64,000 bases of DNA from contig JAUNLK010000001.1 in the NCBI GenBank assembly GCA_030535395.1, positions 124,001 through 188,000 of the forward strand, given 5' to 3'. Origin of the DNA: Tissierellia bacterium (GTDB lineage Bacteria; Bacillota; Clostridia; Tissierellales; Peptoniphilaceae). The position numbers were made by a program, and so were the translations under genes. Shown in pieces: positions 1 to 64,000 of the stretch. The notes under the pieces are model-generated. The model saw only the letters and a list, made by a program, of their open reading frames with translations. It was not told the origin of the DNA and ran no database searches. The first letter of the stretch is position 1. Every line of letters starts with the position of its first letter.

Positions 1-1257
<1,257 letters not shown>

Positions 1258-1308
1258 TCACGGTTTCCCAAGGGAAAACTCCATACCATATTGAAAATTG
1301 ATTTTCCT

Positions 1309-1337
1309 ATCCTAACACAAAGCTCCGGGAGACTCAA
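1309..1337 (-). promoter_or_regulatory. Promoter candidate for guaB
   Basis: On the minus strand TTGAGT and TAGGAT are separated by 17 bases, with a TG one base upstream of the -10 element (extended -10). The -35 element overlaps the end of cdaR. The leader that follows carries a short hairpin at 1264-1277 (TTTCCC-TT-GGGAAA). Both hexamers match the consensus at only four of six positions, so this is a moderate call. Confidence 0.45.
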
Positions 1338-2512
1338 GGAGTCCCTGGGTCAATTTTATTGGGCTCCACCGACTCCACAGTGACCCCAGAGGGGGCGTGG
1401 ACCTCAATGGTGCCGTCGCCCTTGAGCATAATCTGAAGATCTTGGTTGTTGAGGCTCTCCAAAACCCCCGTCTCCCCGGTCAATTTCAGTTGCAGCCGCT
1501 GGGGCATCTGCCTGGGAATTTCCTCCAGCTCTCCCCCATTTTCCCCAAGGACCCGATCCACTGGGAGGCTGTGGTTTTTGGTGACGATTCTCTGGGGTTC
1601 GTAGCGGACGATGAAAGTCTCCTGATTGTTCACCATTCGAGTCCCCTCGGGGAGGACCAGGGTGGCAGTGGCTCCCAGATTTTCCACCAGCTCCTGGGTG
1701 TTAATGGGCTGAGTCTCAATGGATTTTACCCCGTCTATATTTCCCCCGTCCCCGGTGATGATGACGGAACTGGGATTTACAGTGATGCGATTGGTCTGGA
1801 GATCCTCCCGATTGGGATCATCCAAGACCACCTCAATGGGCACGGTCTTGGTCTTGTACACGGCCACTTGGACCTCCGCCGTGCCGGGCTCAATGACCAC
1901 ATTGTTCACGGGCTTGAGGTCGCTGTCCAGGGCCTGGATGGGGGCATTGACAATACTGGTGACGGTCTTCTCTCCAATATTCACATTGGCCACCACCACC
2001 GAGACGCTGTCAATGATCTGCTCGGGCCCCTTGAGGGTGACCTCCTCGGTATTCACCTGTATCTCCCCGAGGATGTGGCCATCGGGGAGATTGCCAAAGG
2101 TCCTGGCCTCCACGGCAAAGGGCTTGCTCACCACAGCTTCCACTTCCAGGGTGAGGGACTTGGGGGCGTAGTCCTTCACCGTTCCGTCGCCACTGGTGAG
2201 GCCCACGTGGATGGAGGCCGCCTGAACGCCCCCCTGTATCCCCTGGAGGTCCACAATGGCCCTGAGATCATCAGTGGAGATGGCATTGAGGGCTTTTCTG
2301 TGGCCCTCCACGGTCACCTCGATGGGATCCAAGGTCCCCGTCATGAGCTGAAGATTCTGATCCCTGAGATAGGACATATTTTTAAATTCCACGGGGACAT
2401 TGGTGAAAGTCCGGGTGATGGTGGGATCCACTTCATTGATGACATATCCCCAGAGGAAAAAGGCCGTCAAAAGGCAGACGACTTTCACGATGGTGTTTTT
2501 ATACTTTTTCAT
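1334..2512 (-). CDS. cdaR: YbbR-domain protein, CdaA regulator
   Basis: Membrane-anchored regulator of the diadenylate cyclase encoded just upstream. One N-terminal transmembrane helix at about residues 8-27 is followed by a long extracytoplasmic region of tandem YbbR beta domains, each with the alternating pattern of valine-rich strands and a VTLKGP-type turn. At 392 residues it has the usual size for a multi-repeat CdaR. The ATG at 2512 overlaps the cdaA stop (ATGA), so the two are translationally coupled. Pairing of cdaA and cdaR is the standard Firmicutes arrangement; the glmM gene that often follows is absent here and guaB comes next instead. The exact number of YbbR repeats was not counted. 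Confidence 0.9.
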   Translation of the reverse strand: MKKYKNTIVKVVCLLTAFFLWGYVINEVDPTITRTFTNVPVEFKNMSYLRDQNLQLMTGTLDPIEVTVEGHRKALNAISTDDLRAIVDLQGIQGGVQAASIHVGLTSGDGTVKDYAPKSLTLEVEAVVSKPFAVEARTFGNLPDGHILGEIQVNTEEVTLKGPEQIIDSVSVVVANVNIGEKTVTSIVNAPIQALDSDLKPVNNVVIEPGTAEVQVAVYKTKTVPIEVVLDDPNREDLQTNRITVNPSSVIITGDGGNIDGVKSIETQPINTQELVENLGATATLVLPEGTRMVNNQETFIVRYEPQRIVTKNHSLPVDRVLGENGGELEEIPRQMPQRLQLKLTGETGVLESLNNQDLQIMLKGDGTIEVHAPSGVTVESVEPNKIDPGTP

Positions 2513-3333
2513 AGGGTTTCCTTCTTTTCCTTACCGTGTCGAAAAAACCAGGGGCCACCGTCCTCGGGCAAGTAGATGCTATTGAGGATTTCCTCCAAAG
2601 TGGAGAGGTCCAGGTGGCGGTCCAATTTGCCATTTTCCGCAATGGAAATGGAGCCCGTCTCCTCGCTCACCACAATGGACAGACAGTCGCTCCGTTCGCT
2701 GACCCCAATGGCCGCCCGGTGACGGGTCCCCAGTTCCTTACTGAGGCTTCGATTGTCCGTGAGGGGCAGGAAGGAGGCGGCGGAGAGGATGGTGCTCCTG
2801 CGAATGATCACCGCCCCATCGTGGAGGGGGGTGTTGGGAATGAAGATATTGATCAAAAGCCCCGAGGAGACATTGCCATCGATGCTGGTCCCCGTGTCCA
2901 CAATTTCAGAGAGGCCCGTCTTCCGCTCAATGACAATGAGGGCGCCGATCTTTTGCCGGGAGAGGCTCCCCACGGCATTGACAATTTCCGAGACGGTCTT
3001 CTTCTCCTCGGAGGACTCCACCAAGAGGCCACTGGAGAGGCTGCTGCTCCTGCCAATGAACTCCAGGCCCCTTCGGAGCTCCGGCTGAAATACGATGATC
3101 ACGGCCAAAAATCCGAAAGTCATGATGCCATTGAGGATGTAGTTCAGGGTGTACATCTGCAGCCACTCGCTGAGCCGGGTGAGGATGATGAGGACCACAA
3201 TCCCCTTGCTCAGCTGCTCCGCCCGGGTCCCTCGGATGATGGTGTAGATCCAGTAAAAGAGAAGTGCAACTAGGAGGATGTCGATGATGTCCTGGATTCG
3301 CATAGTTGCCAGTAGATTTCGAATTGAATTCAA
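2509..3333 (-). CDS. cdaA: Diadenylate cyclase
   Basis: Makes cyclic di-AMP from two ATP molecules; the product controls potassium uptake, osmotic balance and wall homeostasis in Firmicutes. Three hydrophobic segments occupy roughly residues 15-85, followed by the DisA_N catalytic domain at about 100-240. The two signature motifs are present: Asp-Gly-Ala at 172-174 (LHDGAVII) and Arg-His-Arg at 204-206 (GTRHRAAIG). The start is TTG at 3331-3333, preceded by GGGAGG and overlapping the stop of the gene upstream (TTGA). Length, 274 residues, fits CdaA rather than DisA. Downstream cdaR overlaps by four bases. Confidence 0.96.
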   Translation of the reverse strand: MNSIRNLLATMRIQDIIDILLVALLFYWIYTIIRGTRAEQLSKGIVVLIILTRLSEWLQMYTLNYILNGIMTFGFLAVIIVFQPELRRGLEFIGRSSSLSSGLLVESSEEKKTVSEIVNAVGSLSRQKIGALIVIERKTGLSEIVDTGTSIDGNVSSGLLINIFIPNTPLHDGAVIIRRSTILSAASFLPLTDNRSLSKELGTRHRAAIGVSERSDCLSIVVSEETGSISIAENGKLDRHLDLSTLEEILNSIYLPEDGGPWFFRHGKEKKETL

Positions 3334-3872
3334 GATTCCTCCCCTTCCAATAGTTGACTGATGAGTGTCGTCACAATGAGACCCAGGCCCACGGCAATGA
3401 GGACATCCCCCCCACTCATGAGGACGGGAGGACGAAAGGGCCCGTTGTAGTAGATGATGTCCCCCAAAAACGGGAGGACGGCTGCGTCCAGGGACCGGTG
3501 GGTGAGGACCTTTCCCCCTGAGATGAGGGCCGCCCCCTGAGGGTCAAAGGCCGAAAGCTTTCCCAGGTCCACGGGCATGGCCTTATTTAAGAATACCACA
3601 AGACCATTGGCGAGAAATCCCAGGGCCATGAAAAATTTTCCCGGGTGAAATTTCCCCCAGAAAAGACCCTGGCCCATGACCAAGAGGCTCAGACTGTGGA
3701 GATAGGGCCAGAGATCGTGGGGCACGGGCACCCACAGGAGGAACAGAAACAGCCCTGCGCCACCGAGGGACCACCACGGCACGGACAGGGCCACATGGGC
3801 ATAAAATTGCCTATGAAAGAGGCGCAATAAGATGCCACATATTGCGCCCACTAGTATTCCTTCAAGAATCAT
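3330..3872 (-). CDS. DUF5317-like membrane protein
   Basis: A 180-residue integral membrane protein with about five hydrophobic helices. The mid-region segments NKAMPVDLG, HRSLDAAVLPFLGD and the small C-terminal helix resemble the DUF5317 family of Firmicutes membrane proteins, whose function is unknown. It lies directly upstream of cdaA, with the stop overlapping the cdaA start, so all three genes are probably translated from one message. The ATG at 3872 lies only 24 bases below a rho-independent terminator (3896-3919) and no promoter is obvious between them. The set is therefore probably fed by readthrough or by a promoter inside ispH. The family name is by memory of the pattern and should be verified. 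Confidence 0.6.
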   Translation of the reverse strand: MILEGILVGAICGILLRLFHRQFYAHVALSVPWWSLGGAGLFLFLLWVPVPHDLWPYLHSLSLLVMGQGLFWGKFHPGKFFMALGFLANGLVVFLNKAMPVDLGKLSAFDPQGAALISGGKVLTHRSLDAAVLPFLGDIIYYNGPFRPPVLMSGGDVLIAVGLGLIVTTLISQLLEGEES

Positions 3873-3895
3873 ATTCTTCCATTTTCCAAATGTAC

Positions 3896-3919
3896 AAAAA
3901 ATGCGCTCTGGGAGCGCAT
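3896..3919 (-). terminator. Rho-independent terminator after ispH-S1
   Basis: An 8-bp stem (ATGCGCTC / GAGCGCAT) with a three-base loop lies at 3901-3919. On the minus strand it is followed by TTTTT. A T run at 3921-3927 on the plus side makes it look bidirectional, although no plus-strand gene is present. It closes the long operon that begins near 20290. Confidence 0.85.
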
Positions 3920-3925
3920 CTTTTT

Positions 3926-6109
3926 TTACTCTTCTACCTCGGGAGCTGCCTCTTCGGCGGCTTCGGGAGCTTCAGCTTCTTCAACTGCTGCTTCCTCCAC
4001 AGGGGCCTCTTCTGCCACTTCGGCTTGGGCCTCTTCCACTTCGGAAGCTGCTTCGGCTTCATTGGCCTCTTTTTCCATTTGGGAGAAATTGATCAGATCG
4101 CCAATGGACATGGAGAAGCTCTCTTCTTCCTGCTCCACTTGGGGCTCTACCCGGCGTTCACGGCGGGGACGATTTTCCCGACGAGGACGGTTCTGGTTCT
4201 CTTCCTTGGGAGAACGCATGGACAGGGAGATCTTCTTGTCTTCATCGTTGATATCGGTGACCCGAACTTCGATTTCTTGACCCATTTCCAAAAGATCGGA
4301 GGGCTTTTCCACGTGTTCATTGGAGATTTGGGAAACGTGGAGGAGTCCATCCACACCGGATTCCAGGCGCACGAAGGCACCGAAGTCCAGGAGATTTACA
4401 ATGGTACCCTTGACTACATCGCCAACGGATACAGTCTCACTGAAAATATCCCAGGGTTTTTGGGTGGTTTGCTTCAGGCCCAGGGCAATGCGATTGCGCT
4501 CTTCGTCCACTTTCAGGACTTGGACCTTCACTTCTTGGCCGGGGCTCACTACATCGCTGGGGTGCTTTACGCGGTTCCAGCTGAGTTCGGAGATGTGAAT
4601 GAGGCCATCCACTCCGCCAATATCGACAAAGGCGCCGAAATTGGTGAGACGCTGAACGGTACCTTCAATGATGTCCCCTTCATTGATCTTGCCGTATACC
4701 TCTTTGCGCTTCTCTTCGATCTCTTGAGCTTCCACATTTTTACGGGAAAGGACAAATTTGCGGCGAGATTTGTCGAAGTCGATGATCTTGCAACGAAGTT
4801 CCTGACCCACGTATTTGTTCAGGTCCCGCTGGAAGCGAACCGAAGCGTGGGAAGCGGGGATGAAGCCACTGAGGCCATCCACTTCACAGGTGAGGCCACC
4901 CTTGACCACATTGGTCACTACGGCGGTGACAATCTCTTCGTTGTTGAACTTTTCTTCCATCTCGTCCCAAATCTTCATGTTTGCCACACGCTTGTAGGAC
5001 AGGACAACATTGCCGTCGCCATCATCCATTTTCATGACATACACTTGAATTTGATCTCCCGGGGCAAACAGGTCCCCCGGCTTTACGTCCGGATCATTGG
5101 ACAACTCATCCCTGGAAATAATGCCATCTGCACGGTATCCGATGTTCACCATTACCTCGTTATCCGTTGCGTAGATGACTTCACCTTCAACAATTTCACC
5201 CCGGCGAACCCGAGTAAAAGAGTTTTCGATGGCTTCCATCATTTCGTTGTTCATTTCATCCTTGTTCATGTTATCCATACTACTAACAGCCTCCTTGATT
5301 ACCGAATCAGGTGTGGACGCACCTGCGGTAATGCCAACTTTCTTAAAATTTTTTAATGGACGTAGATCGAGATCATTTATGGTTTCAATGTGGTACACAT
5401 GATTGCAATACTTCCGAGCTATGTTTGCAAGCTTAGTTGTATTCGAACTATTGATTCCACCGAGTACGAGCATAACATCCACTGTTTTCGCCAACGCACG
5501 ACAAGCATCCTGACGGTCCTTTGTGGCTCTACATATCGTATTATACATGAAAATATTCCCGTTGAAAACATCTTTTAATTGTGCTTTCACTTCCTCAAAG
5601 AGAGAAATGGGATTGGTGGTCTGACTGACAACGGTAATGCTGTCGCTGTCGGTGAGTTTTTCCACCAGGGGGGGAATATCCTCCTTGTTTTCAATGACAT
5701 GGGCCCGGCCCTTTCCGTAGCTGACAATGCCCCGGACCTCTGGGTGGTCGGGATTGCCCAAAACCAGGACTTCGTGGCCCTTATCGGCGGCATCTTCAAC
5801 GATGCCGTAGATTTTGGAGACAAAGGGGCAGGTGGTGTCCACCACTTTCTCATTTTGGGCCATGAGCTGTTCCTTTTGCTCCTTGGGGATGCCGTGGCTC
5901 CTGGTGATGACGGTGCGGCCCCGGGGCAGGGCATCGGCGGGGAGAAATTCCACTCCCTTGTCCTTGAGCTCACCATTGACCACGGGATTGTGAACCAATT
6001 CCCCCAAAAGCACCGCTTGATCCTCCCCCTCAGCCACTTCCATGGCCTTGTTCACCGAGGAGCGCACGCCGCCGCAAAAACCCAGTACATCACTGATGAT
6101 GATTTCCAT
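3926..6109 (-). CDS. ispH: HMBPP reductase (IspH) fused to S1 RNA-binding domains
   Basis: A bifunctional 727-residue protein. Residues 1-280 are 4-hydroxy-3-methylbut-2-enyl diphosphate reductase, the last step of the non-mevalonate isoprenoid pathway, with the three [4Fe-4S] ligands Cys12 (FCGGV), Cys94 (TTCPF) and Cys193 (NTICRAT) and the HGI motif at 72-74. Residues about 300-635 hold four S1 (OB-fold) repeats as in ribosomal protein S1, and the last 90 residues are a basic patch followed by a strongly acidic Glu/Ala tail. IspH-S1 fusions are known in Clostridia, where the S1 half may serve as the cell's S1-like protein. It is the last gene of the long operon and overlaps plsC by 20 bases. 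Confidence 0.96.
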   Translation of the reverse strand: MEIIISDVLGFCGGVRSSVNKAMEVAEGEDQAVLLGELVHNPVVNGELKDKGVEFLPADALPRGRTVITRSHGIPKEQKEQLMAQNEKVVDTTCPFVSKIYGIVEDAADKGHEVLVLGNPDHPEVRGIVSYGKGRAHVIENKEDIPPLVEKLTDSDSITVVSQTTNPISLFEEVKAQLKDVFNGNIFMYNTICRATKDRQDACRALAKTVDVMLVLGGINSSNTTKLANIARKYCNHVYHIETINDLDLRPLKNFKKVGITAGASTPDSVIKEAVSSMDNMNKDEMNNEMMEAIENSFTRVRRGEIVEGEVIYATDNEVMVNIGYRADGIISRDELSNDPDVKPGDLFAPGDQIQVYVMKMDDGDGNVVLSYKRVANMKIWDEMEEKFNNEEIVTAVVTNVVKGGLTCEVDGLSGFIPASHASVRFQRDLNKYVGQELRCKIIDFDKSRRKFVLSRKNVEAQEIEEKRKEVYGKINEGDIIEGTVQRLTNFGAFVDIGGVDGLIHISELSWNRVKHPSDVVSPGQEVKVQVLKVDEERNRIALGLKQTTQKPWDIFSETVSVGDVVKGTIVNLLDFGAFVRLESGVDGLLHVSQISNEHVEKPSDLLEMGQEIEVRVTDINDEDKKISLSMRSPKEENQNRPRRENRPRRERRVEPQVEQEEESFSMSIGDLINFSQMEKEANEAEAASEVEEAQAEVAEEAPVEEAAVEEAEAPEAAEEAAPEVEE

Positions 6110-6758
6110 CTTCCCTCTCTTTCTCCAATTCCTTGTTCTCTAATTTATCTGTGGAAATTGCCGCCCCTGGTTCCAGATCTGGGTGACCCTCGGGGTACAC
6201 TTGGCTGTAAATTTCCCTCATGATTTCCCTCATGAGCTCTTGGGCCTCATCTCCCGTCACCTTTTTTTCAAAGGTGATGGGGCTGTGGAAGATGACCTCC
6301 ATTTTGGAAAAAATCCGGTAGGGCCCCCGAATGGACACGGGATAGACCGGCAGGTGGAGCCGGGAGGCCAGAGTCAGGGTCTGGGGCTTGGCCCGATCCA
6401 GATCCACGCCCTTCATCCGGGTGCCCTCGGGGAAGATCCCCACAATTTTTCCCCCTCTGGCCACCTTCATAATGGCCTTGAGGCTCTTCACATCCCCCGA
6501 ATCCCTGCGGATGGGGATGGCCCCCAGGCGGCGGATGAATCCCCCAAAGAGGGGGATGTGGAAGAGCTCCTCCTTGGCCACCCAGTGGATCTGCCGGGGC
6601 AGGACCAGGGAGACCAGCACGGGGTCCAGGAAATTGGCATGATTGGCCACAATCATGGCGGCCTCCCCCTCTGGGATTTGGGGGACCTCCCCGGGCCTCA
6701 GTCCGTAGAGGACTCGGGCAATGGGCCTCAATACGGCAAAGAGGACCCTATAGAGCAT
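6090..6758 (-). CDS. plsC: 1-acyl-glycerol-3-phosphate acyltransferase (PlsC family)
   Basis: Transfers an acyl chain to lysophosphatidic acid, making phosphatidic acid for membrane phospholipid synthesis. The family motifs are all visible in this 222-residue protein: NHANFLD (the HX4D catalytic pair), a hydrophobic N-terminal segment, GAIPIRRD and FPEGTR. I chose the ATG at 6756-6758 (MLYRVLF) because the open frame continues upstream only as an antisense-like extension inside cmk. The 11-base overlap with cmk is typical of this operon. The cmk-plsC-ispH order is common in Clostridia. Confidence 0.92.
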   Translation of the reverse strand: MLYRVLFAVLRPIARVLYGLRPGEVPQIPEGEAAMIVANHANFLDPVLVSLVLPRQIHWVAKEELFHIPLFGGFIRRLGAIPIRRDSGDVKSLKAIMKVARGGKIVGIFPEGTRMKGVDLDRAKPQTLTLASRLHLPVYPVSIRGPYRIFSKMEVIFHSPITFEKKVTGDEAQELMREIMREIYSQVYPEGHPDLEPGAAISTDKLENKELEKEREDGNHHQ

Positions 6759-7425
6759 GGCTCGCGTCCTCCGTGAGATACTCCCGGGGAATGTGGCCCT
6801 TGATTTCCCCCACAATTTCCGCCACGGACTTTCGGGAGGCGTCCACCACAATGCTCTCTTCCGAGGGCCTCAGTGGGGCCACGGCGCGGTTTTTGTCCCG
6901 CAGATCCCGCTGGTGGATGTCCTCCAGTACTTCGGCCAATGTGGGATTTTCCCCCCGCTCCTTGAGCTCCTCATATCTCCGCTCCCCTCGGACCTCCTCA
7001 CTGGCTGTGAGGAAGATCTTCACTTGGGCATCGGGAAGCACCACTGTGGCAATATCCCTCCCCTCCATGACGGTGTGCCTCTTTTGGGCCAGTTGCCGCT
7101 GAAGGTCCAACAGGTGCTGGCGAATGAGGGGGGAGGCGGCAATTTTCGAGGTCTGTTGGGAGATGGCCTCGGTGCGAATCTCAGAGCCCAGGGCCCGTCC
7201 ATTGAGATAGACCTGTCCCCCGTGGAAGTCGATGGTGTAGTCTTCCGCCACTTGAAGGATCTCTTTTGGATCCTCCACGCCCTCCCTTTGGGCGATATAG
7301 GCCAGGGTCCGGTAGAGGGCCCCGGTGTCCACATACTCCATGTTCATGGCCTGGGCCAGGGCCCGGGCCACGGTGCTCTTACCGGCTCCCGACGGTCCAT
7401 CGATGGCTATTTTTAATGTATTCAT
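6748..7425 (-). CDS. cmk: (d)CMP kinase
   Basis: Phosphorylates CMP and dCMP to the diphosphates with ATP. The 225-residue protein shows the P-loop GPSGAGKS at residues 10-17, the VDTGALYR nucleoside-binding segment, MEGRDIATVV, and the DRRD-type lid region (RDLRDKNRAVAPL). The length is normal for the short cytidylate kinases. ATG at 7425 overlaps the stop of the preceding flavoprotein by four bases; the gene itself runs into plsC. Nothing unusual. Confidence 0.96.
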   Translation of the reverse strand: MNTLKIAIDGPSGAGKSTVARALAQAMNMEYVDTGALYRTLAYIAQREGVEDPKEILQVAEDYTIDFHGGQVYLNGRALGSEIRTEAISQQTSKIAASPLIRQHLLDLQRQLAQKRHTVMEGRDIATVVLPDAQVKIFLTASEEVRGERRYEELKERGENPTLAEVLEDIHQRDLRDKNRAVAPLRPSEESIVVDASRKSVAEIVGEIKGHIPREYLTEDASHAL

Positions 7426-8642
7426 ACCAGTCTCTCCTCCATACTCTTCCCCGCCAGGGCCCCTGTGGAAAAGGCGATTTGCAAATTGTATCCTCCGGTT
7501 TCTCCATCGAGATCCAGGACCTCCCCGGCAAAATAGAGCTGGGGCGCTCTCCTGGATGCCATGGTGGAGGGATTCACGTCCTTGACGTGGACGCCCCCCG
7601 AGGTGACAATCCCCGTCTCCCTCTCAAAGAGCCCCTGGTACTCCAGGGGGAAATTTTTCATCACCTCAATGAGCCGCCTCCGCTGGGCCTTGGTCATCTG
7701 GTGGAGCTTTTGGTGCTGCTCCAGCCCCGCCAGTTCCAGGATGGGGGCCACCAGGCTCCCCGGCTCCATGAGGGAGATGAGATAGCCGTTCTCCCGATTG
7801 GGGGCCCTTTGGATCTCCCGGAGGATGCGCTCCTCCAGTTGCCCCTCACTGAGGGCGGGCTTCAGGTCCAGAGAGAGCCTCACCTCCCTCCGGTTGATAT
7901 AGCTGGAGAGGGTGAGGGCCGTGGGCCCCGAGATGCCGTAGTGGGTGAAGAGGAGCTCCCCAAAGACTTCCTTCTTCCACTTGGACTTTTTGTCCCTGGC
8001 CTTGAGGAGGATGTTTTTCAGACTGAGACCCATGAGCTCCTCTCGGGCCACGTGGTGGCATCTGAGGCCCACCAGGGCGGGGACGGGGGCCACCAGCCTG
8101 TGACCCGTTTCTTCCGCGAAGGCATAGCCGTCCCCGGTGGATCCCGTGGCGGGATAGGTGAAGCCCCCGGTGGCAATGCAGCAGAGGTCAAAGGCCTCGG
8201 CTCCCTGGGAGGTCCTCACGGTCTTCTCCGCAAGATCCACTTCCTGGACTTTGGTGTTCAGGCGAATCTCCACCCCATTTTTTCTCAGGGCCCTCTCCAG
8301 GGCCCGGATGATGTCCGAGGACTTGTCCGACTGGGGAAAGACCCTATTTCCCCGCTCCGTCTTCAGGGGGACCCCCCACTTTTCAAAGAGGGCCATGAGA
8401 TCGTCCTTGGAGAGAAAGTCGTAGGCGGAGTAGAGAAAGCGGGAATTGTGAACGATGTGCTCGAAGATCTCCTCCCGGTCCGAATCATTGCAGAGATTGC
8501 AGCGGCCCTTGCCGGTGATGAAGAGTTTCTTCCCCAATTTCTCATTTTTTTCCAGGAGGGTCACCTGAGCCTTGCCGGAGCGAGATGCAAAATAGGCGGC
8601 CATCATCCCCGCCGGACCTCCCCCAATAATCACTATTTTCAT
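7422..8642 (-). CDS. HI0933/BaiN-type FAD-dependent oxidoreductase
   Basis: A 406-residue flavoprotein of the HI0933-like family (YhiN/BaiN type). The N-terminal Rossmann motif GGGPAGMMAAYFA lies at about residues 7-20, GKKLFITGKGRCNLCNDS marks the family, ATGGFTYPATGSTGDGY is the mid-protein signature, and GEVLDLDGETGGYNLQIA is the conserved C-terminal FAD contact. The physiological substrate of most members is unknown; BaiN of gut clostridia acts on bile-acid intermediates, but family membership alone does not support that here. In Firmicutes this gene often precedes cmk, as it does here with a four-base overlap. Confidence 0.88.
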   Translation of the reverse strand: MKIVIIGGGPAGMMAAYFASRSGKAQVTLLEKNEKLGKKLFITGKGRCNLCNDSDREEIFEHIVHNSRFLYSAYDFLSKDDLMALFEKWGVPLKTERGNRVFPQSDKSSDIIRALERALRKNGVEIRLNTKVQEVDLAEKTVRTSQGAEAFDLCCIATGGFTYPATGSTGDGYAFAEETGHRLVAPVPALVGLRCHHVAREELMGLSLKNILLKARDKKSKWKKEVFGELLFTHYGISGPTALTLSSYINRREVRLSLDLKPALSEGQLEERILREIQRAPNRENGYLISLMEPGSLVAPILELAGLEQHQKLHQMTKAQRRRLIEVMKNFPLEYQGLFERETGIVTSGGVHVKDVNPSTMASRRAPQLYFAGEVLDLDGETGGYNLQIAFSTGALAGKSMEERLV

Positions 8643-8680
8643 AGGCCCTCCACTTTCTTCTACCTTTCACGAACTGCAAA

Positions 8681-9232
8681 TTACTTCTTCTGGATCACAT
8701 AGAGCTTGGGGGGCGTGTGCCGCTGATTGGGATAGGAGAGGGAGAGGACGGTGCATTCCCCCTGATCCAGTCCCCCCACAAACTCATCCACCATGGCCTC
8801 CTCCTCCCCTGCCCCGGGGTGGCCCCGGTAGACGCAGACGGTGAGAATCCCTCCCCGGTTGAGGAGCCCGAGGCCCGCCTCAAGGCCCGCCACTGTGGTC
8901 TCGCCCCTGGTGATGATCTTTTTATTGGAACCGGGAAGATAGCCCAGATTAAAGACCACCAGATCCACGCCCTGGGGAACATAGCGGGCCATTTCCCCGT
9001 GGGAGTCCAAGATAAGATTCACATTATTAAGGCCCGCCTCCTCCAGCCGCCTCTGGGTGGCCTTGAGGGCCTCCCTTTGAATGTCGAAGCCATAGACATA
9101 CTTCATCTTCCGGGCCAGGGCCAAAGTGTCGTGGCCATTGCCCACTGTGGCATCCACAGCGATGCCGTGGGGATGACACACCAGGGACCAAAACTTCGGG
9201 GCCAGCTGCACCGCCGAACTGGGGAGCTTCAT
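8681..9232 (-). CDS. mnmM: tRNA wobble-uridine methyltransferase, MnmM/YtqB family
   Basis: A 183-residue class I SAM-dependent methyltransferase. The SAM motif AVDATVGNGHDTLALA sits near residues 25-40, and the NLGYLPG motif near residue 95 and VCVYRGHPGG-like loop are typical of the YtqB family. Bacillus YtqB (MnmM) methylates the aminomethyl group of 2-thiouridine at tRNA position 34. The assignment is by family resemblance. The ATG at 9232 overlaps the rluB stop. A 38-base gap separates it from the flavoprotein gene downstream, the largest gap within the operon. Confidence 0.8.
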   Translation of the reverse strand: MKLPSSAVQLAPKFWSLVCHPHGIAVDATVGNGHDTLALARKMKYVYGFDIQREALKATQRRLEEAGLNNVNLILDSHGEMARYVPQGVDLVVFNLGYLPGSNKKIITRGETTVAGLEAGLGLLNRGGILTVCVYRGHPGAGEEEAMVDEFVGGLDQGECTVLSLSYPNQRHTPPKLYVIQKK

Positions 9233-9939
9233 GGGGCCTTCTTCAAAAGGGCCACTTCCTTTTTGGAGAGGGGCCGCACCTGACCCTTCCCCAGGCCCTT
9301 GAGCTCAATGGGGCCAAAGGCCACCCGCTCCAGTTCCAAGACGGGCTTTTCCAAGCTCTCCATCATTCGCCTCAGCTGACGATTGCGCCCCTCGTAGATC
9401 TTGGCCTCCAGGCGGGTCTTCTCCCCCCGGTACTCCAGAATTTTAAATTCCGCCGGGGCCGTGGGCCCGTCGTCCAAATGGATTCCAGCGCTGAGGGCCT
9501 GGACCTCCTCCTCCGTCACCCTGCCCTGGACGGTGAGTCGATAGGTCTTGGGCACATGGGTGGAGGGGTGGAGGAGCTTTTGGGTGAGATCCCCATCGTC
9601 GGTGAGGAGGATCAGCCCCGAGGAGTCCCGGTCCAATCGCCCCACGGGATAGAGCCGGGGGTATTTTTTTTGATCGATGAAGTCCATGACCGTCTTGCGA
9701 TTTCGCTCGTCCTTCACTGTGGAGATGACATTTCTGGGCTTGTTGAGGAGGAGATAGGTGTTCCGCTCCTTCAGGCGAATCCGCTTGCCGTCCACGGTGA
9801 TTTTGTCGGTAATGAGGACCTGGCGGCCCATTTCCGATACCACTTCCCCGTTGACCTTCACCCTTCCTGCGGCGATGATCTCCTCCGATGCCCTGCGACT
9901 GGCCACGCCAGCGTGGGCTAAATAGACTTGTAGTCTCAC
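9229..9939 (-). CDS. rluB: 23S rRNA pseudouridine synthase RluB family
   Basis: A 236-residue pseudouridine synthase of the RsuA/RluB/E/F group, acting on ribosomal RNA. An S4 RNA-binding domain covers about residues 1-48 (GVASRRASEE), and the catalytic domain carries GRLDRDSSGL with the catalytic Asp103. RNRQLRRM near the C-terminus is another family mark. The start is GTG at 9937-9939, overlapping the scpB stop. The scpA-scpB-rluB order is standard in Firmicutes. Confidence 0.93.
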   Translation of the reverse strand: MRLQVYLAHAGVASRRASEEIIAAGRVKVNGEVVSEMGRQVLITDKITVDGKRIRLKERNTYLLLNKPRNVISTVKDERNRKTVMDFIDQKKYPRLYPVGRLDRDSSGLILLTDDGDLTQKLLHPSTHVPKTYRLTVQGRVTEEEVQALSAGIHLDDGPTAPAEFKILEYRGEKTRLEAKIYEGRNRQLRRMMESLEKPVLELERVAFGPIELKGLGKGQVRPLSKKEVALLKKAP

Positions 9940-10475
9940 GACTCCTCCATTTCCAACTGCTCTTCCGGCGGCTCAATTTTGGGCAATTGCTCCAAATTTT
10001 TCAAACCGAATTTCTTCAAAAATCCACTGGTGGTCCCGTAAATCTTGGGCCTCCCCGGGGCCTCCCGCTCCCCCAAGACCTGAATGAGTCCCGCATCCAG
10101 GAGGCTCTTGACAATCCGGTCCGCCCGGACCCCTCGCACCTGCTCTATTTCCGCCTTTACCACGGGCTGGCGATAGGCGATGATGGCCAGAGTTTCCAGG
10201 GCGGCATTGCTCAACCGCTTCTCCTCCCGGCGGTGGGCATAGGCCTCAATGGCGGCGTAGGCCTCGGGCTTGGTGGAGAACTGATAGCTGTCGTCAAACT
10301 CCACCAGGCGAATGCCCCGCTCCCCACTGGCAAGTTCTGCCGTAAGCTGGGAGAGGGCCTCCCGCACCTCCTCCTGGGAACAGGAGAGGGCCTCTGAAAT
10401 TTCAGAGACCGTGACAGGCTCCGCCCAGGAAAAGAGGAAGGCCTCTACTTTTGCTTTTGTGGACAGTGAACTCAT
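9936..10475 (-). CDS. scpB: Segregation and condensation protein B
   Basis: Subunit of the SMC-ScpA-ScpB condensin that organises and segregates the chromosome. The 179-residue protein shows two winged-helix domains, with the family signatures LETLAIIAYRQP and GVRADRIVKSLLDAGLI, and RPKIYGTTSGFLKKFGL near the C-terminus. ATG at 10475 overlaps the end of scpA. A short acidic tail follows the second winged helix, as is common. Confidence 0.95.
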   Translation of the reverse strand: MSSLSTKAKVEAFLFSWAEPVTVSEISEALSCSQEEVREALSQLTAELASGERGIRLVEFDDSYQFSTKPEAYAAIEAYAHRREEKRLSNAALETLAIIAYRQPVVKAEIEQVRGVRADRIVKSLLDAGLIQVLGEREAPGRPKIYGTTSGFLKKFGLKNLEQLPKIEPPEEQLEMEES

Positions 10476-11188
10476 GCACTCCTCCGGGTCAGGCGAATGT
10501 CGGAAAACAGGTGGTCCTGCTCCGCCTCCAATCGCTGTTGTTTCATTTCTTCCAGGACAATGAGAAATAGGGTGAGAATCTCGTCATTGGATGTGGACGA
10601 GGCCAAGAGCTCGGAGAAGAGGACGCTTCGCCGCTGGCCAAAGACCAGCCGCATCTTCTCCATGCCCTGGGCGAAAGTGAAGGGATTTTGGGGAATTCGC
10701 CCCAGCTCCTCCCTTGCCGCCTCGTGGAGGGCGTGGCGCTTCATAATTCTTACGAAGGCGTCCCGAAGGCTCTCGGCCTCAATGTCCTTGAGCTGCTCCA
10801 AGGGGGAGGGGGGACTGTAGTCCTCCTGGAGGCGATAGACCGCCTTTTCCTCCTCCTCTCCCCGCTCTTTGAGGATGCCCACGGCCTCCTTCACCATCTG
10901 ATAGATCAAAAGGGCATCCACCAGTTCCTTCCGGGGATCCTCCTCTTCCTCCCTCTCCAGGGTGGGGGGCTTGGGGAGGAGCATCCGGCTCTTAATGGCC
11001 AAGAGATAACTGGCAAAGTAAATGAAGTCGCTGAGGCTCTCCATGGAGGGGTCCAGGGCCCCATTGAGATAGCCGAGATAGTCCTCCACTATGGTGTGAA
11101 TCTCGATATTGTAGATGTCCATCTCCCGCTTGCGAATGAGCTCCAAAAGAAGGTCCATGGGACCCTCAAAGGAGGCCACATGGGCCAT
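10472..11188 (-). CDS. scpA: Segregation and condensation protein A
   Basis: Kleisin subunit of the bacterial SMC complex. The start of the protein, FEGPMDLLLELIRKREMDIY, is the diagnostic kleisin N-terminus that binds the SMC neck, and the C-terminal winged helix ends near the stop. I start it at the ATG at 11186-11188 (238 residues). In-frame TTG codons at 11197 and 11215 are alternatives and would overlap the protease gene upstream. No ideal ribosome site precedes the ATG, so the precise start is uncertain; coupling to the upstream stop five bases away is likely. Confidence 0.93.
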   Translation of the reverse strand: MAHVASFEGPMDLLLELIRKREMDIYNIEIHTIVEDYLGYLNGALDPSMESLSDFIYFASYLLAIKSRMLLPKPPTLEREEEEDPRKELVDALLIYQMVKEAVGILKERGEEEEKAVYRLQEDYSPPSPLEQLKDIEAESLRDAFVRIMKRHALHEAAREELGRIPQNPFTFAQGMEKMRLVFGQRRSVLFSELLASSTSNDEILTLFLIVLEEMKQQRLEAEQDHLFSDIRLTRRSA

Positions 11189-11193
11189 AAAAC

Positions 11194-11805
11194 TCAAAGG
11201 AGCACCCCCGACCAAAAAGTGGAGATCCCAGTGAGGACCACTGAGATAATGGGCCCAATGATCTGGGAGAGAATGCCCGTGACCACCAGACCCACCAAAA
11301 TGAAATAGCTGTAGCGCTCATAGCGGAAGATCTCCTCCTGAACTTCCCAGGGGAAGAAGGAGGCCAGGACCTTGGAGCCGTCCAAGGGGGGAATGGGGAG
11401 GAGATTGAACACCATGAGCATCACATTGTACCACAGGAGATTCACAAAAAAGGGCTGCAGCATCCAGCCTCTGGAGGAGGCCATGAGATAGAGGGGATAG
11501 CTGAAAAAGGCCAGGAGAAAATTCACCGTCACCCCCGCCATGGAGACGCAGAACATTCCCAGGCGCCGGTGGCGAAAACTCTCGGGGCGAATGGGGACGG
11601 CCTTGGCCCAGCCAAAGCGAAAGACAATCATAAAGAGGAGCCCCACCGGATCAATGTGGCGGAGGGGATTGAGGCTGAGTCTCCCGTCTCTGGCTGCAGT
11701 TCGGTCTCCAAAGGCATAGCTCACGGCCCCGTGGGCCACTTCGTGGAGAATAATGGAGATCAAAAGGGCGGGAATGGACCACATAAGATCAGCGAGATTG
11801 TTCAT
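11194..11805 (-). CDS. Site-2 protease family (M50) membrane metalloprotease
   Basis: A 203-residue polytopic membrane protein of the short YwhC-like S2P group. The zinc motif HEVAH lies at about residues 21-25 in the first helix, and the third ligand region NLLPIPPLDGSK is present near residue 135, so the active site is complete. Substrates of this subgroup are unknown. It often neighbours scpA in Firmicutes, as here. The gene overlaps pdp by 17 bases. Confidence 0.88.
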   Translation of the reverse strand: MNNLADLMWSIPALLISIILHEVAHGAVSYAFGDRTAARDGRLSLNPLRHIDPVGLLFMIVFRFGWAKAVPIRPESFRHRRLGMFCVSMAGVTVNFLLAFFSYPLYLMASSRGWMLQPFFVNLLWYNVMLMVFNLLPIPPLDGSKVLASFFPWEVQEEIFRYERYSYFILVGLVVTGILSQIIGPIISVVLTGISTFWSGVLL

Positions 11806-13102
11806 GGATGACTCCGTGAATCATGGGGGCAGCTTCCACGGCTGCGCCGGAAATCTCCACCAATTGCTGATACTCTCCCACTGCGGTATTCAGAGCTTGG
11901 GGATCATCGCCATAGAGGACGGCCAGGGCCTCTCCCTCTGCCACGGCATCCCCCACCCGCTTCAAGATGTGAATCCCCGCTCCCAGATTGAGCTCATCGT
12001 CCAAGGTCTTGCGGCCGGCCCCCAGGTCCCGGGCAATATTGCCCACGGCCTCTGCGGGGATCTTGGCCACATGGCCCCCTTTGAGGGCGGGTACTTCCAC
12101 GGAGTGGGCGGCCTGAGGCAGAAGGCTGTAGTCCTCCACCACCTGGGGACTTCCCCCCTGGAAGGCCACAAATTCTTGGAATTTTTTTAGGGCGGCCCCA
12201 GAGGCCACCACCTCATGAATCCGACGTTCAATGGTCCCTTCATCCTCCCCGGTCTTACCCTTTACCAGCAGGGTGGCCAGGGTCTTCACCACTTGAAAGA
12301 GGGCGGTGTCGGTATTGCCCTTGAGGGCCTCAATGGCCTCGATGATCTCCAGACTATTGCCAATGCGACTGCCCAGGGGCTGTTCCATGGAGGAGATGAG
12401 GGCGTAGGTGTCCCTGCCAAAGGAGCTGCCAATGGCCACCAGAGTTCTGGCCAGCTCCTCTCCCTGGGCCACATCCTTCATAAAGGCCCCGTCCCCCACC
12501 TTCACATCCAACACCAGGGCGTCATTGTGAATGGCCAGCTTCTTGCTCATAATGCTGGAGGCAATGAGGGGGATGGAGTCCACCGTCTCCGTGGTGTCCC
12601 TGAGGGCGTACATCTTCTTGTCGGCGGGGGTGATGTCGGCGGTCTGCCCCACCACCACCATGCCAATGGCATTGGTCCCCTCAATGATCTCCTCCACAGT
12701 GAGGTCCACGGAGAGGCCGGGAATGGATTCCAATTTGTCCAGGGTGCCCCCGGTGTGGCCCAGGCCCCGGCCGCTCATCTTGGCCAGTTTCAGCCCCATG
12801 GCGGCCAGTATGGGCCCCAGGACCAGGGTGGTGGAGTCCCCCACCCCACCGGTGGAGTGCTTGTCCACCTTGTAGCCGGAGATTCCCTCCAGGGTCACTT
12901 CCTCCCCGGAGTGAATCATGGCCCGGGTGAGGGCCAGAGTCTCCTCCTCATTCATCCCCTGAAAGTAGATGGCCATGAGGAGGGCGGACATTTGATAGTC
13001 GGGGATCTCTCCTAGGGTGTATCCCATGACCACAGAGGAGATCTCCTCCTCAGTGAGGGCCTGGCCGTGTTTTTTGCGATTGATCATGTGTAGGACGTTC
13101 AT
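11789..13102 (-). CDS. pdp: Pyrimidine-nucleoside phosphorylase
   Basis: Splits uridine, thymidine and deoxyuridine with phosphate, releasing the base and (deoxy)ribose-1-phosphate for salvage or catabolism. The 437-residue length and the signature SGRGLGHTGGTLDKLES at about residues 110-126 are typical, as is KHSTGGVGD at 81-89 for phosphate binding. It follows purine-nucleoside phosphorylase after 14 bases, giving a paired salvage module inside the long operon. Confidence 0.95.
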   Translation of the reverse strand: MNVLHMINRKKHGQALTEEEISSVVMGYTLGEIPDYQMSALLMAIYFQGMNEEETLALTRAMIHSGEEVTLEGISGYKVDKHSTGGVGDSTTLVLGPILAAMGLKLAKMSGRGLGHTGGTLDKLESIPGLSVDLTVEEIIEGTNAIGMVVVGQTADITPADKKMYALRDTTETVDSIPLIASSIMSKKLAIHNDALVLDVKVGDGAFMKDVAQGEELARTLVAIGSSFGRDTYALISSMEQPLGSRIGNSLEIIEAIEALKGNTDTALFQVVKTLATLLVKGKTGEDEGTIERRIHEVVASGAALKKFQEFVAFQGGSPQVVEDYSLLPQAAHSVEVPALKGGHVAKIPAEAVGNIARDLGAGRKTLDDELNLGAGIHILKRVGDAVAEGEALAVLYGDDPQALNTAVGEYQQLVEISGAAVEAAPMIHGVIHEQSR

Positions 13103-13116
13103 AGAGCTCCTTATCC

Positions 13117-13926
13117 TTACAGCTGTGTAATGGTGCGTTTCAAAAGTTGGGTGAAGTCCTCCTTCACGCGAGCGGAGGTCTCCATGACCTCCTGGTGGTT
13201 CAGGGGCTGATCACTGATTCCAGCGGCCAAATTGGTGATGCAGGAGATCCCCAAAATGGGCACCGAGCGGTGATGGGCCACAATGGCCTCGGGAACGGTG
13301 CTCATGCCCACGGCGTGGGCCCCCAAAATTTTGGCCATGCGAACTTCCGCCGGAGTCTCGTAGCTGGGGCCAGTGAGGTACATATAGACCCCCTCCTGCA
13401 GCTTCAAGGAGAGCTCCCGGGCGGCGGCTCTCGCGTGGTCCATAAAGGCCACATCGTAGGTGTGGGTCATATCGGGAAAGCGGGGGCCCTTCTCGTCATT
13501 TTTTCCCAGGAGGGGATTGATCCCCGAAAAATTAATGTGATCGGTGATGAGCATCAGGTCCCCCGGCTGGAAGCCGTCCCCCACCCCGCCGGCGGCATTG
13601 GTGAGGATGAGGCCCTCTATGCCCATATCGCAGAGGACTTTAATGGGGTGGACCACCTGGTCCATGGGATAGCCCTCGTAGAAGTGGATTCTCCCCTTCA
13701 TGCAGAGGAGCTTCTTCTCCCCCAAGCTGCCGTAGATGAGACTGCCACTGTGGCCCTCCACTGTGGAGACGGGAAAGCCCGGAATATCGGCATAGGGGAT
13801 TTCCATGGCCCCCTCCAGCTCCTGGGCGAAGTCCCCCAGGCCGCTGCCCAAAACCAGTCCCAAATGGGGGGCCTCAATGCCCCTGCTCCTGAGATATGCG
13901 ACGCTCTCCATTACCTTATTTGTCAT
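13117..13926 (-). CDS. punA: Purine-nucleoside phosphorylase, trimeric type
   Basis: Phosphorolysis of inosine and guanosine nucleosides. The 269-residue protein is of the PNP/MTAP class II type: LVLGSGLGDFA near residue 25 (phosphate site), HSGSLIYG, LTNAAGGVG near residue 112, GPSYETPAE and VGMSTVPEAIVAHH. The Glu and Asn expected for 6-oxopurine recognition (YETPAE; ITNLAAG) are both there. The ATG at 13926 overlaps nudF by 11 bases. Confidence 0.94.
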   Translation of the reverse strand: MTNKVMESVAYLRSRGIEAPHLGLVLGSGLGDFAQELEGAMEIPYADIPGFPVSTVEGHSGSLIYGSLGEKKLLCMKGRIHFYEGYPMDQVVHPIKVLCDMGIEGLILTNAAGGVGDGFQPGDLMLITDHINFSGINPLLGKNDEKGPRFPDMTHTYDVAFMDHARAAARELSLKLQEGVYMYLTGPSYETPAEVRMAKILGAHAVGMSTVPEAIVAHHRSVPILGISCITNLAAGISDQPLNHQEVMETSARVKEDFTQLLKRTITQL

Positions 13927-14461
13927 GACGGCGGCCCTCCTGTGCTAAAGTCAGTATTCCTACAATGGTCTTGGCATCCACAATTTCTCCCAATTGGATG
14001 AGTTTCAGCGCCTCCTCCAGGGAGTAGCGATAGACCTCCACTTCCTCATCGTCGTCTAGATTTTGCTCCGTGGAGGTGAGATCCTCCGCCAGGAAGAGGT
14101 GGATTTTTTCCGTGGAAAAACCCGGGGAGGTGTAGCACTCCAGGAGAAAATTCACTTTCCCCGGCCGCTGCCCCGTCTCCTCTTCCAGCTCCCGGGCGGC
14201 GGCGTCCATGGGCATCTCATCGTGCTCCACCAGTCCCGCCGGCAGCTCCAGCATCTCCTTGCCCACGGCCACCCGAAATTGCTTGACAAAAAAAATCTTC
14301 CCCTGGGGGTCCAGGGCGAGGACCGCCACGCCCCCCTCGTGCTCCACAATTTCCCGCTTGGCATAGCGCTGATTGTTGAGCTCCACTGTGTCGCAGCGGA
14401 GGGAAACAATCTTCCCGTCATAAATTCTCTCAGATCCAATGGTTCTCTCTTCTCCCGCCAT
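13916..14461 (-). CDS. nudF: NUDIX hydrolase, ADP-ribose pyrophosphatase type
   Basis: Hydrolyses ADP-ribose or related nucleotide sugars. A complete 22-residue Nudix box (Gly, Glu six residues on, then Arg-Glu-Leu-Glu-Glu-Glu-x-Gly) spans about residues 80-101. The upstream segment VAVLALDPQGKIFFVKQFR and the downstream SPGFSTEKIHLFLA are typical of the ADP-ribose group. 181 residues is a normal length. It lies nine bases from recN and overlaps punA. Confidence 0.9.
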   Translation of the reverse strand: MAGEERTIGSERIYDGKIVSLRCDTVELNNQRYAKREIVEHEGGVAVLALDPQGKIFFVKQFRVAVGKEMLELPAGLVEHDEMPMDAAARELEEETGQRPGKVNFLLECYTSPGFSTEKIHLFLAEDLTSTEQNLDDDEEVEVYRYSLEEALKLIQLGEIVDAKTIVGILTLAQEGRRHDK

Positions 14462-14470
14462 GGGTCCTCC

Positions 14471-16120
14471 TCACTTCTCTTCCATCATCTGTCTGGCCGT
14501 TTCCATGGAGGATGCCGTGGCCTCTCCACTGATGATCATGGCCAGGGCCTCCACCCTTTCCTCTCGGTCCAGAGGTTTCACGAAGGAGCGGGTTCTCCCC
14601 TCCTCCTGGTCCTTTTGAATTTGATACTGCACGTCCCCCCGAGCGATGACCTGGGGCAGGTGGCTCACCACCAAGAGCTGGTGATTTTGGGCCATATCTG
14701 CCATTTTTCTGGCCACCACTCGGGCGGTTCTGCCACTCATTCCCGTGTCGATCTCATCGAATATCATGAGATCCACATCCTCATAGTCCGCCATAATGCT
14801 CTGTATCCCCAGCTGTATTCTGGAGATCTCCCCGCCGGAGGCGATTTCATTGAGGGGCTTTAAGCCCTCTCCAATATTGGTTTGAATGTAAAAGTGCACA
14901 CTGTCACGCCCGTAGCGGGAGAGGGGGGCCTCCTCCAGGCGAATGTCCAGCTGTGCCCCTGAAATGTCCAGCTCCTCCAGTATGGCAGAAAGTTTTTCCT
15001 GAAAGCTCCCGGCGGCGGCCAACCTCCGCATGTGGAGCCTGTCGGAAATGACCTGGGCCTCTTCTAAAATTTTTTCTCTCCTCCTTCGAAGCTCCCCTTC
15101 CAGTTCCTCGAAGTCCGTGAGTTTCTGCCTCTTCTCCCTGGCCCGGTCCAAAAATTCCCCAATGCCCTCCAGGGTGGGGGCGTATTTTCGCTTGGCCCGG
15201 TTCATGGCGTCCAGCCGCTGCTGGATTTCCATGAGGGTCCTGGGGTCCTCATCCAGAGATTCCAGTTGGTCCCTGAGTTGGGCGGCCTGCTCCCGAATTT
15301 CATAGGAGTAGGCCTCCAGTTCGCTGTACATCTGACTGTATGCCTCGTCAAATTCACTGAGTTTCAGGACCATGGAGAGGAGCTGGTCGTACTGAAAGAG
15401 GAGGCCCCCGTCCTCGTAGAGGAGCCCCCTGGAGGCCTGGAGGAGCTCCCGAATCTCCCGGGTGTGATTGAGGGAGCGGAAGCGCTCTTCCAAGATCTCG
15501 TCCTCATTGGGGCTAAAGTTCAGCTCCTCCAACTCCGCAATTTGATAGTCCAGTAGCTCCCCCTCCCGGGCCCTCTGCTCGGGATCGGTGGTGAGGCCGG
15601 TGAGCTCCTCCTCCACGGCCCTCAGGCCCTCCAGGGTCTTTTCCAAGAGCTCCCGGTCCTCCCGCTGGGGCCCACCCGCCAGAGTGTCCAGAATTTTCCT
15701 CTGATACTCTGGGCTCAAGAGATACTGATTCTCCCCCTGATAGGAGGCCCGGGCCAGTCGCTGGGCCACCCTCTGGAGAAAACTGATGGTGACGGAGCGG
15801 CCGTTGATTTGGACAATCCCCGGGCGGTCGTAGAAGATCATCCGCTCTATGGTCACCGTCTCCTCTATGGGGAGATTCCGCTCCTTTAAAATCTTTTCCA
15901 GGCGGGGGTCCATGGAGAAAATTCCCTGAATATAGGCGGACTCCTCGCCCTGGCGTATCATGGACTTTTGGGCCCGGTCCCCCAACAAGAGGCCCAGGGC
16001 ATCCATGAGAATGGACTTCCCTGCGCCGGTCTCTCCAGTGAGGACATTGAAGCCCCGGGTGAAATCAATGGAGGACTGCTGTATGATGGCGAAGTTTTCT
16101 ATATTCAGTCGGTACAACAT
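14471..16120 (-). CDS. recN: DNA repair protein RecN
   Basis: SMC-like ATPase that acts early at double-strand breaks. The 549-residue protein has Walker A GETGAGKS at 29-36, long coiled-coil stretches at about 150-360, the ABC signature ASGGEISR, and Walker B LMIFDEIDTGMSG near residue 455. The start ATG lies directly after the tlyA stop with no gap. In spore-formers spoIVB and spo0A usually follow recN; here a Nudix hydrolase and nucleoside phosphorylases follow. Confidence 0.97.
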   Translation of the reverse strand: MLYRLNIENFAIIQQSSIDFTRGFNVLTGETGAGKSILMDALGLLLGDRAQKSMIRQGEESAYIQGIFSMDPRLEKILKERNLPIEETVTIERMIFYDRPGIVQINGRSVTISFLQRVAQRLARASYQGENQYLLSPEYQRKILDTLAGGPQREDRELLEKTLEGLRAVEEELTGLTTDPEQRAREGELLDYQIAELEELNFSPNEDEILEERFRSLNHTREIRELLQASRGLLYEDGGLLFQYDQLLSMVLKLSEFDEAYSQMYSELEAYSYEIREQAAQLRDQLESLDEDPRTLMEIQQRLDAMNRAKRKYAPTLEGIGEFLDRAREKRQKLTDFEELEGELRRRREKILEEAQVISDRLHMRRLAAAGSFQEKLSAILEELDISGAQLDIRLEEAPLSRYGRDSVHFYIQTNIGEGLKPLNEIASGGEISRIQLGIQSIMADYEDVDLMIFDEIDTGMSGRTARVVARKMADMAQNHQLLVVSHLPQVIARGDVQYQIQKDQEEGRTRSFVKPLDREERVEALAMIISGEATASSMETARQMMEEK

Positions 16121-16924
16121 TTAGTCGAACTCCTCCCTGGCCTTTCCAAGGGCATCCTCAATGGCGCCCTCCAGCTCCACTCCCCCCTGGGGGGCGTCCT
16201 TTTCCAATAGTGCCACAAATTCCGTATTTCCATGGGTCCCCTGAATGGGGGAAACGGTGAGGCCCCTCAAGTGGAGGCCCTGTTCCCGGGCAAAGTTCAG
16301 TACTGAGTTGAGGACCTCCCGGTGGACCTTGGGGTCCCGGACGATGCCCCCCTTCCCCACCAGTTCCCTTCCGGCCTCAAATTGGGGCTTGATGAGGACC
16401 CCCATGAGTCCCTGGGATTTTAGCATTTCCCGGGCCACGGGGAGGACCAATTTCAGAGAAATAAAGGACACATCGATGGAGATGAAGTCCACGGGCGCTT
16501 CCAGGGTCTCGGGGTCGAAGTGGCGGATATTCATCCGCTCCATGACCACCACCCTTGGGTCCTGGCGGAGGCGATAGTCCAGCTGATTGTAGCCCACATC
16601 AATGGCGTAGACCTGCTTGGCCCCGTGCTGGAGCATGCAGTCGGTAAATCCCCCAGTGGAGGCCCCAATGTCGGCGCAGACGGCATCGGAGAGGTCCAAA
16701 TTGTAGCCTTCTATGAGGGCCTCCAGTTTGAAGCCCCCCCGGGAGACATAGCGGAGGCTCCGGCTCTTCACCGAAAGCTCGGCGTCCTCGGGAAGCTCCT
16801 GACCGGCCTTTTGAATCCGCTCATCCCCCACAAAGGCCTCCCCCGCCAGGATCATGGCCTTGGCCTTTTCCCGGGAGGGGGCCAGGCCCCTCTGAGTGAG
16901 GAGGAGATCCGCCCGAATGCCCAT
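16121..16924 (-). CDS. tlyA: TlyA family rRNA 2'-O-methyltransferase
   Basis: A 267-residue protein with an N-terminal S4 RNA-binding domain (residues about 4-64) and a C-terminal FtsJ-like SAM domain, with DIGASTGGFTDCML near residue 85 and ISIDVSFISL near residue 150. Mycobacterial TlyA methylates 16S C1409 and 23S C1920; Firmicutes members are thought to do the same at one or both sites. ATG at 16924 overlaps the ispA stop. In many Firmicutes dxs lies between ispA and tlyA; it is missing here. Confidence 0.93.
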   Translation of the reverse strand: MGIRADLLLTQRGLAPSREKAKAMILAGEAFVGDERIQKAGQELPEDAELSVKSRSLRYVSRGGFKLEALIEGYNLDLSDAVCADIGASTGGFTDCMLQHGAKQVYAIDVGYNQLDYRLRQDPRVVVMERMNIRHFDPETLEAPVDFISIDVSFISLKLVLPVAREMLKSQGLMGVLIKPQFEAGRELVGKGGIVRDPKVHREVLNSVLNFAREQGLHLRGLTVSPIQGTHGNTEFVALLEKDAPQGGVELEGAIEDALGKAREEFD

Positions 16925-17721
16925 CAGTGATCCCTCCTGAGAATTTTTTCAATGAGGGCCCGGGTCCCGGGAAATTCCCCCAAATTCGCAAGTTCCTCCA
17001 GGGTCTTTTCCGTGTAGCGGGTGGCCTCGTCCCTGAGTCGCTGTAGCTCCAACTCGTCGTCCCCCTCGTAGTCCAGGCCGTCGTCCTGATACTGATAGCT
17101 GATGCCCAAATTCATCCCCAGATCGAAAAACTTTTGGGCGGTCTCTTCAGAGCCCGTGGCCAGGGCCGCTGCCATGGCAAGGGGGGCCGCCACCAGCATC
17201 CCCGTCTTTTTGGAAAAGAGCTCCACCTCACCTCCCAGGCCCTCGATGTCCAGTACCTGACCGTCCACCATGCCCTCAATGCCAGCGGCCCGGTAGAGGT
17301 GGCGGGCAGCGAGAAGTCCCCGTGCCCCCCAGTCCACAATGCCTTTAAGGGCCAGTTCCATGCTGAAGCTCAAAAGGCCATCCCCTGCCAGAATGGCCAC
17401 AGCTTCCCCGAAGACCTTGTGATTGCTGGGCTTTCCCCGGCGCTCATCGTCGTCGTCCATGGCGGGGAGATCGTCGTGGATGAGGGAGTAAGTGTGAATG
17501 GATTCCAGGGCGGCTGCAAAGTAAAAGGGATCTGCCTGTACTTTCGTGCCCATGGCTTCAAAATCACTGAGGAGGGTGTAGAGGAGGAGGGGGCGAACCC
17601 GCTTTCCCCCGGAGGAGAGGGTGTAGGCCATGGCCTCCTTCAATCTCTCCGATGCAGCGGTCTCCTCCAGTGCCCCCAGTAGCCGCTGATCAAAATTCTC
17701 AGGCATCCCGCCAAGTACCAT
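16924..17721 (-). CDS. ispA: Polyprenyl (geranyl/farnesyl) diphosphate synthase
   Basis: Condenses IPP with allylic diphosphates to make farnesyl or geranylgeranyl diphosphate. The first aspartate-rich motif HDDLPAMDDDDERRG and the second, YQYQDDGLD, are both present, with GGKRVRP before them. I start the 265-residue protein at ATG 17721 because AGGAGG lies six bases upstream (17728-17733); a second ATG at 17706 is less well placed. The gene overlaps xseB, as in other Firmicutes. The chain length of the product cannot be told from sequence alone. Confidence 0.94.
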   Translation of the reverse strand: MVLGGMPENFDQRLLGALEETAASERLKEAMAYTLSSGGKRVRPLLLYTLLSDFEAMGTKVQADPFYFAAALESIHTYSLIHDDLPAMDDDDERRGKPSNHKVFGEAVAILAGDGLLSFSMELALKGIVDWGARGLLAARHLYRAAGIEGMVDGQVLDIEGLGGEVELFSKKTGMLVAAPLAMAAALATGSEETAQKFFDLGMNLGISYQYQDDGLDYEGDDELELQRLRDEATRYTEKTLEELANLGEFPGTRALIEKILRRDH

Positions 17722-17908
17722 CGATGGCCTCCTTTTCCTCTGAGAGCATGGTGATCCTCTGCTCAAATCCCTGTAGTTCCTCCGTGAGCTCCCGGTAGAG
17801 AGCCACGCCCTTTTCATAGGTCTCAATCATCTCTTCAATGGTGAGATCCCCCGTGTTCATGGCATCCAAAAGTTTTTGGAGGGCCTCACTCTTCTCTCGG
17901 TAGTTCAC
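17699..17908 (-). CDS. xseB: Exodeoxyribonuclease VII small subunit
   Basis: Small helical subunit that binds the coiled-coil arm of XseA. The 69-residue protein has the family core TGDLTIEEMIETYEKGVALY. The likely start is GTG at 17906-17908, with AAGGAG six bases upstream; upstream ATGs at 17941 and beyond would overlap xseA by far more and lack a ribosome site. It overlaps xseA by 23 bases and ispA by 23 bases. Confidence 0.9.
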   Translation of the reverse strand: MNYREKSEALQKLLDAMNTGDLTIEEMIETYEKGVALYRELTEELQGFEQRITMLSEEKEAIDGTWRDA

Positions 17909-19241
17909 CCTGTACTCCTTTCCCCCTATGTACAATTTCATCCACGGTGGTGGCCACGGTGCCATCCACATAGCGAATGTGAAGTCGGTCCCCGACTCTG
18001 AGATTGCGGACGCTGTGGACCCGCTGGCCCCGCTGGTCGGTGGTGAGGGGCCGGTAGCGAATGGTCTTGGTGGTGGCCATGGTGGACTTTCTCCGCTCCC
18101 AGTCCTCCATGATGGCCCGGAGGGCCCCCTGGGCCTGGCCCTCCATGAGATTCACCTGGTCCAGGAGCTTCTCAAGGGAGGAGGACCACTCCCGCTTCAG
18201 AACCTTGAGATTCAGCTGTTTGGACTCCTGCCTCAGGGCCAAGATCTCTCCCCTTAAATTTCCCTCCACCGACTCTTTGAGGAGATCTCCCAGGCGGCTC
18301 AAAGCCTCCCTCTTCTCCACTATGGCCTGGGGGGAGACCATGTGCTCCAGCCGGTCCTTCACTCTGGCCATTCTCTCCAGCTCCCCCTGGAGGCCAGAAG
18401 TCAAAATCCCCTCCATGGCCCTCAGTTTTTCCCCTTCCTCCTGGAGCCACTGGCTGCGGAGGGGCACCAGGAGCTCCGCCCCGTGGGAGGGGGTGGCGGC
18501 CCTCAGGTCTGAGGCATAGTCCACCAGGGTGGTGTCCACCTCGTGGCCCACCGCCGTGACAATGGGGTGTTTCATGGAGGCCACGGTGCGCACCAGATCC
18601 ACATCATTGAAGGCAAAGAGATCCTCAATGCTGCCGCCCCCTCGGGTGAGGACAATGAGGTCCACCTCCATTTCATCCAGGAGTTTCAGAGCCTCCACCA
18701 TCTGCTGGGGGGCGCTGTCCCCCTGGACGGTGCTGGGGGCCACAATGATTTCAATGGCGGGATTCCTCCGCCGACTCACCTCCACAAAGTCCACCAGGGC
18801 CGCCCCCGTGGGGCTGGTGACCAGGCCGATGGTGGCGGGGTTTTTGGGGATCTCCTTCTTTCGTTCAACGGCAAACAGACCTTCCTGTTGCAGAAGGTCT
18901 CTTCTCTTTAGAAAAAGCTCGTGGAGGGCCCCCACCCCCTCCAGCTCCATGGAGTCAATGATCAGCTGCAGACGCCCTTGGGCCCGGTAGATCTGAACGG
19001 AACCATGGATCTGAACGCTCATCCCCGCCTTGGGGGTAAAGGACAGCTCCCTCCTTTGGCGCTGAAAGAGGACACAGGAGATCTGCGCCCCGGCATCCTT
19101 CACCGTCATATAGCTGTGGCCCTGGGAGGAGGTGGTCACCTGGCTGATTTCCCCTGCCACATCCACACTCTGGAGGAGGAAGTCGGAGTCCACTACCTTG
19201 GCCAGATAGGCCACCAGCTCGGAGACACTAATGGGCTTCAT
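17886..19241 (-). CDS. xseA: Exodeoxyribonuclease VII large subunit
   Basis: Catalytic subunit of ExoVII, a metal-independent single-strand nuclease. A 451-residue protein with an N-terminal OB fold (about 1-100), the catalytic region LTRGGGSIEDLFAFND and GHEVDTTLVDYASD followed by RAATPSHGAE, then a long coiled coil and a small C-terminal beta domain. The start is ATG 19239-19241 (MKPISVSELV), preceded by GGGGAG. The frame is open further upstream only inside nusB. Confidence 0.95.
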   Translation of the reverse strand: MKPISVSELVAYLAKVVDSDFLLQSVDVAGEISQVTTSSQGHSYMTVKDAGAQISCVLFQRQRRELSFTPKAGMSVQIHGSVQIYRAQGRLQLIIDSMELEGVGALHELFLKRRDLLQQEGLFAVERKKEIPKNPATIGLVTSPTGAALVDFVEVSRRRNPAIEIIVAPSTVQGDSAPQQMVEALKLLDEMEVDLIVLTRGGGSIEDLFAFNDVDLVRTVASMKHPIVTAVGHEVDTTLVDYASDLRAATPSHGAELLVPLRSQWLQEEGEKLRAMEGILTSGLQGELERMARVKDRLEHMVSPQAIVEKREALSRLGDLLKESVEGNLRGEILALRQESKQLNLKVLKREWSSSLEKLLDQVNLMEGQAQGALRAIMEDWERRKSTMATTKTIRYRPLTTDQRGQRVHSVRNLRVGDRLHIRYVDGTVATTVDEIVHRGKGVQGELPREE

Positions 19242-19878
19242 TCTGCTCCCCTCGAACCACAGTGCCCAAGATGCCATTGATGATGCGGGGGGAGTCGGAA
19301 CTGCCGTAGATCTTGGCCAGCTCCACCGCTTCATTGATGCTCACCCTCTGGGGCACATCCTCCATGAAATTGAGCTCATAGAGGGAAATCCTCAGTATGG
19401 TGAGGTCCACCAGGGGGAGTCGGTCCACGGTCCAGCCCCTGAGATACTGGCTCAGCAGCTGGTCCAATTGGGGCAGCGCCGCTACAATTCTGGGAATGTG
19501 CTTTCTGATATAGCTCTTTTCGTACTCGTCGAAGGCGGGGGAATGATAGTTTTTAAAATTGGAGAGGAGCTCCTCCACTCCCTCATCCCCCTCAGGGGAG
19601 AGGGCCAGGGAGCCCTCTTCCTCCGCCGAGGACTCAAATTCCAGGCCCTCCTCTGTTTCCCCGGGGGCCTCCTCCTCCGGAGTCTCGGACAAATCCTCAA
19701 TGAACTTTTCAAGGGACTTTCCGCCCCGGAGTCCATAGAGGCCCTTCATCACCTGAGCCTCCCCCTCCTCCCGGTTCTGACTCAGGAAATTTTCCAGAAC
19801 CTCCTGGGAAAATTCGTCGGAGTGGGTCATGGCGAAGAGGGCCTGCATCATACCAATTCTAGCAATTTTTCTACTCAA
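19228..19878 (-). CDS. nusB: Transcription antitermination factor NusB with acidic insertion
   Basis: RNA-binding factor that with NusE (S10) drives antitermination on rRNA operons. The N-terminus SRKIARIGMMQALFAM and the C-terminal half, with RISLYELNFMEDVPQRVSINEAVELAK, are clear NusB. At 216 residues it is about 70 longer than the usual 135-150. The extra length is a strongly acidic, low-complexity segment at about residues 65-110. The start is TTG at 19876-19878 with GAGGAA five bases upstream. It lies nine bases below the Asp23/Gls24 gene, the common Firmicutes order. Confidence 0.93.
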   Translation of the reverse strand: MSRKIARIGMMQALFAMTHSDEFSQEVLENFLSQNREEGEAQVMKGLYGLRGGKSLEKFIEDLSETPEEEAPGETEEGLEFESSAEEEGSLALSPEGDEGVEELLSNFKNYHSPAFDEYEKSYIRKHIPRIVAALPQLDQLLSQYLRGWTVDRLPLVDLTILRISLYELNFMEDVPQRVSINEAVELAKIYGSSDSPRIINGILGTVVRGEQNEAH

Positions 19879-19887
19879 GGAAGTTCC

Positions 19888-20262
19888 TCACTTCACCCTA
19901 AGGGCGGATTCTTCTTTGGTACTGATGCCATTGACATGCACATTCACCGACTCGATTTCCAAATCCGTCATATTGTGAATGCTCTCTAAAATCTTCTCCT
20001 GGACGGTCTGGGCCACGTCCACAATATTTTTTCCATATTCCACAACGATGGCAATGTCCACGGAGTTGGTAAGCTCACCTGAGGTCACTTTGGTCTTACT
20101 GCTTCGGGCATTTAAGATCTCCCTCATGCTCTCCTTCCGAGAGGCAAAAATACTGGTGACGCCGTCCACCCTCATGGCCGTTTCCTGGGCAATGCGGGTC
20201 AAGACATCTTCCGAAATTTTAACACTGGGATCTCCCGATGGGTCTGTAAAATATTTTTCCAC
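19888..20262 (-). CDS. Asp23/Gls24 family envelope-stress protein
   Basis: A 124-residue Asp23/Gls24 (DUF322) protein. The family pattern is visible as the central EVLTRIAQETAMRVDGV, the strand pattern VDIAIVVEYG, and VQEKILESIHNMT. Such proteins sit at the membrane and are linked to envelope and alkaline stress; the biochemical role is not known. The start is GTG at 20260-20262 behind AGGAGG. This is the first gene of the long operon, with an extended -10 promoter just upstream. Confidence 0.9.
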   Translation of the reverse strand: MEKYFTDPSGDPSVKISEDVLTRIAQETAMRVDGVTSIFASRKESMREILNARSSKTKVTSGELTNSVDIAIVVEYGKNIVDVAQTVQEKILESIHNMTDLEIESVNVHVNGISTKEESALRVK

Positions 20263-20281
20263 GTTTCCCTCCTATCCTGGT

Positions 20282-20290
20282 ATTATACCA
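20282..20290 (-). promoter_or_regulatory. Extended -10 promoter for the gls24-to-ispH operon
   Basis: The minus strand reads TGGTATAAT, a perfect -10 hexamer with an extended TG. The -35 position 17 bases upstream is poor (GGGGAT), as is common with extended -10 promoters. It lies between the terminator of the CD1247-type gene and the gls24 ribosome site AGGAGG, so it is the natural start of the long operon. Confidence 0.65.
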
Positions 20291-20324
20291 TAGCCTGTGG
20301 GAAAATCCCCCGAAGGGTCCCATC

Positions 20325-20350
20325 AAAAAAAGGTGACCCTCAGGTCACCT
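20325..20350 (-). terminator. Rho-independent terminator of efp operon
   Basis: A perfect 8-bp stem, AGGTGACC (20331-20338) and GGTCACCT (20343-20350), with a four-base loop, is followed on the minus strand by TTTTTT. It begins 13 bases after the stop of the CD1247-type gene. Confidence 0.9.
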
Positions 20351-20362
20351 TCCCTAAAAAGC

Positions 20363-20692
20363 TTATTCTGCGTCCTCGTCGTCGTCCACGGCTTCAAAGT
20401 CCTCATCGGAGAAATCGTCGTAAACGACCAGTTCGTCCAAATCCAAATCATCGTAGTCGTCGTATTCGAAGTCGCTCTCTTCGTACACGAAGTCTTCCAG
20501 TTCGCCGAGGTCCTCTTCAATGATGTCCACATAGGATTCCAAATCCTGCATGCGCTCATCCACAGTTTCCACCAATTCAGAGACCACATCCACCAACTCA
20601 ATGAGGACTTGGCCCTCCTTGGATGTTTCATCGATGCCGAATCCGTCAACGAGCCCCTCAAGATAGGCAACGCGCTTGAATAGATTTTTCAT
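20363..20692 (-). CDS. CD1247-type small acidic protein (lacks zinc ribbon)
   Basis: A 109-residue acidic protein. The N-terminal half (KRVAYLEGLVDGFGIDETSK, then a helix rich in Val/Glu) matches the CD1247 N-terminal domain seen in Clostridia beside efp. In many relatives a cysteine zinc ribbon follows; here there is no cysteine at all and the C-terminus is a run of Asp, Glu and Tyr. Function unknown. It lies 14 bases below efp and is ended by a strong terminator, so it is made with EF-P. Confidence 0.75.
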   Translation of the reverse strand: MKNLFKRVAYLEGLVDGFGIDETSKEGQVLIELVDVVSELVETVDERMQDLESYVDIIEEDLGELEDFVYEESDFEYDDYDDLDLDELVVYDDFSDEDFEAVDDDEDAE

Positions 20693-20706
20693 TGGTAACC
20701 TCCTGT

Positions 20707-21264
20707 TTACACTCTGGACATGTACTCTCCGGTACGGGTGTCAATGCGAATGACATCCCCAAGGTTTACAAACAACGGGACCAGTAGGCTGAAGCCAGTT
20801 TCTACCGTGGCGGGCTTGGTTGCTCCGGAGGTGGTGTCCCCCTTGAGGCCCGGCTCCGTCTCGGTAACTTCCAGTTCTACGAAATTGGCAGGTGACACAT
20901 TGAAGGGTTTTCCCTGATAGATATTGACCGTGGCAGTATCATTCTCTCTCATGAAGTTCAATGCATCCTCTACATAGCTCTTCTCAATGGGAAGCTGCTC
21001 GTAGGTGGTATTGTCCATGAAATAGTACAATTCTCCATCGCTGTAGAGATACTGCATGTCTCGAGTTTCGATGACGGCTTCCTCATATTTTTCTGAAGGG
21101 TTGAAGGTCGTGTCCTTAATCCCACCGTTGATCACGGATCGAACTTTGGCACGGACGAAGGCCGCCCCTTTTCCCGGCTTAACGTGTTGAAAGTCTACCA
21201 CTTGATACACGTCGCCATCCATGACGAATGTTACACCTTTTCTAAAATCACCTGCTGATATCAT
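20707..21264 (-). CDS. efp: Translation elongation factor P
   Basis: Relieves ribosome stalling at consecutive prolines. Three OB/KOW-type domains over 185 residues, with the loop at residues 29-34 (KPGKGA) placing Lys32 at the tip, the position modified in many bacteria. The signature near the C-terminus, [17 protein letters not shown], is complete. No EpmA/EpmB or YmfI-type modifier is seen here. ATG at 21264 follows GAGGAGG, with a good promoter upstream. Confidence 0.97.
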
Positions 21265-21293
21265 AGCTTCCTCCTCATTCAGTCTACGTCCGT

Positions 21294-21322
21294 ATTATAT
21301 CAAATGCCTCATGGCCTAACAA
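21294..21322 (-). promoter_or_regulatory. Promoter of efp
   Basis: TTGTTA and TATAAT are separated by 17 bases on the minus strand. The -10 is perfect and the -35 matches four of six. It lies in the gap after the last prepilin-operon gene and is the only good candidate for efp. Confidence 0.7.
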
Positions 21323-21325
21323 GAT

Positions 21326-22336
21326 TTAGGGATACATTTTGCTCACCCATTGGACGCTGGGCTGTAAAATGGGCTCCAAATTGGCAATAAAGACATTGAG
21401 AACATTGTCCGGCTGAAAACTCACCCTCAAGGGAGCTCCCTCCGCCTCCCCGATACAGAGGCCATTGACCTGGAGGGTCCCCTCCCCCTGAAGCTCCTGG
21501 GCCCAGAGGAGGCCCTGGATCATCAGCCGCCCCTCCACTTTTAGGGGTGCCGTGGCGCGGAGGGCATTGGGGAGTTTTCCACTGCCCAGAATTTTGCCCG
21601 GAGCATTGAACTCCATGTACTGGACCGAGGGAATGAAGATCCGCTCCTCCTGAACTGGACTGGCCTCAGGAGGAGTTTCCCCCGCTTCCGGCGCCCCCTG
21701 GGGATCTTCCCCCTCCACCGGCGCCTGTTCGGGATCCTCCCCCTCCACCGGTGCCCCCTGGGGCTCAGTTTCGTAGCGGAGAATCATCCAGTAGCCACTC
21801 ACTTCCAGACTAAAGGGCCGGTCGATCCTCAGCACCTCCCTCTCCCGGACATTGGGCACGTATTCATTGAGGGTGGACCACAGCTCAGCCTCCTCCACCT
21901 CTCGGGGGCTCAAGATTCCGTCCCTCTGATTGAGGACCCCCGGGAAGAACTCCCCCTTTAAGATGCTCATGGCGGTGATCTTCTTGTGGGTCACCTCCCC
22001 CTTGAGGAGAAAGTGGGGGAACTTCCCCGCCTCCCTTTGAATGTGGAGGGTGAGCCTCCCCTTCCCCTCCCCGGTGTAGGGGAGCTCCACCTCCCCCTGG
22101 GACTGAATCCTCCGGGCCAGGAGGGCGGGGTCCAGATCCAAGTACCCCCGGTAGACGGCAGTCTCCGCAAGATAGCCCCCCTGGAGGCCGTCCAGTCCAT
22201 TGGCGTAGAGTTTCGTCCGCTGCTCCACCAATGCCAGTATCCAGAGGAGAAAGAGGGAGACCACCAAAAAGGCAAAGAGGGCCATGAGCATAATGGAGCC
22301 TTTTTTCCTGGTGCTTCCGCTGTCACTTCTCGCCAT
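21326..22336 (-). CDS. PilX-like pilus-associated protein, hypothetical
   Basis: A 336-residue protein with a short basic N-terminus followed by one strong transmembrane helix at about residues 15-38 (GSIMLMALFAFLVVSLFLLW), like the PilX-type components of type IV pilus operons that lack a clean prepilin cleavage site. The rest is predicted extracytoplasmic beta-rich sequence. In the middle lies a repeated acidic, Pro-rich segment (GAPVEGEDP, QAPVEGEDP, GAPEAGETP). It is the last gene of the prepilin-like operon. Assignment rests on topology and position only. Confidence 0.55.
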   Translation of the reverse strand: MARSDSGSTRKKGSIMLMALFAFLVVSLFLLWILALVEQRTKLYANGLDGLQGGYLAETAVYRGYLDLDPALLARRIQSQGEVELPYTGEGKGRLTLHIQREAGKFPHFLLKGEVTHKKITAMSILKGEFFPGVLNQRDGILSPREVEEAELWSTLNEYVPNVREREVLRIDRPFSLEVSGYWMILRYETEPQGAPVEGEDPEQAPVEGEDPQGAPEAGETPPEASPVQEERIFIPSVQYMEFNAPGKILGSGKLPNALRATAPLKVEGRLMIQGLLWAQELQGEGTLQVNGLCIGEAEGAPLRVSFQPDNVLNVFIANLEPILQPSVQWVSKMYP

Positions 22337-22829
22337 GATTCAACTTCCCCCTCAGGCCGTCCACGTGGACCAGCTCCCCCTCCGGGAGGGTCCAGCTGGT
22401 CTCCAGGAGATTTCCCCGCTGGACCATGGTCACGGCCTCCACCTCATCCAAGACCAAATTGGAGCCCACGGCGCTCCCCCGCCAACTGGGGGGCAGCTTA
22501 AGTAGCTTCTGCCGCTGGGCCTTTCGGAGGAGACTCCCCTTGGAGAGCTCATAGCGGACGAACACATAGGACTTGCTCTCCTGTTCCAAGTGACAGAAGA
22601 CATAGCCGCCGCCATCCTCAAAGATCCACTGGGCCCGGGCAATCTCATCCCTCAAGGACTGGACGGCGTAGGCGCGGTCGCTCTCTCGGGAGAGATTTTC
22701 CGCCAGCTCCGTGGTCCCCACGATGCTGCTCTGGACCACCTGGGCCATGAGGCCCACCAAAACCGCCACCATGGCCAGCACTACAATGAGCTCAAGGAGT
22801 GTAAAACCCCTCCTTCGGCCTCGTACCAT
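22323..22829 (-). CDS. Prepilin-type protein, PilW/ComGF-like
   Basis: A 168-residue pseudopilin candidate. The N-terminus RRRGFTLLELIVVLAMVAVL is a textbook type IV prepilin signal: basic leader, Gly before Phe, Glu at +5, then a hydrophobic helix. The remaining domain is beta-rich and resembles the minor pilins PilW/ComGF by size and place in the operon. ATG at 22829 follows GGAG and the gene overlaps the upstream prepilin gene by 38 bases. Confidence 0.75.
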   Translation of the reverse strand: MVRGRRRGFTLLELIVVLAMVAVLVGLMAQVVQSSIVGTTELAENLSRESDRAYAVQSLRDEIARAQWIFEDGGGYVFCHLEQESKSYVFVRYELSKGSLLRKAQRQKLLKLPPSWRGSAVGSNLVLDEVEAVTMVQRGNLLETSWTLPEGELVHVDGLRGKLNHGEK

Positions 22830-23130
22830 AGAGCAACTCCTCTCCTGTAATCTTGTCTTTGAGGATCACTTCTTCCAAATCGCCCCCATCTCGCACTTCC
22901 ACTTCCACATGGGGGGATGGGTATTCTTCCCCTGCAATGGCCGCCTCCATGGCGGACTGGATGTCCATGAGTCGGGCCTGATTTTCCTGAATATTTTTGG
23001 TGTGGAGGCCGGCGGTGGCCAGGGAGGGCAAGAGCAGGGCCACCAGTATGGAGAGGACCATGAGGGCCACCAGGACCTCCATGAGGTGAAAGCCCCCTCT
23101 TTTTTTGCCGTGGATTTTTCTAGGATTCAT
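22792..23130 (-). CDS. Prepilin-type protein, PilV-like
   Basis: A 112-residue minor pilin candidate. The cleavage region is GKKRGGFHLMEVLVALMVLS: Gly-Phe with Glu at +5, preceded by a basic leader. His and Met at +2/+3 are less usual. The mature domain is short (about 95 residues). ATG codons at 23131-23133 and 23128-23130 are both possible; the second is better spaced from GGAGG. It overlaps the upstream prepilin gene by about 11 bases. Confidence 0.75.
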   Translation of the reverse strand: MNPRKIHGKKRGGFHLMEVLVALMVLSILVALLLPSLATAGLHTKNIQENQARLMDIQSAMEAAIAGEEYPSPHVEVEVRDGGDLEEVILKDKITGEELLYGTRPKEGFYTP

Positions 23131-23575
23131 CATTCCTCCAGAGTCGGGATCTGCCATTGACCGGGGAGACGGAGAGGGACCAATTCTCTCCACGGAGCTT
23201 AAAGTGGAGGGTTCCCGCATTGGCCGGGCGCCCCGAGGGATTGAAGCTCAGGGGGCTGCCCACCTGGGCCATTTCCTCCCCCACAAAGGTGAGATCCTTG
23301 GGAAATTCCCCCTGGGCGATGATCTCTCCCCCATCGGTGATCACCTCATAGCCCCCCTGGCTGCAGACGAGGCGGGTGCCCTCTCGATTGCCAATGGCGT
23401 AGAGCCTCATGGTGCCCACGGCGTGCTGGACCTCCTCCAGGCTCCTCTGGGCCTCCACTTTGGAGAGGACGCCGAAATTGGACAGGGCCAATGTAGACAA
23501 AATGGCTACAATCCCCAGGACGCACAAGAGCTCCAATAGGGTGTAGCCATTCTTTTTTTGTCTTAGCGACAACAT
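23120..23575 (-). CDS. Prepilin-type protein, GspH/PilE-like
   Basis: A 151-residue pseudopilin. The N-terminus has the basic leader RQKKNG, then YTLLELLCVLGIVAIL, with Glu at +5 after the Gly-Tyr junction; aromatic Tyr at +1 in place of Phe is tolerated in the family. The mature domain resembles GspH-type pseudopilins. It begins two bases below the stop of the PilO-like gene, so the four prepilin-type genes form one unit. Confidence 0.78.
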   Translation of the reverse strand: MLSLRQKKNGYTLLELLCVLGIVAILSTLALSNFGVLSKVEAQRSLEEVQHAVGTMRLYAIGNREGTRLVCSQGGYEVITDGGEIIAQGEFPKDLTFVGEEMAQVGSPLSFNPSGRPANAGTLHFKLRGENWSLSVSPVNGRSRLWRNDES

Positions 23576-23576
23576 A

Positions 23577-25193
23577 TTATTTTTCCTCGCGGGAGAGAAT
23601 TTGGAAATTGCGGAAGGTCAGGCGCTCCTCCTCCACTTTGGGGTGGGCAAAGGCATAGCGATACTCGGTGAGCCGCTGTTTGCCGTCCATCTTTTCCAGG
23701 GGGAAGAAGAAGCGAGTGTAGCCGTCCCCCAAATCTTCCTTGCGGTCCATGGGGACGGTAGTGGTATTGCCCTCCTCATCGGAGAGGATGATGGTGAGCT
23801 CGCCGTCGGTGACCCGCTCGTTGATGAGGTCGATGCTGGTCTCGTAGGCATTTTTGGGCAGGTACAAATTCCCCGTGGTCATGGTGAGAATTTGCCCCAC
23901 GGGTTTTTCCCCCTCCTGGAGGGTCAGCTGGGGCTTTTCCCCCGCTGGCTCCTCTACTTTGAGGGGCTCCTCTTGAGTTTTAGCATCCTCTTCCTCTGCC
24001 TCTGTGACAGCTGCCTCCTCGATTCTCTCCTCTGCCTTTGGCCTTTCCTCCTCAAGTTCCCCCTCCCCTTGAGGGATATGTTCGCCCTCCTGGGAGCCGA
24101 GCTCCGTGGGGGGCGTTTCGGTTTCGGGAAGCTCCTCCTCCTTCTCGAAGGCCTCAGTGGTAAAGGCGACCGTCAGAGTCTCCTGGGAAATGGGCGTTCC
24201 CTGGAGGATTTCCTCAGTGAGTATGGTCACTGGACTCTCGTCCAAAAACTGAATTTGGAGGAGGACATCCCGGACCGAATACTGGGTCAGGGGCGGTGCC
24301 GTGTACTGGGGCATGGGCTTGTCCGCCGGAGTAATGGAGGTGGAGACCGATGGCCCAACGGGCTTGGGCTTCACTGTGGGCTTGGGTTTCACCGTGGGCT
24401 TGGGTTTTACCACGGGCTTGGTGGAGGGCCGCACCGTGGGTTTGGGCTTCACTGTGGGCCGCGGCACCGGTGTGGTGGAGGGCCGGGGGGTGGCCACGGT
24501 GCTGGGGGCCTTGGCCGGGGGCGCTATGGGCGCTATGGGACTGGGGCTGGGGGCAACGGGGGTGGCAGTGGTGGGGGGCACGGGGGCGGAGTCTTCAAAG
24601 CCCTCCACATTGGAGCCCCCCAGGGCATAGTTCTTATCCGAAAGGCTGCCGTCCACCACCCGGTAGGGAATCTTCATTCTGAGGGTGGCGGTTTCCTCCC
24701 CATTGAGTTCCTTGACATAGTTTACGGAGTCCACTTTCATCCCCAGGCCCGTCCGCTCACTGTCGGAGAGAAAGTCCGACAGGCCCATGGGATCGCCGCT
24801 GTACTCCACCACCATATTCAAGGTGCCCTCGTCTCCCACTGTGGGCACCACTTCCTCATTGACCAAAGTGGCCTCGGGGTGGGAAGCGAAGAAATTCAGA
24901 AGGGCCCCCTCCACGTCCCCCTCATCCACCAGGGAGGAGGGCTTGGTCAGGGCCTCTTGGGCATAGACCTTTTGGGAGTCCAGGGCCCGGAGGAGTTCTC
25001 CCCTGGCCTCCAGGGGGGCCCGGACAAAGGAATAGTAGCCCAGGGCACCAAAAGAAGCCAGTACCAATCCACCTAAAAGTACGGACTCTCTCACGGTGAG
25101 GCGGCCCTCCCTCATGCGGTCCAGGAGGCCCTCCTCATCCTGATCCAATAGGATGTTTTTTTCTGGGATTTGATCCCCATTTAAGAATTTCAT
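23577..25193 (-). CDS. PilO-like membrane protein with Pro/Lys/Thr linker
   Basis: A 538-residue protein that I do not recognise as a whole. Residues about 40-58 form one membrane helix. The following coiled stretch and a ferredoxin-like segment at about 110-190 (LNMVVEYSGDPMGLSDFLSD, then strands) look like PilO/GspM inner-membrane assembly proteins. Residues about 205-295 are Pro/Ala/Thr-rich with a short repeat, KPKPTV, three to four times. An acidic Glu/Pro stretch at about 360-435 and a beta-rich C-terminal domain (about 435-538) follow. PilO proteins are usually near 200 residues, so the second half is extra. It is the first gene of the prepilin operon, but pilB, pilC, pilM and pilN are not in this window. 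Confidence 0.6.
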   Translation of the reverse strand: MKFLNGDQIPEKNILLDQDEEGLLDRMREGRLTVRESVLLGGLVLASFGALGYYSFVRAPLEARGELLRALDSQKVYAQEALTKPSSLVDEGDVEGALLNFFASHPEATLVNEEVVPTVGDEGTLNMVVEYSGDPMGLSDFLSDSERTGLGMKVDSVNYVKELNGEETATLRMKIPYRVVDGSLSDKNYALGGSNVEGFEDSAPVPPTTATPVAPSPSPIAPIAPPAKAPSTVATPRPSTTPVPRPTVKPKPTVRPSTKPVVKPKPTVKPKPTVKPKPVGPSVSTSITPADKPMPQYTAPPLTQYSVRDVLLQIQFLDESPVTILTEEILQGTPISQETLTVAFTTEAFEKEEELPETETPPTELGSQEGEHIPQGEGELEEERPKAEERIEEAAVTEAEEEDAKTQEEPLKVEEPAGEKPQLTLQEGEKPVGQILTMTTGNLYLPKNAYETSIDLINERVTDGELTIILSDEEGNTTTVPMDRKEDLGDGYTRFFFPLEKMDGKQRLTEYRYAFAHPKVEEERLTFRNFQILSREEK

Positions 25194-25210
25194 CTACTCA
25201 CCTCTGTCCT

Positions 25211-25239
25211 ATGGTACCAAAATCACAGGGCCTTGTCAT
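25211..25239 (-). promoter_or_regulatory. Promoter candidate for the prepilin-like operon
   Basis: ATGACA and TACCAT lie 17 bases apart on the minus strand, with TG one base upstream of the -10. The first matches TTGACA at five of six positions. The position just above the PilO-like gene fits. Confidence 0.5.
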
Positions 25240-25245
25240 GATCTA

Positions 25246-25270
25246 CTGTAAAATTCCAAAAATTTCACAG
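25246..25270 (-). other. AT-rich hairpin after the GDSL gene
   Basis: A 10-bp stem with one wobble pair (CTGTGAAATT and AATTTTACAG on the minus strand) encloses five bases directly below the GDSL gene. No T run follows, so it is not a classic terminator. It may slow transcription or protect the 3' end of the thrS message. Confidence 0.35.
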
Positions 25271-25276
25271 ACAAGT

Positions 25277-25831
25277 TCAGACATACTCCGGAAAGTCCTC
25301 CACCAGGATGCCGTGGACCCACTGGGCCAGGAGCTGGTGGCCCTCCTCATTGAGGTGAAGGCCGTCCATATAGTAGCGGTCCTGGGAGGAAAAGAGCTCC
25401 TGGGGATCGTAGCCCGGAGTGAGGCTGCGAAACTCCCGAAGTCGATTCTCAAAGGAGATATAGGCCGCAATATAGGAGAGCTCCTCCTCCCCTACCATGG
25501 AGGGAAGGGTGGGGAGAATCATCAGGCTCCTCCCCCCTCTGGCCTCCACTTCCCCCAGGATCTCTTGGGTCCTGGCCCGGATCCCCTCCAGGGGCATGGG
25601 CCCCAGGCAGTCGTTGAGGCCAAAGTGAAGGAGGACCAAGTCCCCCTCCCGGGGGGGATGGCGGAGGATCTGAGCCCAGGTCTCCTCCGCCGTGGCTCCA
25701 TTTTCCCCCCGGCTCATAATGACTTGAGGGAGCTTTTCCTCCAGGAGGGCGAGGAAATTCTTCCCCACGGGGACGCCGTAGCCGGTGAGGTAGCTGTCCC
25801 CGTAGGCGAGAATTCTCTTACTGGAGTTCAT
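25277..25831 (-). CDS. SGNH/GDSL-type esterase or lipase
   Basis: A 184-residue hydrolase without a signal peptide. All SGNH blocks are visible: AYGDSYLTGYG (nucleophile Ser), a Gly in ENGATAE, the Asn in FGLNDCLG, and DGLHLNEEGH with the Asp-His pair. Substrate unknown; relatives deacylate lipids, thioesters or cell-wall esters. The start is ATG at 25829-25831, overlapping the end of thrS by 14 bases, so it is co-transcribed with thrS. Confidence 0.85.
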   Translation of the reverse strand: MNSSKRILAYGDSYLTGYGVPVGKNFLALLEEKLPQVIMSRGENGATAEETWAQILRHPPREGDLVLLHFGLNDCLGPMPLEGIRARTQEILGEVEARGGRSLMILPTLPSMVGEEELSYIAAYISFENRLREFRSLTPGYDPQELFSSQDRYYMDGLHLNEEGHQLLAQWVHGILVEDFPEYV

Positions 25832-27734
25832 AGCTCTTGGCTTCGATCTCTGCATTCATTTGAGCGATGAAGCTCTCGGCGCTCATGGGATCCAGTTCCT
25901 CCCCGCTCCGCTTGCGCACGGAGATGGTCCCGCTGTTTTCTTCCTTCTCCCCTACCACGATCATATAGTTGATCTGGCGAACTTGGGCGTCCCGAATCTT
26001 CTTGCCGATTTTTTCGCTCCGCTCATCCATGGAGACCCTGAGGCCCTGAGCTTCAAATTCCTTTTGCACCTTCTTGGCGTAGTCGTGGTATTTTTCACTA
26101 ATGGGGAGGATGATGCCCTGAACGGGGGCAAGCCACAGGGGGAATTTCCCGGCAAAGTGCTCGATGAGTATCCCCATAAAGCGCTCTATGGAACCCAGAA
26201 GGGCCCGGTGAATCATTACAGGCTGCTGCTTGCTGCCGTCCTCTGCCGTGTACTCCAGGCCGAAGCGGTCGGGCATTTGGAAGTCCAGCTGAATGGTGCC
26301 GCACTGCCAGGTCCTGCCAATGGCATCCTCCAAGTGATAGTCAATTTTGGGGCCGTAGAAGGCGCCGTCCCCCTCGTTGATCTCGTAGGCCAGGCCCTTT
26401 TCATCCAAGGCGTTTTTCAGGGCATTGGTGGCCACTTCCCACTGCTCTGCACTGCCCATGCTGTCCTCGGGCTGAGTGGACAGCTCCACCTTGTACTGGA
26501 AGCCAAAGGTGGTGTAGAGGTCGTCTGCCAGGTCGATGATTTTCCGAATCTCCTCTTGAATTTGGGAGGGGAGGCAGAAGACGTGGGCATCGTCCTGGGT
26601 GAAAGTCCGCACCCGGAAGAGGCCGTGGAGGGCGCCGGAGAGCTCGTGGCGGTGAACCTGGCCAAATTCCATCAATTTAATGGGCAGGTCCCGATAGGAG
26701 TGCATATCCGACTGATACACCAAAATGGAGCCGGGGCAGTTCATGGGCTTGATGGCATAGTCGCCGTCGTCGATTTTGGTGAAGTACATATTTTCCTGAT
26801 AGTGGTCCCAGTGGCCGCTCTGATGCCAGAGGGCCTCGTTGAGAATCATTGGGGTTTTGATCTCCCGATAGCCCCGCTCCAATTGGAGATTTCTCCAGTA
26901 GGACTCCAGCTCATTTCTCAGAATCATCCCATTGCCGTGGAAGAAGGGGAAGCCGGGGCCCTCCTCGTGGAAGCTGAAGAGATCCAGATCCCGGCCGATT
27001 TTCCGGTGGTCCCTCCGCTTGGCCTCCTCCAGGCGAGTGAGGTACTCGTCCAGTTCCTTCTTCTTGGGGAAGGTGATGCCGTAGATACGGGTGAGCATTT
27101 TGTTCTTCTCGTCCCCGCGCCAGTAGGCTCCCGCCACGGAGAGGAGTTTGATGGCCTTGATTTGCTTCACATCCTCCAGGTGGGGTCCCCGGCAGAGGTC
27201 GGTAAATTCTCCCAAGTGATAGAGGCTGATCTGTTCATCCTCTGGAAGATCCTCAATGAGCTCCAGCTTGTAGGGCTCGTTCTTCTCCTTGAAGAGCTCC
27301 AGGGCGGCCTCCCGAGAGAGGATTTCCTTGGTGAACTTGGGACCCTCCTTGACGATGGCCTTCATTTCCTTTTCAATGGCCTCCAAATCGTCGGTCCCCA
27401 ATTGCTCCTCCAGATCCACATCGTAGTAGAAGCCATTGTCAATGGAGGGGCCAATGGAGAACTTGGCCTCGGGATAGAGGCGCTGAATGGCATAGGCCAT
27501 TAAGTGGGCGGAGGAGTGCCAGAAGATTTCCATGGCCCGGGGGTGGTCCATTTTCAGCACTTCCAGTGCTCCGTCCTCATTGATGGTGGTGTGCTTGTCC
27601 ACCAATTTGTCATTGAAGAGGGCCCCCACACTGGCCCGCTCCAGGCCCTCAGAGATATCGGCGATGATTTCCTTCATTTTTTTAGCTTCGCTGTACTCCC
27701 GAGTTGCTCCATCGGGATAGGTAATGGTAAACAT
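25818..27734 (-). CDS. thrS: Threonyl-tRNA synthetase
   Basis: Charges tRNA-Thr and edits mis-charged serine. The 638-residue protein has the TGS domain (about 1-62), the editing domain with HSSAHLMAYA, the class II catalytic core with MNCPGSILVYQ (zinc Cys) and RHELSGALHGLFRVR (motif 2), and a C-terminal anticodon-binding domain. The ATG at 27732-27734 has AGGAGG five bases upstream; the open frame runs higher only through the leader terminator. A T-box riboswitch precedes it. Confidence 0.97.
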   Translation of the reverse strand: MFTITYPDGATREYSEAKKMKEIIADISEGLERASVGALFNDKLVDKHTTINEDGALEVLKMDHPRAMEIFWHSSAHLMAYAIQRLYPEAKFSIGPSIDNGFYYDVDLEEQLGTDDLEAIEKEMKAIVKEGPKFTKEILSREAALELFKEKNEPYKLELIEDLPEDEQISLYHLGEFTDLCRGPHLEDVKQIKAIKLLSVAGAYWRGDEKNKMLTRIYGITFPKKKELDEYLTRLEEAKRRDHRKIGRDLDLFSFHEEGPGFPFFHGNGMILRNELESYWRNLQLERGYREIKTPMILNEALWHQSGHWDHYQENMYFTKIDDGDYAIKPMNCPGSILVYQSDMHSYRDLPIKLMEFGQVHRHELSGALHGLFRVRTFTQDDAHVFCLPSQIQEEIRKIIDLADDLYTTFGFQYKVELSTQPEDSMGSAEQWEVATNALKNALDEKGLAYEINEGDGAFYGPKIDYHLEDAIGRTWQCGTIQLDFQMPDRFGLEYTAEDGSKQQPVMIHRALLGSIERFMGILIEHFAGKFPLWLAPVQGIILPISEKYHDYAKKVQKEFEAQGLRVSMDERSEKIGKKIRDAQVRQINYMIVVGEKEENSGTISVRKRSGEELDPMSAESFIAQMNAEIEAKSYELQ

Positions 27735-27747
27735 GTCTTCCTCCTCT

Positions 27748-27784
27748 AAAAAAAGTACCCACCGTCCAAAAGGACGATGGGTAC
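27748..27784 (-). terminator. T-box terminator before thrS
   Basis: The 13-bp stem (one G-U pair) with loop of four bases and a following T7 run sits between the T-box motif and the thrS ribosome site. Its 5' arm starts at the last base of the T-box motif, consistent with mutually exclusive folding. Confidence 0.9.
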
Positions 27785-27934
27785 GTGGTTCCACCTTTTT
27801 TTATTCTTTGAGAATGTATCGTATGTCTTACGCCGCCCATTATGGCGGATGTCCGGGATGGTATTCAGCAGGTTGGGAGCTTTCACCGTCCTCCCTCGCT
27901 AATGGTCTGCCTAATCGTTCCCATCAATCACTCT
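27748..27934 (-). promoter_or_regulatory. T-box riboswitch, threonine-specific
   Basis: The transcribed leader carries the T-box sequence AAGGTGGAACCACG at 27784-27797, which pairs with the uncharged tRNA acceptor end. The competing terminator is a 13-bp hairpin (27755-27767 with 27772-27784) followed by seven Ts (27748-27754). Upstream lies a Stem I-like region with GGGAG and CTCCC arms and a loop GAATACCATC. In that loop ACC (27860-27862) is a threonine codon and the likely specifier. Uncharged tRNA-Thr would favour the antiterminator and thrS expression. Confidence 0.92.
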
Positions 27935-27936
27935 AT

Positions 27937-27965
27937 ATTATATCCAATTGATCCAATTCTGGCAA
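27937..27965 (-). promoter_or_regulatory. Promoter of the thrS T-box leader
   Basis: TTGCCA and TATAAT are separated by exactly 17 bases on the minus strand. The start of transcription would fall near 27930, giving a leader of about 195 bases. The -35 element lies just below the catalase stop. Confidence 0.8.
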
Positions 27966-27982
27966 CGCCGGAGGACGAAGAA

Positions 27983-29686
27983 TTACAGCAGATAGGGGTC
28001 GTCCTCGGGGTCGATGAAGAGGGTGGGATCGTAGTCGGTTTTGATCTCTTCCCATTCCACCTTGGACATGTCCTGGGAGGGAACGTCCAGTTCGGGGTGG
28101 GCGTTGTTGGCGCGGTTCAGGGCCTCTTCACTGTCCTTCACCGGGAGGTCCAGGTCCACATCGTTGATGTCGATGCCCAGGGCCTCGGCCACGGCCTTAC
28201 CGTAGGAGGGATCGGCCATATAGGTGTTGTAAATGTGGCGATGCTTGATTTGCAGGGTGGCATCCCCCATATTTCTGGCGGTATTGGCCGCAGTGACCCG
28301 CTGCTGATCTTCGGTCATGGCATTCCACAACAGACCCACCTGGGTGTAGTAGTCGTGGTCGTCGGCCCGGTGGTCGTAGCGGAAGATATCGCCGGCGGGC
28401 TCCACGGGCATATCGTGCTCCTTGGCCACGGTCCAGTTGCCATAGCTATTGGGCTGGTAGTGGTTTTCGTTGCCCATATTGCCGTCCACTCTCATTTGAC
28501 CGTCCCTGTGGAAGAGGTGGAAGTCCTTGATTCCCCTGGGCTGGTTTACGGGAATGAGCATGTGGTTGACCCCCAGACGGTAGCGCTGGGCGTCGCCGTA
28601 GGGGAAGAGGCGCCCCTGGAGCATCCGGTCGGGGGAGAAGCCAATGCCGGGGACCACGTGGGCGGGGTTGAAGGCAGCCTGCTCCACATCGGCGAAGTAG
28701 TTTTCGGGATTGCGGTTGAGCTCGAACTCGCCCACTTCAATGAGGGGGAAGTCCTTCTTCAGCCACATTTTGGTGAGGTCGAAGGGATTGTTCTCCATGG
28801 CATTGGCCTGCTCTTCGGTCATGAGCTGAACATACATCTTCCACTTGGGGAATTTGCCCTGTTTAATGGCATTGAACAGATCCCGCTGATTGCTCTCCCG
28901 GTCGTTGGCAATGACCTCTGCCGCCTCTTGGTCGGTGAGGTTCATGATTCCCTGCTGGGAGCGGAAGTGGAATTTCACCCAGGTCCGCTCGTTCTTCTCA
29001 TTGTAGAAGGAGAAGGCGTGGGAGGAGAAGCCGTGCATGTAGCGGTAGGAGGAGGGGATTCCCCGGTCGCTCATGATGATGGTCACTTGAAGGAGGGCCT
29101 CAGGCAGGGAGGTCCAGAAGTCCCAGTTGTTGTTGGCACTTCTCAAGTTGGTCTCGGGGTCCCTCTTGACGGCCCGGTTGAGCTCCACGAAGAAATTGGG
29201 GTCCCGGAAGAAGAAGACGGGGGTGTTGTTCCCCACCATGTCCCAGTTGCCCTCTTCGGTGTAGAATTTCAGAGCAAAGCCTCGGATGTCCCGCTCGGCA
29301 TCGGCGGCGCCCCGCTCACCGGCAACGGTGGAGAAGCGGGCAAACATCTCGGTCTTCTTTCCCACTTCGGAGAAGATCTTGGCCTTGGTGTATTTGGTAA
29401 TGTCATTGGTGACGGTGAAGGTACCGAAGGCACCGGATCCCTTGGCGTGCATTCTCCGCTCGGGGATGACTTCCCGGTTGAAGTGAGCGAATTTTTCCAA
29501 GTGCCAGGTGTCCTGGTGGGCCATGGGTCCCCGGACTCCGGCGGTCATGGCGGAGTGATTATTACTTACAGGAGCTCCGTGCTCATGAATGATACCGGTA
29601 AAGGAGCCGGCATTGGCGTTTCTGCTGGGTTCGGGGGCAATCCCGTTCTTATCCATGGGGTTACCCATTTTGTTTTTGTTTTCCAT
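27983..29686 (-). CDS. katA: Monofunctional heme catalase
   Basis: Breaks down hydrogen peroxide. The 567-residue protein has catalytic His80 (MHAKGSG), Asn153 ([13 protein letters not shown]) and the heme-ligand Tyr363 in [14 protein letters not shown]; their spacing equals that of bovine catalase (His74, Asn147, Tyr357). The start is ATG 29684-29686 behind GAGGAAG. Its size is that of small-subunit catalases plus a C-terminal tail of about 60-80 residues. It stands alone between hisS and thrS; no PerR-type operator or good promoter was seen. A heme enzyme in an otherwise fermentative, Rnf-bearing genome is notable. Confidence 0.96.
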
Positions 29687-29813
29687 GTTCACTTCCTCGC
29701 TTTTGATGATTAATGACAGTTCATATCTTTTCTGAAACACCTGTCCGATTCATGACTCAAATTACATGGGACAGTTGCTGATACTAATATACCCCAGAAA
29801 AGAAAAAACTATC

Positions 29814-31124
29814 TCACCCCAAAAGTCGGGAAATGCTCTCCTCCACGGAGAGGCGCTCCTCCTGGCCCGTGGTCATATTTCTCAGGGTGACGGAGCCCTC
29901 CTTCACCTCGTCCTCTCCCAGGACCGCCACATAGGGGAGTCCCAAATCGTCGGCGTATTTGAACTTTTTGCCCACTTTCCCCTTGTCGGCGTAGAAGATG
30001 GCCCGGACCCCGTGGTCCCGATAGGCCTTTAAGAGTTTCAGGCCCTCCTGACGAACGGCGTCAAAGGCGACGATGAGGACATCGGCGGGGGCCGAGGAGT
30101 AGTCCTTTAAGAGTCCCCCCTCGTTGAGCTGATAGTAGAGGCGACTGAGGCCAATGGAGACCCCCACCCCGGGGAGGGACTGCTTGGTGTAGTGCTCCGC
30201 CAAGTTTTCGTAGCGGCCCCCGCTGCAGACGCTGCCAATTTTGGGATAGTCGTCCAGGAAGGTCTCGTAGACGGTGCCGGTGTAGTAGTCCAGGCCCCGG
30301 GCAATGGACAGATCCACTTGAATGTGCCCTTCATCCTTGAGGAGCATCTCAGCGACGGCCACCACTGTCTTCAGCTCCTCCAGGCCCGTTTGAAATGCCT
30401 CGTGGTCCAGGGAGAGGGCCTCCAGTGCCTCAAAAATCTCCCCATTGGTGCCCGAAATATTCTTAAATTCGGTAATGGACTGAATCTGCTCTTTGGAAAG
30501 ACCCAGCTCCGCCAGTTCCCCCTCCAGTACCTCCCAGGCCACCTTGTCCTGCTTGTCCACAATGCGGAGGACATTTTGGGGCTCTTCAATGCCAATGGCC
30601 TGGTAGAAGCCATTGAGGATCTTCCGGTTGTTGATGTGTATGGTGAAGGCATCGAAGCCCAGGTCCATAAAGGTGCCCTCGATAATGGAGGGAATCTCCC
30701 CGTCGTGGAAGAGGTCCAGGGAGCCATTGCCTATGATGTCGATGTCACACTGATAGAACTCCCTGAAGCGGCCCTTCTGCTGCCGCTCCCCCCGGTACAC
30801 CTTGCCAATGTGATAGCGGCGGAAGGGGAAGGAGAGGTGGCTGTAGTGCTCGGCCACATAGCGGGCCAGGGGCACGGTGAGGTCGAATCGCATGGCGAGG
30901 TCGGTCTTGCCCTTGGTGAAGCGGTAGATCTGCTTTTCCGTGTCCCCGCCCCCCTTGGCCAGGAGGACCTCCTCCCGCTCCAGGACCGGGGTGTCGATGG
31001 CGAGAAAGCCCTTGTCCCGATAGTTCTTCTCAATAATAGCCTTCATTTGATCCAGGACCCGCTGATCCTGGGGGAGCAGTTCCATAAATCCCGGAAGGGT
31101 GGATGGTTTCACAATCTGTGCCAT
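29814..31124 (-). CDS. hisS: Histidyl-tRNA synthetase
   Basis: Class II synthetase of 436 residues. It shows motif 2 (YRGERQQKGRFREFYQCD), the two histidine-specific stretches ARGLDYYTGTVYE and SVCSGGRYENL, and motif 3 GVGVSIGLSRL. The C-terminal anticodon domain is complete. The ATG at 31122-31124 has AGGAGG five bases upstream; an in-frame GTG at 31130 overlaps that site and is less likely. It is 26 bases below the TrmH-family gene; no T-box is present before it, unlike thrS. Confidence 0.96.
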   Translation of the reverse strand: MAQIVKPSTLPGFMELLPQDQRVLDQMKAIIEKNYRDKGFLAIDTPVLEREEVLLAKGGGDTEKQIYRFTKGKTDLAMRFDLTVPLARYVAEHYSHLSFPFRRYHIGKVYRGERQQKGRFREFYQCDIDIIGNGSLDLFHDGEIPSIIEGTFMDLGFDAFTIHINNRKILNGFYQAIGIEEPQNVLRIVDKQDKVAWEVLEGELAELGLSKEQIQSITEFKNISGTNGEIFEALEALSLDHEAFQTGLEELKTVVAVAEMLLKDEGHIQVDLSIARGLDYYTGTVYETFLDDYPKIGSVCSGGRYENLAEHYTKQSLPGVGVSIGLSRLYYQLNEGGLLKDYSSAPADVLIVAFDAVRQEGLKLLKAYRDHGVRAIFYADKGKVGKKFKYADDLGLPYVAVLGEDEVKEGSVTLRNMTTGQEERLSVEESISRLLG

Positions 31125-31150
31125 GGGCACCTCCTATTTTCTGTGGCATT

Positions 31151-31921
31151 CTATCTTTCATTATTGCCCTGAAGGGCGAACATTGCAATGGATGCGGCTA
31201 CATTGGCATTGAGGGAGTCCACCACTGGGTTCATGGCAATGGTGTAGCGTTCATCTGCCAGGGCTCTGGCCTCCTCGCTCACGCCCCGGGCTTCATTCCC
31301 CACAATGAGTATGAGCCCTCCCTCAACTGGGGGCAGCTCCCCCCTCCCCTGGATGTCCAGGGCCAGGAGAAAATCCCCCCGCGCTCTGAGGCCCTCCAAG
31401 CTGTCCTCCCGCCCCCTGTAAATGGGGAGGCGAAAGGCGGAGGCCATGGAGGAGCGGAGGACTTTCCCCGAGGTGACATCCACGGTGCCGGGCCCCAGAA
31501 TGAGGCCGTCCATGGAGAAGGCCTCGGCCGATCGAATCATGCCCCCGAGATTTCCCGGGTCCTGGATGCCGTCGGTGTAGAGATAGCGGCCCCCCTCTGG
31601 CAGCTCCTCCAGGGGCCGGAGGAAAGAGGGGACCACCGCCACCATTCCCTGGCTGTGCTCGGACTCTGCCAGGGCCTGTAGGACCTCTCCTGTGACGGTG
31701 GTCCACTCCTCTGCAAAGGCGGCCGCCTCCTCCAGTCGGTCCTCCCTTACAAAGAGCTCCAGGACCGACGGGCCGATAACGGGCCAGAGCTCCTGTAAAA
31801 CCACTGGACCCTCCAGGAGGAGGCGGCCCGTCTTCTCCCGGTACTTCTTTTGACGCAGTTTTCGAACTTCCTTAATGCGAGGATTCTGTGTGGACGAAAT
31901 GACATTTGAGCCCTGAGCCAT
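31151..31921 (-). CDS. TrmH/SpoU family RNA 2'-O-methyltransferase
   Basis: A 256-residue SPOUT methyltransferase for rRNA or tRNA. A substrate-binding N-terminal domain (SSTQNPRIKEVRKLRQKKYR) precedes the SPOUT fold with motif 1 DPGNLGGMIRSAEAF, motif 2 ILIVGNEARGVS, and motif 3 IAMNPVVDSLNANVAASIAMFA, which form the SAM-binding knot. The RNA target is not evident. Position after rplT is typical for Clostridia. The terminator of the rplT message lies just above its start, so expression is probably by partial readthrough. Confidence 0.92.
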   Translation of the reverse strand: MAQGSNVISSTQNPRIKEVRKLRQKKYREKTGRLLLEGPVVLQELWPVIGPSVLELFVREDRLEEAAAFAEEWTTVTGEVLQALAESEHSQGMVAVVPSFLRPLEELPEGGRYLYTDGIQDPGNLGGMIRSAEAFSMDGLILGPGTVDVTSGKVLRSSMASAFRLPIYRGREDSLEGLRARGDFLLALDIQGRGELPPVEGGLILIVGNEARGVSEEARALADERYTIAMNPVVDSLNANVAASIAMFALQGNNER

Positions 31922-31933
31922 GGTTCCTCCTCT

Positions 31934-31969
31934 ATAAAAAAACCCATAGATACACCGTACCTATGGGTT
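31934..31969 (-). terminator. Terminator after rplT
   Basis: A perfect 9-bp stem, AACCCATAG at 31941-31949 and CTATGGGTT at 31961-31969, is followed on the minus strand by TTTTTTT. It lies between rplT and the RNA methyltransferase start at 31921. Confidence 0.9.
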
Positions 31970-31973
31970 CAAA

Positions 31974-32324
31974 TTATTCTCCCTTGGCAATTTTTGCCAG
32001 TGCTGCAAAGCCTTCGGGATCGTGGATGGCCATTTCGGACAACATTTTGCGGTTGATTTCGATATTGGCCTTCTTGAGTCCGTCGATGAAGCGGCTGTAG
32101 CTCAGTCCGTTCATGCGAGCAGCTGCGTTGATCCGGGCAATCCAGAGTTTGCGGAAGTCCCGCTTTCTTTGCTTTCTACCTGCAAAGGAATAGCTCATGG
32201 ACTTCATGACGGCCTGATTGGCCATTCTGAAGAGTTTGGACTTCGCTCCGAAGTAGCCCTTGGCTTGCTTTAGAATCTTTTTATGATGTTTTTTGGCGTT
32301 AATACCTCTTTTTACTCGAGCCAT
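31974..32324 (-). CDS. rplT: Large ribosomal subunit protein bL20
   Basis: The 116-residue protein matches bL20 over its full length ([20 protein letters not shown], then [18 protein letters not shown]). It is an early assembly protein of the 50S subunit and in Firmicutes also represses its own operon through the infC leader. Standard order infC-rpmI-rplT. Confidence 0.98.
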
Positions 32325-32333
32325 AGTATCCTC

Positions 32334-32525
32334 CTAGGGAATCATCTTGTCAATCCGACGCATATCGGCAGCGGAGACCAGGGAACCTTTTCTCAGATTG
32401 CGCGTACGCTTGGGACTCTTTTTCCCGGTGATGTGGCTTTTGTACGCCTTGAAACGTCTGAGCTTTCCGGTACCGGTTCTCGTAAACCGCTTAGCAGATC
32501 CGCGATGGGTTTTCATCTTTCCCAT
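32334..32525 (-). CDS. rpmI: Large ribosomal subunit protein bL35
   Basis: A 63-residue basic protein, [20 protein letters not shown] onward, full-length bL35. It lies ten bases below infC and nine above rplT, within the conserved translation operon. Confidence 0.98.
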
Positions 32526-32535
32526 AGTATCCTCC

Positions 32536-33051
32536 TTATTTTTCCGGCTTGGGGGCCAGGAACATGGTCATGTTCCGACCTTCCATTTTGGGTTTTTTGT
32601 CTACTTCACCGTAATCCTCGACCATTTCCACGAATTCATCCAGCACACGACGGCCGATTTCCGTGTGGCCCATTTCCCGGCCGCGGAAGCGAACGGAGAC
32701 CTTGATACGGTTGCCATCATTTAAAAATTCAATCGCCTTTTTGGCTTTAGTGTTCAAATCATGTTCTTCAATATTTGGGGTGAACCGGAGTTCCTTGACG
32801 GCGATGGTCTTTTGTTTCTTCTTGGATTCCTTCTCCTTCTTCATCATATCGTAGCGATATTTTCCGTAGTCCAGAATCCGCGCCACCGGCGGCTTGGCGC
32901 CAGGGGCCACATTAACGAGGTCCAATTTTGCCTCCTCGGCAATATCCAACGCTCGTTCAATGGGCACTATGCCCAGTTGCTCTCCCATATGATCAATCAA
33001 GCGCACTTCTTTGGCACGAATTTGATCATTGATTTGAAGTTCCTTGATAAT
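32536..33051 (-). CDS. infC: Translation initiation factor IF-3 (ATT start)
   Basis: Prevents subunit re-association and checks the start codon. The 171-residue protein has the N-terminal domain ([14 protein letters not shown]) and C-terminal domain ([20 protein letters not shown]). No ATG or GTG is well placed. An ATT at 33049-33051 follows GGAGGTGTC at a correct distance and gives the usual length. The rare AUU start is conserved in infC of many bacteria because IF-3 rejects non-canonical starts and so limits its own synthesis. Confidence 0.95.
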
Positions 33052-33065
33052 GACACCTCCACAGG

Positions 33066-33172
33066 CAAAAAAATATACGGACCCAAAGGGTCCGCAGCAT
33101 GCTAACATTCAGTGCAATGAACCTTAAAACGCGAGTCGTAAGGCGAGAAGCGGACTTCTACTTGTTGTTCTT
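33066..33172 (-). promoter_or_regulatory. infC leader with attenuator (L20-leader type)
   Basis: About 105 bases between the promoter and infC end in a terminator: 7-bp stem CGGACCC/GGGTCCG (33078-33094) with a three-base loop and then ATATTTTTTT on the minus strand, lying just before the infC ribosome site. Upstream, the leader has GAAGTCCGCTTC, a compact hairpin arm that overlaps sequences able to pair with the terminator. This matches the position and design of the L20-binding infC leaders of Firmicutes, in which L20 promotes termination. The family match was not computed. Confidence 0.75.
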
Positions 33173-33177
33173 GAACT

Positions 33178-33206
33178 AGTATAGGGGATAATCTGCCCCT
33201 TGTCAA
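33178..33206 (-). promoter_or_regulatory. Promoter of infC-rpmI-rplT
   Basis: A perfect TTGACA and TATACT (five of six) are separated by 17 bases. This is the best promoter by consensus in the window, as expected for a translation operon. It begins four bases after the RNase E/G stop. Confidence 0.9.
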
Positions 33207-33209
33207 GGC

Positions 33210-34382
33210 CTATGCCCGGGGATTTTCTGCAATTTGCTCCCGAATATTGGCCAGGGCGTGGGCGTACTCCTCTTTAAACTCCAGATTCTTCCGCTGACGG
33301 GTCAGTTCAAAGAGGCCCATGGGGGAAAAGCCGTAGACGGTGGTCTGGAGGCCGTCGTCGCCAAAGGCATCCTCCATGAGGGCCACGATTTTGGACTCAT
33401 CGCTGGCACTCATGCCGTGGATGAAGTCGATGGCGATCATCCCCCCGAGATTTCTCAGCTGAATCATGCGGATGATCTCCCGGGCCGCCTCCAAATTGAT
33501 CTCCAGGCGCTGATCGTTGTAGGACTTCTTCCCCTTGACATTGGGGGTGTTGATGTCGATGGCCAAGAGGGCCTCGGTCTGGTCCAGGACGATGCTCCCG
33601 CCCCCCTCCAGGTAGATGACCCGGGAGAAGAGGTGGTCGAACTGCTTCCGGTACTCCGCCTGGCTCCTTATGGAAAAACTGGGGTCGTAGACCATGTCAA
33701 ATTGATCCTTGTAGCGATTGTAGATCTTCTGATCATTGGTGCGAATGGGAAGGTGATTGTACTTTTCGAAGAAGCTCTTCCCCCACTCCTTTTCCAAGAG
33801 GAGCTTGGGCACCGGCAAAAAGTTCAGCTCCTTTTGGAGGCGCTTGTCCTGGCGGAGGAGATAGTTGAGCTCGGCATTGAGCTGGCGGTCCGAGGCCTCG
33901 GTGGCATCGGTGCGGACGATGAGGCCCTTTTTGGTGGTCTGGGACTCCACCCACTTTTTGATCCGGTTTTTGTCCTTGCGATTGGTGATTTTGTTGGACA
34001 CCCGAATGCCCCTGCTCTTGGGCAGGAGAATGAGATACTCCCCGGAGAGGGAGTAGTCCATGGTGAGGACGGGATTTTTGGTCCCCATGGCGGCCTTTTT
34101 CAGCTCCACCAAAATCACATCCCCCTGCTTAAAGGGCTGTCCCCGGTAGTACTTCTTGGGGAGATAGCCATTCTCCCCATTTTGAAAGCGGACAAAGGAG
34201 CAGTCCAGCTGCTTCATCACCCGGTCCACCCGGCCCCGGTAGATATTCCCCACGGTGGACTGTTTGCCGAAGAGATTGATGTCCATGAGTTTGCCGTCCT
34301 GGATGAGTCCCGAGAGATAGGGGGCCTCTCCGTCGATAAAGGCAAAGTCCGGTTGACTAACTGATCTGTTTCTCGTTCTCAT
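33210..34382 (-). CDS. rng: Ribonuclease E/G family protein
   Basis: Endoribonuclease of the RNase E/G family, expected to process rRNA and decay mRNA. An S1-like domain at about 40-125 precedes the RNase H-like and DNase I-like domains. The metal-binding Asp residues lie in ALLAIDINT (about 275) and GGMIAIDFIHGM (about 317). The second motif ends in His-Gly where the family mostly has Asp-Met. The 390-residue protein stops before the Cys-pair zinc link that joins protomers in E. coli RNase E, so it is a short form. It overlaps the TIGR03936 gene by 26 bases. Confidence 0.9.
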   Translation of the reverse strand: MRTRNRSVSQPDFAFIDGEAPYLSGLIQDGKLMDINLFGKQSTVGNIYRGRVDRVMKQLDCSFVRFQNGENGYLPKKYYRGQPFKQGDVILVELKKAAMGTKNPVLTMDYSLSGEYLILLPKSRGIRVSNKITNRKDKNRIKKWVESQTTKKGLIVRTDATEASDRQLNAELNYLLRQDKRLQKELNFLPVPKLLLEKEWGKSFFEKYNHLPIRTNDQKIYNRYKDQFDMVYDPSFSIRSQAEYRKQFDHLFSRVIYLEGGGSIVLDQTEALLAIDINTPNVKGKKSYNDQRLEINLEAAREIIRMIQLRNLGGMIAIDFIHGMSASDESKIVALMEDAFGDDGLQTTVYGFSPMGLFELTRQRKNLEFKEEYAHALANIREQIAENPRA

Positions 34383-35028
34383 CGAGACTCCTCACTCTCC
34401 GAATTTGCACTCCGTCCACATCCTCCTGGGGAAAGACCCCCTGGAGGAAGCGGTCCGGACGAAGATTGCCCTCATTGCCGGCTCCCAGAAGGGCCCGGAG
34501 GATGAAGTCCTCCCCCTCCTCCAGTTCCAGCTTGTGTATGAGGGGGCGAATGTCCTCATCCACCCAGATTTTTTTCCGGCCCTGTTTCTTCTTTCGGGGC
34601 ACCATGATCTCATCCGCCGCCTCTGCCCTTTCAATGGAGGCCTTGAGGGCCTCGGCATTGGGATAGAGGCTCCGAGGGAAGAGAAAGCGGTACTCCGTGG
34701 TTTTAATGGCGCCAAAGAGGGACTCCTTCCCCACTTTTTCCTCCACGCTGAGGATGCGAATCCCCGGGGGAAGGGCGCTGTTGAGCTCTGCTGCAATGGT
34801 GGAGATGTCGGTGCCATCCTCCACTTCCATCTCCATCCACTCCCCCTCACTCTCCATGCCCACGGAGAGGGGCTGGGTGATGGAGAGCTTCATATGGGGA
34901 TTGAAGCCCTCGGACCAGAGGATGGGAATCCCTGCCCGCTGTACGGCCCGGTGAAAGAGCCTCAAGCTGTCCAGGTGGGAGATAAACTTCACCATGCCCT
35001 CTTTGGAAAATTTAACCTTGAGCTTCAT
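34357..35028 (-). CDS. TIGR03936/DUF2344 radical-SAM-associated protein
   Basis: A 223-residue protein whose N-terminus (KVKFSKEGMVKFISHLDSLR) and GFNPHMKLSITQPLSVGMES segment are diagnostic of the DUF2344 family. It is almost always encoded next to a TIGR03960 radical SAM protein and near RNase E/G, rplU and rpmA, as here apart from rplU/rpmA. Function unknown; a role in tRNA or rRNA modification is often supposed. It overlaps the radical SAM gene by 17 bases. Confidence 0.9.
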   Translation of the reverse strand: MKLKVKFSKEGMVKFISHLDSLRLFHRAVQRAGIPILWSEGFNPHMKLSITQPLSVGMESEGEWMEMEVEDGTDISTIAAELNSALPPGIRILSVEEKVGKESLFGAIKTTEYRFLFPRSLYPNAEALKASIERAEAADEIMVPRKKKQGRKKIWVDEDIRPLIHKLELEEGEDFILRALLGAGNEGNLRPDRFLQGVFPQEDVDGVQIRRVRSLDENEKQIS

Positions 35029-36868
35029 GAAATTCCCTCCACATGGAACAATTTTCTATGCCGCAGCCATTGCAGCCCAGTCGGCAGTCCTTGGTGGTCT
35101 CAGCCGCCAGTGATTTTTGGTATTCCCTCCACAGATAGTTCTTGGAGACCCCTATGTCCATCATGTCCCAGGGGAGGAGCTCCTCAAAGGGGCGCTCCCG
35201 ATTGGCGTAGAAGTCGCCGTCCAGGCCCTCTTCTCGAAGGGCCTCCTCCCACTTGGCCATGGAGAAGTACTCGCTCCAGCCATCGAAGGTCTGGCCCTTT
35301 CGCCAGGCCCTCTCAATGACCTCTGCCACCCGCCGGTCCCCCCGGGCGAGGATGGCCTCCATCCGGGAGACCTCCGGCTCGTGATAGGCGAATTTCACCT
35401 TGGGGTCCCGGAAGGCGTCCTTGAGGGCCCGGGCCTTTTCCGTAAATTCCTCCACCGAATCCTGGGCCACCCACTGGAAGGGGGTGAAGGCCTTGGGGAC
35501 AAAGCAGGAGGCGGAGGCCGTCAGGTGGAAATTCCCCTTGATCTCCTCCTTGGGGCGATTGAAAAACTCCGCCTTCACCTTCTGGGCCAGTTTGTGAATG
35601 CCCATGACATCCTCCATGGTCTCCCCGGGCAGGCCAATCATAAAGTAGAGTTTCATCCGGCTGTAGCCCTCTTTAAAGACCCCTCGGGCCACATTGAGAA
35701 GGTCCTCCTCGGTGACATTCTTATTGATGACATCCCTCATTCTCTGGCTCCCCGCCTCGGGGGCAAAGGTGAGGCCGCTCTTTCTCACCCGCTGAATGTC
35801 CTTTAGGATGTCCAGCATAAAGGTGTCCAGGCGGAGGGAGGGGAGGGAGATGCTCACATTGTCCTTCTCGTAGCGGCCCACCAGCTCATCCACCAAGGGC
35901 CTCAGGTCCCGGTAGTCGCAGGAGGAGAGGCTGCTCAGGGAGACCTCGGAGTAGCCAGTCTCCCTGACCATGTGGTCGATTTGATCCACAATGTCGGCCA
36001 CCTTCCGCTCCCTGACGGGGCGGTACATCATCCCCGCCTGGCAGAAGCGGCAGCCCTGGGTGCAGCCCCGGAAGAGCTCCGTGGCCACTCGGTCGTGGAC
36101 CGTCTCCAAATAGGGCACAATGAGCTTACTGTGGCTGAAGTAGTCCCCCATGTCCTCCACCCGGACCCGCTTGATTTTTTCCCGGGCCCCTTCCACTTTG
36201 GGGCGGAAGGACTTCAAGGTGCCGTCGTCATTGTAGCTCACCTCATAGAAGGAGGGCACATAGATGCCGTCCAGCTTGGCGGCCTCCAGGAGGATCTCTC
36301 CCTTGGAGCGGCCCTCCTTCTTGCCCCTGCTAATGAGGTCCATGAGTTTCAGATTGACCTCCTCCCCCTCCCCAATGATGAAGAGGTCCACAAAGGGGGC
36401 CATGGGCTCGGGGGTGGTGGCGCAGGGTCCCCCCGCCACGATGATGGGGTCCGACTCCCCTCGGTTTTCGCTGCGGACCTCCAGGCCCGCCAGGTCCAAC
36501 ATATTGAGGACATTGGTGTAGCTCATCTCATACTGGAGGGTGAAGCCAATGACGTCGAAGGCCTTGGCCTCGGTCTTGCTCTCCAGTCCGTAGAGGGCAA
36601 TCCCCTTCTCCCTCATCTGGGCCTCCATATCGGGCCAGGGGGCGAAGGCCCGCTCCAGGAGGTACTCCGGCCGCTCATTGGTGAGATAGTATAAAATTTG
36701 CAGTCCCAAGTGGCTCATGCCCACTTCGTAGACATCGGGGAAGCAAAAGAGAAAGGAGAGGTCCACGGCGCTGTGATCTTTGGCCACGGTATTCCACTCC
36801 CCCCCAATGTAGCGAGCGGGTTTTTCCACTTTTTTCAAACACTGCTCTAAGTGATCAATTGATATCAA
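35012..36868 (-). CDS. TIGR03960 family B12-binding-type radical SAM protein
   Basis: A 618-residue protein with an N-terminal B12-binding-like region (about 40-170; PDVYEVGMSHLGLQILYYL) and a radical SAM core with the cluster motif RGCTQGCRFCQAG near residue 270. The C-terminus has CRLGCNGCGIENC, a second cysteine cluster. The likely start is TTG at 36866-36868, with AAAGGG about seven bases upstream. The reaction catalysed is unknown. In some genomes this and DUF2344 are fused; here they overlap. Confidence 0.9.
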   Translation of the reverse strand: MISIDHLEQCLKKVEKPARYIGGEWNTVAKDHSAVDLSFLFCFPDVYEVGMSHLGLQILYYLTNERPEYLLERAFAPWPDMEAQMREKGIALYGLESKTEAKAFDVIGFTLQYEMSYTNVLNMLDLAGLEVRSENRGESDPIIVAGGPCATTPEPMAPFVDLFIIGEGEEVNLKLMDLISRGKKEGRSKGEILLEAAKLDGIYVPSFYEVSYNDDGTLKSFRPKVEGAREKIKRVRVEDMGDYFSHSKLIVPYLETVHDRVATELFRGCTQGCRFCQAGMMYRPVRERKVADIVDQIDHMVRETGYSEVSLSSLSSCDYRDLRPLVDELVGRYEKDNVSISLPSLRLDTFMLDILKDIQRVRKSGLTFAPEAGSQRMRDVINKNVTEEDLLNVARGVFKEGYSRMKLYFMIGLPGETMEDVMGIHKLAQKVKAEFFNRPKEEIKGNFHLTASASCFVPKAFTPFQWVAQDSVEEFTEKARALKDAFRDPKVKFAYHEPEVSRMEAILARGDRRVAEVIERAWRKGQTFDGWSEYFSMAKWEEALREEGLDGDFYANRERPFEELLPWDMMDIGVSKNYLWREYQKSLAAETTKDCRLGCNGCGIENCSMWREFHEAQG

Positions 36869-36895
36869 AGGTCATCCCTTTCATCTATAGTCCAG

Positions 36896-36915
36896 AGGCT
36901 CCCTGAGGGGAGCCT
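36896..36915 (-). other. GC-rich hairpin between mrdA and the radical SAM gene
   Basis: An 8-bp perfect stem (AGGCTCCC/GGGAGCCT) with a four-base loop starts 12 bases after the mrdA stop. The minus strand after it reads CTGGACTATAG with no T run, so it is at most a partial attenuator or an RNA-processing or stability element. Confidence 0.5.
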
Positions 36916-36927
36916 GAATTCTTTTCA

Positions 36928-39900
36928 TTAGTATGCCACGGTGGTTTCCACTGGCAGGGTGGAGGGCTCCACCTTCTTGTTGAAGCCCAGGTACTCGGCA
37001 AAAATTTCCTGCATCATGGGGGAGGCATTGGTGCCGCTGCCCCCCTGAAAGAGGACGATGGCCACGGCAATTTCGGGATTATCGGCGGGGGCATAGCCCA
37101 CCTGCCAGGCGAAGGAGTCGAAGGTCTCCCCGGTGTAGGGATTCTGACCACTCCGCTCGGCGGTCCCCGTCTTCAGGGCCACATCCACGGGAAAATCGGC
37201 GTAGAGCTTGCCGATGATGCTGTTCTTTGCCACCATCTCCATTCCCTCTTGGATGGGATCGTAGTAGGCATCGGGCAGGTCCAGGGGGTGGTCCACCACT
37301 TTTTTCTGATAGGAACCATTGTTTTTTCCCGTCACCGATTTCACCAGGTGGAGATCGTAGAGGTGGCCCCGATTGGCCAAAGTCATGGTGTAGCGGGCCA
37401 GCTGGATGGGGGTGTAGGCATTTTCCCCCTGGCCTATGAGGATGTTCATGGTGTCGGCCATTTTCCAGCGGGCCTGATCCAGATAGGTGTATTTAATGAG
37501 GTCCACAATGGGCACCCGGTCGTTGGGGGCCTTGGCATCGGGGTTCATGCCCATCTTTTCCATCTTTTTGTAGAGCTCAGGACGACTGAGGGGCTCCTCC
37601 CCCACCAGGGCCACCAGAGTCTCCTTCATGGCCTCCCGCTCCTCCACTGTGGCCTCCGGCGGCACATAGTGGTCCATATTGGCCTCCAGGTGCCGGGAAA
37701 GGAGGGCCTTCATGGTCTGGGTCTTGGCCTGGGGATCGGGTCGAATGCCCCGGCTCTCCTGGGGAATATTGATCTCGATATTGGTCTTTTCCCCCAGACC
37801 AAAGGCCTGGGCCATGGCGTCGATGTCCTTGGGGCCCACGGTGACTCCCATGGAGGTGCCAGTCTTTTGATCTTCCCCCAGACCCAGGGAGTAAAAGTAG
37901 TAGTTGTTGGAATCGCGAATGGCCGTGGCCAGATTTTCCGGCCCCTGGAGTTCTCGCTTCTGATTCCACAGCCAGTTGCCAAAGACCTGGCCCCCCACGG
38001 TGACAAAGCCCCCGTCCTGAATGGTGAGATTGGGGTCCAGGCCCAGTTTCTCCGCCGCCAGTCCCGAGATCATCTTAAAAATGGACCCCGGCTGAATGGC
38101 CGATTGAAGGGCGATATTGTAGAGGGGTCTGGCCGCCAAGGGATTGTCCTCCTCCTTAGTTTGGAGGAGGGCCCAGTCCGCCGGGCGAATCCCCTTGCTG
38201 AAGAGATTGGGATCGTAGGCGGGGTAGGAGCTCATGGCCAGGATGTCGCCATTGCGCACATCCAAGACCACTGCCGCCCCACTGGTGGCCTCCCTGTAGG
38301 GCCGGCCCTTTTCGCTACTGGTGAGATAGGGCATGGAGCCCCAGGGGCCGTAGTACATGCCGCCCCCTCGGATCTCCGCCAGTCCCCGCTCCATGGACTC
38401 CTCCACTTGTTTTTGGAGGCCGCTGTCCAGGGTGAGGAGGACATCATTCCCCTGCTGGGGGGCAATCTCCTCGATGATATTGGTGGTGTTGCCGGTGCTG
38501 TCCACCTGGACCCTGCGGGTGCCCAAAGTGCCCCGCAGCTGTAGCTCAAAGCGCTCCTCGATGCCGGTCTTTCCAATGAGGGCATTGCGATCGTAGCCCA
38601 GTTCCTTGATATAGCGCTGAATTTCCTGCTCCTGGGCGATGCTCCCAATATAGCCCAAGGCGTGGGCGGCCCTTTGGCCATAGGGATAGGAGCGAATGGG
38701 CTCCACGGAGACCTGGATGCCCCGGGCCGACGCCAAATTTTCCTCGATTTTGGCCACGGTTTCATTTTCAATTTCGTAGGCGTAGTTCACGGGGATGTAG
38801 GCATAGGAGCCCTGCTCCTTTACCGCCTCGTAGATGGAGAGGATGTTCTCCTGCTCGTAGATGGAGAGATCCCCCTGGAGTTCATAGGCGGCGACAAATT
38901 CCTCCCACAGTTTTTTGGAACCCTCCTGGGGCTTGAGGCGCACCCGCTGGAAGAGGTCCTGGGCATTTTTTATTTGGGTGTACTGATAGCCCTGGGCCAC
39001 GGAGATGGAGGCATTGACCCCCGCCTCAATGAGGGCCATCTGGGCCAGGGAGGCATTGTCCTCTCGGGAGAGGAGGGAGGCGAGAAAATCCTCGTCCTCA
39101 TAGGCCTTCAAAATTTCATCGGTGACATCCCGCTTGTCCAGGAGAATCCTCCCCTTCAGATGGCGGTAGTCCCCGGGGCCCTTTTTTTCCTGATAGTGGG
39201 CCAAGAGTTCTGCCACAAAATCCTCATCCTCCAGGAGATTGGGGAGGGCGTAGGCCTGTACCAGGTGGATGAAATCTTCCTTGGCCGAGCTCTCCCAGGT
39301 GATCTTGGAGTGAAGGGGGAGCAGCTGGGCCTTTTTGGCAATGTACTGATCGAAATAGTCATTGCCGTGGGTCCTGAGGCCCACCCCCCGGACCCGGGCC
39401 CTGGCCCCCACGGTGTCATAGGCGAGTTTTCTCGCAACGGGATGGCCCAAAAGGACCCTCAGGGCGCTGTCCTCCCCCTGAAGATAGGCCACCATGGCCG
39501 CCATGGGCGTCGCCTCCTTTTCCAGACCCAGGTCCCTCAAAAAGGACTCGTGGCCCGCCCCGTAGATGAGGGCGCCACTCTGGAGGTCAAAGGGGAGGTC
39601 ATCGCTGATGTTTTTCAAAAGATTGGGGAGGACCTCATAGGAGAAGTGGTCCCCATAGGGCTTTTCATAGGCGGAAGTGAGGAAGCCCTCCAGGGCCGCC
39701 GGCTCCTTCAACAGTTCCACCACAATGTCCTCGGGGCTCTCCTCCCGGCTGTAGTCTTTGATATCCCCATAGACGAAGACATTGAGATTCAGGGGAAAGA
39801 CATCCATGGGCTCCGCCCCGTCCTCCTCCAAAAAGCGGGACAGAATTAAAAAGTTTTGGTTTTTCTCCTCCAATTTTTGCCCGTCCAGCTCGTCCTTTAA

Positions 39901-40149
39901 AAGCTGCACGGTAAATACCGGCCGGTTCCCTGCCAAAATGAGGCCATTTCGGTCTCGAATGGCCCCCCTCTTGGCGGTGAGGGCGATCTCCTTTACCCGG
40001 CGCTGATCCGCCAAGTTCCGGTACTTCCCACCGTCCACAATGGTGAATCGAAAGAGCTGGAGCAATAGCAGGAGGAATAGAATCAGGACAATGCCGCCAA
40101 AAATGTGCCCTCTGCTCCGCTGATTCAAGCGTTCAAACCAACGGTTCAA
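36928..40149 (-). CDS. mrdA: Penicillin-binding protein 2 (elongasome transpeptidase), enlarged
   Basis: Cross-links peptidoglycan during side-wall growth. One membrane helix lies at about 17-38. The transpeptidase motifs are complete: SIFK with Ser689, SNN with Ser747, and KTGTAE with Lys993. The protein is 1073 residues against about 600-700 for classical PBP2. Extra sequence includes a helical region at about 100-440 between the membrane anchor and the dimerisation domain, and about 100 residues (810-900) between SNN and KTG. Clostridial PBP2 proteins are often long, but this is at the upper end. The start is TTG at 40147-40149 with AGGAG seven bases upstream, overlapping mreD. Confidence 0.93.
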   Translation of the reverse strand: MNRWFERLNQRSRGHIFGGIVLILFLLLLLQLFRFTIVDGGKYRNLADQRRVKEIALTAKRGAIRDRNGLILAGNRPVFTVQLLKDELDGQKLEEKNQNFLILSRFLEEDGAEPMDVFPLNLNVFVYGDIKDYSREESPEDIVVELLKEPAALEGFLTSAYEKPYGDHFSYEVLPNLLKNISDDLPFDLQSGALIYGAGHESFLRDLGLEKEATPMAAMVAYLQGEDSALRVLLGHPVARKLAYDTVGARARVRGVGLRTHGNDYFDQYIAKKAQLLPLHSKITWESSAKEDFIHLVQAYALPNLLEDEDFVAELLAHYQEKKGPGDYRHLKGRILLDKRDVTDEILKAYEDEDFLASLLSREDNASLAQMALIEAGVNASISVAQGYQYTQIKNAQDLFQRVRLKPQEGSKKLWEEFVAAYELQGDLSIYEQENILSIYEAVKEQGSYAYIPVNYAYEIENETVAKIEENLASARGIQVSVEPIRSYPYGQRAAHALGYIGSIAQEQEIQRYIKELGYDRNALIGKTGIEERFELQLRGTLGTRRVQVDSTGNTTNIIEEIAPQQGNDVLLTLDSGLQKQVEESMERGLAEIRGGGMYYGPWGSMPYLTSSEKGRPYREATSGAAVVLDVRNGDILAMSSYPAYDPNLFSKGIRPADWALLQTKEEDNPLAARPLYNIALQSAIQPGSIFKMISGLAAEKLGLDPNLTIQDGGFVTVGGQVFGNWLWNQKRELQGPENLATAIRDSNNYYFYSLGLGEDQKTGTSMGVTVGPKDIDAMAQAFGLGEKTNIEINIPQESRGIRPDPQAKTQTMKALLSRHLEANMDHYVPPEATVEEREAMKETLVALVGEEPLSRPELYKKMEKMGMNPDAKAPNDRVPIVDLIKYTYLDQARWKMADTMNILIGQGENAYTPIQLARYTMTLANRGHLYDLHLVKSVTGKNNGSYQKKVVDHPLDLPDAYYDPIQEGMEMVAKNSIIGKLYADFPVDVALKTGTAERSGQNPYTGETFDSFAWQVGYAPADNPEIAVAIVLFQGGSGTNASPMMQEIFAEYLGFNKKVEPSTLPVETTVAY

Positions 40150-40648
40150 ATTCGTGCTCCTTTCTCAGTTCTTCCAGGCCCTTGTAGCGCCTTTTGGGGA
40201 GGTGGCTGCTCCCCAGATAGCTGTAGAGGCCCGTGGCCAGGATTCTCCTCAGGAGAATGCCCCCGTCCATGAGGGCCGCCTGCCCATTGAAAAAGAGGAG
40301 GGCAAAGCCCATGACAATGGTGCTGATGCCATAGCCCAGAGCCGCCGTGAAGAGGGCCTCCAGGGGAGAGCCGTCCCCCAGCCACTGCTCCGTCCACTCC
40401 ACCCACAGGAAAAATAAAAGGAAGAGGAGGAGATAGACCCCGCCGCCACTGCCTATGGTGCCGTCGAAGATCATTCCCCCGTAGAGGGTGTAGAGGAAGC
40501 GGTGGCTCCTCTTGTTGAGGAGGATCACCCCCACGGGGACCAGGGCCCCCTGGAGGAATCCGGGAAGCCCGCCGTAGAGGACGCTCAGCTGTAAAAAAGG
40601 CGCCATCAAAAGTGCCAATACCAGTAGTACTCTCTTGCCCCTCTTCAT
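40133..40648 (-). CDS. mreD: Rod-shape-determining protein MreD
   Basis: A 171-residue membrane protein with about five hydrophobic helices, without strong motifs except the FLYTLYGGMIFDGTIGSGGG stretch typical of the family. It belongs to the elongasome and links MreC to the synthases. Its place between mreC and mrdA, overlapping both, makes the call firm. Confidence 0.88.
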   Translation of the reverse strand: MKRGKRVLLVLALLMAPFLQLSVLYGGLPGFLQGALVPVGVILLNKRSHRFLYTLYGGMIFDGTIGSGGGVYLLLFLLFFLWVEWTEQWLGDGSPLEALFTAALGYGISTIVMGFALLFFNGQAALMDGGILLRRILATGLYSYLGSSHLPKRRYKGLEELRKEHEFEPLV

Positions 40649-41637
40649 TGATCATCCCCCTCCTGGACTGGATTATTTTGGGGCCCCTCATTCCCCTGGG
40701 CCCCTGCCTCGGGAAGCTCCTGTTCTTCTTGAGCTGCAGTCTCCCCCTGGGCCTCCGCCGGGAGCTCCTCCGGCCTCATCTCCCCCTCTCCCTCCAGAAT
40801 GCGGGGGGCCTCCGTGATTACGTGGACCTCATAGAGCTTTTTAAAATCCACCGCCGGAGTCACCACTAAGTTCTTAACCAGGGTGGTCTCGTCATTGACC
40901 ACCTTTTGGACTTTCCCAATGTAGATCCCCGGGGCGTAGAGGTCCCCCAGCCCCGAGGTGATGAGATCGTCATCGGGGACCAAGTCGGCATAGAGATCGT
41001 AGGCATAGCCGTGGACCTGGTGGTCCCTGCCCTGGACAATGCCCCCGTCCAGGGTGCGAATGCTCCGAAAGCTCACGGCATTGTTCTCATCGATGATGGT
41101 GCGGACCTTGGAGGTAAAGGGCCCGGCCTCCTCCACATAGCCCACCAGGCCCTCGGGGGCCGCGCCCCCCTCATAGGAGAGGGCCACCACCACGGTGTCC
41201 CCCTGGGAGATGCCGTCCCGGGTCCCCACATCGATGCCAATGCGGTCGAAGAAGAAGCCCTCGTTCTTTTGGATGACCCGAGCGGGGACCGTCTTCCACT
41301 TCTTCTGCTTCAGGCGATAGGCATTGGTGAGCTGGGGAGACCTGGAGATGATGTCCTTGAGATTCTGATTCTCCAAAGCCAGGGCCCGATTCTCCTCCTC
41401 CAGGCGGTAGTAGTCCCTGGCCAGGGTGCCCAAATTGGGAATTTCAGAGATGGAGCCCCCCATTCTGGCGAGGATGCCGGAAAAGCTCCGCTGTATGGGG
41501 CTGGTGGCCGTGAGGAGGATGCCGTCCAGGGTGCCATAGATGGCTCTGCCCGGCGAGGTGAAGCCCAAAAAGAGGATCCCCAGGACGATGACGGCGCTAA
41601 TGAACCAGTTGCGCCGAATTCCCTTGAGGCGGTTCAT
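40645..41637 (-). CDS. mreC: Rod-shape-determining protein MreC
   Basis: A bitopic membrane protein of 330 residues: one helix at about 11-28, a coiled coil at about 65-95, and the double beta-barrel (GLVGYVEEAGPFTSKVRTII; LITSGLGDLYAPGIYIGKV). The last 45 residues are Glu/Gln-rich and acidic, an extension beyond the usual end. MreC scaffolds the wall-elongation complex and activates PBP2. mreB, normally directly upstream, is absent; the Maf-RadC gene overlaps instead. Confidence 0.95.
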   Translation of the reverse strand: MNRLKGIRRNWFISAVIVLGILFLGFTSPGRAIYGTLDGILLTATSPIQRSFSGILARMGGSISEIPNLGTLARDYYRLEEENRALALENQNLKDIISRSPQLTNAYRLKQKKWKTVPARVIQKNEGFFFDRIGIDVGTRDGISQGDTVVVALSYEGGAAPEGLVGYVEEAGPFTSKVRTIIDENNAVSFRSIRTLDGGIVQGRDHQVHGYAYDLYADLVPDDDLITSGLGDLYAPGIYIGKVQKVVNDETTLVKNLVVTPAVDFKKLYEVHVITEAPRILEGEGEMRPEELPAEAQGETAAQEEQELPEAGAQGNEGPQNNPVQEGDDQ

Positions 41638-42932
41638 AGAAGTCGCCCCTGTTCCAAATAGCTGTAGTATCTCTCAGGGCCGTCCCCAATGATGATGTGG
41701 TCATTGACGGGGATGTTTAAGATTCTCCCCGCCTCCACCAGCCGCCGGGTGAGGCCGTCGTCCTCCCGAGAGGGGGCCACCACCCCCGTGGGGTGATTGT
41801 GATAGAGGAGAATGGAGTGGCACTTCCTGGCCACCACCCCGGCAAAGACCTCCCGGGGGGAGAGGAGGGTGGCATCCACCATGCCCCGGGAGATGGTCTC
41901 CTCCAGGAGGACGTGCTTCTTGGTGTCCAGGCCCACCACGCGAAATTCCTCCACATCCAAGGGACTCATCTCATCGAAGTAGTAGTCCGCCGCCTTTTTG
42001 GGGCTGTCCAGCTTCTGGGACCTCCGCTCCGCTTTGCCCATGCGCTTGTGGATTTCTGTGATGGCCAAAAGCCGGGCGGCCTTGGAATCGCCGATTCCCA
42101 AAAGACTGGTGTAGTCGTGGAAGTTCGCCCTCTTGAGGCTCCCCAGACCCTCATAGCCGTATTTTCCCTGGAGATTGTAGAGGAGCTCCCCGGCAAGCTC
42201 CACCACCGTCTGCCCCGGTCGGCCCGTTCTGAGAAAGATGGCCAAGAGCTCCTCGTCCCCAAGAGCCTCGGCCCCCAGGCGGAGGAGTCGCTCCTCGGGG
42301 AGGGACTCCCTGGGAAGCTCCTTCAAAGTCTGGGTCCTAAGAGGGGCGCCCTTGCCCCCGGCCCTGCCCTCCCTCCAGCGGGCAAGAAGCTCATCCACCT
42401 TCACGACGGGAAGGCCCACCACCGTGTCCCGATCCCCCTCCACGGAGGCGCCGAAGAGCTCCTCCACATCCTGAATCCCATAGGCGCCGGCCTTGTCCTG
42501 ATAGGTGTTCTCCGCCAGATACATGGAAATCACCCCATCGGAGAGCGCCGAAAAAGACACCCGGGCCACATCGTAGTCCGTCTCCGTCCTCTTTCCGTCG
42601 GTGAGGGTGTAGCCGGTGTAGACCTCGTGGCTCCTGCCACTGAGGGAGCGGAGCATCTGCCGGGCCTCCTCCAGGCTCCCGGGCTTTTCCAAGAGGACCC
42701 CGTCCCGGACCACCACGGTGTCGGCGGCGAAGATCAGCCCCTCCCCCGCCTCTTCCGCAACGCTCCGGGCCTTTAAGTAGCTCAAGTTCATCACATAGCT
42801 CTCGGGGTCCCGGTAGCGAATGGCGGACTCGTCCAATTGGGGCTTGAGGCCCACCACCTCAAAGGAACCGTGGAGCTTCTGAATCAGCGCCTTTCTCCTG
42901 GGCGAGGTGGACGCTAAAAAAATCTTGTACAT
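41634..42932 (-). CDS. Maf nucleotide pyrophosphatase fused to RadC
   Basis: A single uninterrupted frame of 432 residues joins two families. Residues 1-190 are Maf (YhdE-type house-cleaning nucleotide pyrophosphatase): LASTSPRRKALIQKL, FAADTVVV, RSHEVYTGYTL, AYGIQDVEELF and VGLPV. Residues about 200-432 are RadC/UPF0758: the helix-hairpin-helix part (LGDEELLAIFLRTG; LLGIGDSKAARLLA) and the JAMM metalloprotease-like core LLYHNHPTGVVAPSREDD near 375-392. The ATG is at 42932, overlap four bases with mreC. In related genomes maf, radC, mreB and mreC are separate neighbours. RadC has no settled function despite its name. Confidence 0.92.
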   Translation of the reverse strand: MYKIFLASTSPRRKALIQKLHGSFEVVGLKPQLDESAIRYRDPESYVMNLSYLKARSVAEEAGEGLIFAADTVVVRDGVLLEKPGSLEEARQMLRSLSGRSHEVYTGYTLTDGKRTETDYDVARVSFSALSDGVISMYLAENTYQDKAGAYGIQDVEELFGASVEGDRDTVVGLPVVKVDELLARWREGRAGGKGAPLRTQTLKELPRESLPEERLLRLGAEALGDEELLAIFLRTGRPGQTVVELAGELLYNLQGKYGYEGLGSLKRANFHDYTSLLGIGDSKAARLLAITEIHKRMGKAERRSQKLDSPKKAADYYFDEMSPLDVEEFRVVGLDTKKHVLLEETISRGMVDATLLSPREVFAGVVARKCHSILLYHNHPTGVVAPSREDDGLTRRLVEAGRILNIPVNDHIIIGDGPERYYSYLEQGRLL

Positions 42933-42935
42933 AAA

Positions 42936-43460
42936 TCACCTCACGATGTGTAACGACAGCAGGTGCCTGGATAGAATATTGGCCGTGTGGCCCACAAAAA
43001 TCCCGGTGAAAATCCCCAAGAGGAGGAGGGCCGGGAGATAGTTGATGAGCCCCACATTGTGCACCATGAACATGGCAGTGGCCACCTGGCCCACATTGTG
43101 AAAGGCCGAGCCCAATAGGCTGATCCCAATGAGGGAGACTCTGGGCAGCCGCTCAAAGGCCAGGGCCATGACCACCGAGGAGAGGAGGGCCCCGGCGAAG
43201 CTGTAGAAAAAGCTGGTGACGGCCCCCGTCACCAACATGAGCACCAGGGACTTGGTGAGTGCCACAGCAATGGCATCCCGCCGGCCAAAGACCACCATGG
43301 TGGTGACAATGACCACATTGGAAAGGCCCAGGCGGGCCCCGGGCATGGCAATGGGCAGGGGCATCATATTTTCAATAAAACCGATCCCCGTGGCAATGGC
43401 AATGAGGAGCCCCAAAAAAATCTGCTTTCTCAGGGCATTGTGGGAAGAGCTGATATTCAT
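42936..43460 (-). CDS. Gx transporter family membrane protein
   Basis: A 174-residue membrane protein of the Gx_transp family (older name heptaprenyl diphosphate synthase component I). ENMMPLPIAMPGARLGLSNV near the N-terminus is the family signature, followed by about five helices with many small residues. Resembles substrate-specific components of energy-coupled uptake systems; the substrate is unknown. It is usually paired with the NusG-II gene that overlaps it here. Confidence 0.85.
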   Translation of the reverse strand: MNISSSHNALRKQIFLGLLIAIATGIGFIENMMPLPIAMPGARLGLSNVVIVTTMVVFGRRDAIAVALTKSLVLMLVTGAVTSFFYSFAGALLSSVVMALAFERLPRVSLIGISLLGSAFHNVGQVATAMFMVHNVGLINYLPALLLLGIFTGIFVGHTANILSRHLLSLHIVR

Positions 43461-43864
43461 CGCAGCATCAAATCCGTATCCGGGGAGGACTCCTCCGCCT
43501 TCACTTCCACAATGACCCGCTGGGGCAGGCAGACGATCATCTCGCCCGGCAGGTGTACCGGGGCCGTGTGTACGCAGATCTGATCCCTGCAGTCCGATGC
43601 CAGCATGTGTACCCCATCCTCCTCAAAGGCCACCACATTGGCCCCGCCAATGCCCTCAATGTGTCGCTCCCCCGCCTCCAGACGCTCCTCCCAGGGGATC
43701 CGCTCAATCTCTTTGCCATCCACTTGGATGGAAATATATTTAGCTTGGCTGTCCTCCCCCATGGCCAGGAAAGTGGCGGCCCAAATGCCCAGGGCCAGGG
43801 CCACAATGGCCAGTGCAATGAGGTAGTCACCCAATAGAAATTTCAAATGTTTTCTTTGATTCAT
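43457..43864 (-). CDS. NusG domain II-containing membrane-anchored protein
   Basis: A 135-residue protein with an N-terminal membrane helix (about 12-33) and an extracytoplasmic NusG-II type beta domain (HMLASDCRDQICVHTAPVHL with two conserved cysteines, then LPGEMIVCLPQRVIVEV). Such proteins are commonly encoded with Gx transporters, ApbE and Rnf components and are suspected to help flavin- or redox-linked transport; no activity is proven. First gene of the wall-elongation operon, just below the rnf terminator. Confidence 0.85.
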   Translation of the reverse strand: MNQRKHLKFLLGDYLIALAIVALALGIWAATFLAMGEDSQAKYISIQVDGKEIERIPWEERLEAGERHIEGIGGANVVAFEEDGVHMLASDCRDQICVHTAPVHLPGEMIVCLPQRVIVEVKAEESSPDTDLMLR

Positions 43865-43884
43865 CCTTCACTCCAGTCCCGTTT

Positions 43885-43893
43885 ATTATACCA
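43885..43893 (-). promoter_or_regulatory. Extended -10 promoter before the NusG-II gene
   Basis: The minus strand reads TGGTATAAT, identical to the extended -10 element before gls24. The -35 region is weak. It lies between the rnf terminator and the first gene of the Gx/maf-radC/mre operon. Confidence 0.6.
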
Positions 43894-43928
43894 CAGGAAA
43901 AAACGGGAGACCCTGGCCCCTGGGCAAC

Positions 43929-43956
43929 AAAAAAGCAGACCCAAAAGGGCCTGCTT
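43929..43956 (-). terminator. Terminator of the rnf operon
   Basis: A 10-bp stem (one G-U pair), 43933-43942 with 43947-43956, loop TTTT, followed on the minus strand by a T-rich run. It begins 14 bases after the rnfB stop. Confidence 0.9.
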
Positions 43957-43969
43957 CTTACAGACAGAA

Positions 43970-44869
43970 CTACTTCGCTTCTTCAGCCTTTTTGGCCGCT
44001 TCAGCTTGCGCCTTCTTGGCGGCGGCAGCCTCTGCCTGTTTTGCTTTTTGACGCTCACGGAGTTTTTCCACCCGCTCGGGATACTCGGTGAAAATAGCAT
44101 TGGTGGGGCACTTGGCCGCACAAATGCCGCAGTTGATGCACTTGTCGTAGTCGATGCGAGCCAGATTGTCCGTCACGTGGATGGCATCCTTGGGACAGTT
44201 GCGCTCACAGAGGCCACAGGCAATACATCCAATGCTGCAGTTGACCCGAACCACTTTTCCGGGATCGTGACTGGAGCACTTGACTTCGGTCTTCTGATCG
44301 TAGGGCATCAGGCCGATGATGTTCTTGGGGCAAATCTCAATACATTTTTTACAGGCCACGCATTTTTCCTTGTCCACAATGGCGACCCCATTGACCACGT
44401 GAATGGCGTCAAACTCACACACATTCACGCAGCTGCCCCCGCCGAGACAGCCGGCGGAACAGCTCTTGTTGCCCTGGGCAAAGTCGTTCATCAGGCGACA
44501 GTCCACAAATCCGTGGTACTCGTATTTATTTTCAGCCTTGTCACAGTCCCCTTGGCAGCGCACCACGGCCACCTCACGGACCATATTGCCGGCATTGACG
44601 CCCATAATGGCGGAGACTTCCTCGGCCACTTCCTGGCCCCCAATGGCGCAACCATTGGTGGGGGCATCTCCGGCGGCTACGGCATTGGCCAGACCTTCAC
44701 ACCCGGGAAAACCACAGGCACCACAGTTGGCGCCGGGGAGGGCATCCAGGATTCGAACCACCCGCTCGTCCATTTTTACCGCAAATACTTGACTGGCTAT
44801 GGCGAGGGCCACACCGAAGATGAGTCCGATGACGCCCAGCATCAAGACGGCACTCAATACATTATTCAT
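43970..44869 (-). CDS. rnfB: Rnf complex subunit B (multi-cluster ferredoxin)
   Basis: Takes electrons from ferredoxin into the membrane-bound Rnf complex. After one N-terminal helix (about 7-30) comes the Fe-S domain GANCGACGFPGCEGLANAV, then SCSAGCLGGGSC, and three CxxCxxCxxxCP-type clusters: CVACKKCIEICP, CSIGCIACGLCERNCP and CINCGICAAKCP. The tail is Ala/Lys-rich and charged. 299 residues and the cluster number match Clostridia/Acetobacterium RnfB. It is the last gene of rnfCDGEAB. Confidence 0.97.
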   Translation of the reverse strand: MNNVLSAVLMLGVIGLIFGVALAIASQVFAVKMDERVVRILDALPGANCGACGFPGCEGLANAVAAGDAPTNGCAIGGQEVAEEVSAIMGVNAGNMVREVAVVRCQGDCDKAENKYEYHGFVDCRLMNDFAQGNKSCSAGCLGGGSCVNVCEFDAIHVVNGVAIVDKEKCVACKKCIEICPKNIIGLMPYDQKTEVKCSSHDPGKVVRVNCSIGCIACGLCERNCPKDAIHVTDNLARIDYDKCINCGICAAKCPTNAIFTEYPERVEKLRERQKAKQAEAAAAKKAQAEAAKKAEEAK

Positions 44870-44878
44870 GTACGCCTC

Positions 44879-45454
44879 CTATACTAAGCCTTGGAAACCG
44901 GAGAAGGCAATGGCCATCAAACCGGCGCTGACCAGGGCAATGGGTACACCTTGCATGGGCTTGGGCACGGGGATCAGCTCCAGGCGTTCCCGGAGGGAAC
45001 TCAGGAGGATCAGCGCCAGGGCAAAGCCCACGGAGGCACCAAAGCCACTGAAGATGGTTTCAATTAAGTTGTATTCGTTTTGGATGTTCAGCACCGTCAC
45101 ACCCAGTACCATACAGTTGGTGGTAATGAGGGGCAGGAAGACACCCATGGCGGAATAGAGGGCCGGAGAGGATTTTTTTATGAACATTTCTACAAACTGT
45201 ACCAGAGAGGCAATGACCAGAATAAAGGCAATGGTCTGTAGATACTCCAGTCCCAGGGGAACCAAGAGGAAAGTTTGCAACAGCCAAGTAATGGCCGATG
45301 CAATGACCACAACGAAAGTTACGGCCACGCCCATCCCGGCGGCGGTTTCCGTTTTAGAGGAGACCCCCAGGAAGGGGCAGATCCCCAAGAACTGTGCAAA
45401 GATGTAGTTGTTTACCAGTATGGTGGAAACAAGTATGGTAAGTATGCTTTCCAT
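44879..45454 (-). CDS. rnfA: Rnf complex subunit A
   Basis: A 191-residue membrane protein with six helices. NNYIFAQFLGICPFLGVSSK near the N-terminus contains the Cys that together with RnfE's forms the membrane [2Fe-2S] site. RnfA and RnfE are inverted-topology homologues. It overlaps rnfE by one base. Confidence 0.97.
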   Translation of the reverse strand: MESILTILVSTILVNNYIFAQFLGICPFLGVSSKTETAAGMGVAVTFVVVIASAITWLLQTFLLVPLGLEYLQTIAFILVIASLVQFVEMFIKKSSPALYSAMGVFLPLITTNCMVLGVTVLNIQNEYNLIETIFSGFGASVGFALALILLSSLRERLELIPVPKPMQGVPIALVSAGLMAIAFSGFQGLV

Positions 45455-46056
45455 TAGGACCTCCCGCTTCTACGACTCATGAGTTCGCGGTAACCGGCAA
45501 TCAAAAGCCCCAAGAGGACGAAGGCCCCTGCGGGAGATGTGAGAAAGCCAAAACCGGGATAAGATTCGGGGAAAATATTGAAGCCCATGAGGGTGCCAAA
45601 ACCAAAGAGCTCACGGATGATGCCCATGCTCACGGCAGCCAGGGTGTAGCCCAGGCCGGTTCCGAGACCGGAGACCATGGAGGGGATGAGCTTATTGGTG
45701 TAGGCAAAACCTTCAGCCGAACCGAGAATACAGCAGTTCACCACGATGAGGGGAAGGAAGATCCCCAGGGCATTGTAAACTACGGGAGAATAGGCCTGAA
45801 GGAACATCTGAACCATGGTTACAAAGGTTGCAATGACCACGATGAACACGGGAATACGAATTTCCTTGGGAATCACATGGCGGAGCAAGGACACCACGGT
45901 GTTGGACATGATGAGCACGAATGTTACGGCTGCCCCCATGGCAATGGAGTTGGTCAGGGAGGTGGTCACCGCAAGAATGGAACACAATCCAATGAGTTGC
46001 ATGAAGATTGGATTGTTTTTGAAGATACTGCTAAAAAATACTTTACTTAGACTCAT
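45454..46056 (-). CDS. rnfE: Rnf complex subunit E
   Basis: A 200-residue homologue of RnfA. FKNNPIFMQLIGLCSILAVT near the N-terminus and LPLIVVNCCILGSAEGFA in the middle carry the conserved cysteines. The C-terminal LLIAGYRELMSRRSGRS is basic and cytoplasmic. It lies nine bases below rnfG. Confidence 0.97.
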   Translation of the reverse strand: MSLSKVFFSSIFKNNPIFMQLIGLCSILAVTTSLTNSIAMGAAVTFVLIMSNTVVSLLRHVIPKEIRIPVFIVVIATFVTMVQMFLQAYSPVVYNALGIFLPLIVVNCCILGSAEGFAYTNKLIPSMVSGLGTGLGYTLAAVSMGIIRELFGFGTLMGFNIFPESYPGFGFLTSPAGAFVLLGLLIAGYRELMSRRSGRS

Positions 46057-46065
46057 ACGAACCCC

Positions 46066-46647
46066 CTAGCCCTGCAAAATCTCATCATAGGCCGGTAGCA
46101 GCATGTTGAGGCTATCTAGAATTCCGGCGGTGGAAACCGTGGCACCGGAGATGAGCGGTACGTCGTTCTCTCCAGGGGCACCGACGGCTCCGTTGACCTG
46201 ACCATCGGCAAAACTCTTGTTTTGGAACAATTCGTAGTATGCGGGCTCTTCAATTTGCGCCCCGATACCGGGAGTTTCTGCGTGTTGAATATTGCGGAAA
46301 CCTGCAATGGTCTTGTCCACCCTGAGGGCAATGGCATTGCTCATGCCGCCGCCATAGCCATTGGCCGTAAAGGTGATACCGTGACCCACGACTTCGCCAC
46401 CCTTGGTGACGACAAATATATCGGTGATATTGGGATACTTCTCAATGATGGCCATCTTCACAGCCTCATCCATGGGCTCGATGGCATCGGCCTCGTCCCC
46501 GAAGATTTCCGTGAAGGCGCCAGTGGTTTTTTGGAACTCCATTTCAGCGATAATGGGTGCGGTTTGCCCGTTGATGAGGGCCAAAACCAGCCCTGCAACT
46601 GCGGAAAATATAAGTAAAACAGCGCCTAGGCGAATGTAGTTTTTCAT
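46066..46647 (-). CDS. rnfG: Rnf complex subunit G (FMN-bound)
   Basis: A 193-residue protein with one N-terminal helix and an extracytoplasmic FMN-binding domain. SGATVST at 167-173 is the site at which FMN is linked to the last Thr by the flavin transferase ApbE. GYGGGMSNAIALRVD and TPGIGA are further family blocks. ApbE is not in this window. It directly abuts rnfD. Confidence 0.97.
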   Translation of the reverse strand: MKNYIRLGAVLLIFSAVAGLVLALINGQTAPIIAEMEFQKTTGAFTEIFGDEADAIEPMDEAVKMAIIEKYPNITDIFVVTKGGEVVGHGITFTANGYGGGMSNAIALRVDKTIAGFRNIQHAETPGIGAQIEEPAYYELFQNKSFADGQVNGAVGAPGENDVPLISGATVSTAGILDSLNMLLPAYDEILQG

Positions 46648-47607
46648 TTATTTTCCCTCCCCATAAGCTTTTTCAACGGTGAATTTGTCAATCAAGGGGC
46701 TGGCTACATTCATCAGAAGGATGGAATAGCTCACACCCTCTGCCATGGAGCCCTTGAGACGAATCACAGCCGTCAGTAGACCACAGCCAATGGCGAAGAT
46801 GATCTTGCCCTTGCTGGTCATGGGAGTAGAGGAATAGTCCGTGGCCATGAAGATGGCACCCAGCATCAGTCCGCCACCAAAGATTTGATAGGGCAAAAGA
46901 CTGGTGTCCACGCCCAAAATCAGGAAGAAGACTGCAGCGGTGGCAATGTAGATGACGGGCACTTTCCAGTCAATGACTCTGCGAACCAATAAGTAGATAA
47001 ATCCAATGAGAAGCAGCACGGCACTGGTTTCCCCAATGACCCCTGCAATGTCCCCGGTGATCATCCGCTCCACGGAGGGAAGGGCGCCCAGGCTGGAACC
47101 CTCTTTCATAATGCCCAGGGGCGTAGCCACACTGGCACCATCGGGATTGACATAGGCGGTCATGAGGCTGGGCCAAGCGGCCATACACATGGCACGAGCG
47201 GCCAGGGCGGGGTTGACGAAGTTGCCCCCGATGCCACCAAAGAGCTGCTTTACGATGATAATGGCGAATACGCCCCCCACAATAATTAAGTACCAGGGCG
47301 CCGTTGCCGGGAGGTTCATTGCGAAGAGAATCCCGGTGACCACCGCGGAAAGATCGCGGATTTGAATTTCCCTGCCGGTGGCCTTTTGGAAGATGTACTC
47401 CGATGCCACACAGGAAAGAATACTGAGAACATAAATAATGGCTGCTTTTGCTCCAAAATAATAGATGGAACCGATGACAGCTGGCAACAGGGCAATAATG
47501 ACATCCAGCATGATGCGCTGAACGGTGTCATTGCTGCGAATGTGTGGTGCCATTTGTACAAACGGATCTCGAGACAAAGCAGTTGTCGTTTTGTTGCTGT
47601 TGTCCAT
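46648..47607 (-). CDS. rnfD: Rnf complex subunit D (FMN-bound)
   Basis: A 319-residue polytopic protein, NqrB-like. VNPDGASVATPLG near residue 155 is the covalent-flavin loop with its terminal Thr. GGIGGNFVNPALAARAM and FGGGLMLGAIFMATDYSSTP are hallmark segments. It forms the Na+- or H+-translocating core with A, E and G. It lies eight bases below rnfC. Confidence 0.97.
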   Translation of the reverse strand: MDNSNKTTTALSRDPFVQMAPHIRSNDTVQRIMLDVIIALLPAVIGSIYYFGAKAAIIYVLSILSCVASEYIFQKATGREIQIRDLSAVVTGILFAMNLPATAPWYLIIVGGVFAIIIVKQLFGGIGGNFVNPALAARAMCMAAWPSLMTAYVNPDGASVATPLGIMKEGSSLGALPSVERMITGDIAGVIGETSAVLLLIGFIYLLVRRVIDWKVPVIYIATAAVFFLILGVDTSLLPYQIFGGGLMLGAIFMATDYSSTPMTSKGKIIFAIGCGLLTAVIRLKGSMAEGVSYSILLMNVASPLIDKFTVEKAYGEGK

Positions 47608-47615
47608 AGTCCCCC

Positions 47616-48944
47616 CTACTTCCTCTTATTTGCCATGACTTCTCTCTTGGCCAGTTTCACAGAACTTGCCAAGGGACGCTTGGCCGGACATACAAAGGAA
47701 CAGATGCCGCACTCCATACATTGATCGGCCTTGAAGGTGGTGCAAACATCGATGCGTCCCCGCTCAATGGCTGCGTTAATCCGAGTTGGATTGATATTTG
47801 CCGGGCAGTGATCGATGCAGCGATCACATTGAATACAGGGAGAGCTGGTGGCTTTGGTGTCGATCTCTTCCTCGGTCAGGGCCAGAATGCCCGAAGTGGT
47901 CTTGGTGATGGGGGCATTGGTGTCGAAGACGCTCTTACCGGTCATGGGACCGCCGCAGACGATGTCCACCACCCCGTCTTTGACGCCACAGAAGTCCAGA
48001 ATGTCCTGAACCCGGGTGCCCACGGGAACCAAGAGGTTTTTGGGATTTTGAATGCCGCTCCCGGAGACGGTGAGTACCCGCTCAATGGAGGGCATGCCGG
48101 TCTTCACCAGATCGTAGAAGGCCACGGCCGTTTGGATATTGGTGAGGAAGACCCCTACATTGTTGGTAACGCCCCCTGGGGGAACGATTCTGCCCACAAC
48201 GGCTTCCGATTGACGCTTACTGTCCCCTTGGGGGTACTTGGTCTTCATAACGGAAACCTTGAGCTTGGGATTCATATTTTGTATGTACTCTTGAGAAACT
48301 TGGACGGCATCGGGCTTGTTCTCCTCGATGGCGATATAGGCCTCGTCCGTATTGTAGAGCTTGGCAAAGAGATCCAAGGAACCGATGACCGAAGTGGCCT
48401 CCTCCACCATCATCCTGTGGTCACAGGTGAGGAAGGGCTCACACTCCGCCCCATTGAGGACCACCACATCCAGTGGGGGCTGATCGTTCTTTAACTTTGC
48501 GTGTAGGGGGAAGCCTGCACCACCCATCCCCACGATTCCTGCGGCCTTCACATGGCCCATGAGTTCATCAATGCTCATGGTCTCATAGTTTGCCAAGGGT
48601 TGAATGGATGGATCCAACTCATCGGTTCCATCGTTTTCAATCTCAATGATGTCGGTATAGCGACCATCGGCCGCAAAGTCCTTCACAATGCTCTTCACGG
48701 TTCCCGCCACACTACTGTGAATTGCGGCGGAGATGAAGGCATCGGAACTGCCTATCACCTGACCCTTGAGTACTCGATCACCAACAGCTACTTGCGGCTT
48801 ACAGGGGGCCCCAATGTGTTGGCTCATGGGAATACGCACGAGTTGCGGTGCCGGCAGTTTTTCAATGGGCGCCTTTTCGGTGGCTTCCTTGTATTCATTC
48901 ATATGAACACCGCCAACCTTAAAGGTTACGTTACCATTAGCCAT
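47616..48944 (-). CDS. rnfC: Rnf complex subunit C (NADH-side)
   Basis: The 442-residue peripheral subunit carries the NADH/FMN site, with VGMGGAGFPLHAKL and GAECEPFLTCDHRMM, and two [4Fe-4S] clusters, CIQCDRCIDHCP and CMECGICSFVCP. It is the first gene of the operon, so the order is C-D-G-E-A-B as in Clostridia and Acetobacterium rather than the A-B-C-D-G-E of proteobacteria. ATG at 48944. Confidence 0.97.
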   Translation of the reverse strand: MANGNVTFKVGGVHMNEYKEATEKAPIEKLPAPQLVRIPMSQHIGAPCKPQVAVGDRVLKGQVIGSSDAFISAAIHSSVAGTVKSIVKDFAADGRYTDIIEIENDGTDELDPSIQPLANYETMSIDELMGHVKAAGIVGMGGAGFPLHAKLKNDQPPLDVVVLNGAECEPFLTCDHRMMVEEATSVIGSLDLFAKLYNTDEAYIAIEENKPDAVQVSQEYIQNMNPKLKVSVMKTKYPQGDSKRQSEAVVGRIVPPGGVTNNVGVFLTNIQTAVAFYDLVKTGMPSIERVLTVSGSGIQNPKNLLVPVGTRVQDILDFCGVKDGVVDIVCGGPMTGKSVFDTNAPITKTTSGILALTEEEIDTKATSSPCIQCDRCIDHCPANINPTRINAAIERGRIDVCTTFKADQCMECGICSFVCPAKRPLASSVKLAKREVMANKRK

Positions 48945-49071
48945 AAATCACCTCTGCATTCTGTCACAACGATCCTCTGGGAAGTCCAAGTTATGTCTAA
49001 GATTCCCTCTCGTTGTTTAATTATCGTATATGGTTATACTAACATTACCCTTAGAAAAATACCACAGGATC
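48945..49071 (-). promoter_or_regulatory. rnf operon upstream region, promoter unresolved
   Basis: The 127 bases between the small-RNA terminator and rnfC are AT-rich at their upper end. Possible -10 elements are TATAAC (49033-49038) and GATAAT (49020-49025) on the minus strand; neither has a good -35 at 16-18 bases. The rnf message may start here or result from readthrough of the terminator at 49072-49115. AGAGGTG precedes the rnfC start. Confidence 0.4.
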
Positions 49072-49225
49072 AAAAAAAGATGGGCCCAGAAATTGGAGTT
49101 TTTTTACGGGCCCCACTCCCCCGCCCAGCTTGAAAAATTCAGTGTTTCCACAGCTCTCAGGGCCCCCTCCCTTTCACAACTGCCTAAAACTCGGCCGTGG
49201 CGGGACCCCGAGGGCGTATCGTTTC
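49072..49225 (-). ncRNA. Candidate structured RNA or leader upstream of rnf
   Basis: About 154 bases without a reading frame, GC-rich, ending in a terminator: two GGGCCC arms (49082-49087 and 49108-49114) and then TTTTTTT at 49072-49078. Inside, two 5' foldings compete: CTCGG/CCGAG closing a hairpin (49190-49194 with 49208-49212), or CCCGCC (49199-49204) pairing with GGCGGG (49120-49125) just before the terminator arm. A further pair is CAGTTGT with ACACTG. TATGAT at 49232-49237 could be the -10, but no -35 is clear. I do not recognise it as a known riboswitch, 6S, SRP or RNase P RNA. Confidence 0.5.
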
Positions 49226-49290
49226 TTTCATATCATAGTGGCTTCTTTTCTCCACAAAATACACTCATGGATTCGTTACAAAAAAGGGCA

Positions 49291-49324
49291 AAAAAAGAAG
49301 GTGGAAATGAAATTCCACCTTCTT
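49291..49324 (-). terminator. Terminator of the succinate/propionate operon
   Basis: A perfect 12-bp stem, AAGAAGGTGGAA (49295-49306) and TTCCACCTTCTT (49313-49324), with a six-base loop, is followed on the minus strand by a T run. It lies 19 bases after the AspT-like gene and closes the ten-kilobase operon. Confidence 0.93.
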
Positions 49325-49343
49325 TTTAATGTCTCCCTCTCCC

Positions 49344-50483
49344 CTACGGGAAAAGGATGGAGATGAACTGACTGGACAGTACCACCATGATCAATGCTAT
49401 GGGATAAGTTGCGGCATAGGAGGCCCCCACGGCATCGGAATTGGAGACGGAGACCAGGGCACCCAGAGCGGGTGTGGAGGTCATGCCCCCGGTAATGGAG
49501 CCCAGGGTATCCAGTAGGCCCAGTTTGAAGACTTTCCGGGCTACAAAGTAGCCGATGATCATGGGGATCAGGGTCACCAGTACGCCCATGAAGAAGAGGA
49601 CAATGCCGTTTTCCATGAGGACTTGGATGAGTCCTTGACCCGCTTGGGTTCCGGTCCCCATGAGGAAGAGGATGAGCCCCAGTTCCCGAATGGCTTCCAG
49701 AGTTTTCTTATCTACGGAGAGATCCACGGGGCCAATGTGACCCAGATTGCCAATGACCAGACCCATGATCAAGGGGCCGCCGGAGTTACCCAGGCTGAAG
49801 ACCCCGCCCCCGGGCAGGGGCACTTTGATCTGTCCCAGGAGAATCCCCAGAACGATGGCAACGGCAAAGGCGAAGTAGCCAAATCCGTCGAAGCGGAAGC
49901 TGGCCTTGTTGCCCTCCATGGCTTTGGCCTTCAGGCGGTCAGCGGAGAGAGCTTCCAGTTCTCTAATTTCCTTTTCAATGTCGGCACCGGCGATCTTGGG
50001 GAGAATTTCCACAAAGAGCACCACCCCAATGACCCCAAAGGGATAGGCGATACCGTAGCCAATACTGGCCAGTTCGTCCCCAGTGGCCTCCAGAGCTGCA
50101 GCGAGCCCCGGTGTGGAGGTGAGGGAGCCGGTCATAATGCCAAGGCCCAGTGGGGTGCTGACCCCGAGGACGGTCTTGGAGATGACCATGGTGGCGGCCC
50201 CCAAAAGGATGATGATGATCCCCAGGAGAATGTAGGCCGTAGCCTTGTGCTTAAAGTTGTCCACGAAGACGGGCCCAGCAATGACCCCCACCGCGGCAAC
50301 AAATAGAATCAGTCCGATGTCTTTGATGACACCAGGTACCAAGAGTCCGAAGTGACCAAAGACCAGGGCTACAATGAGGACCCCGGAGGAGCCCAAAGAG
50401 AGCCCCGAGACCTTCACACGCCCGAGGGCGTAGCCCAGAACGATGATTAAGAAGATAATCATCATTTCTGTCATTTTAAACAT
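49344..50483 (-). CDS. AspT-like (AAE family) exchanger, short form
   Basis: A 379-residue transporter with about ten helices in two repeats. Each repeat has the family's signature: GSLTSTPGLAAALEATGD in the first and GGMTSTPALGAL in the second, plus GNSGGPLIMGLVIGNLGHIGP. These are marks of the aspartate-alanine exchanger family (AspT, YidE, YbjL, and the succinate exporter SucE). The usual pair of TrkA-C cytosolic domains (normally between the halves) is missing; only a short charged linker at about 165-195 remains. As last gene of the succinate decarboxylation operon it is a good candidate for succinate uptake, propionate export, or exchange of the two. Substrate is inference. Confidence 0.75.
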   Translation of the reverse strand: MFKMTEMMIIFLIIVLGYALGRVKVSGLSLGSSGVLIVALVFGHFGLLVPGVIKDIGLILFVAAVGVIAGPVFVDNFKHKATAYILLGIIIILLGAATMVISKTVLGVSTPLGLGIMTGSLTSTPGLAAALEATGDELASIGYGIAYPFGVIGVVLFVEILPKIAGADIEKEIRELEALSADRLKAKAMEGNKASFRFDGFGYFAFAVAIVLGILLGQIKVPLPGGGVFSLGNSGGPLIMGLVIGNLGHIGPVDLSVDKKTLEAIRELGLILFLMGTGTQAGQGLIQVLMENGIVLFFMGVLVTLIPMIIGYFVARKVFKLGLLDTLGSITGGMTSTPALGALVSVSNSDAVGASYAATYPIALIMVVLSSQFISILFP

Positions 50484-50510
50484 ATTCTAATACCCCCTTG
50501 CTATCGGGAA

Positions 50511-51707
50511 TTATTGGAACAAGGTCAGCAGAACTCCTGCAGCCACGGCGGAACCAATAACACCGGATACATTTGGACCCATTGCGTTCATGAGGAGGAA
50601 GTTTCCGGGATCGTAGCTTTGACCAACCACATTGGATACGCGGGCGGCCATGGGCACGGCGGAAACTCCGGCAGAACCGATCAGTGGGTTAATTTTATTT
50701 CCTTCACTCAGGAAGAGGTTCATGAATTTAGCCAAGAGTACACCGGTCCCCGTACCTACGGAGAAGGCCACAATGCCGAGACCCATGATCTTCAAGGTGC
50801 CGGCAGTGAGGAAGACTTCCGCAGAAGCAGAGGCCCCCACCCCGAGACCCAGGAGTATGGTCAGGATGTTCATGAATTCATTTTGAGCAGTTTTGGACAG
50901 TCGCTGGGTGACGCCCGACTCTTGAAGCAAGTTCCCGAACATGAGCATCCCAATGAGGGGTGCAGCGGAGGGAAGGGTCAGGGAGACCACCAGAGTGACC
51001 ACTACGGGGAAGATGATCTTCTCAGTCTTGGACACAGGCCTCATTTGAGGCATGCGGATGAGACGCTCTTTTTCCGTAGTCAGCGCCCGCATAATGGGCG
51101 GTTGAATGATGGGCACCAGGGCCATATAGGAGTAAGCGGCCACGGCGATGGGTCCCAGCAGGTGTGGGGCCAGTTTACTGGACAGATAGATGGATGTGGG
51201 TCCATCGGCGCCGCCGATGATCCCTATGGAGCCTGCCTCTGCGCCGTTAAAGCCCAGGAGAATGGCGCCCACAAAGGTGAGGAAGATCCCCAGTTGTGCA
51301 GCGGCCCCCAAAAGGAGGGACTTGGGATTGGCAATGAGGGGACCAAAGTCGGTCATGGCCCCTACCCCCATGAAGATGAGGGGCGGAATGATCCCCTGCT
51401 CGTCCAGCAGGAAGAAGTATCCCAACAGTCCCCCTGGGGATGCCAAGTGGTTGATGTAGTGGATGGAATTGGTTGCCGGATCGGTGGCAATAATTTCCAT
51501 AGTGTTAATTTGATCGGCCATCATCCCCGCCAGGGGCAGGTTGGTGAGTAGCATACCGAAACCTATGGGAAGGAGGAGTAATGGCTCGAAGTCTTTTTTA
51601 ATCGCAAGGTACAGGAGAATACATGCTGCAATGATCATGACGATTTGGCGCCATGTAATTGCAGAAAAGCCTGACGTTGCGGCAAAGCCTGTAATTACCT
51701 CAAGCAT
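50511..51707 (-). CDS. mmdB: Na+-pumping decarboxylase beta subunit
   Basis: The membrane subunit that decarboxylates carboxybiotin and moves Na+ out. The 398-residue protein has about ten helices; [18 protein letters not shown] contains the conserved Asp for Na+ binding, and [12 protein letters not shown] and [16 protein letters not shown] are family blocks. Beta subunits of oxaloacetate, glutaconyl-CoA and methylmalonyl-CoA decarboxylases are alike; the neighbouring alpha subunit and mutase genes point to methylmalonyl-CoA. Confidence 0.95.
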
Positions 51708-51729
51708 GGTTGTGTCCTTTCGTATCCTC

Positions 51730-52119
51730 TTAGCCTACCGTTACCAGGCCATCTCCTGTGTTTACGCTGGAGCCCTTGCTTACGTGTACCGCTTGAACGG
51801 TGCCGTCTTGGGGAGATTTAATTTCATTTTCCATCTTCATGGCTTCAAGGATGAGGAGCACGTCCCCACGCTTTACAGTGTCGCCCTCTTTTACTTTTAC
51901 ATCATTGATGGTACCGGGCATGGGTGCGGTGACGGCACCGGCGCCGGCGGGAGCAGCTGCCTTGGGTGCTGCGGGTTTAGCGGCAGCTCTGGGAGCGGCG
52001 GGAGCAGCCTTGGGGGCCACGGGAGCAGCGGGGGCTGCGGCCACAGAGCCAGTGCCCACTTCCTCTACTTCTACCTCATAGGTAGTACCGTTGACGGTAA
52101 TGTTGAATTTTTTAGACAT
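51730..52119 (-). CDS. mmdC: Biotin carboxyl carrier (gamma) subunit
   Basis: A 129-residue carrier: short beta N-terminus (residues 1-25), an Ala/Pro/Lys-rich flexible linker at about 26-62, and the biotinyl domain with EAMKMEN, Lys95 being the biotin site. The start is the ATG at 52117-52119, five bases from GGAGG; an in-frame ATG four codons up overlaps that site. It ferries CO2 from the alpha subunit to the membrane beta subunit. Confidence 0.95.
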
Positions 52120-52138
52120 GGTTTCCTCCATTTAATGC

Positions 52139-52525
52139 TTATTTGTATTCGTAGGCACTGGCCTGGGACCAAGCGGGACGGCTTTGGTCCAGTCTTTGGA
52201 TGCGAGTTACTACTAAATTGGAAGTGGACGTTCCCAGGACCGAGGCCACGGCGGCGGAAATTACCGCCACCAATTGGCCGTCATCCTCTGCTTCCTCCTG
52301 GGGCGCATCTACAATGGCTGCCGCAGGGGCCTGCTCCACTTTTTGGGCGGGTTTTTTGGTGTTGAGGGCTGCCCCCATGATGCGTATGGCAAAGATCAGT
52401 ACGATGAGTACCAAAAATACGATGATCATGGACAGCAGGGTTACAATGAGTCCGCCCACCAACTTTTCACTGAGAGTCAGTGCTGAGGGATCTTTCAGAG
52501 CTTCAATGAGTTGTACGGGATTCAT
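52139..52525 (-). CDS. mmdD: OadG-family delta subunit
   Basis: A 128-residue protein with one N-terminal membrane helix (about 24-52), a Lys/Pro/Ala linker, and a small C-terminal segment (LVVTRIQRLDQSRPAW). This fits the delta subunit that holds the alpha subunit to the membrane in methylmalonyl-CoA decarboxylase. It lies 13 bases below mmdA. No separate epsilon subunit gene is seen. Confidence 0.85.
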   Translation of the reverse strand: MNPVQLIEALKDPSALTLSEKLVGGLIVTLLSMIIVFLVLIVLIFAIRIMGAALNTKKPAQKVEQAPAAAIVDAPQEEAEDDGQLVAVISAAVASVLGTSTSNLVVTRIQRLDQSRPAWSQASAYEYK

Positions 52526-52538
52526 AGATACCTCCTAC

Positions 52539-54083
52539 TTATAGAGGCACATTGCCGTGCTTTTTCTGGGGCAGGGATTCCCGCTTGGAAAGGAGCATAT
52601 CCAGGGCATCGGCAATGCGAATGCGGGTGTCCTGAGGCTCGATGACATCGTCTACATAGCCACGCTCTGCAGCCTTATAGGGGGTTGCAAATTCGTGTTT
52701 GTACTCGGCGATTTTCTCCTGCCGGGTTTGCTCGGGATTATCGGAAGCCTGAATGGCCTTTTTGAATACGATATTGGCGGCCCCGTCGGGTCCCATAACG
52801 GCGATTTCAGCATTGGGCCAAGCCATGACAATGTCGGCCCCCAGTTCCTTGGAGCACATGGCGAGATACGATCCACCATAGGCCTTCCGAAGGATGACCG
52901 TCACCTTGGGCACGGTGGCTTCACTGTAGGCGTAGAGCATCTTGGCTCCGTGGCGGATGATGCCGCCGTACTCCTGGGTGGTGCCGGGGAGGAAGCCCGG
53001 TACGTCCACGAGGTTCACCAGGGGAATATTGAAGGCATCGCAGGTGCGGATGAAGCGACTGGATTTATCGGAGGCGTTGATGTCCAGTGTGCCCGCCATA
53101 AATGCCGGCTGATTGGCGATGATGCCCACACTCTGTCCGTTGATCCGGGCAAAGCAGGTGACGATGTTCTTGGCGTATTCTGCCAGGTATTCGTAGTAGA
53201 AGCCATCGTCCACCAGAGCTTCAATGATTTCCTTCATGTCGTAGGGTTTGTTGGGATTGTCGGGCATGAAGTCGTTGAGGTGAGCGAGTTTGGTGTTGAT
53301 ATTGAGGGCTTCCTCGTAAACGGGAGCCAGTTCCCGGTTGTTGGAGGGAAGGAAGCTCAAAAGCAGTTTAATTTGGTCGATACAGTCCTTGTCGTCGCTT
53401 GCCATAAATTGGCTCACACCGGAAACGGAGTTGTGGGTGTAGGCGCCGCCCAGGGCTTCAGAGGTCACTTCTTCCCCGGTGACGGATTTAATGACCGCAG
53501 GACCGGTGATGAACATTTGAGAGCTCTGATCCACCATGTAGACAAAGTCGGTGAGGGCGGGAGAGTAGACGGCACCACCGGCGCAGGGGCCCATGATGGC
53601 GGAGATTTGTGGAATCACGGCACTGGCCATGACGTTTTGATAGAAGATTCTTCCGTAGCCGGAGAGGGCATCCACTGCCTCTTGAATCCGGGCACCACCG
53701 GAGTCGTTCATGCCCACAATGGGTGCGCCCATTTTCAAGGCCAGTTCTTGAACTTTAACGATTTTTGCAGCGTGCATTTCCCCCAGGGAGCCACCGGTAA
53801 CGGTGAAGTCCTGGGCATAGGCATAGACCAGACGTCCGTTGACCTTACCGTAGCCGGTGAGTACACCGTCGGTGAGGGGACGATTTTTTTCTTGGCCAAA
53901 GTTGTAGCATCTGTGGCGAACAAAGGCGTCCAGTTCCACAAAGCTACCCTCGTCAAAGAGGTATTCCATACGTTCACGGGCGGTCATCTTTCCCTTGGCG
54001 TGTTGCTTTTCAATGCGCTTGGCACCGCCACCTTGTTGGATCTCTTCCCGTAGAGAACGCAGACGTTCTAATTGTTCTGACAT
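52539..54083 (-). CDS. mmdA: Methylmalonyl-CoA decarboxylase alpha (carboxyltransferase)
   Basis: Transfers the free carboxylate of (S)-methylmalonyl-CoA to biotin, releasing propionyl-CoA. A 514-residue carboxyltransferase with both crotonase-like halves and the two oxyanion-loop regions, GSLGEMHAAKI with GMNDSGGARIQEAVDALSGY, and GGSYLAMCSKELGAD; PGFLPGTTQEYGGIIRHGAK is typical for the acyl-CoA group. Propionyl-CoA carboxylase beta subunits look alike, but no biotin carboxylase gene is present and a Na+-pump beta subunit is, so decarboxylation is the likely direction. Confidence 0.93.
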   Translation of the reverse strand: MSEQLERLRSLREEIQQGGGAKRIEKQHAKGKMTARERMEYLFDEGSFVELDAFVRHRCYNFGQEKNRPLTDGVLTGYGKVNGRLVYAYAQDFTVTGGSLGEMHAAKIVKVQELALKMGAPIVGMNDSGGARIQEAVDALSGYGRIFYQNVMASAVIPQISAIMGPCAGGAVYSPALTDFVYMVDQSSQMFITGPAVIKSVTGEEVTSEALGGAYTHNSVSGVSQFMASDDKDCIDQIKLLLSFLPSNNRELAPVYEEALNINTKLAHLNDFMPDNPNKPYDMKEIIEALVDDGFYYEYLAEYAKNIVTCFARINGQSVGIIANQPAFMAGTLDINASDKSSRFIRTCDAFNIPLVNLVDVPGFLPGTTQEYGGIIRHGAKMLYAYSEATVPKVTVILRKAYGGSYLAMCSKELGADIVMAWPNAEIAVMGPDGAANIVFKKAIQASDNPEQTRQEKIAEYKHEFATPYKAAERGYVDDVIEPQDTRIRIADALDMLLSKRESLPQKKHGNVPL

Positions 54084-54106
54084 ATTGTCCTCCTACTTCC
54101 TCTGGT

Positions 54107-54523
54107 TTATTCGGCTTTTTGGCAGAGCTCCACCAGGATGCCATTGGTTGCCTTGGGGTGCAGGAAGGCGATGTTGTTGCCGCCGGCACCGCGACGGGGT
54201 TTTTCATCGATGAGACGAATGCCCCGCTCTTTCAAGTCGGCCAGGGCTGCTTCCAAATTGTCCACCCTCAAAGCCACGTGTTGGATGCCCCCGCGGCCGC
54301 CGTTTTTGTCAATGTATTTTGCAATGGGTCCATCGGGAGCGGTGGATTCCAAAAATTCCAGCTCAGAATCTCCCAAGGGATAGAAGGCTGTGGTCACTTT
54401 TTGATCAGCTACGGTTTCCTTACCGTGGGATTCAATGCCCAGGACATCTTCAAAGAGCTCTTGAACGCTGTCCAATTCTGGAACGGCAATACCAATGTGA
54501 TCGATACCAGTTACCTTAAACAT
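54107..54523 (-). CDS. mce: Methylmalonyl-CoA epimerase
   Basis: Converts (R)- to (S)-methylmalonyl-CoA, linking the mutase to the decarboxylase. A 138-residue VOC-fold protein with metal ligands in GIDHIGIAV (His), GIQHVALRV (His) and ILVELCQ (Glu), and FLESTAPDGPIAKYI. The start is ATG at 54521-54523 behind AGGAGG; an in-frame upstream ATG near 54544 lies inside meaB and is not needed. Confidence 0.95.
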   Translation of the reverse strand: MFKVTGIDHIGIAVPELDSVQELFEDVLGIESHGKETVADQKVTTAFYPLGDSELEFLESTAPDGPIAKYIDKNGGRGGIQHVALRVDNLEAALADLKERGIRLIDEKPRRGAGGNNIAFLHPKATNGILVELCQKAE

Positions 54524-54533
54524 ATTTCCTCCT

Positions 54534-55469
54534 CTATTGTTCATCCCTCACGATGGTGCTGTAAATGGACTCCCCAATGGTGTAGGGGTCCGAGCCGCCG
54601 TGAACGGATGCTCTGATTTTTTCCTCGTACTTCTCTATTTCTTCGTCCACCAGATCCCTCAGGTCAGTCATGACATACTGTTCCACTTGGATCCTCTCTC
54701 GGTGGAAGCGCCGCTGTTCTTTTTTACCGGAGCGCTCCAGATAGTCCTGATGCTTGAAGATATTGTCCACAAGCTCTTCGATGCCCTCGCCTTCACTGGC
54801 GATGGCCATGGACACCGGAGGTCTGAATTCCCAGTTTTTGTTGAAGTCCAGCATCATTTCAATTTCGATGCGGGTCTTTCTCGCACGGTCGTTGTCGGCC
54901 TTGTTGACTACAAAGACGTCGCCAATTTCCATGATGCCCGCCTTAATGGCCTGGATGTCGTCTCCCAGTCCGGGCACCATGACCATAACTACGGTATCGG
55001 CGGTGTTCACAATGTCGATCTCCGACTGGCCCACCCCCACGGTTTCAATGAGGATGTACTCACAGCCATAGGCGTCCAGCACCTTGATCCCCGCTTGGGT
55101 GGCCTTGGAGATCCCCCCCAGAGATCCCCGAGTACCCATGGAGCGAATGAAGACGCCAGGGTCCAAGTTGAGATCGCTCATGCGAATCCGGTCCCCGAGG
55201 ATGGCTCCTCGGGTAAAGGGACTCGTGGGGTCGATGGCAATGATGCCAACTTTTTTGTCTTTCTTTCGCAGTGACTTGGCCACTTTGTCCACCAGGGTGG
55301 ACTTCCCAGCTCCGGGGGGTCCCGTAAAGCCGAGGACCACGGCGCTGCCGGTGTGGGGCTGGAGGTTCTTCAGTAGCTCGATGTAACCTTCTCGCTCGTC
55401 TTCCACCAGAGAGATGGCCCTCGCGCAGGCCACCTCATCCCCTTGGATGACTCTCTCCCACAGTTCCAT
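54534..55469 (-). CDS. meaB: MeaB/ArgK-type GTPase chaperone of the mutase
   Basis: G-protein that loads and protects adenosylcobalamin in methylmalonyl-CoA mutase. A 311-residue protein with the P-loop GFTGPPGAGKST at about 47-58, the switch segment DPTSPFTRGAILGDRIRM, TVGVGQSE and the guanine motif NKAD. Position between the mutase small subunit and the epimerase is typical. ATG at 55469. Confidence 0.95.
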   Translation of the reverse strand: MELWERVIQGDEVACARAISLVEDEREGYIELLKNLQPHTGSAVVLGFTGPPGAGKSTLVDKVAKSLRKKDKKVGIIAIDPTSPFTRGAILGDRIRMSDLNLDPGVFIRSMGTRGSLGGISKATQAGIKVLDAYGCEYILIETVGVGQSEIDIVNTADTVVMVMVPGLGDDIQAIKAGIMEIGDVFVVNKADNDRARKTRIEIEMMLDFNKNWEFRPPVSMAIASEGEGIEELVDNIFKHQDYLERSGKKEQRRFHRERIQVEQYVMTDLRDLVDEEIEKYEEKIRASVHGGSDPYTIGESIYSTIVRDEQ

Positions 55470-55492
55470 TTGCCACCTCCCCTTCTAGAGAT

Positions 55493-55894
55493 TTATTTTT
55501 CCTTGACGTTTTCTTTGATGAATGCGATGACATCTTCCAGGTTGGTCCCGGGAGTGAATACTTCCTCGATCCCAGCGTCCTTGAGGCCTGGGATGTCATC
55601 GGCGGGAATGACCCCACCTGCAAAGACCAACAGCTCGTCGTAGATGTTCTTTTCCTTGAGCTGCTCCACAATGGCGGGGAGCAGATAGTTGTGGGCACCG
55701 GAGAGGATGCTCATGCCTACGGCATCCACGTCCTCTTGAACGGCAGTTGCTACGATTTGTTCAGGTGTTTGACGAAGTCCGGTGTAGATGACTTCCATAC
55801 CAGCGTCTCTCAGTGCACGGGCAATGACTTTTGCACCGCGGTCGTGTCCATCCAGTCCCGGTTTTGCTACTAATACTCTAATTTGACGATCCAT
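55493..55894 (-). CDS. Methylmalonyl-CoA mutase B12-binding subunit
   Basis: A 133-residue cobalamin-binding subunit. The base-off/His-on motif Asp-x-His-x-x-Gly is at 15-20 (LDGHDRG), followed by SILSGAHN and the VFAGG loop that cradle the nucleotide tail. Together with the 560-residue upstream gene it makes a split mutase, as in archaea and many clostridia, rather than a single long chain. 19 bases separate the two genes. Confidence 0.95.
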
Positions 55895-55913
55895 AATATC
55901 CCCCTAATTCTCT

Positions 55914-57596
55914 TTACAGCTGAACGGTCTGCTTGTATTCGCCGAATACATTTCTCATGCGGTCACAGATTTCCTGCAGGGTTGCATAGGCGTGAACGGC
56001 ATCGAGAATGTAGGGCATGAGATTGTCATCCGTAGCAGCGGCTTTTTCCAAGGCGTCCAAAGTTTCAGCAACTTTGTCGTTGTCCCGTTTTTCTTTGAGT
56101 TCTTTGATCTTCTTGACTTGGTTTTCCCCAACGGAGGGATCCACCTTGAGGAGTCCTTCGGGAGCAGCTTCTTCCACGGTGAACTTGTTCACGCCAACGA
56201 CGATTTCGCCACCGTCGTCCACGGCCTTTTGGTATTTGTAGGCGGATTCCAGGATTTCCTGTTGGATGAAGCCCTTGTCGATGGCTGCGGGTGCGCCTCC
56301 CAGTTCGTCGATCTTGTTGATGAGGGCTTCGGCTTCCTTCTCAATTTGAAGGGTCAAAGATTCTACGAAGTAGCTTCCTGCCATGGGATCTACCGTGTCA
56401 GTTACGCCAGATTCAAAGGCAACGATTTGTTGGGTACGAAGAGCGGTACGAACGGATACTTCCGTGGGCAGTGCCAGAGCTTCGTCCTTGGAGTTGGTGT
56501 GTAGGGATTGGGTTCCGCCCAGTACGGCGGCCATGGTTTGGATGGCAACCCGTACCACGTTGTTTTCCACCTGTTGGGCAGTGAGGGTGGAGCCTGCGGT
56601 CTGGGTGTGGAATTTGAGGCGCTGAGCCTTCAGGGACTTGGAGCCAAAGCGCTCTTTCATGATCCGAGCCCAGAGTTTCCGAGCGGCACGGTATTTTGCA
56701 ATTTCCTCGAAGAAGTTGTTGTGTGCGTTGAAGAAGAAGGAGAGGCGGGGGCCAAAGGCATCCACGTCCAGGCCAGCTTTGACGGCGGCCTCTACATAGG
56801 CAATCCCGTCGGCCAGGGTGAAGGCCACTTCTTGAACGGCGGTGGAACCAGCTTCACGAATGTGGTAGCCGGAGATGGAGATGGTGTTCCACTTGGGTAC
56901 TTCTTGGGTGCAGTATTCAAAGATGTCGGTAATGAGACGCATGGAGGGTCCTACGGGGAAAATGTAGGTTCCGCGAGCGGCATACTCTTTCAAAATGTCG
57001 TTTTGGATGGTACCGCGGAGTTTTTCCTTGGAGACCCCTTGCTTTTCAGCAACGGCAATGTACATGGCCAGAAGCACCGATGCGGGCGCGTTGATGGTCA
57101 TGGAAGTGGACACCTTGTCCAGGGGAATCTCATTGAAGAGGATTTCCATGTCGGCCAGGGAGTCAATGGCCACCCCCACCTTACCCACTTCACCTTGGGC
57201 GATGGGTGCATCGGAGTCGTAACCCATTTGGGTGGGCAGGTCGAAGGCCACGGACAGACCGGAGCCGCCACTTTCCAGGAGGTATTTGTAGCGCTTGTTG
57301 GATTCTTCAGCGGTGGCAAATCCAGCGTACATCCGCATGGTCCAGGGTCTGGAGCGGTACATGGTGTTTTGAGCCCCGCGGGTGAAGGGATATTCACTGG
57401 GATAGCCCAAGTCTTCCATGTAGTCGAAGCCAGCTTCTTCCAGATCTACTGGAGTGTAGAGGCGTTTGATTTCAATTTCAGAAGAGGTTTGGAATTTTTC
57501 CTTTCTCTCGGGGAATTTTTCCAAGCCCTTGGCCACTTTGGCGTCAAATTCTTCCGATGCGCTTCTGATGGCATCAATTTTATCTTTTTCAAACAT
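55914..57596 (-). CDS. Methylmalonyl-CoA mutase catalytic subunit
   Basis: Adenosylcobalamin-dependent rearrangement of succinyl-CoA to (R)-methylmalonyl-CoA. The 560-residue TIM-barrel subunit shows [55 protein letters not shown] and the MAGSYFVE stretch. The family also contains isobutyryl-CoA and related mutases; the epimerase and decarboxylase genes beside it make methylmalonyl-CoA the most likely substrate. It lies 30 bases below the CoA-transferase gene. Confidence 0.93.
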
Positions 57597-57626
57597 AATT
57601 CATCCCCCTATGGATTTCGTTGGTTC

Positions 57627-59135
57627 TCAGTTTTCTGTGCTTTCCGGCATCATGCTGCCCGTTGCGGCCAGGCGGCTGTGCCAGCTCAAGGCTTCATCTA
57701 ACAGATGAGGAATGTGTCCGCCCTTTTCCTTGGCCCGGTTGAGATAGTCTCTCAGAGCCTCGCGGTAGTCGGGGTGGGCGCAGTTTTCAATGATTGCTTC
57801 CGCCCGCTCGATGGGATCCAGGCCTCGAAGGTCGGCGACCCCCTGCTCGGTGACAATCACCATGACATCGTGTTCGGTGTGGTCGTGGTGGCTGACCATG
57901 GGTACGATGGAAGAAATCTTGCCGTCCTTGGCAGTGGATGCAGTGGTAAAGATGGAGATGTAACCATTGCGGGCAAAGTCACCGCTGCCACCAATACCAT
58001 TCATCAGTTTGGTCCCGGAGATGTGGGTGGAGTTTACATTGCCGTAGATGTCCGCTTCAATGGCGGTATTCATGGCGATGACACCCAGACGACGGGCAAT
58101 TCCGGGGTTGTTGGAAATTTCCTGAGGTCTCAGGATGATCTTGTCCTTGTACTTGGGAATGTCCTCGGCAAGCTTGGCGGCCTTGTCGGGTCCCAGGGTG
58201 ATGCTGGTGCCGGAGGCGAAGTCCACTTTTCCAGCGTCGATGAGGTCAAATACGGAGTCCTGAAGGACTTCGGAGTACACCGTCAGGTGTTCAAATTTGG
58301 AATCGGCCAGACCCCCCAGTACGGCGTTGGCCACGCTGCCAACCCCCGATTGCAAGGGCAGGAGATTTTCCGGCAGACGACCGGCTTCCACTTCCCCTTC
58401 CAAAAAGCCGATGAGGTTTTGGGCCATTTTCCGGCTGATGTCATCGATGGCGGCCACGGGACGGGTGCGGTCGGGCACATCGGATTCCACTACGGCGATG
58501 ATCTTGTCAGGGTCGCAGGGAATATAAGTAGTTCCAATTCGGTCGTCCGTCTTCATCAGGGGAATCTCCCTGCGGTGGGGCACCTTGGGCACATCGTAAA
58601 TGTCGTGAACCCCCTCCAGCTCTGGCGGCTGAATGGTGTTGACCTCTACGATGACCTTGTCGGCCACTTCCACAAAGACATTGCTATTGCCCACGGAGGT
58701 GGTGGGAATGATATTCCCCTCTTCCGTAATGGCCAGAGCTTCCACTACTGCATAGTGGATGGGACCATAGAAGCCCGCCTTAAATTGTTGGGACGAGTGG
58801 GACAGATGGGCATCGGCATAGTGGATTTTTCCCGAATTGATTTGTTTTCTGATACTTGCGTTGGTGTGGTAGGGGAATCTGCGGGCAACGGCACCGCTCC
58901 CTGCCAGTACTTCGTCGATCTCCGGGCCAACGGAGGCACCGGTCATGACAGTCAGGGACAAGTCTTCACCGGACTCCTGACGCTTTGCCAGAGCCACGGG
59001 AAGCACTTTGGGGTATCCGGCCGGGGTGAAGCCACTCATTCCCACGGTACTACCGGCATCAATGAGTTTCGCGGCCTCCTCGGCGGACATCACTTTGTCC
59101 TCAAGAGCTTTGCAACGCATTCTCTCCTTGTTCAT
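57627..59135 (-). CDS. Succinate/propionate CoA-transferase (Cat1/AarC family)
   Basis: Moves CoA between acyl-CoA and a carboxylic acid. The 502-residue protein belongs to the acetyl-CoA hydrolase/transferase family. Glu289 in TVYSEVLQDS corresponds to the catalytic glutamate of AarC-type enzymes, and NGIGGSGDFARNGY and TEQGVADLRG are family blocks. In this operon it would pass CoA from propionyl-CoA to succinate, feeding the mutase and releasing propionate without ATP cost. Acetate as partner is also possible. Confidence 0.88.
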   Translation of the reverse strand: MNKERMRCKALEDKVMSAEEAAKLIDAGSTVGMSGFTPAGYPKVLPVALAKRQESGEDLSLTVMTGASVGPEIDEVLAGSGAVARRFPYHTNASIRKQINSGKIHYADAHLSHSSQQFKAGFYGPIHYAVVEALAITEEGNIIPTTSVGNSNVFVEVADKVIVEVNTIQPPELEGVHDIYDVPKVPHRREIPLMKTDDRIGTTYIPCDPDKIIAVVESDVPDRTRPVAAIDDISRKMAQNLIGFLEGEVEAGRLPENLLPLQSGVGSVANAVLGGLADSKFEHLTVYSEVLQDSVFDLIDAGKVDFASGTSITLGPDKAAKLAEDIPKYKDKIILRPQEISNNPGIARRLGVIAMNTAIEADIYGNVNSTHISGTKLMNGIGGSGDFARNGYISIFTTASTAKDGKISSIVPMVSHHDHTEHDVMVIVTEQGVADLRGLDPIERAEAIIENCAHPDYREALRDYLNRAKEKGGHIPHLLDEALSWHSRLAATGSMMPESTEN

Positions 59136-59149
59136 TAAAACCCCCTAAT

Positions 59150-59482
59150 CTACTCTTCTCCGATCTCTTGAGCGCTATTGAGCTGCTGCAATTTTTCGTA
59201 GCAAATGTTGATGGCAGACACAATGGCTTTTTTGGCAGCGCCAAAGTATACACTCTCGAATTCGCTGATGAGCTTCTCAGGTTCCAGTAAACTGTGACCC
59301 ACAATGTGCTCAGATACGAACTCGACGGCAACTTTCGTAGCCAGGGAGCACTCCGCTTTCTCTATGATTCCGGTATCGCGATCCAATACAATTGCTAAAA
59401 TTAACACACCATACAAATCGTATGCCGTAGTCCCTTTGGGCAGTTTTGCATAGGCTGAAATGAAAATAGAATTGTTGTTCAC
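59150..59482 (-). CDS. DUF3870 family protein, first gene of the operon
   Basis: A 110-residue cytoplasmic protein. AYAKLPKGTTAYDLYGVLIL, the stretch VLDRDTGIIEKAECSLAT and YFGAAKKAIVSAI match the DUF3870 family of Firmicutes, of unknown function. No catalytic motif is evident. The start is GTG at 59480-59482, five bases from GGAGG; the in-frame ATG four codons up overlaps the ribosome site. It lies 14 bases above the CoA-transferase start and directly below a leader with a terminator, so it should be co-regulated with the mutase and decarboxylase. Confidence 0.8.
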   Translation of the reverse strand: MNNNSIFISAYAKLPKGTTAYDLYGVLILAIVLDRDTGIIEKAECSLATKVAVEFVSEHIVGHSLLEPEKLISEFESVYFGAAKKAIVSAINICYEKLQQLNSAQEIGEE

Positions 59483-59528
59483 GAGTACCTCCATAAAAAA
59501 TGTTTTCCCACTGGGTAAAAAATTTACA

Positions 59529-59660
59529 CAAAAAAAGGAAACCGCATGCAGGACATGACGCCCCTTTTATGGAGTGCTGCCACTGGCGTTTCCGATCGAC
59601 TTCCCCGAACTGCAATTTGGCGATTGCTGAGAGAAATCAGGCTGGCCAATATTTCATTGT
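59529..59660 (-). promoter_or_regulatory. Candidate leader RNA with terminator before the propionate operon
   Basis: About 130 transcribed bases without a reading frame. The 3' end is a terminator: GGAAACGC (59586-59593) pairs with GCGGTTTCC (59537-59545, one bulge) and is followed by TTTTTTT (59530-59536). The 45-base loop holds a second hairpin, AGTG-GCAG-CACT. The 5' half can form TTGGC/GCCAA around a CTGA/TCAG hairpin, or GCAAT/ATTGC, which share bases. TGCAG and CTGCA may pair across the whole region. It does not show the conserved blocks of the cobalamin riboswitch, which I looked for because the operon needs B12. Not recognised as any class I know. Confidence 0.6.
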
Positions 59661-59666
59661 GACTAC

Positions 59667-59695
59667 AGATTACCACAAACTTTAAGCTATGTCAA
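59667..59695 (-). promoter_or_regulatory. Promoter of the succinate/propionate operon
   Basis: A perfect TTGACA and TAATCT are separated by 17 bases, with TG one base upstream of the -10. Transcription would start near 59660 and run through the leader RNA into DUF3870. Confidence 0.8.
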
Positions 59696-59807
59696 AAGAA
59701 GATCCAAAAAAAATTGGAAAATTTTAACGCCCCCTTTACCAAGACTTCCTGATGTTAAAAAAGAGTAATTTCACGAAGTTTATTTCACAATACTACCCCT
59801 TTTCAGT

Positions 59808-59851
59808 CGATTTCCCAGGGGCGAAAAAAGGGGCTAAAAAACGGGAAATCG
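59808..59851 (+). other. Large inverted repeat, terminator-like on plus strand
   Basis: CGATTTCCC (59808-59816) pairs perfectly with GGGAAATCG (59843-59851) around 26 bases, followed on the plus strand by TTTTT. An overlapping alternative pairs CCCCTTTT (59797-59804) with AAAAGGGG (59826-59833). There is no plus-strand gene ahead of it, so a terminator role has no partner; on the minus strand no T run follows. Confidence 0.45.
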
Positions 59852-60009
59852 TTTTTAAATCATAGTTTTCTTTATAAAATATCAAACATTCTCAATCTTT
59901 TCCAAAAAAATTTCACCTTAATCAAAATTGTTTTGATGTATACACTTTATCTTTTAAGCTCCATACAAAATACCAAGGTACAATGGAAAATTCCCTCCAA
60001 AACTCTCCC

Positions 60010-60090
60010 CCGCCGAAAAAAATACGGAGCAAAATTTCTGGTGGGAGATCTTCCGCCGAAAATATGCACGGGAGAAATTTCCGCCGAGGA
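60010..60090. repeat. CCGCCGA-containing short repeats
   Basis: Three copies of CCGCCGA lie at about 60010, 60053 and 60081, each followed or preceded by A-rich blocks and a purine-rich GGGAGA or GGAG word. The spacing is 43 and 28 bases, so it is a loose, not a strict, tandem repeat. It may be a degraded relative of the array at 60291-60467. Confidence 0.4.
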
Positions 60091-60290
60091 AGCTCCGCCC
60101 CCTGAGGAACTATGGAATCAAAATTCCGAGGAGATGTTTTTGTGCAGAGAGTAAATGATGGAAGCTTTCATCGGTACACCGTAAAGCCCAAAACTTCATC
60201 AAATAATTGCCGTGGACTTCCGCCCTCCTATCCTGCTTCCTGGCCCTCCATTTGTAAGGCGAAAAAGGCAGCAGAATTTTTCTAGCAAAA

Positions 60291-60467
60291 ATCTACTGTG
60301 GGACCCAGACCCCCGGGCAGAAATTCAGTATCAAAAAAATCCGTGAGAGGATATTTCCAAATCCCCGAGCGGAGATCCAGAATCAAAAAATCCGTGGTGG
60401 GACCCAGACGCTTTGGCAGAAATTCAGTATCAAAAAATCCGCTGAGGGATCCGGACCCCCAGCGGAT
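60291..60467. repeat. Degenerate tandem repeat, period about 48-51 bp
   Basis: Units at 60291-60338, 60339-60389, 60390-60436 and a partial one at 60437-60467. They share an ATC(C) start, a GTGGGACCCAGAC or equivalent block, a GCAGAAATTCAGTATC or ATCCAGAATC block, and an A5-7 end. Units one and three are closest; unit two is more diverged. On the minus strand every unit begins with a T run. There are no unique spacers between units, so this is not CRISPR. Confidence 0.7.
60431..60467 (-). terminator. Second terminator-like hairpin below tRNA-Leu
   Basis: ATCCGCT (60437-60443) pairs with AGCGGAT (60461-60467), with an inner GGG/CCC, and the minus strand continues TTTTTTGATAC. It falls in the last partial repeat unit and could act as a back-up terminator for the tRNA transcript. 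Confidence 0.55.
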
Positions 60468-60476
60468 ATAATGGAT

Positions 60477-60530
60477 GTAAAAAAATACGATGGCAGCCTG
60501 AATCCAAAGATTCAACACTGTCATCGTATT
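60477..60530 (-). terminator. Terminator of the tRNA-Leu transcript
   Basis: AATACGATG (minus-strand 5' arm at 60522-60530) pairs with CATCGTATT (60484-60492), with an inner TGAATC/GATTCA stem, and a T run follows. A further strong inverted repeat (GATCC...CACTTCCC with GGGAAGTG...GGATC) lies between it and the tRNA, at 60538-60568. Confidence 0.85.
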
Positions 60531-60572
60531 TCCCTTTGATCCCCCACTTCCCAAGGGAAGTGTGGATCACAC

Positions 60573-60659
60573 TGGTGCGGAGAAAGGGACTTGAACCCTC
60601 ACGTACTTGCATACACATGCCCCTCAAACATGCCTGTCTGCCGATTCCAGCATCTCCGC
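60573..60659 (-). tRNA. tRNA-Leu (anticodon GAG), CCA encoded
   Basis: The 87-base minus-strand gene has acceptor arms GCGGAGA and TCTCCGC, the leucine-type D arm (TGCTGGAATCGGCAGAC), an anticodon stem CATGT/GCATG (one G-U) around TTGAGGG with anticodon GAG, a long variable arm typical of class II tRNAs, and a T arm with TTCAAGT. CCA is encoded at 60573-60575. The tRNA lies directly after the lipoprotein stop and may come from the same transcript. Confidence 0.95.
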
Positions 60660-62309
60660 CTATTCTCCGACGCGCAAATCCGGGATGCCCTTGAGTTTGT
60701 GATACACATTGGGGCGCAGGTCACCGGTGAGTTTGGAAGAACGGACGATGGTTTCATTGAGAAAGAAAAGGGGAACCATGGGTGCATCTTCCAAAAATTG
60801 CTCTCGGATTAGTTGTATGAGCTCACGCTGCTGCTTTTTATCGGTGGTCAGGGACAGCTCGGCGCACCACTGATCCACTTGATCGTTTTGGTAGCCGGAC
60901 ATATTGAGGCTCCCCACGCCCTGGCTGGATAGTACCGCAGCCAAGTCCACATGGTCGGAAAAACTCATGCCCACCAGTGCCACCTGGAATGGATCCGGGA
61001 GGGTCTCCCCCTCACTCTTGTTGAAGGGCTCCCCCTGGGCCTCTATACCCATGGCCTGGAGATCGTCCAATAAAAAACTGCTCTGTCTGCTTCTGAGATC
61101 ATTGCCCGCATCGTAGCGAATCCTGAGGCGCAGGGGACTGCCGTCGGGCAGTTCCAAATAGCCGTCGCCATCCACATCACGAAAACCAGCTTTTCTCAAA
61201 AGCTCACGTGAAGCATCTACACTTGAGTATACGTCATTATTAGCAGTTTGTAAAGTATTTATTTCCGGATTGAGGAAAAAATTTACAGGCACTCCCTGAG
61301 AGAGGTACAAACTGTCCAATATTCTGCGACGATTGACGCCCTGACTAATGGCCTGGCGCAGGGCCCGGTGGCCCCCCACTGTGGGATCGGCCAGATTGAA
61401 GACCATCACTTCCAAGCGATTGGTGGGATAGCTGTCCAGCTGGGAGTTCTCGTCCGCCCGGTAGCGGTCCCAAGTGTAGTCCTCCGAGAAGAACAGATCC
61501 ACCGAAGAGGAATCGTAGGCCTCTCGTATGGAGTCAGCGTCGGCGTATATCTTACCATAAATTTCCTCCGCGTAGGCCACATCGGAGAAATAATTTGGAT
61601 TTTTTTTCAGCACGATCTCCCGATTGGGGGTGTAGGACACAAATTGATAGGGCCCCGTGCCCAGGGGGCGGAAGTCCTCGGCCTGAATCATCTCCTCCTG
61701 GCTGAGGAGGTGGGCGGGCAGTATGGGAAAGGTGAGGATGGAGAGGGCCCCGGCATAGGGCCGCTGAAATTCGAAGTCCACATTTCGCTCGTCGAAGACC
61801 TTGGCCTCTGCGAAGGTCTCGGGATCAAAGGGATTGGAGAGGCCCACGCTGTGGCGGAGCTTGTTCATCATGGGGCTGTCTGCCGGAAGCTTCTTCATGG
61901 CATTGAAGGTTTCGGCCACATCCTTTGCCGTGAGGGGGGCACCGTCCTGGAAGTAGACTTCCTCCTTGAGGGTCACGGTGAGGCGCTTGCCGTCCTCGGA
62001 GCGCTCCACGTGCTCTGCCAGTTGGGGCTTCAGGCTCCCGTCGTTTTCGTGGGTGTAGAGGGAGTTGTAGATGAGCTGGGAAAACTGATGGTAGTCCTCA
62101 TTGGTGGTGAGGAGGGGGTTTAAGGTGTCGAAATTGGTCAGGGGCACGGTGATGGCGCCCCCACTGGCGGGGGGCTGCACCACCACGGGCACCTCCGCCT
62201 CCCCCCTCCCCCCACAGGCGGTGATGAGGACGAGGGCAGAGAGGGCCACGGCCCCCAATTTCAGAGTTCTACTTGGAAATTTTTTCCAGAGCGCGGTCCA
62301 CTTGTTCAA
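60660..62309 (-). CDS. Peptide ABC transporter substrate-binding lipoprotein
   Basis: A family 5 solute-binding protein (OppA/DppA-like). The lipoprotein signal has a basic start (MNKWTALWKKFPSRTLKLG), a hydrophobic core and lipobox LITAC with the lipidated Cys at residue 32. Then come the family blocks FDTLNPLL, LKEEVYFQDGAPLTAKDV, FRPLGTGPYQFV and LRQAISQGVNRRRILDSLY. I choose the TTG at 62307-62309 because AGGAGG lies six bases upstream; the in-frame ATG at 62333 overlaps coaE more deeply. 549 residues. No permease or ATPase gene is adjacent, so it is an orphan that must work with a system elsewhere. Confidence 0.9.
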   Translation of the reverse strand: MNKWTALWKKFPSRTLKLGAVALSALVLITACGGRGEAEVPVVVQPPASGGAITVPLTNFDTLNPLLTTNEDYHQFSQLIYNSLYTHENDGSLKPQLAEHVERSEDGKRLTVTLKEEVYFQDGAPLTAKDVAETFNAMKKLPADSPMMNKLRHSVGLSNPFDPETFAEAKVFDERNVDFEFQRPYAGALSILTFPILPAHLLSQEEMIQAEDFRPLGTGPYQFVSYTPNREIVLKKNPNYFSDVAYAEEIYGKIYADADSIREAYDSSSVDLFFSEDYTWDRYRADENSQLDSYPTNRLEVMVFNLADPTVGGHRALRQAISQGVNRRRILDSLYLSQGVPVNFFLNPEINTLQTANNDVYSSVDASRELLRKAGFRDVDGDGYLELPDGSPLRLRIRYDAGNDLRSRQSSFLLDDLQAMGIEAQGEPFNKSEGETLPDPFQVALVGMSFSDHVDLAAVLSSQGVGSLNMSGYQNDQVDQWCAELSLTTDKKQQRELIQLIREQFLEDAPMVPLFFLNETIVRSSKLTGDLRPNVYHKLKGIPDLRVGE

Positions 62310-62859
62310 ATAATTCCTCCTCTGTGCCGTCATTGTTCAGAACCACATGGGCCCTTGCCACCTTCTCCTCCTGGGACATCTGTCCCTCAATCTTGGCCCG
62401 GGCAAAGTCCTCGTCGATGCCGTCCCGTGCCATGAGCCGCTGAAGCTGCACCTCCGGGGAGGTGGCCACCACCCAGATGTCGTCCATGGGAAAGTTCAGC
62501 TCCTCCTCCACTTCAAAGTAGAGGGGAATGTCGTAGAAGACCACCGTCCCCTCCCTGGGGCGGCGGATCTCATCGTAGATTCGGGGGTGGAGGATGGCAT
62601 TGAGCTCCCTTCGCCTTTCAGGATCGGCGAAGACCAGCTGGGCCAGGGCCTCCCGGTTGAAGCCCCCCTCCACCACATACTCCGGCCCAAAAGTTTGGGC
62701 CACCTCCGAGAGGACCGCAGGGTCTTTGGAGAGGTCCCGGGCAATCTCATCGGCATCCACTAGAGTCATGCCCCGATCTTTCAGGTAGCTGCTCACCTTG
62801 CTCTTTCCCGTGGCAATGCTCCCCGTAATGAGGATTCTCCGAGCTCTATTTGGATTCAT
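62269..62859 (-). CDS. coaE: Dephospho-CoA kinase
   Basis: Last step of coenzyme A synthesis, phosphorylating the ribose 3'-hydroxyl. The 196-residue protein has the P-loop GSIATGKS at about 13-20, VDADEIAR, HPRIYDEI and VFYDIPLYFE. It overlaps polA by 14 bases and the lipoprotein gene by 41. The polA-coaE order is common in Firmicutes. Confidence 0.95.
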   Translation of the reverse strand: MNPNRARRILITGSIATGKSKVSSYLKDRGMTLVDADEIARDLSKDPAVLSEVAQTFGPEYVVEGGFNREALAQLVFADPERRRELNAILHPRIYDEIRRPREGTVVFYDIPLYFEVEEELNFPMDDIWVVATSPEVQLQRLMARDGIDEDFARAKIEGQMSQEEKVARAHVVLNNDGTEEELFEQVDRALEKISK

Positions 62860-64000
62860 ACCAGCTGGCCCCCTCTCCCACGTCCACCTTCAGGGGCACG
62901 CTGAGTTCCATCACTTCCTCCATGGTCTCCCGGAGGAGCTTGAGCATCTGATCCTTCTCCTCCACTGCCGCCTCAATCATGAGTTCGTCGTGGATTTGGA
63001 GAATGAGGCGAGACTTGTAGCCCCCCTCCTTGAGCTTCTTATAGACGGCCACCATGGCCTTTTTGATGATGTCGGCAGCGGAGCCCTGAATGGGGGTGTT
63101 GAGGGCCACCCGCTCCCCAAAGGAGCGAATGCTGAAGTTCTTGGCGTTGAGCTCGGGGATGTAGCGGCGGCGGTGGAAGAGGGTCTCCACATAGCCGTCC
63201 TCCTTGCCCTTAGCCACAATGTCCTTCATAAATTGCCGCACCCCCGGGAAGTGGTCCAAGTACTGATCGATATAGTGCTTGGCCTCCTTCCTGGGGATAT
63301 TGAGGTTTTGGCTCAGACCGTAGTCGCTGATGCCGTAGACAATGCCAAAGTTCACCGCCTTGGCCTGGCTCCTCATGAGGGGCGTCACCTCCTCCGGGGC
63401 CACCTTGAAGACTTGGGAGGCCGTGGTGCGGTGAATGTCCTCCCCCTTTTGGAAGGCCTCGTTCATCACCTCATCCCCGGAGATGTGGGCCAGGACCCTC
63501 AGCTCAATTTGGGAGTAGTCGCCGTCCACAAAGATGTGGCCCTCGGTGGCGGGGAAGGCCTTTCGAATGGCCCGGCCCAGCTCCGTCTTAATGGGGATGT
63601 TCTGGAGATTGGGCTCCGTGGAGGAGATCCTCCCGGTGGCGGCAATGGTCTGCTGGAAGGTGGAGTGGACCCTGCCGTCCTCCTCAATGTACTCCATGAG
63701 TCCATCGATATAAGTGCTCTTGAGCTTGGAGAGCTGACGGTACTCCAAAATCTTTTCAATGATGGGGTCCTCCTCCACCAGTTTTTCCAGGACGTCCACA
63801 CTGGTGGAGTAGCCGGTCTTGGTCTTTTTAATGGGGGTGAGGCCCATTTCATCGAAGAGGATCTCCCCCAGCTGCTTGGGAGAGGCAATGTTGAATTCCC
63901 TTCCTGCCAATTGGTGGATGTCCCGGGTGAGGACCTCCAGGGCCTGGCCCACTTCCCTGCCCTGCTCCTCTAAAACATCCCTGTCCACGGCCATGCCCAC
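62846..64000 (-). CDS. polA: DNA polymerase I, C-terminal part
   Basis: The last 384 residues of Pol I are visible; the 5' part lies beyond base 64000. The polymerase domain is complete in motifs: A, DGDYSQIELR; B, RSQAKAVNFGIVYG; C, QIHDELM. TGRISSTEPNLQNIPI belongs to the template-binding region. It fills gaps in repair and replaces RNA primers. Whether the 3'-5' exonuclease is active cannot be seen. Confidence 0.97.
   Translation of the reverse strand: MGMAVDRDVLEEQGREVGQALEVLTRDIHQLAGREFNIASPKQLGEILFDEMGLTPIKKTKTGYSTSVDVLEKLVEEDPIIEKILEYRQLSKLKSTYIDGLMEYIEEDGRVHSTFQQTIAATGRISSTEPNLQNIPIKTELGRAIRKAFPATEGHIFVDGDYSQIELRVLAHISGDEVMNEAFQKGEDIHRTTASQVFKVAPEEVTPLMRSQAKAVNFGIVYGISDYGLSQNLNIPRKEAKHYIDQYLDHFPGVRQFMKDIVAKGKEDGYVETLFHRRRYIPELNAKNFSIRSFGERVALNTPIQGSAADIIKKAMVAVYKKLKEGGYKSRLILQIHDELMIEAAVEEKDQMLKLLRETMEEVMELSVPLKVDVGEGASWYESK

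Follow-up and report, generated by a model that had tools for sequence, protein, structure and literature searches.

The minus strand of the window, that is, the whole 64,000-nucleotide stretch of DNA analysed here, carries the operon DUF3870-scpC-mutA-mutB-meaB-mce-carboxyltransferase, and between its promoter and its first gene lies a leader RNA running from about 59660 to 59529. The elements of this locus, in window coordinates, are:

59667..59695, minus strand: promoter, with the -35 box TTGACA at 59695-59690, a 17-nt spacer and the extended -10 box TGG-TAATCT at 59672-59667 (read from the sequence).
59645..59651, minus strand: 5' strand of helix P1, UAUUGGC, which pairs with 59587-59581 as the closing helix of the putative antiterminator.
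59597..59639, minus strand: hairpin P2-P3, supported by MFE folds, by homology to the related locus L010 and by an anatomy that covaries in 61 sequences.
59639-59630 with 59606-59597, minus strand: helix P2 (MFE folds).
59627-59623 (GCAAU) with 59616-59612 (AUUGC), minus strand: helix P3, with the loop CGCCAA at 59622-59617 (MFE folds).
59611-59607, minus strand: the larger, 3' internal loop of the P2-P3 hairpin (MFE folds).
59581..59587, minus strand: 3' strand of P1, GCCAGUG, within the 5' half of the terminator hairpin.
59530..59593, minus strand: intrinsic terminator with a branched upper part and a U7 tract at 59536-59530 (MFE fold and sequence).
59593-59586 (GGAAACGC) with 59545-59537 (GCGGUUUCC), minus strand: foot of the terminator (MFE fold and sequence).
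59150..59482, minus strand: DUF3870 gene (PF12986; Pfam, 78.3 bits), the first of the operon, with a likely GTG start at 59482; candidate trans-acting partner.
57627..59135, minus strand: succinyl-CoA:acetate CoA-transferase of the ScpC/Cat1 type, the second gene (Pfam; NCBIfam TIGR03458, 776 bits, and ScpC, 754 bits, both above the cut-off).
52539..57596, minus strand: mutA, mutB (B12-binding), meaB, mce and carboxyltransferase genes, a succinate-to-propionate module.

The DUF3870 gene is preceded by the Shine-Dalgarno motif GGAGG (59492-59488), and its GTG start is also consistent with two related loci, L010 and L011. In the propionate module the MM_CoA_mutase and B12-binding domains were identified by Pfam, and the assignment of meaB, mce (epimerase) and the carboxyltransferase is an inference from reading the ORF translations.

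The sequence-only reading had described about 130 non-coding bases that end in a hairpin plus T7 directly before the first gene, and this held for the minus strand: the non-coding stretch 3' of the promoter has about that length and ends in a long branched hairpin with T7 (59536-59530), 47 nt upstream of the likely start codon. The pairing strands of the hairpin foot can also be read as GGAAACGC/GCGGTTTCC, again followed by the T7. The promoter, called strong, is present, but the word is generous, since the -35 box is perfect and the extended -10 box TAATCT is weak, with three of six matches; the poor -10 box also explains why the promoter is missing from the automatic promoter-scan list. Transcription is inferred to start at about 59660. 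Two 5' hairpins sharing bases had also been proposed, and all the elements described are present. Finally, TGCAG and CTGCA, suggested to pair over the long loop, both exist and are complementary, but the pairing is absent from both same-subtype relatives (L010 and L011) and is therefore probably due to chance; the switching helix is UAUUGGC/GCCAGUG instead. As a separate candidate, a leader peptide MKYWPA in the window was rejected, as it has no Shine-Dalgarno motif and is not conserved.

Several other features were observed upstream of the promoter. A second hairpin with a T-tract at 59756-59853 (minus strand) obtains a weak score of 20.3 bits with one of our covariance models (R3, see below), and we infer that it is likely the end of another transcript. 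Between the leader and a solute-binding-protein gene there are three imperfect direct copies of a 61-nt unit (60287-60493), with an inverted repeat close by (60483-60531).

Taken alone, the window leader is no more structured than dinucleotide shuffles (fold z = -0.32 and -0.15), and the claim of a structured leader can therefore be decided only with relatives. DUF3870 is rare in the GTDB family that the window shares with the closest of these (f1, Peptoniphilaceae-like), being found in 7 of 130 genomes by a search with the window protein. The closest relatives, genome G016 (locus L010) and Ndiopella massiliensis (genome G145, L011), share the first two operon genes with the window and possess, in the same place upstream, a leader of like anatomy, i.e. 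a two-part hairpin followed by a terminator; all three leaders lie directly after promoters and ahead of first genes. The L010 and L011 leaders fold strongly (z = -5.2 and -8.4, respectively), and local alignment of the hairpin cores is significant both between the window and L010 and between L010 and L011 (z = 6.8 in each case, 0 of 1000 shuffles as good). Alignment of the window hairpin with more distant leaders is not significant, and blastn of the window leader against 40 relatives gave A/T-rich chance matches only.

A similar leader stands before the CoA-transferase gene or DUF3870 at DUF3870 loci of other families in the order. A search of GTDB contigs with a single protein alignment yielded three loci only and was hence replaced by whole-genome searches. 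When 249 genomes of the order were searched with a covariance model built from five leaders of the other-family loci (R1), about 20 strong matches were obtained, each of them next to DUF3870, CoA-transferase or carrier genes, and two further models (R2 and R3) extended this search. Together, the models from relatives found the RNA 68 times at 40 bits or more, in 48 clostridial genomes, with the common anatomy of the hairpin P2-P3 followed by an intrinsic terminator, whose position is kept and covarying among relatives. Across 61 distinct sequences, 91.5% of cells are paired and all 30 modelled pairs show compensatory change on both sides (covariation score 0.796 vs 0.290 for shuffles; 0 of 500 shuffles as good), and pairing drops to 37-49% when the partners are slid by 1-3 columns. 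This alignment was fitted to the structure, which favours the pairing score, but an unfitted MAFFT alignment of 20 sequences gives the same covariation picture. The pair-count control takes no account of relatedness, the E-values are rough owing to short calibration, and many of the genomes are draft metagenome assemblies. Conserved unpaired bases are few (U13, U15, the last C of the P3 loop and A71). Matches of 28-37 bits that lack P2-P3 were discarded as terminator-only false positives (G431, G390, G091, G112, G179, G005 and G019); they sit in genomes without DUF3870.

The element that would make this RNA a switch is the helix P1. In the family, a short strand directly 5' of the P2-P3 hairpin is complementary to the 5' arm of the terminator, and the two strands vary together (AUACC/GGUAU, UUACC/GGUAA, AGUCC/GGAUU, UGCC/GGCA, AAUACUG/CAGUAUU, AGUUG/CAGCU, GCUG/CAGC and UACUA/UAGUA; further types are ACC/GGU, GCC/GGC and ACUG/CAGU). 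Among 38 non-redundant leaders, P1 was better with its own than with swapped 5' strands (z = 4.4, 0 of 100000 trials as good); the signal is weaker within subtypes (z = 1.6 and 2.6), so shared ancestry contributes to the overall value. When the RNA is cut before the 3' arm of the terminator, the MFE fold is P1-P2-P3 in every leader tested, including L010, L011 and the window, whereas the MFE fold of the full-length transcript has the terminator in all leaders tested. P1-P2-P3 is therefore deduced to be an antiterminator and the element an attenuator. Moreover, the 3' strand of P1 in the window lies within the 5' half of the terminator, and hence the two structures are mutually exclusive. We regard the existence of the attenuator class as very likely, keeping in mind that the switch is inferred from sequence alone, with no termination data. 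A pseudoknot between CC of the P3 loop and GG of the terminator was also considered and was rejected as inconsistent between relatives by eye, P1 taking its place.

The window leader itself is not detected by R2 or R3, because it has a long, branched terminator and a P1 whose register differs from that in the relatives; L010 and L011 are detected by R3 (30.4 and 31.0 bits, respectively), and neither is in the training set of that model. By the criteria of the family the window nevertheless qualifies: it has the P2-P3 hairpin followed by an intrinsic terminator (by folds, and by hairpin homology to L010 at the z-score given above), its P1 reaches a pair probability of 0.75-1.0 in the truncated fold, and it adjoins DUF3870 and propionate/CoA-transferase genes. 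The P1 helix of the window is not significant by itself (347 of 5000 shuffles as good). As the models give no detection, membership rests on position, homology to one relative (L010) and shared anatomy. On this basis the window leader likely belongs to the DUF3870-linked leaders as their most divergent member, and probably represents an undescribed family of attenuator RNAs present in many clostridia.

The genes directly 3' of the leaders encode CoA-transferase, DUF3870, mutA, AspT/YidE-type exchangers, sodium:dicarboxylate symporters near GltP and a DASS-type carrier. Other leaders precede pairs of genes (DUF3870 and then the glutamate symporter GltS; a 2-hydroxyacid dehydrogenase and then glutamate dehydrogenase), an L-Ala-D/L-Glu epimerase-like enzyme, M20 peptidases, a DUF819-like carrier, or an AtoE-like carrier with thiolase and CoA-transferase; the DUF819 and AtoE calls come from reading of the sequence, and all other assignments rest on a profile match or a clear orthologue. 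What unites these genes is that they serve to take up and ferment glutamate or dicarboxylates, in many cases with propionate as the product. The sequence-only reading had guessed at a ligand linked to succinate, propionyl-CoA or B12. This is not supported and remains a guess; no ligand is known, and the wider set of led genes, together with DUF3870 as the constant partner, suggests a different or broader signal than B12 or succinate.

Three observations concern individual gene neighbourhoods. A 64-bit leader in G270 (L106:6314-6418, plus strand) is the odd one out, standing before an Mrp-type Na+/H+ antiporter operon far from DUF3870. A recurrent operon (L112:7716-9907, L117, L118, L120 and L217-L220) combines a dicarboxylate symporter, a class III aminotransferase, BKACE (beta-keto acid cleavage enzyme), DUF3870 and methylmalonyl-CoA mutase, and possibly represents an uncharacterised amino-acid fermentation route feeding propionate. 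At two loci (L146:1217-1394 and L154:1200-1374, plus strand) a cobalamin riboswitch (RF00174, 86 and 79 bits) precedes DUF3870, and the new leader comes after that gene; some B12-dependent propionate loci hence carry two different RNA controls in tandem.

DUF3870 is the partner that recurs most consistently. It is present in all 48 genomes with a leader of at least 40 bits, including those found first through strong RNA matches, and all 10 order relatives without a strong leader lack it. Among the 68 leaders, 32 start 22-112 nt after the DUF3870 gene, 5 end just before it, 21 lie within 5 kb on its strand and 10 are remote. The co-occurrence is thus partly trivial, most leaders being inside DUF3870 operons, with only the remote ones standing apart. 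In several genomes (G166, G167, G191 and G147) there are DUF3870 paralogues, and every one of them has a leader to itself. Methylmalonyl-CoA mutase accompanies the leaders less regularly, the full-length gene not being found in 6 of 51 genomes, in one of which (G194) it is cut by a contig end. No R3 match was obtained in 9 of 21 DUF3870 genomes of the wider class, nor in G206, G134 and G142, although divergent leader variants are likely.

Upstream of DUF3870 at four loci of the GTDB family f39 (L125, L126, L127 and L131) we saw by eye divergently oriented leaders that point away from the gene, in each of which one short hairpin and perhaps a P1 (UGUCG/CGGCA) precede a terminator; judged by eye, these are likely a variant missed by R3. 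A further case, in G036, is a DUF3870 match with two in-frame TAG codons (contig C9:6534-6779, L225) in a genome whose strong leader stands before mutA on another contig. The match would be either a pseudogene or an assembly or sequencing error, and it bears on whether DUF3870 is required.

The protein itself gives few hints. DUF3870 proteins are near neutral (median pI 6.5), and the AlphaFold2 model of the window protein (pLDDT 91.3, pTM 0.84) contains one conserved Lys-Ala helix (K89, A90 and G85; window 59150-59494, minus strand). Neither sequence nor fold comparison with PDB chains gave a significant match (fold E-values 0.016 and weaker), and no RNA-binding fold was found. The nearest shapes are an LplB-like domain (TM up to 0.53/0.65) and some IscU-like structures; as these are non-significant, no function is taken from them.

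The sequence-only reading had also proposed an unrecognised leader with a built-in terminator, in the layout of a riboswitch or protein-controlled attenuator and of no known class, and this held. Two of the checks it suggested were run: a covariance model from leaders upstream of DUF3870 and cat1 genes showed strong covariation, as described above, and comparison with Rfam gave no family match for the window or for 19 related loci. For the window, Rfam 15 at gathering and permissive thresholds returned nothing relevant, with no hits in the window search and only chance matches in the leader region, and no match to the cobalamin riboswitch or T-box, and none of the related loci came near threshold. 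In the literature searched, DUF3870 is mentioned only in unrelated work, no study of the family was found, and the term 'glutamate riboswitch' does not occur; the text of surveys of attenuators and structured RNAs and of an orphan-riboswitch review describes no matching motif, an unnamed motif in a supplementary list not being excluded. As a kind, the element is a transcription attenuator, and as a class it appears to be new.

Its resemblances to known systems are nevertheless instructive. In the PyrR-controlled pyr attenuators of Bacillus subtilis, a regulator gene is followed by an attenuator and further copies stand before other units (PMC7430163). The new attenuators likewise occur before, after and beyond a small-protein gene, several per genome, and combine a hairpin with mutually exclusive antiterminator and terminator. 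In contrast to that system, they have no PyrR-site motif in the loop and no pyr genes (the window operon is not pyr), their hairpin belongs to the antiterminator itself, in contrast to the PyrR site, which is an anti-antiterminator, and DUF3870 is not a phosphoribosyltransferase by Pfam. As in the RAT elements of BglG, LicT and GlcT, an irregular hairpin with internal loops overlaps the 5' arm of the terminator and would be stabilised by a trans-acting protein, a role we infer for DUF3870; unlike RAT, the new leader is about twice as long and has no sequence match (best 26.4 bits vs a gathering score of 80), and no PTS, PRD or BglG-type genes occur among the led genes. With terminating riboswitches of the preQ1-I and fluoride types it shares a compact 5' leader whose closing helix is common to the terminator 5' arm, but it differs in having very few conserved unpaired bases, a strict tie to one small-protein gene and no Rfam match.

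We propose that the leader is an attenuator read by DUF3870, and we give this full claim a probability of roughly 0.5, as it is inferred and there is no direct evidence of RNA binding. By sequence and covariation, the 5' end of the emerging leader folds as one irregular arm, P1-P2-P3, with P1 taking bases of the terminator 5' arm. If the arm holds, RNA polymerase would read through; if it fails, the stronger terminator hairpin would form and transcription would stop before the first gene. The balance would most likely be tipped by DUF3870, whose binding to the P2-P3 arm would depend on a metabolite of the network that leads from glutamate and C4-dicarboxylates to propionate. From the layout we guess that binding stabilises the antiterminator and turns the switch on. 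In the manner of PyrR or LicT, DUF3870 would then control its own gene or the next, together with a small number of remote units. The scarcity of conserved unpaired bases speaks for a protein reader, as in many protein sites.

The rival that survives best is a metabolite riboswitch, in which P1-P2-P3 itself has a small-molecule ligand (glutamate, 2-oxoglutarate, a C4-dicarboxylate or a CoA ester) and DUF3870 is just one more gene of the regulon. It is supported by the classic layout of aptamer plus terminator at the 5' end of the transcript, with P1 common to both, and by the metabolic theme of the led genes (GltS, glutamate dehydrogenase, GltP/DctA-type, DASS and AspT-type carriers, the L-Ala-D/L-Glu epimerase family, CoA-transferase and methylmalonyl-CoA mutase). 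Against it, unpaired positions other than the four named above are poorly conserved, in contrast to most aptamers; what recurs with the leader is a small protein and not one enzyme step; and the led genes also take in the Mrp antiporter operon and a peptidase. The riboswitch remains possible, and our preference for the DUF3870 reader is an inference, not a demonstration.

It is less probable that the leader is a constitutive partial terminator or stabilising 5' hairpin, in which the terminator sets stoichiometry by lowering expression from DUF3870 to the next gene and P2-P3 has no sensing role. Many copies do lie inside operons just 3' of DUF3870, and the terminator is always present in the full-length MFE fold. 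However, P1, P2 and P3 show covariation across families and persist in 5' leaders and intergenic copies alike, a plain terminator would need no conserved hairpin with a complementary 5' strand, and in the window, L010 and L011 the leader comes straight after a promoter and ahead of a first gene; we consider this explanation unlikely. A known class that has diverged beyond the reach of Rfam (T-box, PyrR site, BglG/LicT RAT, cobalamin riboswitch or leader-peptide attenuator) is very unlikely, for although the CCAGA motif of the subtype is similar to a portion of the PyrR-site consensus ARUCCAGAGAGGYU (PMC7430163), the six-codon ORF MKYWPA lies near the start of the window leader and one locus (L058) has the weak bglG-cis-reg match mentioned above, neither the window nor the related leaders have an Rfam match at threshold, CCAGA lies in P1/P2 and not in a hairpin loop, no ORF or amino-acid run is conserved among relatives, and the cobalamin riboswitches at two loci are separate from the leader and upstream of it.

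The attenuator read by DUF3870 also permits a bolder reading, which we put forward tentatively and hold to be somewhat less likely than not: DUF3870 may be a new family of small, metabolite-sensing RNA-binding attenuation proteins that, with their cognate P1-P2-P3 elements, control amino-acid and dicarboxylate uptake and propionate fermentation across clostridia, paralogous DUF3870-leader pairs of a single genome serving different operons.

With the leader family, the cis-regulatory RNAs would gain a widespread class that has covariation support, and the conserved protein family DUF3870 would have its first functional lead. In anaerobes such as Peptoniphilaceae and other Tissierellales relatives, where the known regulators of propionate fermentation are few, the leader family suggests that glutamate, dicarboxylate and propionate metabolism have a layer of control in common, and it may expose a new bacterial control of amino-acid and organic-acid fermentation.
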